Virus record (IMG/VR): IMGVR_UViG_3300025111_000094
Coordinates: 1 to 41,943 of that record
Length of the DNA stretch: 41,943 nucleotides
Origin: a virus
Strand: one strand, 5' to 3'
The first letter of the stretch is position 1, and every line of letters starts with the position of its first letter. Below are positions 1 to 41,943 of the stretch, one piece after another. Position numbers and translations under genes: made by a program. The notes below the pieces were generated by a model that was not told where the DNA came from, did no database searches, and saw nothing but the letters and a program-made list of their open reading frames with translations.

Positions 1-603
1 CACTCCAAAGATGCACAAGCCATTTTCGATGCTCTGTGCGCCTTTAAGGGTATTAAGACCAAAAAAGCCAATATGATCCTTCGGGATTTTTATGAGCTTG
101 GCATCTGGGTTTACGAAAAGAATCTTCATGCGATTAATATTATTGCTGATAATCGTGTGATGAGGATTGCGCTTAGAACAGGTATCCTTCAACTCGGGAC
201 GGGGAAAACTCTTAATGATCTGTTGGACCAATATGACCAGCAATACGTGGTTCTGGTTCAAAGCACCGCTGAGGCGTTTCGGCGCGTCTGGGAAAAAACC
301 GCTGAACTGAATAATGGGATTCATATCGTTCCATATCCGGGTAAGTTTGATGAGTTGGTGTTCCGCTTGGGTGGGAATTGCTGCAAACTTAATGCTCGGG
401 CTTGTGAGTCCGGCAGGCAATCCAAGGCTTTTAGTACATGGACTAAGTCTGCGCTAAATTATTCTGCGCCCAAGGGATGCCCATTCTCGTCCGTATGCCC
501 CGACCATCTTAAGAAGTTGAATGCGCCCTTCGCCATACAAAATAACACTTGGAATAAAATTTATACCAATGAGGGCGGTGGTGGGGGATTAAGAGGTATT
601 TGA
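1..603 (+). CDS. HhH-GPD-type DNA glycosylase, C-terminal part (host gene, 5' end outside window)
   Basis: The frame is open from base 1, so the start lies outside the window; 200 residues are visible. FKGIKTKKANMILRDF resembles the helix-hairpin-helix of endonuclease III-like glycosylases. IIADNRVMRIALRTGIL resembles the following segment that carries the catalytic Asp. The tail has cysteines spaced C-X6-C-X24-C-X5-C; endonuclease III has C-X6-C-X2-C-X5-C, so this looks like the same 4Fe-4S motif with an enlarged middle loop. Such proteins excise damaged bases. The last codons (about 595-603, Gly-Ile-stop) probably come from phage DNA, because the inferred integration core at 588-595 lies inside the ORF. 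The superfamily call is fairly safe; the substrate is unknown. Confidence 0.6.
   Translation, partial: HSKDAQAIFDALCAFKGIKTKKANMILRDFYELGIWVYEKNLHAINIIADNRVMRIALRTGILQLGTGKTLNDLLDQYDQQYVVLVQSTAEAFRRVWEKTAELNNGIHIVPYPGKFDELVFRLGGNCCKLNARACESGRQSKAFSTWTKSALNYSAPKGCPFSSVCPDHLKKLNAPFAIQNNTWNKIYTNEGGGGGLRGI
588..595. repeat. Inferred attL core (ATTAAGAG), left prophage boundary
   Basis: ATTAAGAG occurs here and again at 38259-38266, near the end of the serine recombinase gene. Both copies sit in the same codon phase (TTA AGA after one base). Joining host sequence left of this copy to sequence right of the other restores an open host frame. The reverse join gives a recombinase ending Leu-Leu-Arg-Gly-Ile-stop. 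The first phage gene ends 26 bases further right. Large serine recombinases need only a very short identical core. The repeat is short, so the exact boundary is an inference. Confidence 0.45.
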
Positions 604-620
604 TTCCTAGGGCTTTCTGC

Positions 621-1196
621 TTAAAAGTTTGACCTAATCCCCATCCCGATCCTCGGCCTTCCACTCCAGTCTAATCCAAGAGTTGCTTGAAGTTCCAGAT
701 TCAGAAACGGCGTCAAATCGTCTATGTGTCGGGAGATACCTATGCCGCCAAAGTGCGGTGTCAGGCCTGCAGTGAGGCTGTAGCGCCGCCAATAGGCCAG
801 CTTTAGGTCCACTAGCGGCAGCAACGTCCCCGAATAAACAAGTCCACCGCCCAAGCGCCTTGTAAAGCCCCAGTCTTTGATCGCAACCACAGGCGGCTTT
901 TCCGGGTGGTCAATCTTTGTGACAACTTCAATATGCCCTTCCGGCGGCAGGTAGCGGTCCCGGTATTCAATCTTTGTCGGCCCGTCCCGCAACTTCGTGA
1001 CCACGCGGTCCCGATAGACCGTAACCGTCTGCTTCGTGTCGGGGGGCAGGCCTTCAATTTTCGCGGTCAGTTCCTGTGCTCTGCGGGTTTCATGGTCAAG
1101 CCGCCAATATACCAAGGTCAGAAGCAGCGCCAGAAGAATAATTGCCGCTTCTTTCGGGCGTCCGATGATGAACATTACGATTCTTTTAATCAGCAT
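621..1196 (-). CDS. Membrane-anchored phage protein, possible spanin-like lysis accessory
   Basis: The product has 191 residues from the ATG at 1196. I chose this start because AAGGAAA lies just upstream and the start overlaps the holin stop; an earlier ATG at 1253 would overlap the holin much more. There is one hydrophobic segment (about residues 16-31), then a charged helical stretch, then a C-terminal half rich in alternating Gly, aromatic and Leu residues that looks like beta structure. Being last in the amidase-holin cassette, it may be an inner-membrane spanin or another envelope protein, but I recognise no family. The gene ends 26 bases from the inferred phage end and converges on the host glycosylase. 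Confidence 0.5.
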   Translation of the reverse strand: MLIKRIVMFIIGRPKEAAIILLALLLTLVYWRLDHETRRAQELTAKIEGLPPDTKQTVTVYRDRVVTKLRDGPTKIEYRDRYLPPEGHIEVVTKIDHPEKPPVVAIKDWGFTRRLGGGLVYSGTLLPLVDLKLAYWRRYSLTAGLTPHFGGIGISRHIDDLTPFLNLELQATLGLDWSGRPRIGMGIRSNF

Positions 1197-1497
1197 TTCC
1201 GTTTCCTTCGGGGGGTGTCCCGTCTCCGTTATGGCCATTCTTAACCTTCTCATAGGTCTTGGTCAGGACATATCCGGTGAAAATGACCGATACGACGCCT
1301 CCGGTTACAGTGACCACCGTGGCAATCGCATCCGGGTGGTAGAGTGCTGTCCACACGCAAATCCAGGCATAGAGCGCCATATAGAGCCAGTTCCACAAGG
1401 TTCTGAGCGACTTTAAGTCCCGTATAAGGTTCTGGGCAAAGTCGGTCTTTAGCGTTTTCTTAGCAAACGACAACGTAAGCCGTTTAATTCGGTCCAT
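1186..1497 (-). CDS. Holin-like two-TM protein
   Basis: The product has 103 residues from the ATG at 1497, which overlaps the amidase stop by one base (TAATG) and has GGAG upstream. A start at 1545 is possible but would overlap the amidase. A basic N-terminus is followed by two hydrophobic segments at about residues 34-53 and 57-79 and a short charged tail ending in Gly/Asn/Asp-rich sequence. Small two-TM proteins directly downstream of an endolysin are typically holins, which open the inner membrane at a set time. There is no strong family signature; the call rests on topology and position. Confidence 0.6.
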   Translation of the reverse strand: MDRIKRLTLSFAKKTLKTDFAQNLIRDLKSLRTLWNWLYMALYAWICVWTALYHPDAIATVVTVTGGVVSVIFTGYVLTKTYEKVKNGHNGDGTPPEGNGNAD

Positions 1498-2069
1498 TAG
1501 AGCTCGCTCCGGAAAAGGTCCAGGTCCCAGCATTTCCCAGGACACGTTTTCTGTCTGGGCACGCCGAGCCGATCAAATACCTCTCGGTGCCCGATGACAT
1601 GACTGGCCGGGATGCGGAAGGCTTCCATAAGCGCGCGCGTCAGCTGTAGATTGAAATCCCAGTGATCCGGCGCGGGGGTGGCTTTGTCGAAGTCTCCGAC
1701 AGCACAAAGACCAAGATAATCCGTGTTGTAGATGTTGGACGCGCCCTTTACTCCGGAGTGAGCGCCTGCCAGCAGCAGAGATCTGCCCCAGTTGAATACA
1801 AGCTGGCCGTTTACTCGTTCCGTCCCGCCATGGTATGCGATATCGCTCCATGGAGTCTGGAATGAACTGCCTTTCCCGGCAGCGAGCCTGCGTTTATATT
1901 CATCTTCCGTGACGATATCACCGTCTATCCTGAACGAAGTATGATATTTTCGTATAGCATACCAGTCTCGCGATATGCCGTCCGCAGTGGCTGAATGATG
2001 CCAGACAATTCCGCTCCAAGGCCTGGACCGGGAAATGTCAATGTTTAGTGTGAGCTTCGGTTTGTCCAT
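1497..2069 (-). CDS. N-acetylmuramoyl-L-alanine amidase endolysin
   Basis: The product has 190 residues and an amidase_2/PGRP-type fold signature. IVWHHSAT near residues 21-28 supplies one zinc His. HVIGHREV at 157-164 and KTCPG at 174-178 supply the second His region and the Cys ligand. The enzyme cuts the bond between muramic acid and L-Ala of the stem peptide at the end of the lytic cycle. There is no signal peptide, so it should depend on the holin encoded next. GGAGG lies seven bases before the ATG. A polar insertion at about residues 50-75 lengthens the region between the zinc motifs. Confidence 0.88.
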   Translation of the reverse strand: MDKPKLTLNIDISRSRPWSGIVWHHSATADGISRDWYAIRKYHTSFRIDGDIVTEDEYKRRLAAGKGSSFQTPWSDIAYHGGTERVNGQLVFNWGRSLLLAGAHSGVKGASNIYNTDYLGLCAVGDFDKATPAPDHWDFNLQLTRALMEAFRIPASHVIGHREVFDRLGVPRQKTCPGKCWDLDLFRSEL

Positions 2070-2116
2070 AAATACCTCCAGTGCGTATATACAGGGTGTT
2101 TTGAATTTTCCACACG

Positions 2117-4522
2117 CTATATCTCTGTGACCTCAGCCTCGATAGTATGCCCGGCGCTCTTAAATACGTCGCTGTATTCGAAGGGCAAAGCCTCTGTCTT
2201 CCAGCCGACATTGAACAGGTTCCTTGGCCTGGCTTTAGGCTCCGGCCAGAAGGTTACGAGCGGGTTCAGCCTGAAAATGTTTTCCAGAGTGTCTTTTGCG
2301 ACCGGGTCGGTTAGGACAATGCGCCACCTGCTCGAGTATTTATTCTTCCCGCGAAACGCAATAAGCTTTCCGCCCAGGGTGCGCAGGGTGCCGGACTCCA
2401 GCAGCTCCCGTTGCGGCGTGTAAGAGTCAAACCCCGGCAACTCGAGTAATATCTGTCCGCAGTATATCTCGCCTATCTTCTTGTTCTGGTTGGGAACTTT
2501 CGTGGTCCGGGCCTCCAACTGGATGACCGGCGCGGATATCGGCGGAAAGGGGATAATCACATCGTCGTCCTGTATCTCGCCCTCAAAGAGCGTAGTGCCC
2601 CCGACATAAAGCTTCAGGCCTTTTATGTTGGTGTTCCGTAGTATAACTGCGTTGAGATTCCGCATATCAGAGCCGCCGCTCGGAGTAACAAACACAATCA
2701 TAAGTGTCAGCGGCGTTGAATCGGAGGAGCTCAGTGATGTCCATTGTGTATCTGCATCGCCGTCAATGAGCTTCTTGCTGTTTGGGGTTTCACTAAGGCC
2801 CTCCTCATAAGAACTCGCCTGAGCAAGTCCTGGCCCTGCTTCGTCCAAGGACAGAATCATAGGGAGGTCGTTCTCAACTGTTGCGATGCCTGCTGTGAAA
2901 TCAAAAGAATTCAAAGTCGGCCCAGGGCTGGCCTTGATAAACTCAAGCTGAGATTCAAAGATATAGGATGCCGGGAGCGATATTTGCCCTGTTTCCTTGC
3001 TGCCATTGGTTGCTGTGGCTATTACGTCGCCGAATGGCTTTGCCAGTATTTCGTCGATAGTGTCGCCAGCGCGCACTCGCACGTTTATCTTGCTCCCAGG
3101 CGCGGGCAAGGTCCGCTCCAGCGTGAACGCGGTCACATTATGCCTTTGCTGGAATGCATGCCTGAGCGTTACATGGCCGGAATCGGCCTCCACCGCAGTT
3201 CCTGCCAGTTTGAAATAGTCGAACCGGAACCTGGACGCGAACATCTGGTCGGAGTTGCCTATATCCAGGAATTTACTGCCCGTTAAGGTTCTGACGACCG
3301 GTGAATCCGTAGTCTGCAGGACTACCTGTGCCGGGTCATCGTTCTTGATGAGCTTAAAACTGACTGTGCCTAACGGCCCCTGCGTGACGTAAAGAGTGAA
3401 AGGCATGTTTACGGTGCTTACCGGGAACAGCAGTGTTGGTGAGGCGCGGTTGAATGCCACCCAAGTCGTCCCATCCCAGGTCCACTCCTGGCCGCTGGCG
3501 GATACTACGACGGGGGTGAAATAGACCGTGCTGCTGGCCGGTGCGGTCGAGACAAGCAGTTCCCACAGCAGAATAGCGTTCTTGTTTGCTATGGGGAGCG
3601 TTGCCGGTATAGGGTTCGCTTGCAGGATGCCGAAACCCCACTTGGCGGAACTTGGCGTTGCCGCTGCACCATAGCGGCTGAACAGGAACCGCGTCTCGCA
3701 TCCCAGCGAGTTGAGCGCCGAGTTCCGGACGCTCTCGATGCTTTTGGGTGCAGTCTCGGACGTATAGTCGAAGTCAAGATATCCGCCTGCCTCCGGCGGG
3801 TCTGCGCTTCCGGGAGGGGAGGTTCCCCATAGCTGAAAGTGGAAGTCCACCAGGTCTTTAAGATCTACCCCGACAACCTCCCATATATAATTCCAAGTGG
3901 CGGTGCCGGGATTGTAATATCCCGGTCGTCCGGAGCTGTAAGGGCTTAACGGACTGCTCATCTGCGCGCCCCATTGGATAACGTTTGGATAGGTGTGCGA
4001 CGCCCAGGTGGCCCGCAGCACTATGGCATACGGTATATTTGCCTGTAGAGAAACCGGTGTTGAGAAAGTGAAGGTTACCGGCCCCTCGGTCGTGGGTGCG
4101 GTTGAGGCCGCTACAGGCTGTGAGGTGCCGAGTACCGTGGAATAGGGCAGGCCATAGGCGGTTGCCGTCCGAATCTCCACCGATAGGTTCTCGCCGGTGA
4201 CGAATGTTCCGAATCTGCGCAGCGGGAGCGTCACCTTTGTCACGTTCTTTGCCCGCGCATATGAGAATGTTTGCGAGTTTGAAATGCCGTTTATCTCAAA
4301 AAAGCGGTTCAATGCCGCGACATTGAAGAGCTGTTCGAATACGGACTCGGTCTGCGGTACTTCTTTCCATAGCGGGTCTTTTACGCCGTCGTTGAAGTCA
4401 TCGGCGGTCGCAAGCGGATAGAGCATTCCCAGCTTGATAGGCATGCTGGAAACGTCGATGTTGGCGTTCTCGACATTGGCTTGGAATTGTCCAGCGTTAC
4501 TGAATATGCGTTTAACGGGCAC
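2117..4522 (-). CDS. Large tail-tip or receptor-binding protein
   Basis: The product has 801 residues. The start is a GTG at 4522, supported by GGAGG six bases upstream inside the end of the previous gene. The sequence is rich in Ser, Thr, Pro, Gly and beta-strand patterns without transmembrane segments or coiled coils. Several jelly-roll or discoidin-like stretches seem likely, for example SVEIRTATAYGLPYSTV near residue 115 and the region near 580-650. The C-terminal ~120 residues look like a compact domain. It is the last tail gene before the lysis cassette, where receptor-binding proteins of siphoviruses usually lie. I see no enzymatic motif. The role is inferred from size, composition and position. 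Confidence 0.55.
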   Translation of the reverse strand: MPVKRIFSNAGQFQANVENANIDVSSMPIKLGMLYPLATADDFNDGVKDPLWKEVPQTESVFEQLFNVAALNRFFEINGISNSQTFSYARAKNVTKVTLPLRRFGTFVTGENLSVEIRTATAYGLPYSTVLGTSQPVAASTAPTTEGPVTFTFSTPVSLQANIPYAIVLRATWASHTYPNVIQWGAQMSSPLSPYSSGRPGYYNPGTATWNYIWEVVGVDLKDLVDFHFQLWGTSPPGSADPPEAGGYLDFDYTSETAPKSIESVRNSALNSLGCETRFLFSRYGAAATPSSAKWGFGILQANPIPATLPIANKNAILLWELLVSTAPASSTVYFTPVVVSASGQEWTWDGTTWVAFNRASPTLLFPVSTVNMPFTLYVTQGPLGTVSFKLIKNDDPAQVVLQTTDSPVVRTLTGSKFLDIGNSDQMFASRFRFDYFKLAGTAVEADSGHVTLRHAFQQRHNVTAFTLERTLPAPGSKINVRVRAGDTIDEILAKPFGDVIATATNGSKETGQISLPASYIFESQLEFIKASPGPTLNSFDFTAGIATVENDLPMILSLDEAGPGLAQASSYEEGLSETPNSKKLIDGDADTQWTSLSSSDSTPLTLMIVFVTPSGGSDMRNLNAVILRNTNIKGLKLYVGGTTLFEGEIQDDDVIIPFPPISAPVIQLEARTTKVPNQNKKIGEIYCGQILLELPGFDSYTPQRELLESGTLRTLGGKLIAFRGKNKYSSRWRIVLTDPVAKDTLENIFRLNPLVTFWPEPKARPRNLFNVGWKTEALPFEYSDVFKSAGHTIEAEVTEI

Positions 4523-4523
4523 G

Positions 4524-7265
4524 TTATACCTCCATTAAATCCAGCTCGGTTCTGAAATTCATTAGATCCTGCGCGATTCCGAGAACCCTGGCGTCATAGG
4601 CCGGGCCAAGACTGCGCGGCTGTTGTACGCTGAATGTTACCCTGTCGCCCAGTTCGAGCTCCGGCATGAATCGCGTGGTAACGGTTGCCCGGCGTTTGGG
4701 TTCCTTGTACCGGAGGAAGTACCGTTTGGCCATGACGGTTGCTAGGTCAACATCGTTTTGGAATACCAGGCTGCCGCCGCCGACGGATAGTGGCTTTACG
4801 CCGAACCGCTGGATGGAGGTAGGGGGACTCTCAGCTTCGGTGGTGGAATCGGCGGTTTTTAGGAATTTTCCAAACGTCGCTCGGATGCTGTTATAAACCC
4901 GGTCCCAGCCGGGAGCCATGTTGGACGCTTTCTCGATATTGGAGTCATCCAAGGTGAGGACCGGTGAGACTGCTGCCGTCTTATTCCGGAAGAAGAACTT
5001 CCCTTCACCGTTCAGGCCTATCTCGAAATCCGCAAGCCCGGCCAGTTCCTTAATGATGTCGAGTACGGACCGACTGGCAAAGTTGGCCATTGAGATCAGG
5101 ATATTCCGTGTGGTCAGTGTGATTACGCTGAGCCGAAATAACGGAGGGGTAACCCCGGAAGTATTCATAACAGTGATGAATGCCATCTTGTTAGGTAGTG
5201 GGAACCCCTGCGACACCGCAAATTCGTCGGAGATAATTGTGTCGTTAGGTCCTAGCGCTCTATGGAAGCTGAATCCGGACTGGCTGTTGGCCCCAGCCGC
5301 CGTAAACCGCTGGACGCTGCCGTTATTGTTCTCGGTAATGGCCTTCCATGTATCCCATGACACGATGCCTGAGCCGCCGTCTATCAGCGGGGATTCTGCA
5401 ATCGCAGGTAACCAGAGTCGTTTGATGCCGAACGGGAGTGATTCCAGCGTATCCGTAAGGACGATCCGGAACTTTATATAACGGGGGGATTGTACATTCG
5501 TCCAGTTGCCGGTATTCCCGCCGTTTGTTATCGCTGTCTCCGCCGAGTAGGTATAATCGTCCGCGCTCCACGAATAGGAGAACTGTGCGCCAGAAGCCAG
5601 CCCCTGTAGTTCCGCGAAAAAAGCTCCGAGCGTGTTTATCAGTGAAAAAGTAGTCAGCCCAGCCAGCTGGGGGCCATAATCCACTTTAAGTGTCAGTTCC
5701 CCGGTGGCGGGTGTTGGTGACACGCCGTTATACCGCAGATAGTCGATATGGAGCGTGTTCGATCCACTGGATTGTAGGCGTATGCCTGATGTGCCGCTCG
5801 GAAAAGCGCCTAAAGTCCCGGACAAAACCTGTGTGCCGTCCACGAATAGCGCCCATGTCCCAGCTGATACGCTGGTCAATGTAAGTGCCAGCCGGAATGT
5901 GTGGAATTGTGTCAGGTTCACGTTGTAATTTGCACTGGTTGTCGCAGTCCTTACCCGTACCTGGTTGAGATTGAGAAATTCTATTTGTGCGCCCAAAAAA
6001 GGGGAAGCCTGGATCATCGTGCCGAGCGTTACGGTGCCGCTTATGGAACTAAACCGGATTCTTGCACAGACACAGCGAGATAGCGTGAACTCCTCGGCTG
6101 AATTCTGGAGGACGTAGTCTGATCCACCGGCGTGTGTTACTGTCCTTACGCTGCCAGCCAGTGTGGCCGTAGTGCCGCTGGGTAGGAACTCAAACCACGG
6201 AAATGCGCCGTTGCCCTCGACTGTCCATTTTTCTTGCGCGGGTTCATAGTCGGCTTCATATTGTGATGTCCAGCGCGGGTGGATGCCGTTTGCGATACGG
6301 TAGAAGTTTATCCGGTTATTGCTGACTGCAGATTGCCACTTGGCCAGGGTGTCATAGGCATCTATGGTCATTGCCCCGTCACCTTCCGGTGGTTCGGTCT
6401 CAGGTGTTATAAGGGCTCTGTGCAAACTATATGCCGTGAAATCCCCTATGCATGTGTGCAATAATTCCCGCTGAGCGGGGGGATCGAAACTCGCGGTTTC
6501 TACAGTGAGCTTTTGTATCTGCGGAACGGTGTTGAGCAGGTCGTTTACCACGTCATGAATCTGCTTGTCACGCTTCCAGACGATGTAGTCAGCCCTTATC
6601 TCTGCTCCGACAGCCGGTTGAATGGCTTCGAACGTGATTTTTGCCCGTAATTGTGGGTCGTTGAGGTTGGATGTGCTCCATCTGGTTCCTGGCCGCAATA
6701 CTTCGCCGCCCACCCGTACCTCTTTGACTAGCCCAACTGGTGTCTGCGCCAGTTCGAATTCGGATTTGAGGCCGTCGCCCAGCCCGAGCAGTTCGTTGGT
6801 GACCAGAACCGCCGCATTATTGCCGTCCGCGTCTTCCAGAAGCTGGTCGAGAGCTCTTGTGTCGAGTTGGGCTGTTGGCGTATCCGAATCTTCGATAACG
6901 TCCTCCAGAACACCGGTAAATACCGGGAATATCTCGTCGGTGCCTGATAGCTTCAGCCCGAGTGATATCTGTATTTTGGAATGAAACCGTTGGAACCCCG
7001 CGAACCGGCCTGGCGAGGCATTATCCCAGATGCGGCTGGAATTATCGACCTCGATGCTTATATTGGAGGCTTTAAACTCGTTCAGGGTGTCGGTATCCAG
7101 CTTCCAGGACAACCTATCCAACCGGGTGACCTCGGCTGTTATATCAATAGCGGCAGCCTCCCAGCCCGAACTGTCAGCCAACCTGCGGAACAGCTCAACT
7201 TTCCGGACCGGGTAAGTCAGGTTCGATGCCTGTGCCGCTTTATATGTCTGTGAGACTGTCTTCAT
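4524..7265 (-). CDS. Tail hub / tail-tip structural protein with inserted lectin-like domain
   Basis: The product has 913 residues. It overlaps the tape-measure stop by four bases (ATGA), which suggests translational coupling. The N-terminal ~240 residues, with an IDITAEVT segment and a FPVFTGVLEDV segment, resemble hub proteins that follow the tape measure in siphoviruses. Roughly residues 370-510 look like a concanavalin-type beta sandwich with FHTFRLALT and WALFVDGTQ segments, typical of carbohydrate-binding laminin-G/LamG folds. The C-terminal ~200 residues resume a hub-like pattern ending near QDLMNFRTELDLMEV. The protein probably caps the tail tube and contacts the host surface. Fold assignments come from reading patterns, not from a search. 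Confidence 0.6.
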   Translation of the reverse strand: MKTVSQTYKAAQASNLTYPVRKVELFRRLADSSGWEAAAIDITAEVTRLDRLSWKLDTDTLNEFKASNISIEVDNSSRIWDNASPGRFAGFQRFHSKIQISLGLKLSGTDEIFPVFTGVLEDVIEDSDTPTAQLDTRALDQLLEDADGNNAAVLVTNELLGLGDGLKSEFELAQTPVGLVKEVRVGGEVLRPGTRWSTSNLNDPQLRAKITFEAIQPAVGAEIRADYIVWKRDKQIHDVVNDLLNTVPQIQKLTVETASFDPPAQRELLHTCIGDFTAYSLHRALITPETEPPEGDGAMTIDAYDTLAKWQSAVSNNRINFYRIANGIHPRWTSQYEADYEPAQEKWTVEGNGAFPWFEFLPSGTTATLAGSVRTVTHAGGSDYVLQNSAEEFTLSRCVCARIRFSSISGTVTLGTMIQASPFLGAQIEFLNLNQVRVRTATTSANYNVNLTQFHTFRLALTLTSVSAGTWALFVDGTQVLSGTLGAFPSGTSGIRLQSSGSNTLHIDYLRYNGVSPTPATGELTLKVDYGPQLAGLTTFSLINTLGAFFAELQGLASGAQFSYSWSADDYTYSAETAITNGGNTGNWTNVQSPRYIKFRIVLTDTLESLPFGIKRLWLPAIAESPLIDGGSGIVSWDTWKAITENNNGSVQRFTAAGANSQSGFSFHRALGPNDTIISDEFAVSQGFPLPNKMAFITVMNTSGVTPPLFRLSVITLTTRNILISMANFASRSVLDIIKELAGLADFEIGLNGEGKFFFRNKTAAVSPVLTLDDSNIEKASNMAPGWDRVYNSIRATFGKFLKTADSTTEAESPPTSIQRFGVKPLSVGGGSLVFQNDVDLATVMAKRYFLRYKEPKRRATVTTRFMPELELGDRVTFSVQQPRSLGPAYDARVLGIAQDLMNFRTELDLMEV

Positions 7266-9217
7266 ACCGCGTCCCTTGATAACCGTCCCTGCCTGGTGGT
7301 GATGGATTTGACCAGTTCCGCTCCTTCGGCAGCTCCCGACCGCGTAATCTCGGCCATACGCCGCATTAATTGTCTAACCTGTTCATCGCCCATGCCGGAA
7401 GCCGTGATGGTATTGTTCTGTGTGACCGAGACACTTATATCCCCGCCGCCAAATCTGCCCAGTTTATCAAGAGGGATAACCGCTTCCGGGCCTTTCTCGG
7501 CTATTGTGGCCAGAGTAGGCTCGTTTACGATGGCACCTTCAGCAAACCCGAAAATCTTCTTTAATCCTTTGGAAATAGAAGGCGCGACAGCCATGAAACC
7601 GGCGGCCAGCAACCCGCCGCCCATGCCGCCACCCGAAGCCGCAGCCGATGAGCTTGTGGACTCCGCCATTGAGCGTTCTATGGCTATTCGGGTAAATGTT
7701 TCTATGGCTGTCCGCAGGACAGTGTTCATTACTGCTTTCCAAGCGTCCTCAAAGCTCTTGCCCTCAAGGATCATATCCGCCACCGCGCTTGAGAATGACG
7801 AGGCGAATGAGTCCGCTACTGCTTTCTGTGTGTCCCGGACGACTATGAGGTCGGAATTTATCGCGTCACGCGCTTTCTGAGACTCGGCGATGGCGATAGA
7901 AGACGCGTTCAGCCGGGCAGCCATGAGTTCTTCTTCGGTTATAAGGCCTTTGGTCCGTAAATCCTCAAACATCTGGAGCCGCTGGGTTCTTTCCTGTTCG
8001 ATAAGTAGCAACCGCGACTCTAGGTTCCTGCCTTCGGAATCCAGCCGCTCGGCTTCCAACTGTGTCAGCTTGTCATTAGCGTCCAGCGCCTGGCGTTTCT
8101 TTTCGTCAGCTTCTTTTTGAGATTCTTCAATCGATTTTTGTGTTACCCGCGTCTTAAGTTCACTTTCCTGTGCTATCAGGCCTTTACGTTCGTTGCTGTA
8201 CCGGCGCTGGACCTCCGCCGCCTGTTCGCTAGAGGCTTCCTCGATAGCCGCCATCTTCACATTGGCGTCATTTACGATGTCCGGCAACTGGTCAAAGTGT
8301 CCTTTGAATATCGCGCCCCAGCCACGGGCAGTCTGCTCAAATATTACAGTCGCTTTGGCACCCCAGTTGGCGATTACAGTTCCTAGCACCTCAAAGAACT
8401 GTGCACCTTTAAGCAGCGCGGCCAGTAAAAAATTAAAAACTGGAAGCACACCGCCTCCGACAACCTCTTTAAAATCGTCCAGTCGGTTACGCGATGACGC
8501 CAGTTGCCGTGCAAAACCGGATTCCTGCTCGGCTGCGCCCAGGAATTTCTTTGATAGTGCGTCAACCACCTCTTGCGCGGTATTGGCATCCCCTATGAAC
8601 GCGCCGAACTCATTCTTGAGCGCTCGCATCCGCGTGGAATCGCCGTTTAAGAGCGGGCCTAGCAGTTCTATAACGCTGGTAAAGTCCTTTCCGGACGCTG
8701 AGGCCAGGCCGAACGCCAGTTTGGTGGCCTGAATGGCTTGTCCGGTATCGCCGGTGATCCTTGTGAGTTTCCCGAGTGCTTCATAAGTATCGGTATCCGA
8801 AAACCGGGTAAGTGTCTGCTGTTCCTGGGCGAACGCAATAATGCGTTCTTTTTCCCTGCCGAACGAGCCGCCAGTCGCTTCGACCGCGAACTGTAGCCGT
8901 CTTAATGCGCCCTCCTCGGTCAGTGCAGCATCGGCTGTGGATTTAAAGAATGCGGTTATCCCGGCGACTGTGGCGAACCCGGCCAGTTGGTTCAATAACT
9001 GCCCTGCGGCGCTTTGGACAGCCGTCATGGACTGAGCGGTGGCGTTTACCTGTGGCGGGAGCTTGGAAAGCGCCTGATCGGCGCGTACAGTGGTCTTTTC
9101 TATGATACCGGCGAATTTATCGGAACGCTGCGCCGCGTCCAGCAGTTGTTGCGACAGCCGCTGGATGGCAGGCGAAGCCTGGTCAATGGCCTCGAAAATT
9201 ATCTCGAAGCCTGGCAT
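7262..9217 (-). CDS. Tail tape measure protein
   Basis: The product has 651 residues. The N-terminus IIFEAIDQASPAIQRLSQQL is a typical tape-measure opening. It is followed by a region with the alternating helices of phage tail tape measures (about 90-270), hydrophobic segments near 250-300, and a charged coiled coil at about 330-460. A Gly-rich stretch at 525-545 and a FAEGAIVNEPTLATIAEKGP motif near 570, common at tape-measure C-termini, complete it. It sets tail length and leaves the tail with the DNA. At about 1.5 angstrom per residue the tail would be near 100 nm. AAGGAGA lies before the ATG. Confidence 0.88.
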   Translation of the reverse strand: MPGFEIIFEAIDQASPAIQRLSQQLLDAAQRSDKFAGIIEKTTVRADQALSKLPPQVNATAQSMTAVQSAAGQLLNQLAGFATVAGITAFFKSTADAALTEEGALRRLQFAVEATGGSFGREKERIIAFAQEQQTLTRFSDTDTYEALGKLTRITGDTGQAIQATKLAFGLASASGKDFTSVIELLGPLLNGDSTRMRALKNEFGAFIGDANTAQEVVDALSKKFLGAAEQESGFARQLASSRNRLDDFKEVVGGGVLPVFNFLLAALLKGAQFFEVLGTVIANWGAKATVIFEQTARGWGAIFKGHFDQLPDIVNDANVKMAAIEEASSEQAAEVQRRYSNERKGLIAQESELKTRVTQKSIEESQKEADEKKRQALDANDKLTQLEAERLDSEGRNLESRLLLIEQERTQRLQMFEDLRTKGLITEEELMAARLNASSIAIAESQKARDAINSDLIVVRDTQKAVADSFASSFSSAVADMILEGKSFEDAWKAVMNTVLRTAIETFTRIAIERSMAESTSSSAAASGGGMGGGLLAAGFMAVAPSISKGLKKIFGFAEGAIVNEPTLATIAEKGPEAVIPLDKLGRFGGGDISVSVTQNNTITASGMGDEQVRQLMRRMAEITRSGAAEGAELVKSITTRQGRLSRDAV

Positions 9218-9219
9218 GA

Positions 9220-9597
9220 TTAAGTCTCCTTGGTTATGGCATCAAGCGTGAAATTGATTATCTCGACATAAAGACCCACTGCCAGCGGGTATTCTTCGAG
9301 GATTGCATCTACCGGAACAGCCTCCTTGTCTTCATTTGCGACACATAGTCTGGGCGAGAGGACGCCGTATAGCAGCACTCGCCGGAACTGCGGGAGCCTG
9401 GGATTTGAGATAAGCTCCTGCATCCGCTTGGCCAGAGATTCTTTGCCGGCGCGGGCGAGTGTCCAGAAGTCCGCGTTTTCATCTCCCAGGAATAAAAGGG
9501 GGACACGGCGTATTTTAAACGCCATATCGCAGACTGTAACGGTCTTTTCCCGTTTCAGCCGTTCTTTAAGCTCAGCCGCCTGGATAGGTTCCACCAT
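9220..9597 (-). CDS. Putative tail assembly chaperone
   Basis: The product has 125 residues from the ATG at 9597, preceded by GGGGT; a TTG two codons earlier overlaps the tail-tube stop. The position between tail tube and tape measure is where tail assembly chaperones are encoded. The protein is small, mainly helical and slightly acidic at its C-terminus. I looked for a second reading frame that a -1 shift could fuse to it, as in lambda G/GT, and found no convincing one, so it may act as a single product. The function is inferred from gene order. Confidence 0.5.
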   Translation of the reverse strand: MVEPIQAAELKERLKREKTVTVCDMAFKIRRVPLLFLGDENADFWTLARAGKESLAKRMQELISNPRLPQFRRVLLYGVLSPRLCVANEDKEAVPVDAILEEYPLAVGLYVEIINFTLDAITKET

Positions 9598-9599
9598 AA

Positions 9600-10562
9600 T
9601 CAATACCCCGTTACCGCGTTGATCAGCGTTGCCTGCATGCTGTACCCGGCGACCTGGTCTACCTCGGCTTTAAACGCTACAGCCGAGCCGAACAGGCCCT
9701 CCAGTGTGCCGAACGCATAGGCGGTATATTTGGCCTTGGGAATCGTGAGCTGCAACTTGTTCTTGAACGCATCCTCGATAATATCGCCGGTAAGCGTGAT
9801 ATCGATAGCCTGCGGCAGATTGTCCAGGAACTTCTGTCGGTTGGCCTCGGTTTCAAAATAGATCTCGTAGCCGCCCTCGATAGCAAATCTGCCGGACGAG
9901 ATAATATCCCTCGGGTCTCTGGACTGGCTGAGTGTCCGATAGGGCGCAGAGGCGTTATCGATGCTCAGTGTCCAGCTCTTAACGTCAAGGTTAAGGGTCC
10001 CGTCCAGCTTGAACTCGGTCTGGAAGAACATTAAAGGCTTCGGTGTACCGAATACCGCCGCGAACGCGGATGCAGTTTCTTCGGTTTTAAAGAGCACGTC
10101 AGCCGCGACCTGCCCTTTACCATCTACGGCTCCGGCCAGCGTAAGTTTCTTGATGACGGTCAGTGGGTAGCGCTTGATGCCCATGCCCCGGTCGACGAAG
10201 TAGGTGAATGAGGGAAACTGCGTCCGGTTATCCGGTTTGAAAATATGCTGGAACACGGTGGGCGAGTTTGTCGCGTCGGGCTGGGAGGTGGTAACCTTGC
10301 CGAGGCAGCCGAGCAGCAGATCACCTATGGTCTCGGCCTCAAGGTCTATGGCTGGCAGAGAACCACTGCCTTCGCGTATACCGGCTGCCGAAGGGAACGC
10401 TTCCTTGGAACCGCGTATTTTGTCGTCGGCAATGAGCAACGATTTATAGTCCAGGAGCGCCTCGGCTCCAACCGCCAGGAATTTCTGCGGCGCGGCTTCA
10501 GCCATTCCGCGTGTGGTTTCCTTTTTGAACCCGTATTTTTGATTGTCTATGGCAACTGGCAT
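9600..10562 (-). CDS. Major tail tube protein
   Basis: The product has 320 residues. It has the layout of the long tail-tube proteins of siphoviruses: an N-terminal QKYGFKKETTRGMAEA segment, two beta-rich halves with LTLAGAVDGKGQVAADVLFK and KSWTLSIDNASAPYRTLSQS stretches, and a C-terminal strand region. It forms the stacked hexamer rings of the tail tube. The gene lies between the tail terminator and the chaperone/tape-measure genes. No tail sheath gene is present anywhere in the window, so the tail is non-contractile. GGAGG lies nine bases upstream of the ATG. Confidence 0.8.
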   Translation of the reverse strand: MPVAIDNQKYGFKKETTRGMAEAAPQKFLAVGAEALLDYKSLLIADDKIRGSKEAFPSAAGIREGSGSLPAIDLEAETIGDLLLGCLGKVTTSQPDATNSPTVFQHIFKPDNRTQFPSFTYFVDRGMGIKRYPLTVIKKLTLAGAVDGKGQVAADVLFKTEETASAFAAVFGTPKPLMFFQTEFKLDGTLNLDVKSWTLSIDNASAPYRTLSQSRDPRDIISSGRFAIEGGYEIYFETEANRQKFLDNLPQAIDITLTGDIIEDAFKNKLQLTIPKAKYTAYAFGTLEGLFGSAVAFKAEVDQVAGYSMQATLINAVTGY

Positions 10563-10575
10563 ATAACAATACCTC

Positions 10576-11067
10576 CTATTTCCGACTTGTGGTCTCGACA
10601 GTGAATACCAGCGCAGAGGCCGTCATGTTCGCGTTTATGGTCGCCACCAGATTATCCTCCGGCGGCTCCCACTCGATAGCGTTCAGCATCGAGGATAAAA
10701 TCTGCCCGTTTTCAAGTGTCAGCCCATCGAGGTTTATGTTGTCGATAAGTAACTCGGCTATCTTCTGTGTTTCAAGAGTTTTGGTCTTGATCACCTGCTC
10801 CCGTGGGCCGAACGGCTTTACGAATACTATTCTGAAGTGGTAGCTGACCCTGTAAGTCTGTCCGGTCGTTATCCGCTCAAGATTGGTCGCCGGTGCTGGT
10901 TTTACGAATACCGCCGGGACATTGTCCGGCAGGTCTTCAAGCGCCGGGAACAGCTCAAGCGCGCCCAGCGCGGCAATCTTTAAACCCAGCACGTCGGCCA
11001 GATTCTCATTGATAAGCTCGACTATCCGCTCTGCTATAACTGTTTCGTGTAATCTTGGGGCGGGCAT
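10576..11067 (-). CDS. Tail terminator / minor tail protein (gpU-like position)
   Basis: The product has 163 residues. Its N-terminus (IAERIVELINENLADV) is helical, followed by strands around PAVFVKP and YRVSYHFRIVFVKP, the usual pattern of tail-terminator or tail-completion proteins. Its start overlaps the stop of the HK97 gp10-like gene by one base (TGATG). Its position directly before the tail tube fits a protein that ends tube growth and joins head to tail. The similarity is one of fold pattern and gene order rather than clear sequence identity. Confidence 0.55.
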   Translation of the reverse strand: MPAPRLHETVIAERIVELINENLADVLGLKIAALGALELFPALEDLPDNVPAVFVKPAPATNLERITTGQTYRVSYHFRIVFVKPFGPREQVIKTKTLETQKIAELLIDNINLDGLTLENGQILSSMLNAIEWEPPEDNLVATINANMTASALVFTVETTSRK

Positions 11068-11555
11068 CAGGTATGACCTCCCGCCTGCTGCAGGGCTTCC
11101 ATCAACCGCGACTGGAACACCAGTTGAATCCTGGGTGTTGCGCCCAATAACGCAGGCCGCAGATAAGGCTGCGCCCTGAACCCGCGCCGTTTGATGGCTC
11201 TGGCTATCACGAATGCCAGTCGTTCATCGCCAAGTTTGCGTCGTGCCCATGTTCTCAGATCTCCGGATGGCGGCGGCATAGCGCCCGACCATGGGTTCCG
11301 GCCTTCCTCAACGACTGAGGCATAGACCACACCCGAGCCGACCTCGCCGGTTATCTTGTTCCCTGCTTCGGCGACATTCTGCGCGATAGAAACACGCAAC
11401 AGTCCCCGGAAGACGGGGGTATAGAGCTTGGCATAGCTCTGGACCAGGATAGCCGACTCGCGCATAGCCCGCACGATGGCCGCACGAAGCCGCTGCGGTA
11501 ATTCCGGCAGCAGCTTTGTAATCCCGCCCTTTTCGTTCAGCGTTATGCGGATCAC
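11067..11555 (-). CDS. HK97 gp10-like neck/minor tail protein
   Basis: The product has 162 residues. An N-terminal helix is followed by AKLYTPVFRGLLRVSI and EVGSGVVYASVVEEGRNPW, which match the TPxxTGxLRxSI and VYAxxVExG pattern of the HK97 gp10 family. The C-terminal RAQPYLRPAL segment is the usual PFLRPAL ending. These proteins sit at the head-tail interface. The start overlaps the previous gene by four bases, so the connector genes are probably translated together. Confidence 0.8.
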   Translation of the reverse strand: MIRITLNEKGGITKLLPELPQRLRAAIVRAMRESAILVQSYAKLYTPVFRGLLRVSIAQNVAEAGNKITGEVGSGVVYASVVEEGRNPWSGAMPPPSGDLRTWARRKLGDERLAFVIARAIKRRGFRAQPYLRPALLGATPRIQLVFQSRLMEALQQAGGHT

Positions 11556-11875
11556 TTTTTCTCCTCTACAGTGGCTTCCAGATGATGGCCCCAGAAATTC
11601 TTTACATCCGTGGCGATAAACACTTCACCGTCCGACTCACGGATTATTTCGTAGTTCGCTTTAAGTTCGGTCGGGTTCAGGAACAGCCTGAACGTGCGTT
11701 TGGGTGTTTGGCCCATCACGTTGCGGCTGGACGGTGTTCCGCCGGGGTCGAACCGCGCTTTTATGCCGGTAGCCAGCACTTCATAGTCGTATACAGGCTG
11801 CCTGGTGCCTGGGACCATGCTCTGGACCGGCTTGCGGATGGTGATGTTGTCGTTAAGCAGTCGCTTTTCTATCAT
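11552..11875 (-). CDS. Head-tail adaptor (SPP1 gp16-like joining protein)
   Basis: The product has 107 residues and a compact beta-barrel pattern: NITIRKPVQ at the start, GIKARFDPGG in the middle and a closing ATVEEKK strand. Size and position, between the gp6-like connector and the gp10-like protein, fit the head-tail joining family that forms the ring below the connector. It overlaps both neighbours by four bases. The family call is moderately supported; the place in the virion follows from gene order. Confidence 0.62.
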   Translation of the reverse strand: MIEKRLLNDNITIRKPVQSMVPGTRQPVYDYEVLATGIKARFDPGGTPSSRNVMGQTPKRTFRLFLNPTELKANYEIIRESDGEVFIATDVKNFWGHHLEATVEEKK

Positions 11876-12465
11876 AGGGTGTATATCCTGAACCGTTTGC
11901 CCAATGCCGACCAGGCTCTATCAAGTTCATCGTTCAGCTTTTTAAAGCTCCGTGTCTGTGAGAAATCTCCGATACTCTCGTTGTCTACAAAGGGATTGAA
12001 TCTGGCTGACAGCGCGGTCTTGGCGACTATCAGCGTGGCCAGCTTATGTACGAGTGGGGGGACTTTTGAATACCCGTGCACGCCTCTAACAGTTATATTG
12101 CCTGTTCCGACCGGTGCCACCATGCCTTTAAGCTTTATAGTGCCGGTTTTGCTGTTCAGCGTGTAAGACTCCGGCCTGATGAACGTGTCATCCAGCTGGA
12201 CCGCGTGTATCTCAAGAACGGGGAAACAATCCAGGAATATGACAGCCGAATTATCCCCATCCAGGGTGTTTACGAACTGCCTGGCCCTGAAGCACATTCC
12301 GGACCGCTGATCTATCTCTTCTGAAGCTTCATCTATCCAGTCCGCCAGTACATCGTTTGGCGAGACCTCGCCGCCTGTCATCGCGGACACAGCGGCGGGG
12401 GTGGTATATAAAGTCGGGCTGACCTCTATAACCTGCTGGGACAGTAACGACGACAGAGAAGCCAT
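11872..12465 (-). CDS. Head-tail connector (gp6/gp15-like DNA packaging adaptor)
   Basis: The product has 197 residues. The segment DVLADWIDEASEEIDQRSGMCF is the helical motif typical of phage connector proteins that dock on the portal. A central beta-rich part (VIFLDCFPVLEIHAVQL, YTLNSKTGTIKLKG) and C-terminal helices follow, including LATLIVAKTALSARFNPF. It would form the ring directly below the portal. It is the first gene of a tightly overlapped connector-tail block. Confidence 0.72.
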   Translation of the reverse strand: MASLSSLLSQQVIEVSPTLYTTPAAVSAMTGGEVSPNDVLADWIDEASEEIDQRSGMCFRARQFVNTLDGDNSAVIFLDCFPVLEIHAVQLDDTFIRPESYTLNSKTGTIKLKGMVAPVGTGNITVRGVHGYSKVPPLVHKLATLIVAKTALSARFNPFVDNESIGDFSQTRSFKKLNDELDRAWSALGKRFRIYTL

Positions 12466-12466
12466 A

Positions 12467-12793
12467 TTAACCGGTCTCCCTGCTGCGCCGGTCGTACTCG
12501 GCCAGCTTCTTCTCGAACCTGGCGGTCAGTTCCGCAATAGCGGCCTGATTGGCTTTCTTGATGTCCGCCCGGCATTCAAGCGACAGTTCGCATATTTCGG
12601 CGAAGAACTCGAAGGCAGCCAGCGCCTCATTCAGCTTGGCGAAGTTGCCTTTAAGATTCTTGATGAACCGTCCGCGTTTAGCCTCAGCCGGTGTCATAGG
12701 TCGCTCGGCCTTGCTGCCGGTGAATACAAGCGCCTTTGGTGACTCGCCAGGCCGGTTGATATGCAGGACCGGATTCTCTCCGAACTGCGCCAT
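12467..12793 (-). CDS. Small helical structural-region protein, unknown function
   Basis: The product has 108 residues from the ATG at 12793, chosen because a strong GGGAGGT lies four bases upstream and the ATG follows the previous stop by one base. A longer frame reaching 12976 lies mostly inside the fibronectin-type gene and is not needed. The N-terminal part is extended (FGENPVLHINRPGESP). The rest is charged and helical with heptad-like spacing (NFAKLNEALAAFEFFAEI, then AAIAELTARFEKKLAEY). It could be a small head or connector accessory. I recognise no family. Confidence 0.6.
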   Translation of the reverse strand: MAQFGENPVLHINRPGESPKALVFTGSKAERPMTPAEAKRGRFIKNLKGNFAKLNEALAAFEFFAEICELSLECRADIKKANQAAIAELTARFEKKLAEYDRRSRETG

Positions 12794-12794
12794 G

Positions 12795-14126
12795 TTACCT
12801 CCCGCCGGTGCCGTCACCTGTGCCTGCAGTCTTGGAGGCGCTGGTATCGAGCACTGGAATATTGGTGGTGCCGTCAGTCCAGAAGGTCGTTGTGTCTTCC
12901 GCTTCAACCTTGTAGCTGTATGTCTGGCCGTCCACGGGGTAAGGCACATCCAAAGCCGGTCGGCGGTTGGAAACATTCGCGGCGCTGTCTTCGAAACTTA
13001 CTCGGCCCGAGCCTTTTGCGATAAGCGTGGAGTTGACCTTGACGGCCTGAGCGGGGTCGAATGACGAGCCGGGTGCGCGGAAGATGTTGTAGCCGTTCAC
13101 ATTCGCTTCCGCGACAGCGTCCCAGGACACAGATACCTTGTTCGAAGCCACCTCGGTCGCCAGATTTTGTGGGACCGAAGGAATAAGCTCAACAAACGCC
13201 AGATGGGGGTTCTGTGTCATTACCTCGCTGACAAGGCTGGAAGCATTACCCTGGTCGTCCATGCCGAACAGATAATACGTGAAGTCCTTGCCGTTATCCG
13301 GGTCCAGCGGTGTCTGGTCCTGGAATGAGGTCGCGGTCGACGGGATAGCCGAGCTTACGGCTGACACTCCCGGCGCTGCCAGGACATTGGCTTTGACAGG
13401 GATAGACACCGGTGCGTTGCCGGGTACCCGGTAAAGCTCGTAATGGTCCAGGTCCTGCAGTGTGGCCTGATAACGGATGGCGATTTTATTGCCAGCAGTG
13501 AACCCGCCTGCCAACTCGGTCAGAACACCGGTCGAGAGGTCAAGGTTGTAATGCGTGGCCAGGGTTTTAACTGACATGACCACCTGTTTGACCGCCGCAC
13601 CTGATGCGTGGGGGTAAAACAAGCCGTCCACCAGTGTTATATCTCCTGTCAGCGTGTTGACCGCTTTAACGCCGACATATTCCTCTTTGTTCGACACTCC
13701 GTCATCGAGGACTATGCTGGCACCGGCTATGATATCTCCGGGGACTGGCGTGCCAATATTGATTACACGCTGGCCGTGGATAGTGGATGCTGTCAGCGTT
13801 TTGACGTTAGAGGAGGCCGACGTGCGTTCATAAACGGTGAATGAGCCTGCCGCGATAGGGTCGAACTGCGTTTCATGCGCCGCGCTGGCGACGCCATCAG
13901 CCAGATCAGCTGAGCCGTCAGGGTTTTTAAACAGCTCTCCGCCTGTAAATTCGTTCTTGGTCGGTGCGGTCCAGTTGAGTGTGATGCGTGTTTTACCCTT
14001 TGGCGTCGGTCCGTCTATGAACTGGCTGGCCTGGATAAGTCCCAGGACAGCTGGCTCTGCCGACAGAATGTCAGCCGCAAGATTCCCGACCACCTGCTGT
14101 GATAACTGCGATTCTAGTATTGCCAT
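12795..14126 (-). CDS. Structural protein with fibronectin type III-like domains
   Basis: The product has 443 residues. The N-terminal ~220 residues are beta-rich with no recognised family. At least two Ig/FnIII-like repeats follow: one near 230-320 with YELYRVPGNAPVSI and FTYYLFGMDDQGNAS, and one near 330-430 with VSVSWDAVAEANVNGYNIFR and YSYKVEAED. These domains usually decorate heads or fibres and bind cell-surface carbohydrate weakly. It lies with two other fibre-like genes between the capsid gene and the connectors, which suggests a head-decoration or whisker role. Confidence 0.65.
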   Translation of the reverse strand: MAILESQLSQQVVGNLAADILSAEPAVLGLIQASQFIDGPTPKGKTRITLNWTAPTKNEFTGGELFKNPDGSADLADGVASAAHETQFDPIAAGSFTVYERTSASSNVKTLTASTIHGQRVINIGTPVPGDIIAGASIVLDDGVSNKEEYVGVKAVNTLTGDITLVDGLFYPHASGAAVKQVVMSVKTLATHYNLDLSTGVLTELAGGFTAGNKIAIRYQATLQDLDHYELYRVPGNAPVSIPVKANVLAAPGVSAVSSAIPSTATSFQDQTPLDPDNGKDFTYYLFGMDDQGNASSLVSEVMTQNPHLAFVELIPSVPQNLATEVASNKVSVSWDAVAEANVNGYNIFRAPGSSFDPAQAVKVNSTLIAKGSGRVSFEDSAANVSNRRPALDVPYPVDGQTYSYKVEAEDTTTFWTDGTTNIPVLDTSASKTAGTGDGTGGR

Positions 14127-14141
14127 TTTAGTTTCTCCTTG

Positions 14142-16589
14142 TTACGCGGGCCTTAATATCTTCAACCAGGAGCCCGCGCCAAAATACTTTGTTATGTCGT
14201 GTGATTTAACCTGAATCTGCGTGAGGTTGAGTCCGACGATGTTGTACGTGGTCAGCATTACATCTTCCATGGTCCAATACCAGGGGACGCCTTTATGCGT
14301 TTTTGCGATAAGGCAGGTGTAGTCATTCCCGGACTGATTGTGAATGTATCCCTCTATGAAGGCATGGTCATCCAGCTTGGTTATGACGGGTGCGGCTTCA
14401 GCGGCGTTCAGCGTTATAGTCCCGTCGTTGGCGTAAATGCGTCTGCGGCTCTGGTAATTCGTTAGAGTTGTCAGGTTGTTCATTATGAGTTGCGCTTCAA
14501 GATCTCCTGCTGTTCCCGACTTATCCCGGATAGAGAGGATGAATCTGTAAAGCTTGTGCGTGTCGAGATCGAGCCCCGTGACGACCGAGAACTGGCTGGC
14601 GGTACTGGCCAGTGTTTCCTCGTGGACTTTTATCCATGCCCCGACGCTGGCCGCGATGCTGATTTTGTTGGTTGCGCCGTCCTGCGTCAGTGTGATGTTC
14701 GTGCCCGCCTCAAGTTTTACGTCGCCCGCCAGCGGGGCGGCCTCGCCTGATTTTCTCACTCCCGAAACGAAAGTGGATGCTATCGTATTCGCCGCGCCGG
14801 AATTATCGGTTAACGTGCCCTTGTTGCCGATGATGCTGTTGCCGTAAACGCCGGAATTCAGCTCGATGTCCCCATGATTGGCTTCCACTAGATTATTAAT
14901 GCCGTTGGCTTCCAGCAGAATCTTGCCGCCGCCGACCAGTTTATTGCCCACGAAAGAGCCGTTAGGCCCCCTGATATAGAGCGCCATCTGGCCAGCGCCG
15001 GTGTAAATTATGTTGGAGCTTACGATGGAATCAAGCGAGGACGCTGAGGAATCGCTGCGCTCCACCAGTAATGCGCCCGCCGCCTGGGAATGGATGATGT
15101 TGTTCGTGAAAACAGTGTCCTGTGTCCGCAGTTGAACGAATATCCCTTCCGTGTATGAATTTTTGAAGATATTGTGGTGGATGTTGGTCTTGAAAACCAT
15201 GCCCACGCTGGCAGTGCTCAGGAAATGGAAATTTGTCCTTTGGTTTCCGTCAAAAACGCAGTGGGCGATCTCCCAACCGTAGGCCGAGCCGTTGGCTAGC
15301 CGTGTCATATGCAGCCTTAGCGTGTAGGTGTGTCCCTTGAACCGGCAGCGCAGGATTTTGACATGGTCGATGGTGTTGGTGCCGCCGCCGCTACCGGAAA
15401 GCAGCGCCGTGTCCTCGCCCTGCACAGACGTCCAGTCGAAGCCGATATCCAGGAATTCAATGAACTGGGAGGGATTTGGGAACGTGGAACTCACGAACAG
15501 GCTGGCGTTGAGCGCTAGGTTGGGCGCTTTAAGAATGGTGGCATCCATCCCCTGCCCCTGGATTCGCGTTCTAAGCTTGACCGTAAGCGCGCCAGTCAGC
15601 AGATAGGTGCCTTCCCGCAGGACGACAATGCCGCCATCTGTCCCGATGGTGTTCAATGCGGTCTGAATATTGGTCTGGTCGGTCGCTGCGACGCCGGACG
15701 GAGCAGCGACTATAACTTTGACATACCCGCCGCCGCTGGCTGCCGGTGTTGCTGGTTCCCATTGTGAGTTGGCAGAGACATATTTCAGGATCTGTCCGTC
15801 TGAGGGTGCCGTTGCAGAAACGGCCTTTGACTGCAACTTGGCAACAGTGGGTCCCGGATAATTACCGCTTAAATCCCCGCTGGCGGAGCCAGTCGGGGTT
15901 CTAGCGTTGCTATTTCGTGAATCGTTATCACCAACCGCAATGGGGTTGTTTGCGACTGCGGGTGCGACCGAGAGTTTGGTGATGCCTTTAACAGCATCTG
16001 AAGCGTCAGCAGGTCCGGCTGCGCCAGCCGCATTTATTGTGACGTCGCCGGTGCCGTCGGACGGAGTGACCGTTATATTGTTCCCGGCGATTATCTTGGA
16101 AACCGAGGTCCGTGCCGTGTTGCTTAACGGAACTGAGATACCGGGATTTGTGGCGGTGTTGCCATCGTCTGTGTATGTGGCAGTCGATTCGCCGGATACA
16201 GTTGCTAGGTATTTCTGTCCGCCTGAGGCTGTGGATTTATAAATCTTGTAGTTGGCCGCACCTTTTACGGTCTCCCATTGCAGGATAACCGGCTGCGCGA
16301 TAGTTGGTTGGGTAACTTGTGCCTCTACAGTAGCCGGGATTTTACCTTCCGTGGTCTCGCCAGCAGCGTTGACCGCCGTTATCTTGTAAAAATATGCGGT
16401 GCTGCCCACCAGATTGGCACCGGCTGCACCGCTGCCGAGTGTCGCGGCCAGCGTTCTCGGGGGCCTTAGCAACGCCTGTTGAGTATGCGCGTCCATGGTA
16501 TCCAGATTGGCGTTCGCGCCCTGCCCCCAGTTAAGGTCGCCGGTATCACGCTTTGAAAATTTCAACTTATCAGTAAATGTTTCTGCCAT
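14142..16589 (-). CDS. Tailspike/fibre-like protein with pectate-lyase-type beta-helix
   Basis: The product has 815 residues. Residues 1-30 (FSKRDTGDLNWGQGANANLD) look like a virion-binding head. Residues ~40-150 contain an FnIII-like unit (STAYFYKITAVNAAGET, ANYKIYKSTASGGQKYLAT). About 300-600 is a right-handed parallel beta-helix, with YLLTGALTVKLRTRIQGQG and repeated NxI/NxF turns such as IHHNIFKNSY, FTNNIIHS and IVSSNIIY. The last ~150 residues form a C-terminal domain. Such proteins bind or cut surface polysaccharide; no catalytic residues are obvious to me. It lies in the capsid-connector block rather than after the tail hub. Confidence 0.72.
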   Translation of the reverse strand: MAETFTDKLKFSKRDTGDLNWGQGANANLDTMDAHTQQALLRPPRTLAATLGSGAAGANLVGSTAYFYKITAVNAAGETTEGKIPATVEAQVTQPTIAQPVILQWETVKGAANYKIYKSTASGGQKYLATVSGESTATYTDDGNTATNPGISVPLSNTARTSVSKIIAGNNITVTPSDGTGDVTINAAGAAGPADASDAVKGITKLSVAPAVANNPIAVGDNDSRNSNARTPTGSASGDLSGNYPGPTVAKLQSKAVSATAPSDGQILKYVSANSQWEPATPAASGGGYVKVIVAAPSGVAATDQTNIQTALNTIGTDGGIVVLREGTYLLTGALTVKLRTRIQGQGMDATILKAPNLALNASLFVSSTFPNPSQFIEFLDIGFDWTSVQGEDTALLSGSGGGTNTIDHVKILRCRFKGHTYTLRLHMTRLANGSAYGWEIAHCVFDGNQRTNFHFLSTASVGMVFKTNIHHNIFKNSYTEGIFVQLRTQDTVFTNNIIHSQAAGALLVERSDSSASSLDSIVSSNIIYTGAGQMALYIRGPNGSFVGNKLVGGGKILLEANGINNLVEANHGDIELNSGVYGNSIIGNKGTLTDNSGAANTIASTFVSGVRKSGEAAPLAGDVKLEAGTNITLTQDGATNKISIAASVGAWIKVHEETLASTASQFSVVTGLDLDTHKLYRFILSIRDKSGTAGDLEAQLIMNNLTTLTNYQSRRRIYANDGTITLNAAEAAPVITKLDDHAFIEGYIHNQSGNDYTCLIAKTHKGVPWYWTMEDVMLTTYNIVGLNLTQIQVKSHDITKYFGAGSWLKILRPA

Positions 16590-16600
16590 TGTGCGTTACC

Positions 16601-17026
16601 TCAAAATCCGAATGGTTCTAGCCCGAATGGGGCCTCGCTCCAGCCCCTTACCGGTGTGCCCCAGGGCCGGGAATTGAAGGGCATGAGATCGAACCCGCCT
16701 GCATCCGGTTGGCCGTAAGGTCCGTTGCCGTATAATCCCTCACCCCAGCCTGACTCCTCGACTGCGACCATAGTGTAAAACCTATCAGGACCAGCGTCAG
16801 CTTCATGGTCGTCATACTGAAATACCCCGTTGCCCAAGACTTCTTCGTCTGCTATCCGCCTGCCCAGTTCGTTCTTTACGGCTGATTTATACAGCCTGAA
16901 CCCGCATATCCGCCGGTCGGCGCGTAATCCCTGCGGGTAGTCTGACCAGGTCAACCTGATAAACCCCGGCTCGACAGCCGCCACCCTGAAATTGGGGGGC
17001 GGGGGTAGCGGAAATGGATGCGCCAC
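16601..17026 (-). CDS. Small fibronectin type III-like structural protein
   Basis: The product has 141 residues. Residues ~10-90 form one FnIII-like unit: PNFRVAAVEPGFIRLTWSDY, then ICGFRLYKSAV, then DRFYTMVAVEESGWG. A Gly/Pro/Phe-rich tail with repeated GPYG and PFG motifs follows, which looks like a flexible attachment segment. It is the first of three consecutive fibre or decoration genes behind the capsid gene. It may be a head fibre or the anchor for the larger proteins. There is no clear family beyond the domain pattern. Confidence 0.58.
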   Translation of the reverse strand: MAHPFPLPPPPNFRVAAVEPGFIRLTWSDYPQGLRADRRICGFRLYKSAVKNELGRRIADEEVLGNGVFQYDDHEADAGPDRFYTMVAVEESGWGEGLYGNGPYGQPDAGGFDLMPFNSRPWGTPVRGWSEAPFGLEPFGF

Positions 17027-17029
17027 GGG

Positions 17030-17242
17030 TTATCTCCTTTTTTTGGCTTTCTCGGGCGGTCCTGCCGGTTCCTCGGCTGCCAGTTCGGTGTAGCCGCTCT
17101 TGAGCAGCCGGTCCCGTGTTTCCGGCAGTCTGACCGTACAGAGTCCGTCCACGACCTCTACGGTCCCTTCGGCATAGGACGCCTCTATGACCGGGGCGTC
17201 CTTTGTGCCGAGCGGCGGGTACAGCTTCTTAAGTCTGAACAT
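17030..17242 (-). CDS. Small protein downstream of major capsid, unknown
   Basis: The product has 70 residues, beginning MFRLKKLYPP. A small beta-rich part (EASYAEGTVEVVDGLCTVRLPE) is followed by a basic, Pro-rich tail. Short proteins with a VxVxDGxxxVxLPE pattern often follow the major capsid gene, where gpFI-like or other head completion proteins are found. The gene starts nine bases after the capsid stop and is surely co-expressed with it. The role is inferred only from position. Confidence 0.6.
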   Translation of the reverse strand: MFRLKKLYPPLGTKDAPVIEASYAEGTVEVVDGLCTVRLPETRDRLLKSGYTELAAEEPAGPPEKAKKRR

Positions 17243-17251
17243 TCAGCCCCC

Positions 17252-18154
17252 TTAGAGAGTCACACCGGCCAGGCGCGACGCTTTTATGTCGTTGGCCAGC
17301 ACCAGCGTGATATCTTCGAAGATTTCGAACTCGCTGCCCTGCGACGATTTGGGCGGAAGCCGCAGCATCTGCAGGGGGGTAAGCTCGGCCACCCAGACAG
17401 CGCTGGTATCCAGGATGAAGATGTCCGTGCAGTTAGAGGCCGTGCCCTGCGTCTGCGCGTCCGATACCCAGATAGACCGGAAGATCGGAATGCCGTTGTA
17501 GGTCTGCACCCGGAATCCGCCTTTTACCTCCATCGTGTCCGTAAACCGTTGCTGCGCCTGCAGGAGCGAGTTCAGTTTACGGTTCGCTTTCTTCGACATG
17601 ATAATCATGCCGGGGATGCCACGGTTGAGGTCGATGGCCGCGTCCATCAGTTCGAGGGTCAACGGCGCACCATTTGCACCGGCTACGGCAACCTGCCCCG
17701 CAGGGATAAGCTTCCGGAGGCCGTCAAACTGCTTGGGGTTAGCGGACGAGTCGCCGTTTATGAGCGCGTTCTCTTCGGTGTCGCGCACATTCTGGAGCCC
17801 GTTCTCCACTTCCTCGGCTTCGATGTCCAGAAGAGACTTGCCGACCGCCTGTAGTTTCCTTGTTACTTTGCGGCGGTCCAGGATGCTTTTATAGGGGAAG
17901 GACTTGGGGATATACTGCCCCTGTGTTTCGGACGGTTCCTCGGTGTCGTTTACGAAGCTCGCACCCGCGCCGCGCGATGTGCGCTGGCTCAACAGCCATG
18001 CGGCTCCCGCACCCGGTTTACGCGGCAGATTCACGCGCAACGGGTTGTTTATCTCAATGAGCTCCTGCAGTACCCGGTCCATCACCGGCTGCTGCAGGGT
18101 ACCGCCCGCACCCGCCATGTCCAGCGCCTTCTTAAGCTGCTCTAAATCATTCAT
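17252..18154 (-). CDS. Major capsid protein (HK97 fold)
   Basis: The product has 300 residues. Position after the prohead protease and content fit an HK97-type capsid protein. There is a short N-arm (first ~35 residues), then ELIEINNPLRVNLPRKPG, an E-loop-like region near 60-95, a spine helix region around LLDIEAEEVENGLQNVRD, the GIPGMIIMSKKANRKLNSL segment before the P-domain strands, and a C-terminal VLANDIKASRLAGV strand. It forms the icosahedral shell. GGAGG lies ten bases before the ATG. There is no long N-terminal delta domain, so assembly should depend on the separate scaffold made from the upstream gene. Confidence 0.85.
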   Translation of the reverse strand: MNDLEQLKKALDMAGAGGTLQQPVMDRVLQELIEINNPLRVNLPRKPGAGAAWLLSQRTSRGAGASFVNDTEEPSETQGQYIPKSFPYKSILDRRKVTRKLQAVGKSLLDIEAEEVENGLQNVRDTEENALINGDSSANPKQFDGLRKLIPAGQVAVAGANGAPLTLELMDAAIDLNRGIPGMIIMSKKANRKLNSLLQAQQRFTDTMEVKGGFRVQTYNGIPIFRSIWVSDAQTQGTASNCTDIFILDTSAVWVAELTPLQMLRLPPKSSQGSEFEIFEDITLVLANDIKASRLAGVTL

Positions 18155-18184
18155 GTCTATATTCCTCCTGACTCGTTTTTGGAT

Positions 18185-18697
18185 TTACTTGTTCTCCCGA
18201 AGTGACAATGCCGCGCGCAGTTTCTTGTCCGGCGGCAGGCTGTCAAACTGTTTGCGCATCTCGTCGGCATCAGGCCCGGCCTGAATAAGCCCTTTCCTGG
18301 GCGCAGGCAGCGCTTTGAGTGATGCTTCCACCTGGCGCTGGACCGCTATACCTATCAGCTTCTCGACTTCTTCTTTGCTGATTCCGACCGGTACCGGTGT
18401 GACCGGCAGCGTTTTAAGGATGGTGTGTATCTGAAGCGACAGGTCTCCGGCTTCTCCACCCAGACTGATGAGCTTCTCAAGCAGCGGGAATACGGATGCC
18501 AGGCCGGTATCGGACTTGCAGATCTCGGCGGGCTTCTGGGCCTGCACCTGCGCGACAGTGTCGGCTTTCGGCGGGGCCGCGTCCTGCTTTGCGGCAGGCG
18601 TGACAGCGTCCGGCTTTGGCACGGGCGGTTCAGCTGCCGGTGGCTGCGCCAGCGGGGCCTCCGGCTTGGGGTTCTCTGCGGTCGGTGTTTCTGACAT
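18185..18697 (-). CDS. Nested scaffolding protein from internal start
   Basis: An in-frame ATG at 18697 (Met178 of the protease-scaffold protein) is preceded by a perfect AAGGAGG at 18705-18711 with seven bases between. It lies exactly where the protease domain ends and the Pro/Ala-rich scaffold begins. Translation here would give a 170-residue free scaffold: MSETPTAENPK, a disordered region, then helices near LLEKLISLGGEAGDLSLQI and EEVEKLIGIAVQRQVEASLK. Lambda Nu3 inside gene C is the known example of this design. The site is visible; use of the start is inferred. Confidence 0.7.
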   Translation of the reverse strand: MSETPTAENPKPEAPLAQPPAAEPPVPKPDAVTPAAKQDAAPPKADTVAQVQAQKPAEICKSDTGLASVFPLLEKLISLGGEAGDLSLQIHTILKTLPVTPVPVGISKEEVEKLIGIAVQRQVEASLKALPAPRKGLIQAGPDADEMRKQFDSLPPDKKLRAALSLRENK

Positions 18698-19228
18698 TAC
18701 ATTGCCTCCTTCTACTGCGGGTTCTGCGAGTGCCTTCGAGATATACCAGCCGATGGCTTTCGCCTCCGGGTTGGCGGGGACCGATACAAGCGATACCTCG
18801 ACCAGACTCATGCGGTTGATTACATTCACCATCCGGTCAAGTTCGGGGGAGAACTTGCGTTCCCTGTCCAGGACCTGACCGCGAATGGAAAATTTGTTCA
18901 GGATGCCTTCCTTTATCTTCTGGATGATGTCCGGCTCGGTTTTCGAGATGAGCGCGTCTATCAGGAGGCCGTGCTTATCGAACTCGACCTTTGTCACTTT
19001 CCCTATCGGCAACTCAAGGTCATGGTTCAAAAGGACGGTGGAGTTCTTCAGCAGGTCGAGTACGGATGCCTGCAGCGCCTCCTCGGTTATGATGTCGCCC
19101 TGTAAATCGAAGTCCGTGGTGGCGGCATAGCCGACAATGTGGAACTCACCGGCTTCCTCAGCGAATTTCAGGACCTGAACCGGAAACGTGAAGCCGACTT
19201 TCTCTGCGAGTTTCGTTTGTGTTTTCAT
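18185..19228 (-). CDS. Prohead protease (HK97 type) fused to scaffold domain
   Basis: The product has 347 residues from the ATG at 19228. GGATAACC lies just upstream; a longer frame would begin at a TTG with no site. Residues 1-165 are an HK97/U35-type prohead protease: VGYAATTDFDLQGDI, catalytic His69 in LLNHD, Ser114 in KFSIRGQ, and the family segment SLVEVSLVSVPANPEA. About 178-260 is a Pro/Ala-rich linker, and the C-terminal ~90 residues are helical, as in scaffolding proteins. The protease removes the scaffold during head maturation. A second start inside the gene is described separately. Confidence 0.88.
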   Translation of the reverse strand: MKTQTKLAEKVGFTFPVQVLKFAEEAGEFHIVGYAATTDFDLQGDIITEEALQASVLDLLKNSTVLLNHDLELPIGKVTKVEFDKHGLLIDALISKTEPDIIQKIKEGILNKFSIRGQVLDRERKFSPELDRMVNVINRMSLVEVSLVSVPANPEAKAIGWYISKALAEPAVEGGNVMSETPTAENPKPEAPLAQPPAAEPPVPKPDAVTPAAKQDAAPPKADTVAQVQAQKPAEICKSDTGLASVFPLLEKLISLGGEAGDLSLQIHTILKTLPVTPVPVGISKEEVEKLIGIAVQRQVEASLKALPAPRKGLIQAGPDADEMRKQFDSLPPDKKLRAALSLRENK

Positions 19229-19241
19229 GGTTATCCAAAAC

Positions 19242-19284
19242 AAAAAAGCGTTGCCGATTCCCGGAACTCCGGAATCAACAACGC
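19242..19284 (-). terminator. Intrinsic terminator-like hairpin just before the prohead protease
   Basis: On the minus strand GCGTTGTTGATTCCGG and CCGGGAATCGGCAACGC pair over about 16 bp (two U-G wobbles and one bulged G) around an AGTT loop, followed directly by six T. The hairpin sits between the small 19313-19489 gene and the protease start at 19228, only 14 bases after the T run. With no room for a promoter between them, it may be an attenuator controlling how much transcript reaches the protease, scaffold and capsid genes. Confidence 0.75.
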
Positions 19285-19312
19285 TTCGACTCAGTTCGAC
19301 AGCGCTAGAAAA

Positions 19313-19489
19313 TTATTCTTTCAGACCGTGCATATCCTTTACGAGAACAGTTTCGTGCTTCTTGACGCGCACCAAGTGTCCGTCCTGATAGTGAACTTCA
19401 AGCGTGCCGTAGAAACGCGTGCGCCGGAGCTGCTCTAAGAGCTCCGTGAATTTCAATTCCAGTGCGTCCGGCGTTTGCGTTCCTGGCAT
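19313..19489 (-). CDS. Small DUF2292-like protein
   Basis: The product has 58 residues. The core LLEQLRRTRFYGTLEVHYQDGHLVRVKKHE matches what I remember of the DUF2292 family pattern (helix, then a GxVxIxVxDGxVxxIxxxE beta unit). The function of that family is unknown; members are small and common in bacterial and phage genomes. The gene lies between the methylase and the protease, with the 21-bp repeat at 19520-19540 upstream and a terminator hairpin downstream, so it may be a separately controlled transcript. The ribosome site is weak (TTGAG before ATG). An alternative is that it is only the leader of the capsid transcript. Confidence 0.55.
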   Translation of the reverse strand: MPGTQTPDALELKFTELLEQLRRTRFYGTLEVHYQDGHLVRVKKHETVLVKDMHGLKE

Positions 19490-19519
19490 ATACTCAATTC
19501 TAATGCATAGACTCGTTAT

Positions 19520-19540
19520 AGTCCATAAAGACGTTTAAAC
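19520..19540 (-). promoter_or_regulatory. 21-bp repeated motif, copy B, upstream of capsid block
   Basis: On the minus strand this reads GTTTAAACGTCTTTATGGAC followed by T. It matches the motif at 25041-25061 at 20 of 21 positions. Both copies lie in short intergenic gaps directly upstream of minus-strand gene blocks: this one before the small DUF2292-like gene and the capsid genes, the other before the terminase block. It could be a promoter read by the phage sigma factor, an operator or an RNA processing site. It does not resemble a sigma-70 promoter. Confidence 0.45.
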
Positions 19541-19565
19541 ATCTTACGACGCTTTCCTGCACATA

Positions 19566-20717
19566 TCAGAGCTCCACCACTGGCGTTATCGTAAGTTCCG
19601 TCCCGTCTGCCGTCTCGGGTTCAAGGTCCTTCTTGAGGTACAGATGCACCGGCTTCAGGGGGAAATTGGAAGCCATGAGCTCTGTTACCCATTCCTGATT
19701 GCCGCCAGCACCGCGCATCTGGTTCCTGCGTTTGACGATGTAGACGTTGTATCCCTTGAACACCGACTTCCGTTCGGACGGATAGGAGACTATCCATTTA
19801 GCGTCCAGGCCTTTGAGTGCCTTCAGGAAATCCTCCTCTTTGAACCCGAAGTCGAACAGATTGAACTTGTCGGGATATGGCGGGTCGATGTAAAAGAACG
19901 TATCGGTGCTGTCGTAATCTTTGAGGACCTGCAGATAGTCCTTGTTGCTGACCGCCACATTCTTTAGCCGCGCCTGAGCGCGCTCTATATTGTTGGGGAA
20001 GTCTATCCTGACACCGGCATTGGCTTTATTGAACCCGCCGCCGCGCATCTTGCCGTATGAGGAGCGGGTTAGGTAAAAAGATTTGTAAAACCTGTCCCGG
20101 TCGGTTTCCGGCTTCATGGCTTTGAGCCGCTCGTGGGTATCTTTGAGAATCCTCCACTCGCGTTTTGCCAGCGCGTTCCGGTCCTCGACACTGTGGTCAC
20201 GGATGAATTTGTGCATGAACGCGATCTCGGCGTCTTTATCGTTCAGCGCTTCCTGCGGTGACGGGTCTTTCGCATAAAGCACCGCTGCGCCACCCGCGAA
20301 CGGCTCGACATAAGTACGATGGTGGGGGATGTAGGACGCTATCTTGTGCGCCAGGTACCGTTTGCCGCCGTATGAGCCGAATGCCTGCCGCACGCCTTTT
20401 TCCACAGCCGCTGCCATATCGGCAGGTTCTTCTGCGTCCTGCATCAGGATGGCCAAGGTCTGTTCCTGCAGTGCGTCCTGCATCGTATGCTGAAACCCTC
20501 TGCGGGTCATCTCCTGAAGGACGATGACGTGCAGACTTAACAGGTCCTGCGCGTCCCATACCTCCGTGGCATAGCCTATCTGATGCCCGGCCTGCAGCAT
20601 CGCCCATGCGCGGTGCAGGATGTAATCCATCGACAGTAGCTCTTGGTCCGGGAGATTGGCCGGGTCCGATCTGAACAACTCACCAAAGTCCGCAAGGTCT
20701 ATTTTTACGAGTTTCAT
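19566..20717 (-). CDS. Dam-like N6-adenine DNA methyltransferase with extra N-terminal domain
   Basis: The product has 383 residues. The D12-class methylase begins near residue 112 (FGSYGGKRYLAHKI). VEPFAGG at 137-143 is the AdoMet-binding motif and DPPY at 278-281 the catalytic motif. A ~105-residue N-terminal part is not usual for Dam: it has helices LPDQELLSMDYILHRAWAML and DLLSLHVIVLQEMTRRG, the second like the short HxxlvxEMxRRG element seen in other phage proteins. The gene lies between portal and protease, two bases from the portal stop. It probably methylates phage DNA against restriction or marks it for packaging. The target site is unknown. Confidence 0.82.
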   Translation of the reverse strand: MKLVKIDLADFGELFRSDPANLPDQELLSMDYILHRAWAMLQAGHQIGYATEVWDAQDLLSLHVIVLQEMTRRGFQHTMQDALQEQTLAILMQDAEEPADMAAAVEKGVRQAFGSYGGKRYLAHKIASYIPHHRTYVEPFAGGAAVLYAKDPSPQEALNDKDAEIAFMHKFIRDHSVEDRNALAKREWRILKDTHERLKAMKPETDRDRFYKSFYLTRSSYGKMRGGGFNKANAGVRIDFPNNIERAQARLKNVAVSNKDYLQVLKDYDSTDTFFYIDPPYPDKFNLFDFGFKEEDFLKALKGLDAKWIVSYPSERKSVFKGYNVYIVKRRNQMRGAGGNQEWVTELMASNFPLKPVHLYLKKDLEPETADGTELTITPVVEL

Positions 20718-20718
20718 G

Positions 20719-22680
20719 TTATTTTTCCTCCAATACTGTTACCCACGTGCAGCGGCAATTCGGATGCGCTGGCAGCGTGTCTATCGCTTCTCCTAACGGC
20801 AGCACTTTTCCCAACTTCTCACCTGGCGCGGTTTCTGCGAGGTCCGCGCATTCTTTGCAGGCATCCGAGGCGAGCAGCCACTGGACTTTTTCAACACCGG
20901 CTTGGTTAAGTGCGTCCAGGTTGCCTGCGTTATACGCCCGGTTCGCCTCGGTCCGGGCTATCACCTCGGCCAGGATGTCCTTCCCGATTACACGGCTGCT
21001 GGCTTGCCGGATAACATTCCCTTCGGCATCCAGAATCGGGTTTATCGTAACGGTCTGGCTGCCGACCCATGATTCAATGCGCTGTATGAGTTGCGGGATG
21101 GTTTCATTGTCCCTGATGCCTGCTGATAGTTCCTGTCGGAGTCGGTCAGCCATGCCCATCGCCAGATCTTCGGCCAGCGCGGATGACGCGGAACGGATTT
21201 TATCTACTGCCTCCGGGCTCAAGTTCTCTACCCCGTCAAGCCCGGCTCGCTGTGCCGATATAGACAGGCCTTTCCGCGCGGCTTCAAGGGAGAACCGTTC
21301 TATTGTTTTGGCTATGCCGTCCTTGTCCACCAACTGGAGCATGACTTCCAAATCCGATTCACGCTTGAGGCCGGGCAATCTATCTTTGACGGCGTTGCCG
21401 ATTTCCCGGAAGATGCCTTTTATCGCATCGACGAACTTGTTTTCGAGAGCAACGATTACGCGGGTCGCATTGGCGATGGTCTCCCTGGGATTGAGCGATT
21501 TCTGCATCTCCGGCATCCGGGGTGCGATTATCCGGCGGACTTCATCGGGGGTGAATACGCCGTTCTGGAGGTAAATGTTGAATATCTCCGCCTGTTCTTT
21601 TTCGTCTATGGCGCGTTTATTGAACTGGAACGACCAGTCCTGAATGCCGAACCCCTGCCGGATGATATGCTTGGTCAGTTTATCGGCAACCCGCATCTGG
21701 AATGGCAGTATAGTCTCTTCATAAAAAGTCTGTGTCTGATGGTCGCCCGAGCCAGCGCCGATATTCCCGGTCTCGATAATCGACACTTTGCTGGGGGGAA
21801 CGCCATAGACCGCGAGAATCTCGTTCCTGGTGAATTCACGTAGTTCCAGGAATTCCATGTCCTTCTGCGCGACCGATATCTGTTTGAACTCGATGTCGCC
21901 TTCGAGTACCAGGTCTGAATGAGCCATATCCGGGTTCTTTACCCGTTCGGCCATATAGTCGCGGTTTCGCTCGACCTGCTCGGGTGATGCATCCTTCATG
22001 ATGAACGCGCCCCGTACTTTTGCCCCGTTCAGGAAAAACGCGCGGTTGTATATCTGTGAGTATTTGTCGACCGTGATCGGCAACACCAGTGAGGCCAGCG
22101 GCGAGAGTCCATAGAGTGTCGCGCCTTTACTGCCCAGCTTCAAATGGATTACCTCACGCGGCTCAAAGGTTACTTTTCCGCTCTGGCTGCGCGGCATCTG
22201 AACATATCCCGCTATCTCGCCGTGCTCGTCCGCTATCACACGCATTGAGGTGGGGTCCAGATTCCATAACTCCCGTGGCTTGCCGTCCGCGCCATAGACC
22301 ACCTCAAGGAAAGCGTTCCCGAACACATAAATATCGCGGGCAATATCGTCCAGGATTTCAAGCAGCGTGTCATTGGGGTTGCAGTTGGCGAAGAAGCTCT
22401 GTAGCGTCTCGGCGTTCCGTTGGTCCGCGTTGGTCTTTGAGGGAGATAATGAATACCCTCTCGCGGTAACTGCTTTGCAGATAACGCCGACCACGGCCCG
22501 TACCCAGGAGGTCTGTTCGAACATTTGATTGAAAATCTCGAAGTCGATGTCCGGCGACACGCCTTCGTTCGCAGCGGTAGAGGTTCCGATGTATGAGATT
22601 ACCTGCTTGGAGGATTTTTGGACCTCCGCCTGTATCAGATCGCCGAATAGACTTTTAACTATCTTTTCTTTTAGGCTCAT
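20719..22680 (-). CDS. Portal protein fused to MuF-type head morphogenesis domain
   Basis: The product has 653 residues. Residues ~40-400 read as an HK97-type portal: DIYVFGNAFLEVVYGADG, the VIHLKLGSKGATLYGLSPLA wing/crown element, and the ELREFTRNEILAVYGVPPSK motif. From ~400 there is a helical linker. The last ~120 residues are a MuF/SPP1 gp7-like minor head domain: VIARTEANRAYNAGNLDAL, then a DACKEC site and PAHPNCRCTW. The portal ring threads DNA; MuF domains are thought to be ejected or to help assembly. Making both as one chain is uncommon. The start overlaps the terminase stop by four bases. Confidence 0.88.
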   Translation of the reverse strand: MSLKEKIVKSLFGDLIQAEVQKSSKQVISYIGTSTAANEGVSPDIDFEIFNQMFEQTSWVRAVVGVICKAVTARGYSLSPSKTNADQRNAETLQSFFANCNPNDTLLEILDDIARDIYVFGNAFLEVVYGADGKPRELWNLDPTSMRVIADEHGEIAGYVQMPRSQSGKVTFEPREVIHLKLGSKGATLYGLSPLASLVLPITVDKYSQIYNRAFFLNGAKVRGAFIMKDASPEQVERNRDYMAERVKNPDMAHSDLVLEGDIEFKQISVAQKDMEFLELREFTRNEILAVYGVPPSKVSIIETGNIGAGSGDHQTQTFYEETILPFQMRVADKLTKHIIRQGFGIQDWSFQFNKRAIDEKEQAEIFNIYLQNGVFTPDEVRRIIAPRMPEMQKSLNPRETIANATRVIVALENKFVDAIKGIFREIGNAVKDRLPGLKRESDLEVMLQLVDKDGIAKTIERFSLEAARKGLSISAQRAGLDGVENLSPEAVDKIRSASSALAEDLAMGMADRLRQELSAGIRDNETIPQLIQRIESWVGSQTVTINPILDAEGNVIRQASSRVIGKDILAEVIARTEANRAYNAGNLDALNQAGVEKVQWLLASDACKECADLAETAPGEKLGKVLPLGEAIDTLPAHPNCRCTWVTVLEEK

Positions 22681-24038
22681 AAATCGCTCGCGAAAGTGAT
22701 CCGTGGTTCCGTGCGCTGCATCTCTATGCCCTGGATGGCCAGCCAGAGTGCATCTAGCATGTCATCACTGCCATTGGGAAAGTGCAGAAGTTCCTCTTCT
22801 AGATTGGTCAGCCAGGACAGCCCGCACGGTTTAGGCAGCCGGATAGCGCCGTTCTCGAACAGGGGAGCAAGGCCGCGAATCTTGGCCTGCTTGTCCTCTG
22901 TCGCCACTATGGTCCGTAAAGGCATACGCCGCGTTTCTTCGTCCGTTCTCAGGGACTCCGCAAACGCCGCCTGATAGCCGTTTGACTCGACCGTTATAAT
23001 GCGCGGGTGGTGCATGTGATAGACCCGCTTCGCCGCTTTCAGCTGTTCGTTAAATGGAATCCGGTCGCGGTAGGCATCAATAACGTAAACAGTCCCGGCT
23101 TTGTCCTTGCCTATGACGCAGTAAGCATACCGGGAGCTTCCCTCGCGCCTTGAGATGGCCAGGTCTATCCCTGCGAAGATCGAAAGGTCGGCAGGCAGTT
23201 GGTCATATCTGCCGGAGTCAATCCATGCGGCTTTGAAGTCGGAGCCTTCCTGCCCGCTCGGGTCATTGAGGTAGAGGCAGTTGTATGCTGTGGTGCCGAG
23301 CTGGGCTTTAAGCTTTGCCAGCTTGTAGGGGCTGAATTTCTCGGGGAATAGAATCTGCTGCTTGCCGGATTCGTCAACGTGCTCTGCCGCCAGGTCTATA
23401 ATCTTCCAGTTTGAAAAACCGGGGGTATTCTTTATGAAGCCAGCGATATCCTCGGTGTGCCAGCGCGTCATTACCACGATTATCTGCCCGCCGTCATCCA
23501 GCCGGGGAAGCAGGTCCTTCTGGAACCAGGTTATGACTTTCTGCCGCTGGCTGGGGGTCTGGGTATTCCTGTTGGAGCAGGGGTCATCGATTATTACCAG
23601 GTCCGGATGCTGACTGACCACGGTTCCAAGAACCGAGGCCACCGCGATAGATGGTTCCTTTTTTATCTCGGTCCGGGGTATCTGTATGCGGTCCTCTGTC
23701 CAGGTGTCAGCCGTCAGGTCCCAGTGGCCGTATAGATCGCGGAAGCGCTCATTCTGCGTGATGTGGCCCTTGATTTCCCGCAGGAAGCCCTTGGCGTTAT
23801 CCAAAACCTCGTTTACCAGCAGAATCCGCTTGTTGTTTTCTTCGGTCAGCCGGAACAACGGATAGGTTATGGTGCAGGCGCTGGTTTTGAAGTGGCCGAC
23901 CGGTGCCAGGAGCAGGATTGCCTTCTCCCGCAGCAGAATATCGAACCAGGACAGGTGAAGAGCCGTTAACTGGTTGTAGCCCAGCACCTCTTTTGCGAAA
24001 AAATACAGGTCTTCAAGCCGTTGTTCATGCGTTTTCAT
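22677..24038 (-). CDS. Terminase large subunit
   Basis: The product has 453 residues. The ATPase half has a variant Walker A (APVGHFKTS at 45-53) and Walker B DLVIIDDP ending at Asp151-152, followed by an FQKDLLPRL segment. The RNase H-like nuclease half has Asp292 in AGIDLAIS, Glu351 in TVESNG and Asp426/Asp429 in GSDDMLDAL. It cuts concatemeric DNA and pumps it through the portal. Gln/Phe replace the more usual residues around the P-loop, but the Lys and Thr are kept. The portal gene follows with a four-base overlap. Confidence 0.9.
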   Translation of the reverse strand: MKTHEQRLEDLYFFAKEVLGYNQLTALHLSWFDILLREKAILLLAPVGHFKTSACTITYPLFRLTEENNKRILLVNEVLDNAKGFLREIKGHITQNERFRDLYGHWDLTADTWTEDRIQIPRTEIKKEPSIAVASVLGTVVSQHPDLVIIDDPCSNRNTQTPSQRQKVITWFQKDLLPRLDDGGQIIVVMTRWHTEDIAGFIKNTPGFSNWKIIDLAAEHVDESGKQQILFPEKFSPYKLAKLKAQLGTTAYNCLYLNDPSGQEGSDFKAAWIDSGRYDQLPADLSIFAGIDLAISRREGSSRYAYCVIGKDKAGTVYVIDAYRDRIPFNEQLKAAKRVYHMHHPRIITVESNGYQAAFAESLRTDEETRRMPLRTIVATEDKQAKIRGLAPLFENGAIRLPKPCGLSWLTNLEEELLHFPNGSDDMLDALWLAIQGIEMQRTEPRITFASDL

Positions 24039-24040
24039 GG

Positions 24041-24286
24041 CCTAAAACCTCCGTGCGAAGAAAATGGCCGTTTGTGCGAAAAATGAATAGTCCGTTTTTC
24101 ATAGAGCAGTTTCGTACAAAAAAATTATGTGTGTGTCCCTTTGGAATGTGCGAAATAAATCCATGGGGGGAGCATGCGCGGTTCGGCCCTGAATTTTTAC
24201 GCAAATTTTCCGGGCCACGTTCCGGCGCGTTCCCACGACGAGGATTCATGCGACATAATGTTGCATTATGTCCACTGAATACGGCG
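24041..24286. other. Repeat-bearing gap between terminase genes, candidate packaging site
   Basis: This ~245-bp gap has no well-supported gene although terminase genes usually abut. It holds GTGCGAA at 24053, 24074 and 24148; the first two are 21 bp apart, about two helical turns, and start longer imperfect repeats that both end in CCGTTT. An inverted variant TTCGTAC lies at 24111, and a palindrome at 24252-24272. Clustered repeats beside a terminase small subunit gene are what a pac or cos recognition site looks like. A 91-codon frame also crosses the gap, so coding is not fully excluded. Confidence 0.4.
24252..24272. repeat. Perfect 9-bp inverted repeat with 3-base spacer
   Basis: GACATAATG, TTG, CATTATGTC: perfect arms just downstream of the terminase small subunit stop. 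There is no T run, so it is not a terminator. It suits a dimeric DNA-binding protein, perhaps the small terminase itself, whose N-terminus is a helix-turn-helix. Confidence 0.6.
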
Positions 24287-24838
24287 TTATTTCGCGTCAT
24301 TCGGCTCCTTCTTCTGCCCGCCGGGCTCAGTCTGCGCCTCGATAGCCTCGGGCGCGTCAGATTGTTGGACGGCCTCGCCGCCCAGGCTTTCAGCAGCAGC
24401 TTTTTCTCCTGCTGACTTATCGTGAAGGAATTGTCGGACAGTGATGCGCAGTTCCTCTGACTTCTCAATGACTCTATCCGGTACGGCGTTCTTTCCCGTG
24501 AGCATTCCAAACTGCGCCTGACGGTCAAACAGTTCGCCCAGGACAGTGGTAAGGTCGCGGACGGAGGTGTCTGACAGTTTGCGCTTGATTTCTTTGAGCA
24601 CCAGGAAGATGATGTCCCAGGCCTCGCGTGTGAGGCGGGATTGTATCCTTGCGGCTGTGGGGCTTGGGCCTTGTTTGTCGGGCATGAACCGGGCCGCGTT
24701 ATCAAGCCAGTATTTGACGGTCGATTTCTCGACACCGATCTCGCGCGCGATAGCGCTGAGCCGCGCGCCGCCTTCAAATTTGGTGATGGCGTTCTGGATG
24801 GTCTCATTTGAATGTTTCTGTGGTCCCTTGCGTTTCAT
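24287..24838 (-). CDS. Terminase small subunit, helix-turn-helix type
   Basis: The product has 183 residues. The N-terminal GARLSAIAREIGVEKSTVKY (about 24-43) is a clear helix-turn-helix, as in DNA-recognising small terminases. Residues 60-140 are helical and probably oligomerise; the last ~45 residues are Ala/Glu/Gln-rich and may contact the large subunit. It would bind the packaging site, possibly the repeats in the gap just downstream. It overlaps the preceding small gene by 35 bases, and GGGAGGA lies before its ATG. The alternative, a plain regulator, is less likely next to the large subunit. Confidence 0.75.
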   Translation of the reverse strand: MKRKGPQKHSNETIQNAITKFEGGARLSAIAREIGVEKSTVKYWLDNAARFMPDKQGPSPTAARIQSRLTREAWDIIFLVLKEIKRKLSDTSVRDLTTVLGELFDRQAQFGMLTGKNAVPDRVIEKSEELRITVRQFLHDKSAGEKAAAESLGGEAVQQSDAPEAIEAQTEPGGQKKEPNDAK

Positions 24839-25019
24839 TGTTTAAACAGTCCTCCCAGTCGCGCTTAAGTTCCTTGCGGTATCTTCGCTGCCATTCGCGC
24901 TGATAAATCCTTCCAGACTCTCTGCGCCAGTTGCGTCGGCATTTCGCGTGTACCCGCTGGTTCGCGTAGGTCGGCGTGAATACTTCGTGGCAGTATTTGC
25001 AGGTCTTGTTTTTATACAT
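24804..25019 (-). CDS. Small zinc-finger-like basic protein
   Basis: The product has 71 residues. CKYCHEVF near the start and HAKC about 14 residues later give a C-X2-C...H-X2-C set that could bind one zinc. The rest is strongly basic (RRNWRRESGRIYQREWQRRY) and probably touches nucleic acid. GGAGG lies fourteen bases before the ATG, a long spacing. The copy A 21-bp repeat lies upstream, so this may be the first gene of the packaging-head transcript. It overlaps the small terminase gene. It could be a remnant of an HNH-type nuclease, but no HNH motif is visible. Confidence 0.6.
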   Translation of the reverse strand: MYKNKTCKYCHEVFTPTYANQRVHAKCRRNWRRESGRIYQREWQRRYRKELKRDWEDCLNNETQGTTETFK

Positions 25020-25040
25020 TGTCGTCGCTTTCCTCCTGAA

Positions 25041-25061
25041 AGTCCATAAAGCCGTTTAAAC
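25041..25061 (-). promoter_or_regulatory. 21-bp repeated motif, copy A, upstream of packaging block
   Basis: The minus-strand reading GTTTAAACGGCTTTATGGAC plus T differs from the 19520-19540 copy at one position. It starts three bases after the stop of the 25065-25337 gene and ends about 20 bases before the zinc-finger gene. A second shared element, CG(T/A)CGCTTTCCT in plus-strand reading, lies left of this copy and right of the other. See the paired entry for possible roles. Confidence 0.45.
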
Positions 25062-25064
25062 TGC

Positions 25065-25337
25065 TTATGCGCGCTTATACGGCGGTTTGCATACTCTGCC
25101 GCCGATAATCTTCTTGATAAGATGGATGTTTCTCAGCGCTGTGAAATCCCGCTTGTGCCAATCGAGTAGGGCGAGTTCTTCAAGCAGATAATCCACCAGG
25201 CCAGGATGCTGTTCCTGTGCGGGTTTCAGGGAAGTCGGGTCGGCAATAACAAGAACCCGCTCGCCTTGAGTCCAGGGCAGCGCCATAGCCGCCCAGCCGG
25301 TCCGTGTAATCCTATCGCGCATATAGGCGGTCAGCAT
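25065..25337 (-). CDS. Small phage protein, unknown
   Basis: The product has 90 residues, overlapping the nuclease stop by seven bases and with AAGGCGG upstream, so it is probably real and co-translated. It has a VLVIADPTSLKP strand-turn near residue 30 and two amphipathic helices (LVDYLLEELALLDWH and FTALRNIHLIKKIIGG). There is no signal peptide or catalytic motif. It sits at the end of the replication block, before the packaging genes, and might be a regulator or a nuclease partner. I recognise no family. Confidence 0.5.
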   Translation of the reverse strand: MLTAYMRDRITRTGWAAMALPWTQGERVLVIADPTSLKPAQEQHPGLVDYLLEELALLDWHKRDFTALRNIHLIKKIIGGRVCKPPYKRA

Positions 25338-25681
25338 TGTTCCGCCTTTACGTCCAGCACTTCCGAGCTTCCGTCCGCTTTATGAACGCGGTAAACACCG
25401 GCGCGCAGATGTTCCCAGACCTCTGCCTTGGGCCAGACCGAGAAGGTCTTGTTGCGCCTGACCGCGACTGCGCCGGACGTGACCTGGATAAAGCGCACTT
25501 CGTTCGGCTGTTTGATAGCGACAATATCAAACGCGCCGAACAGATCACGCGCGCAGAATACTATGCCCCGGCCCGGTATCCAGCCCGGCTTGCCGAAGCT
25601 TCGCTCTACCAGATACCCTTGCCCTTTGAGATAGTCCGCCACTTTTTTCTCATGTACGTTGCCCTTGGACCGGTTGTTCAT
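25331..25681 (-). CDS. Small PD-(D/E)XK-like nuclease, resolvase/VRR type
   Basis: The product has 116 residues from the ATG at 25681, chosen for the strong GGAGG three bases after the repeat region; a longer frame to 25735 would run into the repeats. GNVHEKKVADYLKGQGYLVER provides the first helix with a conserved Glu. LFGAFDIVAI gives the catalytic Asp, and VRFIQVTSG the strand that normally holds (D/E)XK, here with Gln in the Lys-bearing part. It resembles Holliday-junction resolvase or restriction-like nucleases and probably acts on phage replication intermediates. The altered motif leaves activity uncertain. Confidence 0.6.
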   Translation of the reverse strand: MNNRSKGNVHEKKVADYLKGQGYLVERSFGKPGWIPGRGIVFCARDLFGAFDIVAIKQPNEVRFIQVTSGAVAVRRNKTFSVWPKAEVWEHLRAGVYRVHKADGSSEVLDVKAEQC

Positions 25682-25693
25682 AGTTCCTCCCTC

Positions 25694-25842
25694 AAAAAAG
25701 TGCTGGAAATATATGACTTGTGCCGATTGTGCCATACCGTCTGTATAACCCCGTCACACGCGCGTGTAACGCGCGCGCGTAACGGCTCGATGTAGACGGC
25801 CCGGCACATCTGGCACAATGCTGGAAAAACAAGCACTTTTTT
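25694..25842. repeat. Nested inverted repeats and iterons, candidate replication origin
   Basis: This 150-bp gap is arranged symmetrically. Outermost are AAAAAAGTGCT (25694) and AGCACTTTTTT (25832). Inside are TTGTGCC at 25718 and 25727, mirrored by GGCACAT at 25803 and GGCACAA at 25812, each pair 9 bp apart. In the centre are two adjacent 12-bp palindromes, ACACGCGCGTGT (25756) and ACGCGCGCGCGT (25769), alternating purine and pyrimidine. It lies directly beside the Prim-Pol/helicase gene. Iterons next to a replication initiator suggest an origin; an operator or a bidirectional terminator are alternatives. The repeats are visible; the role is inferred. Confidence 0.5.
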
Positions 25843-27935
25843 CATAGCAGGACCTCCTGCACTTCAGTGCCTTTAAGGGCCAGACCCCGGAATCCTTTGC
25901 GCTGACTGCTGCGCCAGCGCTGGAATCCGCGCTTGGTCAGGTCCTCGGACAGTTTTTTCATGGAGCCCGTGTACTCGCCCCATTTCTCCGCCCATGTCTT
26001 CCAGGATTGATAAAGCTCGTCCATCGTAACCACCGCGCCGGGGTTCTTCTCGCAGGTTTCATCAAGCCACCTGCCCAGCGCGTCCTCTGAGTCCAGGTAT
26101 TCTTCGGTTGCGGACACAACGCAGGCCGGAGGTTTAAGGCCTATCCGCTGCCATTCCATGCAGCCCTCAAGTGCCCAGCGCAGTATGCCGTCCCGCTCCT
26201 TGAGCAGCCGCTCCTGGAGCAGTTGATCGCGTTTAGCGGGGGGAATAGTAACCGTGAACGGCACCAGGTGAAGCCGCCGCTTCATCGCCTCGTCAACCTC
26301 GCGGATTGAAGGCTTGTTGTTCCCGGCGATTATAAGCTTGAATTGCGGTTTGTAATCGAAGAAGTCCTGTCGCATGAACCGGGCGCAGATCTTGTCCCCG
26401 CCGGTCAGCGCCTTTATCTTCGCCTCTGCCCAGCGCCTGCCTTTTTCAACTTCTATCGAGGTGACCAGCCGCGCGCCCCGCAACCCGGCCAGATCGGTCG
26501 GGTGCCGGTCGGTTTTCGTCTGCATGAAGGTGTCCATGGGCGCGCTGGCCGCATAATCGCCCATGACGGCTGACAGCGTGTTCACAAATACGCTCTTGCC
26601 GTTCGCCCCCGTGCCATATAAGAAAAACAGCGCGTGCTCCGACGTAATGCCGGTCAAGCTGTATCCTGCCATGCGTGCCAGATAATGCTGCAGTTCCAGG
26701 TCGCCATTCGTTATATCGTTCAGAAAGCCCAGCCAGCGGACCGGCTTCTCGTGCTCTGGACCGAGATTGGCGGTGGCGCATTTCGTCATGTACTCCAGCC
26801 GGTTGTGTGCGCCGCTCCTGCCGGAACGTAAATCAATGCACCCGCCCGGCGTGTTTAGCAGCATGATGTCCGAATCCCACTGGTCGGTAGTGGCGGCGTG
26901 GCTCCTGTCAGCGCGGGCCAGCCGTTCAACGGCGGCCACCGTATTTGCGCTGGCGATTTTGGCGGCTATCTTGGCCTTGGTGCAGCGTGCGGCAGCCTCC
27001 CGGCATATAAGCCGCGCCAAATCGAATGCCCTGAGCGTATTCTCCCTGCGCCAGCAATCTCCGGCCCAGTGCAGCCAGTGTCCCCAGGCCGCGACATAAC
27101 GCCAGTCCTCAGCATGTCGCTCGGTAAAATCAAGAGCGAGGGCATCGTCCGTGAAACCGGGTGGACGGATGTCTTCTTCCTGGTCGGGAGGGGGTGGAGG
27201 TGCGGTGCTTGGCTCCGGTTCAGGTGCGTAACTGGAGATGCTTCTGGCGATGGTCTCTACTTCCGGGTCCGGGAGCGGCGGTGTGCAGCGCTTCGTGTTG
27301 ACGACCCTGAGCGCGGCGGCGATCTCGTCGCACTGCATATTACGCCTGCGCATGGTACCAGCTATACTCGCCAGCGTGGAGTTGCGAAGCCCTTCGGGTA
27401 TCATCTCGCCGTCCGTTACGGCTGGTGTGGTGCGTGGAGCGCTGGTTTTTGTCATCAGCGCGGTAATAGTATCCGGCAGTACAGCCAAATGTGCCTCGGC
27501 CTCTATCCACTCATATGGCTTACCGTCTATCACGGACCCTGGCGCGACAACATAGCCGCCGTCCGCTTTTATATCTATGCCGGACAGCAGGCCGTTCCGA
27601 CAACGCAGCGGTCCTTTGGCTGTGTAATAGAAATGCCAGCCGCCGGACGGAGTCGTCGCTGTGAGGGTGGTTCCCATGCCTTCAAGCGTTTGGAACGATT
27701 CCAGGCCTTTGGCTTCTTTTTTGACGTCGACATCTACAACGACAATGCCGGAAATTTCGCCCGTGGCGATGCCGATATTGGCCTCGGGGTTATCCGTCCA
27801 CCACTTTTTGACCAAGAAGACAGACTTGGTCGCGTCCTTAAAGCCGTTTTTTGTAAGTGGGCGTTTGGTGTTGGGTACGATGGGGAAAACGGCCCAGCCC
27901 AGCTCTACATAAGCCAAAGCGCGGTCAAGCATCAT
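25842..27935 (-). CDS. Prim-Pol / SF3 helicase replication protein (D5-like)
   Basis: The product has 697 residues. The N-terminal ~165 residues are an archaeo-eukaryotic-type Prim-Pol: AVFPIVPNTKRPLTKNGF, the DVD metal site at 68-70, SGGWHFYY at 97-104 and IDIKADGGYVVAPGS. A short helical module follows near 180-235, then a Pro-rich linker (~240-260). About 355-620 is a D5_N plus SF3 helicase: Walker A GTGANGKS at 441-448, a Walker B-like LVTSIEVEKG, and LIIAGNNKPSI with the sensor Asn. It would both prime and unwind phage DNA. The start overlaps the SF2 helicase stop by four bases. Confidence 0.88.
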   Translation of the reverse strand: MMLDRALAYVELGWAVFPIVPNTKRPLTKNGFKDATKSVFLVKKWWTDNPEANIGIATGEISGIVVVDVDVKKEAKGLESFQTLEGMGTTLTATTPSGGWHFYYTAKGPLRCRNGLLSGIDIKADGGYVVAPGSVIDGKPYEWIEAEAHLAVLPDTITALMTKTSAPRTTPAVTDGEMIPEGLRNSTLASIAGTMRRRNMQCDEIAAALRVVNTKRCTPPLPDPEVETIARSISSYAPEPEPSTAPPPPPDQEEDIRPPGFTDDALALDFTERHAEDWRYVAAWGHWLHWAGDCWRRENTLRAFDLARLICREAAARCTKAKIAAKIASANTVAAVERLARADRSHAATTDQWDSDIMLLNTPGGCIDLRSGRSGAHNRLEYMTKCATANLGPEHEKPVRWLGFLNDITNGDLELQHYLARMAGYSLTGITSEHALFFLYGTGANGKSVFVNTLSAVMGDYAASAPMDTFMQTKTDRHPTDLAGLRGARLVTSIEVEKGRRWAEAKIKALTGGDKICARFMRQDFFDYKPQFKLIIAGNNKPSIREVDEAMKRRLHLVPFTVTIPPAKRDQLLQERLLKERDGILRWALEGCMEWQRIGLKPPACVVSATEEYLDSEDALGRWLDETCEKNPGAVVTMDELYQSWKTWAEKWGEYTGSMKKLSEDLTKRGFQRWRSSQRKGFRGLALKGTEVQEVLL

Positions 27936-29593
27936 TCGGGCCTCCTTGCCTGTGCCAGCGCGCTCTGAATGCGCGCCTTATTAAAGGTGTGCGCCAGGAT
28001 GCAGGAGGCATCGTAGCGGGTAAGTGCAAGATTCTTGTAATTGTCCGGTAGGTAAATCAGCTGCTTATCCGTGGGTGCCTGATGCAGCCACCGGCGCGAT
28101 TTATGTGCCGCGTCCTCGGTTTCATTTACGCAGAGCCAGTCGTCCGCAGAGGCCAGGCAGGTCGTCTTGTTGCCGACATAAAGCACATGGGCCGGGACGC
28201 CCTTTGCGCCACCCACAGCGAGCCAGCGGTCTTTATCCAGGAATATCCCGCCCCAAGCGTTGAAGCCTGTCGCCATTATGATGGAGCCGTCCTTGGTAAG
28301 ATGTGACCACTTGAACGGCGAGCGGTTGATGAGGTCTATCTCCGTCATCTCGAAATCTTCGAGATCGCGTGTAACCTTGATGGAGGCGAACTCATGTCCG
28401 CAAAACGGGCACTCACGTGCCGCTATGGGCACTTCTGCGTGACACTTCGGGCATTTCTTTACAGGCGCTTCGCCCTGCCCTTCACGGTCTCCGGCTTCAA
28501 GTTTTACGGTTTGTTCCAGCGAACCGTGCAGTAAAGCCGAAGTCCCAAAGTCCAGGACGACGCAATCTGTCTTGATAAGGCCGGGATAAAGGTCCGGTTC
28601 TATCTTCCGTAACCCCCTGCCTATCATCTGGATCATCGTGGACTTATGTGAACATGGCCTGAGCAGCACCACACACGAAACTGGCGGGCAGTCCCAGCCT
28701 TCAGTCGCCACTGCGACATTAACGAGGACCTGTGTTTCCCGCGTATCCAGCCGTTTGAATATCGCCGCGCGCTCTTCGTCCGGCGTATCTGCCGAGACCA
28801 ACTCGGCTTTTACGCCTGCAGCAAGGAAGGCATCGGTTATGTGTGAGGCATGCGCTACGGTAGAGCAGAAGACCACGGTGCTTCGTTTGCCCGCTTTCTC
28901 CTGCCAGTGGCGTAGAATCTCGTCGTTTATCGGCCTGCGGTCGAGGATGCTCGCCACTTCCGACATATCGTATTCATCGGCTACGCGTTTGACCTTCTTA
29001 AGGTCCTCCTGTACGCCGATGTCTATGACGAAGGTCCGGGGCGGAACCAACTGGCCGGACGCTATCATCTCGCTCAGGGTTATCTGGTCCGCGCAGTTGT
29101 CGAAAATATTCCGCAGGGTCTTGCCGTCGCCCCTGTTCGGCGTTGCTGTTACACCGTAGATCATCAGGTCTGGGTTCCGCGTCTTGGCGGCTTCGATAAT
29201 CCGCAGATAAGTCTCTGCCCTGGCGTGATGCGCTTCATCTATTACGAGCAGGTCCAAGGGTGGCATCTGGTCCAGGTTGCGCTTCCGGGCCAGCGTCTGT
29301 ACCATGGCGAACACCGTCTTGCCTGACCAGGCCTTCTCCCCGGCATTCACTATCGAGACCGGCATGCCGGGGTTCAGCTTCAGGAACTTTGATACGTTCT
29401 GCGACGTTATCTCATCGCGATGCGCCAGGATACAGGCCTTCGCGCCGTGTGGTGCCAACACACGGCCAACCACGGCTGCGAGCATTATGGTCTTGCCCGA
29501 GCCTGTGGGTGCGACGCCCAGTGTATTGCCACGGTCCTGTAACGCTGTCACACTGCGGTCGACGAAAGTCTTTTGCCGGTCTCGGAGTATCAT
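27932..29593 (-). CDS. SF2 DEAH-type helicase with zinc ribbon
   Basis: The product has 553 residues from the ATG at 29593, eight bases after the SSB-like stop with AAGG upstream; a start at 29683 would overlap that gene. It has a Q-motif-like LRDRQKTFV, APTGSGKT at 28-35, VIDEAHHA (motif II), TATPNRGDG (motif III) and MIQMIGRGLRK (motif VI). A CPKC...CPFC zinc ribbon lies near residues 395-420, and ~120 unrecognised residues follow. It resembles phage DNA helicases of the DEAD/ResIII group used in replication or recombination. It sits in the recombination block with the exonuclease and Sak4-like genes. Confidence 0.86.
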   Translation of the reverse strand: MILRDRQKTFVDRSVTALQDRGNTLGVAPTGSGKTIMLAAVVGRVLAPHGAKACILAHRDEITSQNVSKFLKLNPGMPVSIVNAGEKAWSGKTVFAMVQTLARKRNLDQMPPLDLLVIDEAHHARAETYLRIIEAAKTRNPDLMIYGVTATPNRGDGKTLRNIFDNCADQITLSEMIASGQLVPPRTFVIDIGVQEDLKKVKRVADEYDMSEVASILDRRPINDEILRHWQEKAGKRSTVVFCSTVAHASHITDAFLAAGVKAELVSADTPDEERAAIFKRLDTRETQVLVNVAVATEGWDCPPVSCVVLLRPCSHKSTMIQMIGRGLRKIEPDLYPGLIKTDCVVLDFGTSALLHGSLEQTVKLEAGDREGQGEAPVKKCPKCHAEVPIAARECPFCGHEFASIKVTRDLEDFEMTEIDLINRSPFKWSHLTKDGSIIMATGFNAWGGIFLDKDRWLAVGGAKGVPAHVLYVGNKTTCLASADDWLCVNETEDAAHKSRRWLHQAPTDKQLIYLPDNYKNLALTRYDASCILAHTFNKARIQSALAQARRPE

Positions 29594-29600
29594 GTTGGCC

Positions 29601-30059
29601 TTAGAAGCGCATCTTGCTTTCTGCGCCCGCCGCAGGTTTAGCCGGAGCTGCCGCCGCCGGAGCCTTGTTCTCATCTTCGACATAGAACTTGGCTATCTTG
29701 TTCTTCTGTTTGCCTTCCCATGCGTCTACCGTCACATGTGCGCGGCAGTATTTATGCAGGTACTCGTCCGTATCGAAGTCCAACTGCCCGTCGAAAGACA
29801 GTCCCAGCGCGTGGTTCACCCTGAGCCACATGCCGTGGCCTGGTTCGCCTTTGGGGATGAACGTGACCGTATGCCAGCACTTCCCTGCGGAATTGCCGTC
29901 CGGGGTCATTATCTCGAAGAGTAGGTCCACCTTCTGGCGGTTGGACTCGCGCGTAGTGCCGTCGCGCTTCTCCACGACCTCGATGATGTAATCGCCCTCC
30001 GGTGCGATGGGGAAACCCGCGCTTTCCTGCGATCCGTCTGCGTTTATCTGGACTCTCAT
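29601..30059 (-). CDS. SSB-like phage protein (DUF669 type)
   Basis: The product has 152 residues. A beta-rich core begins IAPEGDYIIEVVEKRDGTT and continues through KVDLLFEIMTPDG, GKCWHTVTFIP and AHVTVDAWEGKQKNKIAKF, as in DUF669 proteins that replace SSB in phage recombination modules. An Ala/Pro-rich flexible tail ends in KMRF, like the protein-contact tails of SSBs. It lies between the Sak4-like ATPase and the helicase and overlaps the former by four bases. It most likely coats single-stranded phage DNA. Family assignment is by pattern. Confidence 0.62.
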   Translation of the reverse strand: MRVQINADGSQESAGFPIAPEGDYIIEVVEKRDGTTRESNRQKVDLLFEIMTPDGNSAGKCWHTVTFIPKGEPGHGMWLRVNHALGLSFDGQLDFDTDEYLHKYCRAHVTVDAWEGKQKNKIAKFYVEDENKAPAAAAPAKPAAGAESKMRF

Positions 30060-30829
30060 TTTTTGCCTCCTGTGGCTTTGGTTACCGGTTCCGATTTGAA
30101 TACCGCCTCAAACGCCGAGTAGGGGTTCTCGCGGGGGAGTTGCAGGGTCTTGTCGTTCAGCTCGTCTATACGCGAGCCCCACATCCCGAGCGGTCCGCCC
30201 TGGAATGTGACGAAGTAGGCTGTGCCGCTGCCCAAGGGCTTTTTGTAGGCATAGCCGATCATGTCCGCCTGCGCGGCTATGTAGGAGCCCGCTTTACCAG
30301 GGACATTGAGACCGGCGGGGGAAACCAGGTTCCCTGCGGCGTCCAGCTTGGCCTCGCGGCAGTGTGCGATGAGAATGATGAGTTTCTTGGACGCCTTCAG
30401 GTATGCGACAAGGCCTTCTACGCGGGTGCGGTACTCACCCCACAGCTCGAAACCGTCCACGCCTGCCTTGCGCTCGGTTATGGATTCCAGACCTCTGGCC
30501 TTGGCAACCTCGTCCTCCATCCAGTTCGATAACACGTCCAGGCTGTCAATCACGACAACCTTGATGGACGGGTCCTTCAGCGCGGCTTTGAGCGCCTCTT
30601 TGAACTCCACGACGTTTGTGAGGTCATGAATGCGCCCGCTTATCCGGTCACCGCCGCCCGGTTCCAGTTCCAGCACATACGAGCCTGGGAAACTGGCCGA
30701 GAAGGTCGTTTTACCTGATTTGGGCTGCCCCACTACGACCATGAGCCCTTCCGAGGGCTGTCCGCTCTTTAACTTCGCTCTTGGCGGCACCAGCTGCGGG
30801 ACCGCCGTGTTCGCTTTTTGTTCGGTCAT
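30056..30829 (-). CDS. Sak4-like RecA-fold ATPase for single-strand annealing
   Basis: The product has 257 residues. Walker A GQPKSGKT lies at 34-41, Walker B is KVVVIDSLDVL near residue 93, and a sensor-like LIILIAHCRE follows near 150. There is no RecA L2 or C-terminal domain, so the size fits the compact Sak4/AAA_24 ATPases of temperate phages. These act with a phage SSB to pair homologous DNA. The gene order exonuclease, Sak4, SSB is typical and supports the call. A generic AAA_24 ATPase is the alternative. Confidence 0.75.
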   Translation of the reverse strand: MTEQKANTAVPQLVPPRAKLKSGQPSEGLMVVVGQPKSGKTTFSASFPGSYVLELEPGGGDRISGRIHDLTNVVEFKEALKAALKDPSIKVVVIDSLDVLSNWMEDEVAKARGLESITERKAGVDGFELWGEYRTRVEGLVAYLKASKKLIILIAHCREAKLDAAGNLVSPAGLNVPGKAGSYIAAQADMIGYAYKKPLGSGTAYFVTFQGGPLGMWGSRIDELNDKTLQLPRENPYSAFEAVFKSEPVTKATGGKK

Positions 30830-30862
30830 CGTAATACCTCCAGTAGTTTTTGAATTCAGCGA

Positions 30863-31642
30863 CTACCACAAAATAAAATGACTCTGCGCCAGCGCTTCCT
30901 TGAGGGTTTTAGCCGCAAGAAATGCCCGGAGAGACATGGACAGGTCGGCCAGTTCCTTTACCTCGAACTCGATGGGGAGTTTTTTGCCGAACCGGACGAT
31001 GATGGCTTCCTCGCAGGGAACGCCGAACGTCTCAAGAAAGGCCTGGGCATAGGCCGCAACCTGCAGGGCGTACTCGTTATAGATGCCGGAGCTCGTCTTC
31101 CAGTCGAGGATGACGAATTTGCCGTTACGCCAGCCCAGCGCGTCCAGACTGCCGCCATAACCGTGGATGCAAGAGGCGACTTTGGTGTCGCCCATAACGA
31201 GCTGTATGCCGGAGGCTTTCCACCAGTCTTTGAAGGCCCGAACCGGCCCGGCAATCTGCTCCGGGATAGTTTCCGGTTCCTTGCCGTGCACGATGAGGTC
31301 AATAAAAGCGTGCGCCTGACTGCCGAGATCCGCTGCTTCATCCTTTAATTGGTCGGGACGCCGTTTGGCGTCCTCGAGTACGGACTGAATCCAGTCCTTG
31401 TCGAGGACAAGCCTTGCAGACTGACGACCGTCCAGGCGCTTTAATAAAGCGTTTTCCACCATGCCGAGGGCTTCACGCTTGGCCCAGGGCACTAGAGCGG
31501 GTTTGCTGATGACCGACAGCATCCCCGTCACACCCGGATAACGGGTGGTCTTGCCATCAAGAGTTACGTCGTACAGGTGCGATTTCCCTGCGACGACTAA
31601 ATCGACCGCGTATTTAGCGGTTAAGGAATTAATCTTTTCCAT
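30863..31642 (-). CDS. RecB/Cas4-like PD-(D/E)XK exonuclease
   Basis: The product has 259 residues. Active-site signature: His111 in GSQAHAFID, Asp167 in GGSLDALG, the D-X-K at 180-182 in ILDWKTS, and Gln194/Tyr198 in YALQVAAYAQAF. This is the order seen in RecB-family and phage exonucleases. The N-terminal part, with YPGVTGMLSVISKPALVPW, is also typical of these phage nucleases. It would resect double-stranded ends to feed the Sak4/SSB pair. It overlaps the next upstream gene's stop by 14 bases. Confidence 0.82.
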   Translation of the reverse strand: MEKINSLTAKYAVDLVVAGKSHLYDVTLDGKTTRYPGVTGMLSVISKPALVPWAKREALGMVENALLKRLDGRQSARLVLDKDWIQSVLEDAKRRPDQLKDEAADLGSQAHAFIDLIVHGKEPETIPEQIAGPVRAFKDWWKASGIQLVMGDTKVASCIHGYGGSLDALGWRNGKFVILDWKTSSGIYNEYALQVAAYAQAFLETFGVPCEEAIIVRFGKKLPIEFEVKELADLSMSLRAFLAAKTLKEALAQSHFILW

Positions 31643-31919
31643 TTTCAGGTTTCTCCTTTATAGGTAGGCGTTGAACTGTGAAGGCGTCTTCTTTCATGTT
31701 CCGCAGGAGCAGGCCGGTGAAAACCTCGGCAATATGCTCACCGACTGGGCTGGACACATCGATTATTGCGGTGTCGTCGGTGACGCAGTATCGCCCGTGT
31801 AGCCTTACCTTTGCCTTGCTGAACACGCATTCCGTGGTCAGGATGGCCAAAAGCATGCGTTCTTCAAGCGCTTCTTTTGTGATGGGCTGGTTGAAACTGA
31901 ACTTGCATATCTCGGCCAT
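31629..31919 (-). CDS. Small early phage protein, unknown
   Basis: The product has 96 residues from the ATG at 31919; AGGAGG seven bases upstream decides the start over a longer frame to 32009 that would overlap the sigma gene. Two short strands (RLHGRYCVTDDTAIIDV) are flanked by helices (TKEALEERMLLAILTTECVF and GEHIAEVFTGLLLRNM). The overall charge is near neutral and there is no membrane segment. It lies between the sigma factor and the exonuclease, in an early regulatory position. It could be an inhibitor or regulator; I do not recognise it. Confidence 0.55.
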   Translation of the reverse strand: MAEICKFSFNQPITKEALEERMLLAILTTECVFSKAKVRLHGRYCVTDDTAIIDVSSPVGEHIAEVFTGLLLRNMKEDAFTVQRLPIKEKPENGKD

Positions 31920-31974
31920 GTTTTTTCCTCCTGAGCGTAGATACAGCTTTTTTTTGAAACTCCACACTGTGTTT

Positions 31975-32556
31975 TTACGGGAGATAATCGCGTAGCCCCT
32001 GTTTTTCAAAAACAGTCCTTATACGCTTTATCTCCTTATAGATCGCGCTTTCCGATAACTGCATGAATTCGCTGGCTTCGTTGACGCTTAACCCTTCCTC
32101 GCGCAAGAGGCGGCAAAGCTTCTGCTGCCTCTCCGACAGATCGGGGATGATGCTGTGCAAGGTCATCCAGAGGTCAAAGGCCGGAAGAGGGTCTGGGGCG
32201 GGTAGAAGGTCGATAAGCTCAGACAAGCCTTCCTCGTCATCTACTGGCTGGTTCAAGGAAACTGTGTTCTCGGCGATTACCCGTTTATCTGATAGGAGAC
32301 TTTCTTTAAGGTTAAGTAGGTGGTTTCGGACGACAGTTGCCATGAACGTAGAAAGGGAGGCATCCCTTTTTTCGTCATATGCGGGTTTTGCTGTCCACCA
32401 CTTAACCAGGCAGGCCTGCAGGAGATCATCGAAGTCCTCGCGCTCGAGGCAGGGCCACTGCCTTCGGATCTCGTTTATCACGTTCTTTACAACACCGATT
32501 TCCAGGTCCGTGAAGAGCCCGGTGTACTCCAGTTTTTTGTTTGCTAGTTCGGTCAT
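31975..32556 (-). CDS. Phage-encoded sigma-70 family (ECF-like) sigma factor
   Basis: The product has 193 residues from the ATG at 32556, with GGAGG seven bases upstream; an earlier ATG at 32607 lacks such a site. Region 2 spans about 40-90, with FDDLLQACLVKWW and ASLSTFMATVVRNHLLN. Region 4 spans about 145-190, with LSERQQKLCRLL and a helix-turn-helix LSVNEASEFMQLSESAIYKE. There is no region 1.1 or 3 of size, so it is ECF-like. It is the first minus-strand gene of the prophage and could direct host polymerase to the phage's own promoters, perhaps the 21-bp motifs found later in the operon. Confidence 0.78.
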   Translation of the reverse strand: MTELANKKLEYTGLFTDLEIGVVKNVINEIRRQWPCLEREDFDDLLQACLVKWWTAKPAYDEKRDASLSTFMATVVRNHLLNLKESLLSDKRVIAENTVSLNQPVDDEEGLSELIDLLPAPDPLPAFDLWMTLHSIIPDLSERQQKLCRLLREEGLSVNEASEFMQLSESAIYKEIKRIRTVFEKQGLRDYLP

Positions 32557-32616
32557 GAGACACCTCCGCTTTATTTTTCGGTGTCTCGGACCTAACCCCA
32601 ACAACATGGTACGCCT

Positions 32617-32664
32617 TAAAACGCCCCGACAAAATCACGGAGGGCTCCGTGATTATGGGGCTTT
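32617..32664. promoter_or_regulatory. Large palindrome in divergent control region (operator candidate)
   Basis: The gap 32557-32866 separates the two divergent phage transcription units. Its left half holds AATCACGGAG, GG, CTCCGTGATT (32633-32654), a perfect 10-bp inverted repeat. Outside this are GCCCC/GGGGC and then TAAA/TTTA arms, giving imperfect symmetry over nearly 50 bp. There is no T run on either strand, so it is unlikely to be a terminator. It could be an operator for a regulator that switches lysis and lysogeny. The rest of the gap holds the promoter and leader listed next. Confidence 0.5.
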
Positions 32665-32734
32665 ACGACGAGGGAACAGCTTTGCCGGGTTCGCGCTGTG
32701 AATGTGGGCTAAATGGCGTTTTACCAATGAAAAT

Positions 32735-32764
32735 TTGACATTTGGAATGTAATCGTGATAGAAT
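32735..32764 (+). promoter_or_regulatory. Sigma-70-type promoter for the right-arm genes
   Basis: A consensus -35 TTGACA at 32735-32740 and TAGAAT at 32759-32764 are separated by 18 bases. Transcription would begin near 32771 and read rightwards into the AIPR gene. The near-consensus boxes suggest the gene is expressed in the lysogen by host polymerase. Confidence 0.7.
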
Positions 32765-32770
32765 GGTACT

Positions 32771-32866
32771 GTCGATGTATCCGGGCAACCTGTAGGTGAA
32801 AACCTCAGGGCGAACATCGTACGACGTAAATCAGAAAAGAGGTGCTCGCTCGAAAGGAGAAAACGT
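32771..32866 (+). other. Structured 5' leader of the AIPR transcript
   Basis: The predicted ~96-base leader folds well. CGATGT (32773) pairs with ACATCG (32814), enclosing the hairpin CCTG, bulged T, AGGT, a GAAA tetraloop, ACCT, CAGG (32789-32809). GGGCAA and GGGCGA flank the hairpin. AAAGGAG follows before the ATG at 32867. I recognise no known riboswitch class. A six-codon frame starts at 32776 but is probably chance. It may be a regulatory leader, a protein-binding site or a small stable RNA. Confidence 0.4.
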
Positions 32867-34126
32867 ATGTCTACCCAGACAACTCAGCGGGAGTATCGCG
32901 TCCGCGTCAGTCCAGCCCACATCCGTACAATAAAGGACCCTAACAACGAATCGATAGGCATTATGCACGCCTATGTTCGGTTGGTGGATTTCCAACATAA
33001 CGGGGTCCTGCCAGACAAAATAAATCCAAGGGCACATGAAAAATTAACCGGTCGAGTTCCAGAGGCCATAACCGGCTCAGTGGAAAGCCGACCGGAGATC
33101 TTTCATTTGCTGAACCGAGGCCTTCTCTTAATAGCGCAGAAAGCCTGGTACGACAATAAGACGGAAACGCTTCACGTGCAGATAGAATCGGAGGATAAGG
33201 GCGGCCTAGCCGATGGCGCAACCACCGACAGAGTGCTCGCACAAATTAAGCGTGCCGTATCTGCGGCGGATTTTCAGACCCTTCAGGAGTCCGAGATTCC
33301 GGCGCATCTTAAAAAGGTCTATTTCCATTTGGAGATAATATCTGGTGACACCCAGGATATATTGCTTCAGATGACCGATGCCCGAAATACGAGCGTGCAA
33401 GTGCAGGCCTTTGCGCTCGAAAACCTCGGCGGCGGCTTTGAATGGCTGAAAGAAGTCCTTGAGGACTCCGTCTTTAAGGGCAAAATTCGCTATCGGGAAA
33501 ACGATACTCAGCCCATTGACGTCAGGAGAATCCTGAGTTTATTGATGATGTTCCACCCGAAATGGGAAAAGGATGAAAGAGAACCCATTATCGCCTATGC
33601 TTCTAAGGGCTTTGTCCTGGAACATTATCGTAAGCCTGAGTGGAAGGAAGGTTTCCAGGCATTGCGCCCGGTCGTGCTGGATATTTTGAAGCTCTATGAC
33701 CATATCCACGTTAACTTCCCCGAACAGTACGAGAAGGCCAGGAAGTTTTACAAGGACTCCGGTGCCAAGCTCGGAGCAAGGAAAGAGGTCACCTATAAAG
33801 CCGGTAAGAAGCATCGGCTAGAGCTTACTGGCCAAGAAACGAACTACTTTATCCCGGATGGATGGCTATACCCGCTCCTGGCGTCGTTTAGGGTATTCCT
33901 GAAATGGCCTTCTAACGGGAAAGGGGACGTCTCTTGGAAAATTGACCCCTTCGCGTTTTACGATCATTCCGGCCATGAAGCAGTTCAGGATATCGTAGAA
34001 CAGTCCGAATCCCTCGGACGTAACGCCAACGCCACCGGCAAAAGCCGGTCTGTCTGGACCATGTTGCGCCGTTGGAGCGAGCACGCTTCAATGCGGCAGC
34101 AGGCCGAAAAATTAGGACAGAAGTAA
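32867..34126 (+). CDS. AIPR-family protein (abortive-infection type)
   Basis: The product has 419 residues. The RPEIFHLLNRGLLLIAQKAW segment (75-94) and GGLADGATTDRVLAQI (112-127) match the order of the AIPR core, in which an NRG motif precedes an NGxQT or DGGHT-type motif, here changed to DGATT. The remaining ~290 residues are mainly helical and end in a basic stretch. AIPR proteins are linked to abortive infection and mobile elements, but their biochemistry is not well known. It has its own strong promoter, a structured leader and a terminator behind it. The family call is fairly good; the mechanism is unknown. Confidence 0.65.
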   Translation: MSTQTTQREYRVRVSPAHIRTIKDPNNESIGIMHAYVRLVDFQHNGVLPDKINPRAHEKLTGRVPEAITGSVESRPEIFHLLNRGLLLIAQKAWYDNKTETLHVQIESEDKGGLADGATTDRVLAQIKRAVSAADFQTLQESEIPAHLKKVYFHLEIISGDTQDILLQMTDARNTSVQVQAFALENLGGGFEWLKEVLEDSVFKGKIRYRENDTQPIDVRRILSLLMMFHPKWEKDEREPIIAYASKGFVLEHYRKPEWKEGFQALRPVVLDILKLYDHIHVNFPEQYEKARKFYKDSGAKLGARKEVTYKAGKKHRLELTGQETNYFIPDGWLYPLLASFRVFLKWPSNGKGDVSWKIDPFAFYDHSGHEAVQDIVEQSESLGRNANATGKSRSVWTMLRRWSEHASMRQQAEKLGQK

Positions 34127-34134
34127 GTCTAAAC

Positions 34135-34180
34135 GCTGGGGGAGGGGGTTTCCCTTCCCCCAGCTGTTTCTTTATTTATT
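34135..34180 (+). terminator. Rho-independent terminator after the AIPR gene
   Basis: GCTGGGGGA and TCCCCCAGC close a hairpin with a further GGG/CCC inside around TTT, followed by the T-rich tail TGTTTCTTTATTTATTT. It lies nine bases after the AIPR stop, so the next two genes are reached only by read-through or by a weak local promoter that I cannot identify. Confidence 0.82.
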
Positions 34181-34193
34181 TCCGGGGGGAAAT

Positions 34194-35300
34194 ATGACAA
34201 AACATCGATCGTTTAAATTGGATAAATTCCTCAGAGCCGTAGATCCTGGCCTCAGAAAGAAGTTTTTTGAAAACAATAAGGTTACCGTTCCGGAGACGGT
34301 GAACTTTGAAGATGACAGCCTGGACAAGTTCTGGGAAACTATTCCGGAAGACGTGAGGGTGGAAATCGAAGAGCGGCTCCAATGCGTGAATGATACTGCC
34401 GATCATGCCCGCGAATGTCTGGAGCAGGCCTGCCGGGAGTATAAGATCGAAAAGCAAGAGGATGAAACCCCTGAGACTACCGCCATGCGGGTCTATTTAC
34501 ACGGAGAGGCGGCTTTTGCCCTGGCCTACGATGCCTACCTCTATTACATCCTCTCTGAAAAAATGAGCCACCATAAGTTCCAGAAAACTGCGCCAGACTT
34601 TAGTGACGGACAATTCCCGGAGTTTCAGGCGGCAGTAGAGGCGCATTTTAAAGCGTTTGGGAAAAGCGGGCACTGCAACATCCGCCATCGGATCGATGGC
34701 GACAAGCATATCGTCCTAATCGCCCATGGGGATTTTGTAAAAACCCATCTTGTATTCGACGAAGATAAAGCGAAAACCCGAATTAGATCCTTTCGCCCAG
34801 CGAAAGAGGATATGCTGGTTTTTAATAAGACCAATAATGTCCTAAGCATGAGCTTGAGCGGGCGTAGCGACGACGACAAGAAAAAGTATCTTGAAATGGT
34901 CGGTAAGGCCTTCCTCGGGCTTACGGCGATAGATGAATCGACGGTAAGTAGCTCCCTGGTTGATATAGAGCCGATTAAAAAACGCACGTTCGATTTCAAT
35001 GGGAACGAGCAGGTGGAATCCGTGAAGCTGCTTGAGGTCAGTGCGAAGACCGGTGATGGCGTCATGCGGATAATAGTGAAGTCAAACGACCTCGCCAAGG
35101 TGACTTCGCATGGTATCGGGCCGGATGGCGGTGCGCAGTTTCTGTCCGTCAAGCTGAAGTTTACGATCAGGCGTGAGGGCTTAAAAAGCAAAAGCTTCGT
35201 GGTGGAGATAAAGCCGCCCGAGAACAGCAAGATCCCGCAGAAAAAAGAACGGCAGATTATCGAGAAGTACCTGCGGGAGCAGAAGGTGCTGCTTGAATAA
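34194..35300 (+). CDS. Unrecognised protein of the AIPR cassette
   Basis: The product has 368 residues, preceded by a G-rich weak ribosome site (GGGGGGA). It is an acidic, helical N-terminal half (KFWETIPEDVRVEIEERLQ, AAFALAYDAYLYYILSEKM) followed by a mixed alpha/beta half with GKSGHCNIRHRIDGDKHIVL and an AHGDFVKTHLVFDEDK segment. The C-terminal ~100 residues are beta-rich and basic. There is no transmembrane segment, Walker motif or metal-cluster cysteine set. It is followed with an eight-base overlap by the next gene, so the two products are made together and probably interact. I recognise no family. Confidence 0.7.
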   Translation: MTKHRSFKLDKFLRAVDPGLRKKFFENNKVTVPETVNFEDDSLDKFWETIPEDVRVEIEERLQCVNDTADHARECLEQACREYKIEKQEDETPETTAMRVYLHGEAAFALAYDAYLYYILSEKMSHHKFQKTAPDFSDGQFPEFQAAVEAHFKAFGKSGHCNIRHRIDGDKHIVLIAHGDFVKTHLVFDEDKAKTRIRSFRPAKEDMLVFNKTNNVLSMSLSGRSDDDKKKYLEMVGKAFLGLTAIDESTVSSSLVDIEPIKKRTFDFNGNEQVESVKLLEVSAKTGDGVMRIIVKSNDLAKVTSHGIGPDGGAQFLSVKLKFTIRREGLKSKSFVVEIKPPENSKIPQKKERQIIEKYLREQKVLLE

Positions 35301-36384
35301 CAAATTACTCGCTTACTTGCTCCAGCAGTGTGAACGCTCGCCCAATGCGAAGTTCTACGAGAGCGATTTACGTCGTATTTCCTCGTCAGATTTCTTGTCG
35401 CTAAAGAAACTGAAGTGCCTTTCTTTTGATCAGTACGACTTCGAGGATGAGAATTATGTCGATAAGCAAGGAGGTGAACGTTTTGTCCGCAAGGTGAATG
35501 GTCGTTGGCTTGCTACATCAACCGAGGATTCTGGGATATCGCCCATATATCTCAACGAGGCGGACCTTAACCGGTATATATTCAACATTATGCCGCTTCT
35601 GGCCGGGATTAAGACTGAAAATAGTCTTGCGAGGTCCATCGATGCTGTTACGCCTAGGGTCTGGTTTGTCGGAGTAGCGCAGGTCCTGCAAAACACTGTC
35701 GGGGTGTTTTTAGCCTTTATTTCTGATGACGAACAAGGAGAGGCCGAACTGTTGGGGCTGCGGGCCAAAATCGGCAAGGTGGACGACATCCTGGTCCTCT
35801 GTCCAACCTATGCGCCGAAGGCGCAGGAGTTATTGAATAAGTTTGCGGGCATACGTCTCACCTGCTTGACCTTTAAAGAGGCGTTCAGTAAAAATAATTA
35901 CGGGATTAATTTCAGTAAGGTCCGGCTCGTGCAGGCTTCAGAACAACAAGTGCAGAGACTGACGCCCCAGCAGACTGAGGATTACACGAAGTATGCATAC
36001 CTGTGTCAGGACAGGGTGCATATTCCTGGTACAGCATCGTTAAAGCGAAGCAACGATATCGATATTAACGGGCAGAAGATCAAAATGCCTGATGGGGCAT
36101 TTCGGGTCTTCATCGAATTGCTCGTTCAGCTGAAGAAAGGAAAAGGCGGATGGCTGACCATGGCGCGGAATGAAGGGGAATATCAGATATTTGGCCGAGT
36201 CCGGGAGCCGTTGACGGGAAGCCTGTTGGGGAAAAAGGATGGGAAAACGATTATTGAAAGCAACGGCTCAAAAGGTTATAGGATTTCGACACATCCTGAT
36301 TTTGTTACCTATAACCTTACAAATTTAAAGAAGCATGCCGATCCGCTTGTCCAGGGGTTTGCCAAAAAGCTGCCTAAAGCATAA
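35293..36384 (+). CDS. Unrecognised protein with C-terminal winged-helix-like domain
   Basis: The product has 363 residues from a TTG at 35293 that overlaps the previous stop by eight bases, with AAGGTG upstream; translational coupling is likely. The N-terminal ~90 residues may be a small helical domain. About 115-220 has alternating strands and helices (RVWFVGVAQVLQNTVGVFLA, KVDDILVLCPTYAPKAQELL). Residues ~260-345 read like an OmpR-type winged helix: IDINGQKIKMPDGAFRVFIE, then SNGSKGYRIS in the wing position. It may bind DNA and act as the regulator of this cassette or of lysogeny. There is no clear family match. Confidence 0.68.
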   Translation: MNNKLLAYLLQQCERSPNAKFYESDLRRISSSDFLSLKKLKCLSFDQYDFEDENYVDKQGGERFVRKVNGRWLATSTEDSGISPIYLNEADLNRYIFNIMPLLAGIKTENSLARSIDAVTPRVWFVGVAQVLQNTVGVFLAFISDDEQGEAELLGLRAKIGKVDDILVLCPTYAPKAQELLNKFAGIRLTCLTFKEAFSKNNYGINFSKVRLVQASEQQVQRLTPQQTEDYTKYAYLCQDRVHIPGTASLKRSNDIDINGQKIKMPDGAFRVFIELLVQLKKGKGGWLTMARNEGEYQIFGRVREPLTGSLLGKKDGKTIIESNGSKGYRISTHPDFVTYNLTNLKKHADPLVQGFAKKLPKA

Positions 36385-36424
36385 GAAAGTAGACCTTTTC
36401 CATTTTGCGCTGTATATACGCATT

Positions 36425-36625
36425 ATGGAAACACAAAATACACCTGCGGTAAATTCAAAAAATACTTCTCCGGAAGAACGCTTGGATGCCTTGGCGAATG
36501 TTTTAGCCGAAGGCATAGCTTATCTGGGTGAGCGAGGCCTTCTGGACTTCGCTCTGGCCCCGTCTTCGGACTTGCCCATACCGCCCAAAGAAGCTATCAA
36601 TCCCAATGTGACAGAAAGGCCTTGA
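36425..36625 (+). CDS. Small protein preceding the serine recombinase
   Basis: The product has 66 residues from the ATG at 36425; a longer frame begins inside the previous gene and is less likely. The amphipathic helix SPEERLDALANVLAEGIAYL is followed by a Pro-rich tail. No good ribosome site is seen. Short helical proteins of this kind often lie directly before large serine recombinases and may help control recombination, for example as a directionality partner. This one is only a position-based guess. Confidence 0.5.
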   Translation: METQNTPAVNSKNTSPEERLDALANVLAEGIAYLGERGLLDFALAPSSDLPIPPKEAINPNVTERP

Positions 36626-36669
36626 TTGTTGCGGGGAAACCCCCTATCATTCAATGACAAGGAGCTTGT

Positions 36670-38367
36670 ATGCCCGAAGAAGCCGATTCTTCAAGTGACT
36701 CGAAAGCGAAGCGAATTGCGATTTACTGCCGGAAGTCTAACGACGAGAATCTTACAAATAACGTCACCTCCATCGACAGCCAGAAAATGTGCTGCCGAAG
36801 CTATATCGACATTCAAAAAGCGAAGCATTGGGAGGAATACCCCGAAGTTTTTGATGATCCGGCGGAATCCGGTAAGAGCCTAAAGCGTCCGGCAATGCAA
36901 CGCCTTCTGAAGTGCGTTCAGGAAAAGAAAATTGACGGCGTGATAGTGTATAAGTTGGACCGACTAACTCGGAATAGCCGGGACTTCCATTATCTGCTGG
37001 AGCTCTTTGAAAGGCAAAATGTCGCCTTCGTCTCCGCGACGGAATCCATTGATACAAAGAGCCCGCAGGGTAGGCTCATGACCGCTATTATGGTTCAGTT
37101 TGCCCAATACGACCGTGAGCTCGACCAGGAAAGATCACGCGATTTTCACCTTTCAAGGGCTCGTAAAGGCCTCTGGACGGGCGGACTGGCCCCCTTGGGC
37201 TATGACCTCAAGGATAAAATGCTGGTCATCAATCCGGAAGAAGCCGAACTAGTGAATCGGGTTTTTAACTTATATGTTGAATACCGGTCTACGATAAGGG
37301 TTGCCCAGGAACTGAATCAGCTCGGATTCCGGCGTAAGGTGTATAAGAAAATTGAGGGGAACAAAAAGGCATATGGGGGCAAAGCCTTCGATATGGACAG
37401 TGTTCTCCGAATCCTACAGCGTAAGGTATATATCGGAACTGTTCGGAATACGCGCACCGAACAGGAATTTCAGGGGAAGCATGAGCCCATCGTGGACATG
37501 GCTCTATTTGAGCAGGTCCAAAAGCTGATCGTCGAACATAACCATAGGGGCGGCGAAGTACACTATAACGCCAATAAACACGGATTTCTATTCAAAGGTC
37601 TGGTCGGCTGTGGGGAGTGTGGGAGCGCCATTGTGCCCACTTACCGGAAGAAGAAGGGCAAGACATACCTATATTATAAGTGCCTCGCTCAATCCAAGGG
37701 CCTGCCCAATAAATGCGCGATTACGCCACTCGGGGCGCGAAAGTTCGAATCCTTCGTGGTTGAAAATATCGCGGCCATCGGGTGGGATAGACCGTTTCTG
37801 GAGAAGATAACGCTCTTGGCACAAAAAAAGGCCAAGGAGAATGTAGGCCCTCTGGAAAAAGAGCATCAGATCCTTGAAGGACGGCTCAAGAACATTAAAC
37901 GGGAATTGCGCCGTTTGGTGGACTTGGTCAAGGTCGGGAGCGCATCCGGGGAAGTGGCAGAGGAGATTCAGCGTCTTGAAGAGACCAAAAAAGGCCTAAT
38001 AGGGCGAATGTCGGCTATCGAAGTCCTGACCGCCCATAACAAGAAGGTCGTATATGACGTTGATGCGATTCAGGGGACGCTTCAGCGCTTCGCCATGTTC
38101 ATCAACAGGCTGCCGGTGGAGCTTCAGGTCAAAATGATTCGGGTTCTGGTGGAGAAAATTATCGTGTTTAAGGACAAGATAGTCATCAAGGTCCCTGAGA
38201 CTCCCGTCGGAGAAATCCAAAAACTGCTGGATACGAAGTTGTTATTTGGGGGGTGTTTATTAAGAGAACGATGGGGGGCAAATAACAACCACAAGCAAAA
38301 CGACCACCGAATAGGGGTGGTCGAATTGGATAAAGAGTGGCGCCCCCAAAGGGATTCGAACCCTTGA
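36670..38367 (+). CDS. Large serine recombinase (phage integrase), C-terminus altered by integration
   Basis: The ORF has 565 residues. Catalytic Ser23 lies in YCRKSND; YKLDRLTRNSRD and GRLMTAIMVQFAQYDRELDQE complete the resolvase domain (~1-165). A recombinase domain follows to ~300, then a zinc ribbon (CGECGSAIVP ... YYKC, ~315-345) and a coiled coil near 395-445. AAGGAG six bases before the ATG fixes the start. From codon 531, at the inferred core, the frame is host DNA: the last residues (WRPQRDSNP) are read through an antisense tRNA-Glu. In phage form it should end LLRGI. It integrates and, with a partner, excises the prophage. Confidence 0.9.
   Translation: MPEEADSSSDSKAKRIAIYCRKSNDENLTNNVTSIDSQKMCCRSYIDIQKAKHWEEYPEVFDDPAESGKSLKRPAMQRLLKCVQEKKIDGVIVYKLDRLTRNSRDFHYLLELFERQNVAFVSATESIDTKSPQGRLMTAIMVQFAQYDRELDQERSRDFHLSRARKGLWTGGLAPLGYDLKDKMLVINPEEAELVNRVFNLYVEYRSTIRVAQELNQLGFRRKVYKKIEGNKKAYGGKAFDMDSVLRILQRKVYIGTVRNTRTEQEFQGKHEPIVDMALFEQVQKLIVEHNHRGGEVHYNANKHGFLFKGLVGCGECGSAIVPTYRKKKGKTYLYYKCLAQSKGLPNKCAITPLGARKFESFVVENIAAIGWDRPFLEKITLLAQKKAKENVGPLEKEHQILEGRLKNIKRELRRLVDLVKVGSASGEVAEEIQRLEETKKGLIGRMSAIEVLTAHNKKVVYDVDAIQGTLQRFAMFINRLPVELQVKMIRVLVEKIIVFKDKIVIKVPETPVGEIQKLLDTKLLFGGCLLRERWGANNNHKQNDHRIGVVELDKEWRPQRDSNP
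38259..38266. repeat. Inferred attR core (ATTAAGAG), right prophage boundary
   Basis: This is the second copy of the 8-bp sequence at 588-595, in the same codon phase, inside the 3' end of the recombinase frame. Sequence to the right (tRNA terminator, tRNA body) is chromosomal in nature, which supports a boundary close to here. The G/T-rich bases left of both copies are also partly alike. Confidence 0.45.
38265..38279 (-). pseudogene. tRNA-Glu 5'-end-like fragment
   Basis: The minus strand reads GCCCCCCATCGTTCT. Many bacterial tRNA-Glu genes begin GCCCCCATCGTCT; this sequence matches with one extra C and one extra T. The first six bases could pair with the acceptor strand TGGGGGC of the tRNA body at 38338-38396. 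It lies downstream of that body in the same orientation, which is permuted order, and stops at the inferred attR core. Similarity is to remembered tRNA sequences and could be chance. Confidence 0.35.
38297..38323 (-). terminator. Rho-independent terminator of the tRNA-Glu locus
   Basis: On the minus strand CGACCACC, a seven-base loop CCTATTC, GGTGGTCG, then TTTT. It lies 14 bases after the encoded CCA of the tRNA body and is read through, in the other direction, by the altered recombinase C-terminus. Confidence 0.75.
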
Positions 38368-38396
38368 TCTCTGCCTTGAAAGGGCAGCGGTATCCG
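38338..38396 (-). pseudogene. tRNA-Glu(UUC) 3' remnant lacking its 5' part
   Basis: On the minus strand the D-stem 3' side (GGATACC), anticodon arm CTGCC-CTTTCAA-GGCAG with anticodon TTC, a five-base variable loop, T arm AAGGG-TTCGAAT-CCCTT, acceptor strand TGGGGGC, discriminator G and encoded CCA are all intact. The sequence upstream gives no acceptor partner GCCCCCA at the expected place, so the gene cannot make a normal tRNA from here. Such 3' remnants mark integration sites. A TATTAT box remains about 25 bases upstream of where the tRNA would begin. Confidence 0.75.
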
Positions 38397-38601
38397 GAAT
38401 AATTCCTTCTTCTGAACCATAAAAAATGCCTATAATACAACGCTTTATTGGTATTTGTGGCGTTGGCTCTGAAAAATGGCATACATTAAAGTGTGCACAT
38501 TGATGTGCGCTTTTCAGCTGTCCAAGACACCTGTTTTGTATATATTTGGTGGGTGTGCCAGATGTTATTGAGAGGGGATTTCGGGAATCGTTCCAAGGGC
38601 C

Positions 38602-38630
38602 TTGAAATATAGCTGTTTCACTGCTATAAT
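38602..38630 (+). promoter_or_regulatory. Strong sigma-70-type promoter of the AbiE-like operon
   Basis: TTGAAA at 38602-38607 and TATAAT at 38625-38630 are separated by exactly 17 bases, about 33 bases before the first ATG at 38663. The gap 38398-38662 otherwise holds a GTGCACAT/ATGTGCGC inverted repeat near 38490-38510 followed by TTTT, possibly a weak terminator, and no gene that I can support. Confidence 0.8.
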
Positions 38631-38671
38631 ATATTTCAGCAAATGATGAAAATGGCTATACAATGAAACAG
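38613..38671. promoter_or_regulatory. Inverted repeats over promoter and start codon, probable antitoxin operator
   Basis: CTGTTTCACTGCTATA (38613-38628) overlaps the -10 box and is mirrored by TATACAATGAAACAG (38657-38671), which covers the start codon. A further TGAAATATAGC ... ATATTTCA symmetry surrounds the promoter. AbiEi antitoxins of known systems repress their own operon by binding inverted repeats in the promoter, so this is the likely operator. Confidence 0.55.
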
Positions 38672-39706
38672 AAAGACATGGAGTCCTTAGCAACGCGAGC
38701 TATACTGACCTGTTTGGCAGAGGTCCCTTTTCTGCGCCCAACCAGGCAGTCTAACCTGAACAAGTCGCCCTATGAGCCAGACCTGCTTTTTAAAGTTTCA
38801 GGGAAAGACAAGAAACAATATACCTTGATCGTGATGGTTAAAAGCACCGGACAGCCTCGTTTGGTCCGCGATGCTATAGCGGTCCTTGCAATGAGTAAGA
38901 ATAAGTGTCCCAATTCGTATCCAGTTGTCGTGGCTCCTTATATATCGGAACAGTCTGCTGATATGTGCAGGCAGGCTGATGTCGGCTATATTGATCTGAG
39001 GGGGAACTGCTACCTGGCATTTGATTCGGTTTTTATAGAACGGACGGGCATACCAAATGAAGCGGAAAAACGGGAGTTAAAGTATATCTACTCTCCCCGG
39101 GCAGAGAGGGTGCTTCGGGTTCTTCTCAATGATGTTTCCAAATCATGGAAGACGGTCGATCTTGCCCAGGCTGCCGGTGTCAGCTTGGGACATGTGTCGA
39201 ATATAAGGAAGCGGCTTGAGCAGGGAGAGTTCCTGAATGCCGAAAGCACTGGTATCCGGGTATCACGCCCCAAGGATCTGCTTGAGGCGTGGTCAAAGAA
39301 TTACAAGATGCGCAGTGATACGATATACCGCTTCTGGTCGCCTCAGACATTGCCTGAACTAGAGGAGACGTTGCTATCGTATACCGGCAAGAAGAAGCTT
39401 CAGTGCGCGTTGACAGCTTTCTCGGCTGGTGCGCTGTATGCCCCGATGGTAATAATGCCGCGGTTATTTGCATATTGTACGGAAGATATGGATCAACTGG
39501 CGGCCGCTTTGCGGCTGAAGAAGGTTGATTCCGGTGAGAGTATCCAATTAATCAGGCCACATGACGACGGCGTATTTATCGGCGCCAGGAAGTTGCAGGG
39601 TAAAATGCTGGTTTCACCAGTGCAAGCCTATCTTGATCTCGTAGCGCTTGGAGGGAGAGGGGAAGAGGCGGCAAAGTCTATAATGGGACAGGTTCTCAAA
39701 TGGTAA
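38663..39706 (+). CDS. AbiEi-type antitoxin / transcriptional regulator
   Basis: The product has 347 residues. The N-terminal ~135 residues resemble the nuclease-like fold of the larger AbiEi relatives: KQYTLIVMVKSTGQPRLVRD, then ADVGYIDLRGNCYLAF. A winged helix follows near 165-195 (TVDLAQAAGVSLGHVSNIRK), and ~150 C-terminal residues include the FSAGALYAPMVIMPRLFAYC segment common in these antitoxins. In type IV systems AbiEi represses the operon and counters the AbiEii toxin without binding it. There is no good ribosome site. The gene overlaps the toxin gene by seven bases. Confidence 0.75.
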   Translation: MKQKDMESLATRAILTCLAEVPFLRPTRQSNLNKSPYEPDLLFKVSGKDKKQYTLIVMVKSTGQPRLVRDAIAVLAMSKNKCPNSYPVVVAPYISEQSADMCRQADVGYIDLRGNCYLAFDSVFIERTGIPNEAEKRELKYIYSPRAERVLRVLLNDVSKSWKTVDLAQAAGVSLGHVSNIRKRLEQGEFLNAESTGIRVSRPKDLLEAWSKNYKMRSDTIYRFWSPQTLPELEETLLSYTGKKKLQCALTAFSAGALYAPMVIMPRLFAYCTEDMDQLAAALRLKKVDSGESIQLIRPHDDGVFIGARKLQGKMLVSPVQAYLDLVALGGRGEEAAKSIMGQVLKW

Positions 39707-40524
39707 AAAATAGCGATTATAATCTTGATATGGTGGCGGCGGCGCATTCCGTCTTGATTGAAATAGTGCATCTGCTTGGGGAATACCGGGATTCCATGAT
39801 ATTAGTCGGTGGGTGGGTCCCGCAACTGCTGTGCAGCGGAGCAAAGGTTAAGCATATCGGCAGCATCGATATCGATCTATTACTGGACCACAGGAATTTG
39901 GGCGGCCCAGCTTATAAAACGATTAAGAAGCTTCTTCTCGCCCGCGGGTATGTCGAAGGCGAGCAACCCTTTATATTTTACCGGGATGTGCCGCAGCCGT
40001 CCGGCACTATCCGTGTGGAGGTGGACTTCCTGGGCGCTCAATACGAGGGCACTGGGAAGAAGCACCGGACACAGCAAGCGCAGGATATGAAGATCCGGAA
40101 AGCGCGCGGCGCCGATTTGGCGTTTAAGAAGCCGGTGGAAGTTACAATCGCAGGTGTTCTGCCGGGAGGAGCCGAAGATAAGGTCAGTGTGAGAGTGGCA
40201 TCCATAGTCCCCTTTTTGGTTATGAAGGCGCAGGCTCTCAATAGCAGGCTGAAAGAAAAGGATTCATGGGACATCTATTATTGCCTTTTAAATTACCCGG
40301 GCGGAGTATATGCGATAGCTGAAGAGTTTAAAAAGCTGGCTGCCAATAAACTGGTTAAAGAAGCCTTGGGAATATTGCAGGATAAATTCGGCTCCTTAAA
40401 GGGGCTGGGCCCAACGCATGTAGCCGCCTTTGAGAATGTAACAAGTACTGAAGAGCGGGAGCGTATTCAGCGAGATGCTTATGAGCGGGTCTCTCTATTG
40501 TTGAAGTCGGTCGCAGAAGCGTAA
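39700..40524 (+). CDS. AbiEii-like nucleotidyltransferase toxin
   Basis: The product has 274 residues. GG at 37-38 followed by HIGSIDIDLLL (53-61) is the GS...DxD metal site of nucleotidyltransferases. TIRVEVDFLG near 103-112 gives the third carboxylate, and KEKDSWDIYYCL near residue 186 matches the conserved K/D motif of AbiEii toxins. These toxins add nucleotides to RNA targets such as tRNA and stop growth on phage infection. Translation is coupled to the antitoxin gene by a seven-base overlap (ATGGTAA). All key residues seem present, so it should be active. Confidence 0.75.
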   Translation: MVKNSDYNLDMVAAAHSVLIEIVHLLGEYRDSMILVGGWVPQLLCSGAKVKHIGSIDIDLLLDHRNLGGPAYKTIKKLLLARGYVEGEQPFIFYRDVPQPSGTIRVEVDFLGAQYEGTGKKHRTQQAQDMKIRKARGADLAFKKPVEVTIAGVLPGGAEDKVSVRVASIVPFLVMKAQALNSRLKEKDSWDIYYCLLNYPGGVYAIAEEFKKLAANKLVKEALGILQDKFGSLKGLGPTHVAAFENVTSTEERERIQRDAYERVSLLLKSVAEA

Positions 40525-40614
40525 GCGACTCCCGATGCTTTGCATTTATTCACAAATTGTTTCAATGTGAGGAAATCGCTCTCCTGAATTACTAACATGA
40601 TGAAAAATTAAGAT

Positions 40615-41943
40615 ATGCAAGACGATATGACACAAGATAAAAAAACACCCGCTACCGCGAGCGGATCCGTAGAAGTTCCTAGAGCTGGAACCGAGCGAGA
40701 TCCAGCCAAGATAGAAGCCAAGTTGCTGATGCTCGACCGACTTATCGATTGGCCCACCTCTTTGACCAGCAGGGAAGACCTCAAGAAAGTGCTGTCCGAT
40801 GGCAGACAGATGCGCATAAAGTTCGGGGTGGACATAACGGCAAGGACGCTGCATATCGGCCATGCCGTCAACCTGAGAGCCATCAGGCACTTGCAGGACC
40901 TCGGTCATAAGGTCGTGTTCATGCTCGGAGGATTTACCACTCTCGTCGGCGATCCGACAGGGAAGGTCGTGGCGAGAGTTGCACAGGACCGGGACGAAGT
41001 GGAGGAGAACAAGCGCGCCTTTATCGACCAGATAAAATCGATAATCAGGTTCGATATCCCCGACCGGATCGAGATCCGAGACAATACTGAGTGGTGGGGG
41101 ACGCCGGAAAAACATGGGCGCATAACCGTAGGCCATCTTTTCGAGCTGCTCAGGACGATTACGGTCACAAACCTCCTTTCGCGCGATATGTTCCGCGAGC
41201 GGATGAAGAAGTCGGACCCCATTTACGCCTCGGAATTCCTGTACCCAGTACTACAGGGCTACGACTCAGTTGAAATGCAGTCAGACCTGACTATCGTCGG
41301 GACGGACCAGATGTTCAACGAGAAGATGGCCTGGGAGTTTCAGGAAGCGAACGGCCAGAAAAGACAGGCGGTATTCTGCACCAAGATAACCCCCGGGCTG
41401 GACGGGAGGGACAAACAGTCCAAATCCCTGGGGAATTATGTGGGTCTGGCCTTCAGCCCGCAGGAAAAGTTCAACAGCACGATGCTTCTCCTCGACGGAC
41501 TCGTATCGCAGTGGTTCGATGTTTATACCGAGGCAGACCCGCGACAGATAAGCGAATGGAAAACCGAATTCGACGCCGACCCGGTGGCCATGAAGAAGCG
41601 TCTGGCGTTCTGCATAGTAGAACTCTTCCACGGCCGGGAGGAAGCGGAAAAAGCGGAGAGCGAGTTCGACTCCCGCAAGTTCAAGAAAAAAGTGCCATCC
41701 GTCATCGGAGCGAAAAGCGTGAACCCAGAGGACACGATCCGTAATGCGCTGATGACCGCACTTGGCAGAAAAGCCGGCGACATCCGGGATGCCATCTCCA
41801 ACAACGCGCTCAACCTCATAACGAAGGTGAACGAGGACGGCTCTTACGAGGAAGAAAAGCTCGATATGATGAAAATTTCCGCGATAAAGGCCAAGGGCGC
41901 GTTGATCCGGTGGGGGAAGAATGGCTTTTACCGTTTCGAGTAG
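40615..41943 (+). CDS. tyrS: Tyrosyl-tRNA synthetase
   Basis: The product has 442 residues. Class I signatures: LHIGH at 79-83, GGFTTLVGDPTGK near 105-117, IVGTDQMFNEKM (227-238) and DKQSKSLGN (266-274), where Gln replaces the Met of KMSKS. The enzyme charges tRNA-Tyr with tyrosine. A ~30-residue extension rich in Thr, Lys and Ala precedes the catalytic domain; an ATG four codons in is an alternative start. The C-terminal ~70 residues, ending KAKGALIRWGKNGFYRFE, look like a degenerate S4 RNA-binding domain. It is a household gene, or a second copy carried by an island. The stop codon is the last three bases of the window. Confidence 0.88.
   Translation: MQDDMTQDKKTPATASGSVEVPRAGTERDPAKIEAKLLMLDRLIDWPTSLTSREDLKKVLSDGRQMRIKFGVDITARTLHIGHAVNLRAIRHLQDLGHKVVFMLGGFTTLVGDPTGKVVARVAQDRDEVEENKRAFIDQIKSIIRFDIPDRIEIRDNTEWWGTPEKHGRITVGHLFELLRTITVTNLLSRDMFRERMKKSDPIYASEFLYPVLQGYDSVEMQSDLTIVGTDQMFNEKMAWEFQEANGQKRQAVFCTKITPGLDGRDKQSKSLGNYVGLAFSPQEKFNSTMLLLDGLVSQWFDVYTEADPRQISEWKTEFDADPVAMKKRLAFCIVELFHGREEAEKAESEFDSRKFKKKVPSVIGAKSVNPEDTIRNALMTALGRKAGDIRDAISNNALNLITKVNEDGSYEEEKLDMMKISAIKAKGALIRWGKNGFYRFE

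Follow-up and report, generated by a model that had tools for sequence, protein, structure and literature searches.

A stand-alone AIPR gene and a putative lysogeny-control gene pair adjoin in a provirus of Elusimicrobiota

Three consecutive genes on one strand, the first encoding an AIPR-family protein and the next two encoding proteins designated here as P2 and P3, raise the question of whether neighbours in a phage genome also work together. The preliminary description of this DNA had proposed that they make up a single cassette, possibly a new phage-borne system of defence or exclusion. We analysed the whole stretch of 41,943 nucleotides (hereafter, the window), compared it with related prophages and viral contigs, and arrived at a different partition of the three genes.

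The window is an IMG/VR virus entry that reads as a provirus of an Elusimicrobiota host. Phage structural genes are located on the minus strand, and a recombination and replication set comprises genes for a helicase, an ssb-like protein, Sak4, an exonuclease and a sigma factor; a serine integrase is also encoded. The three genes in question are situated between the sigma factor gene and the integrase gene (Table 1), and their placement between early genes and integrase, as described earlier, was confirmed by the reading frames and by Pfam and PHROGs matches. The right flank (38663-41943) carries AbiEi-like, AbiEii-like and tyrosyl-tRNA synthetase genes. It is host DNA, since the synthetase has 95% identity to its counterpart in Elusimicrobia bacterium UBA9634 and the DNA from 38245 to the window end shows 92% homology with the same organism. 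Another comparison, with locus L002, covers the host flank only and not a complete empty site.

Table 1 Features of the window around the AIPR gene and the P2-P3 pair
Feature	Position	Strand	Basis or remark
Phage sigma-70-like factor	31975-32607	-	PF04542, E 8e-8; phrog_1740, E 1e-13; divergent neighbour, early operon start
22-bp perfect inverted repeat, AATCACGGAG-GG-CTCCGTGATT	32633-32654		candidate operator
AIPR cassette, absent from closest sister prophage L012	32678-34184	+	homology break and resumption against L012
Sigma-70-like promoter of AIPR gene, TTGACA-18-TAGAAT	32735-32764	+	11 of 12 matches
AIPR-family gene, 419 aa	32867-34126	+	PF10592
Intrinsic-terminator-like hairpin, 3' of AIPR gene	34135-34164	+	13 pairs, 10 of them G-C; T-rich tail
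P2, 368 aa, predicted RexA/RdgC/CENP-N-like fold	34194-35300	+	family in 24-25 phage loci; fold matches
P3, 363 aa, soluble partner of P2	35293-36384	+	follows P2 in all but one of 24 loci; model
Large serine integrase	36670-38367	+	PF00239, PF07508; phrog_95, E 4e-114

The assignment of the first gene to the AIPR family stands: it matches PF10592 with an E-value of 5e-14 and 53.1 bits (cut-off 25), over positions 4-300 of the 308 in the profile. The promoter ahead of the gene and the strong terminator hairpin that separates it from the following genes were likewise found, which is not the case for the structured leader that had been described between promoter and gene (32771-32866, z of -1.4), as 20 of 200 shuffled sequences fold equally well. 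The protein has 25-33% identity, across most of its length, to AIPR proteins of plasmids; homologues in Elusimicrobiota are rare and sited elsewhere than P2-P3. Relatives on Bacillota plasmids mostly stand alone, together with a small divergent helix-turn-helix gene that the window AIPR gene does not have. Aligned end to end, this stand-alone plasmid type and the window protein have 26-33% identity and the ARNTSVQV block in common, whereas the DGGHT motif of the plasmid relatives reads DGATT in the window protein. One of the plasmid relatives has a Z1-domain gene behind it. No PADLOC model matched the window AIPR protein. The gene is presumed to be horizontally acquired stand-alone cargo with its own promoter and terminator, and with a putative abortive-infection function.

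Comparison with the nearest relative, the sister prophage L012 in genome G046 (P2 74%, P3 66%), separates this cargo from the two genes behind it. L012 has the same sigma factor, the P2-P3 pair and the same integrase type, but no AIPR gene at the equivalent place. The DNA homology of the two prophages ends at about 32677 and restarts at about 34185, and the extra piece in the window is exactly the promoter, the AIPR gene and the terminator. Side by side, P2 and P3 were found in 23 of 24 loci, and AIPR in none of the 24 other P2 loci, which leaves the window as the sole locus with all three genes. A three-gene defence system, suggested by the adjacency of the genes on one strand of the window, therefore fails the test named in the preliminary description, joint occurrence of the homologues, because AIPR accompanies P2-P3 in none of the other loci; the terminator between AIPR and P2 and the occurrence of AIPR relatives alone on plasmids speak against it as well, and we consider it barely credible. 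AIPR and P2-P3 look like two unrelated adjoining units, the former apparently inserted ahead of P2. What survives of the earlier proposal is the idea of phage-borne cargo linked to exclusion, which is plausible for each of the two units; a single system is not.

Both P2 and P3 had been described as unassigned, and indeed neither matches Pfam. By sequence, nothing clearly above chance was obtained for either protein from Pfam, PHROGs, NCBIfam, PADLOC or PDB: the best PADLOC result was a partial match to P2 (E 0.0012, 16 bits), with no match for the window P3, and profile searches of PDB with 20 P2 and 21 P3 sequences returned chance matches only. Neither P2 nor P3, used as a single query, retrieved any relatives from viral contigs, genome contigs, phages or plasmids; the relatives were reached through a search of the host phylum, followed by alignment-based searches. 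Among 295 Elusimicrobiota genomes, P2 is present in four loci and the window type of P3 only in two of these, and the alignment search of viral contigs added two close and 17 more distant P2-P3 pairs. Neither family has a description in the libraries searched, where PHROG 37634, an entry without an assigned function, comes closest: it matches the P2 of locus L015 (E 4e-5) but leaves the window P2 unmatched.

The pairing of the two genes is constant. Of 24 phage or prophage loci, 23 have a P3-type gene directly 3' of P2 and overlapping its end, a count to be read with the loci partly non-independent and some contigs being fragments; the eight-base overlap noted earlier in the window was confirmed (Table 1). 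The sole P2 locus without a recognised P3 is L048, in which the P2 frame is fused to other sequence. The sigma-like gene is a conserved neighbour; in most loci it comes after the pair, together with the genes for Sak4, helicase and primase, and the integrase gene flanks the pair on the opposite side (integrase labels in this comparison come from a profile built from three integrases). Two branches of P2 are homologous over their full length (hhalign 98%, E 4e-15), and the two P3 branches, P3A and P3B, over residues 17-209 (hhalign 91%, E 1e-6); L073 carries a yet more distant pair (P2 97%, E 4e-11). At locus L005 a SAP protein adjoins a P3-family protein; it was considered as a P2 homologue and rejected for lack of similarity.

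What kind of protein P2 is had to be approached through its predicted structure. The model, built from six sequences, is of middling confidence (pLDDT 69, pTM 0.59). Its nine top PDB fold matches are all chains of kinetochore CENP-N, seven from human and two from yeast (where chain N is Chl4), with E-values from 4e-5 to 8e-3 and probabilities of 0.99-1.00. In a viral structure library four uncharacterised phage proteins come first, followed by RdgC of Hafnia phage Enc34 and Serratia phage JS26 (E 1.4e-3). The study of the lambda RexA crystal structure lists RdgC and the kinetochore subunits IML3/CHL4 as having the RexA fold (PMC11077077); RexA itself is absent among the 50 P2 fold matches listed. 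The TM-scores are low, 0.23-0.43, so that the eukaryotic CENP-N/Chl4 proteins, to which P2 has no sequence match, share a fold with it at most. Comparison of P2 with the sequences of RexA, RdgC and RnlA revealed no similarity, even with a profile of 21 sequences (hhalign probability for RexA, 0.2%), and RnlA and RdgC were rejected as sequence relatives. Low TM-scores together with the empty sequence comparison mean that P2 shares a fold with the RexA group at best, and the model suggests a fold of RexA/RdgC/Chl4 type.

P3 appears from its sequence to be a soluble protein without a membrane-type segment: its peak 19-residue hydropathy is 1.74 (relatives, 0.98-1.32), against 2.39 for RexB. The model is confident over residues 1-200 only, where an alpha/beta domain comes after an N-terminal helical or winged part. 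The winged helix previously placed at the C-terminus fits the order of helices and strands, but the model has a pLDDT of 30-55 there and lends it little support. No reliable fold match was found for P3, the best being the Can2 nuclease with E 0.06, and the P3 of L043 weakly matches a type I restriction enzyme; both the nuclease-like and the winged-helix signals are weak.

A repressor lies directly upstream of P2, on the same strand, in nine of 25 loci: a LexA/S24 repressor in L014, L035, L038 and L073, and an XRE regulator paired with a peptidase of the M78 (IrrE/ImmA) type in L036, L037, L041, L042 and L044. Sister prophages free of P2-P3 carry the same kinds of genes in the same interval, namely XRE-M78 in L152 and L154 and LexA in L072, L085, L155, L156 and L159. 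In the window, L012 and L005, neither a LexA nor an XRE repressor was found; in the window, AIPR occupies the place that the repressor holds in other loci, and no promoter of their own was seen for P2-P3. The two proteins do not look like ordinary structural or replication proteins; they are sited at the lysogeny-control junction, and the pair is best read, from its genomic context, as a unit of the phage lysogeny-control region.

The divergent control region of the window also contains a 22-bp palindrome (Table 1). It is the longest in the window, where just one other perfect repeat has arms of at least 9 and a gap of up to 10, and 100 shuffled sequences contained no equivalent. The identical palindrome is present in the sister prophage L012 (11087-11108); for most other P2-P3 pairs, none was found nearby. 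It may serve as an operator.

Two adjacent genes beside a prophage repressor recall phage lambda, with its gene order cI-rexA-rexB. Besides the repressor-side position in nine of 25 loci, the likeness includes the second gene directly behind P2 and would extend to the RexA/RdgC/Chl4-type fold predicted for P2. Rex-like pairs in a repressor operon are already a known kind (PMC11077077, PMC12894663, PMC6426596); other examples are those of Sbash and CarolAnn and RexABpp of Pseudomonas putida. The differences are equally clear: P2-P3 have no sequence similarity to RexA-RexB, RexB is a four-helix membrane protein of 144 aa whereas P3 is a soluble protein of 363 aa with nuclease-like and probable winged-helix parts, and in the window no repressor was found beside the pair. 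We have not filed P2-P3 as RexAB, because neither of two defining features, sequence similarity to RexA and a RexB-like membrane nature, was found when looked for; by analogy, the pair is best described as one that would work like RexAB rather than one that is RexAB. RdgC, the other fold match from phages, has no sequence match to P2, and E. coli rdgC lies outside any repressor operon.

The reading that we favour, with a probability of roughly 55%, is therefore one of two units, stand-alone AIPR cargo and a P2-P3 lysogeny-control pair that works like rexA-rexB. In this reading P2, folded like RexA, RdgC and Chl4, would bind DNA, and P3 would be the soluble protein that partners it. Both would be made in the lysogen, in relatives presumably from the repressor operon. 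P2 probably loads on phage DNA, with P3 acting as the second component, and the pair would either tune the lysis-lysogeny switch or block other phages, as Rex does.

The alternatives differ mainly in how closely they tie the pair to that switch. P2-P3 could be the phage's own lysogeny repressor or switch, the winged helix of P3 binding the palindrome and P2 aiding or antagonising it. The window, L012 and L005, where no LexA or XRE repressor was found, would fit this, given that sister prophages have one there, as would the conserved palindrome in the divergent control region. However, a normal repressor precedes P2-P3 in nine of 25 loci, which makes the pair an addition and not a substitute there, and most other pairs lack the palindrome beside them, so we hold this explanation to be doubtful. 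Its more explicit form, by which P2-P3 are a new kind of lysogeny switch and have replaced the usual repressor in phages like this one, P3 reading the palindrome and P2, with its Chl4/RexA fold, loading on DNA to set or release the switch, is a shade more doubtful still.

Ordinary cargo defence, unlinked to the switch and merely housed in a variable interval for exclusion genes, is unlikely. The interval does vary between sister prophages, and some neighbours are suggestive: L016 has a type III restriction-modification-like set, L014 a PLD protein that gives ZacB/DrmC-like matches and L013 an HNH-like protein, to which the weak restriction-enzyme match of the L043 P3 can be added. Yet the place and the partner of P2-P3 stay constant across very divergent phages while other cargo varies, the pair is directly linked to repressors, and curated defence families give only weak partial matches. 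A toxin-antitoxin pair of RnlA-RnlB type, with P2 as the toxin, is very improbable. RnlA occurs among the weaker fold matches of P2, and the E. coli genes rnlA and rnlB likewise have an eight-base overlap, but P2 is without sequence similarity to RnlA, its nearly invariant residues include no HEPN-like R-x4-6-H pair, and RnlB is a third the size of P3.

Whether the role of Rex is phage exclusion or control of the lysis-lysogeny switch, and whether this is valid beyond lambda, is an open question (PMC11077077). With the tempting grouping of AIPR and its neighbours corrected, P2-P3, if our reading is true, would represent a second Rex-like family, unrelated to the first in sequence, that matches it in type of predicted fold and in position next to the repressor but has a partner protein that is soluble and not membrane-bound. 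Their presence in about two dozen uncultivated phages would then offer a natural comparison with Rex, and the features common to both would likely reflect the core function.

The serine integrase gene runs at its 3' end into host-homologous DNA (window 38245-38367), where its C-terminal reading is ...WRPQRDSNP, and in the closest relative prophage, L012, the end of the integrase gene overlaps a tRNA-Glu gene (L012:16936-17011). The attachment site seems to be at a tRNA and inside the 3' end of the integrase gene. The AbiEi/AbiEii-like gene pair is part of the host flank, outside the prophage, because its adjacency to the tyrosyl-tRNA synthetase gene is retained in Elusimicrobia bacterium UBA9634 (L002). 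A small gene adjoining the integrase is a candidate recombination directionality factor; it has a distant relative in an equivalent place in a related locus (L014:1880-2302; 28% over 57 residues, E 1.5e-5).

Genes adjoining the serine integrase gene
Feature	Window position	Location
Small gene	36425-36625	adjoins integrase
AbiEi/AbiEii-like gene pair	38663-40524	adjoins integrase

Further genes accompany the overlapping P2-P3 pair in its relatives. Downstream of it in L014 (3979-8279), a 534-aa protein without a match of any sort is encoded together with a PLD-type protein of 898 aa that matches ZacB and DrmC, both in line after a LexA-type repressor, possibly an additional exclusion system. 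Immediately 3' of the pair, L012 (13477-14925) encodes a 482-aa protein with an HExxH motif that matches no family, and upstream of the pair in L015 (4797-5534) an XRE-type helix-turn-helix and a class III nucleotide-cyclase-like domain form an apparent fusion, as read by eye. The P2-like frame of L048 (7311-9068) is continuous with other sequence and a recognised P3 is absent there, reflecting fusion, decay or an assembly artefact.

The DGGHT motif of plasmid relatives reads DGATT in the window AIPR protein (32867-34126), which may have lost an activity linked to this motif. In two sister prophages (L153:11907-14896 and L157:11777-14752), the P2-P3 interval, between early genes and integrase, is occupied by a gene for an ECF-like sigma factor and, behind it, two unknown genes, an alternative to repressor modules at this location.
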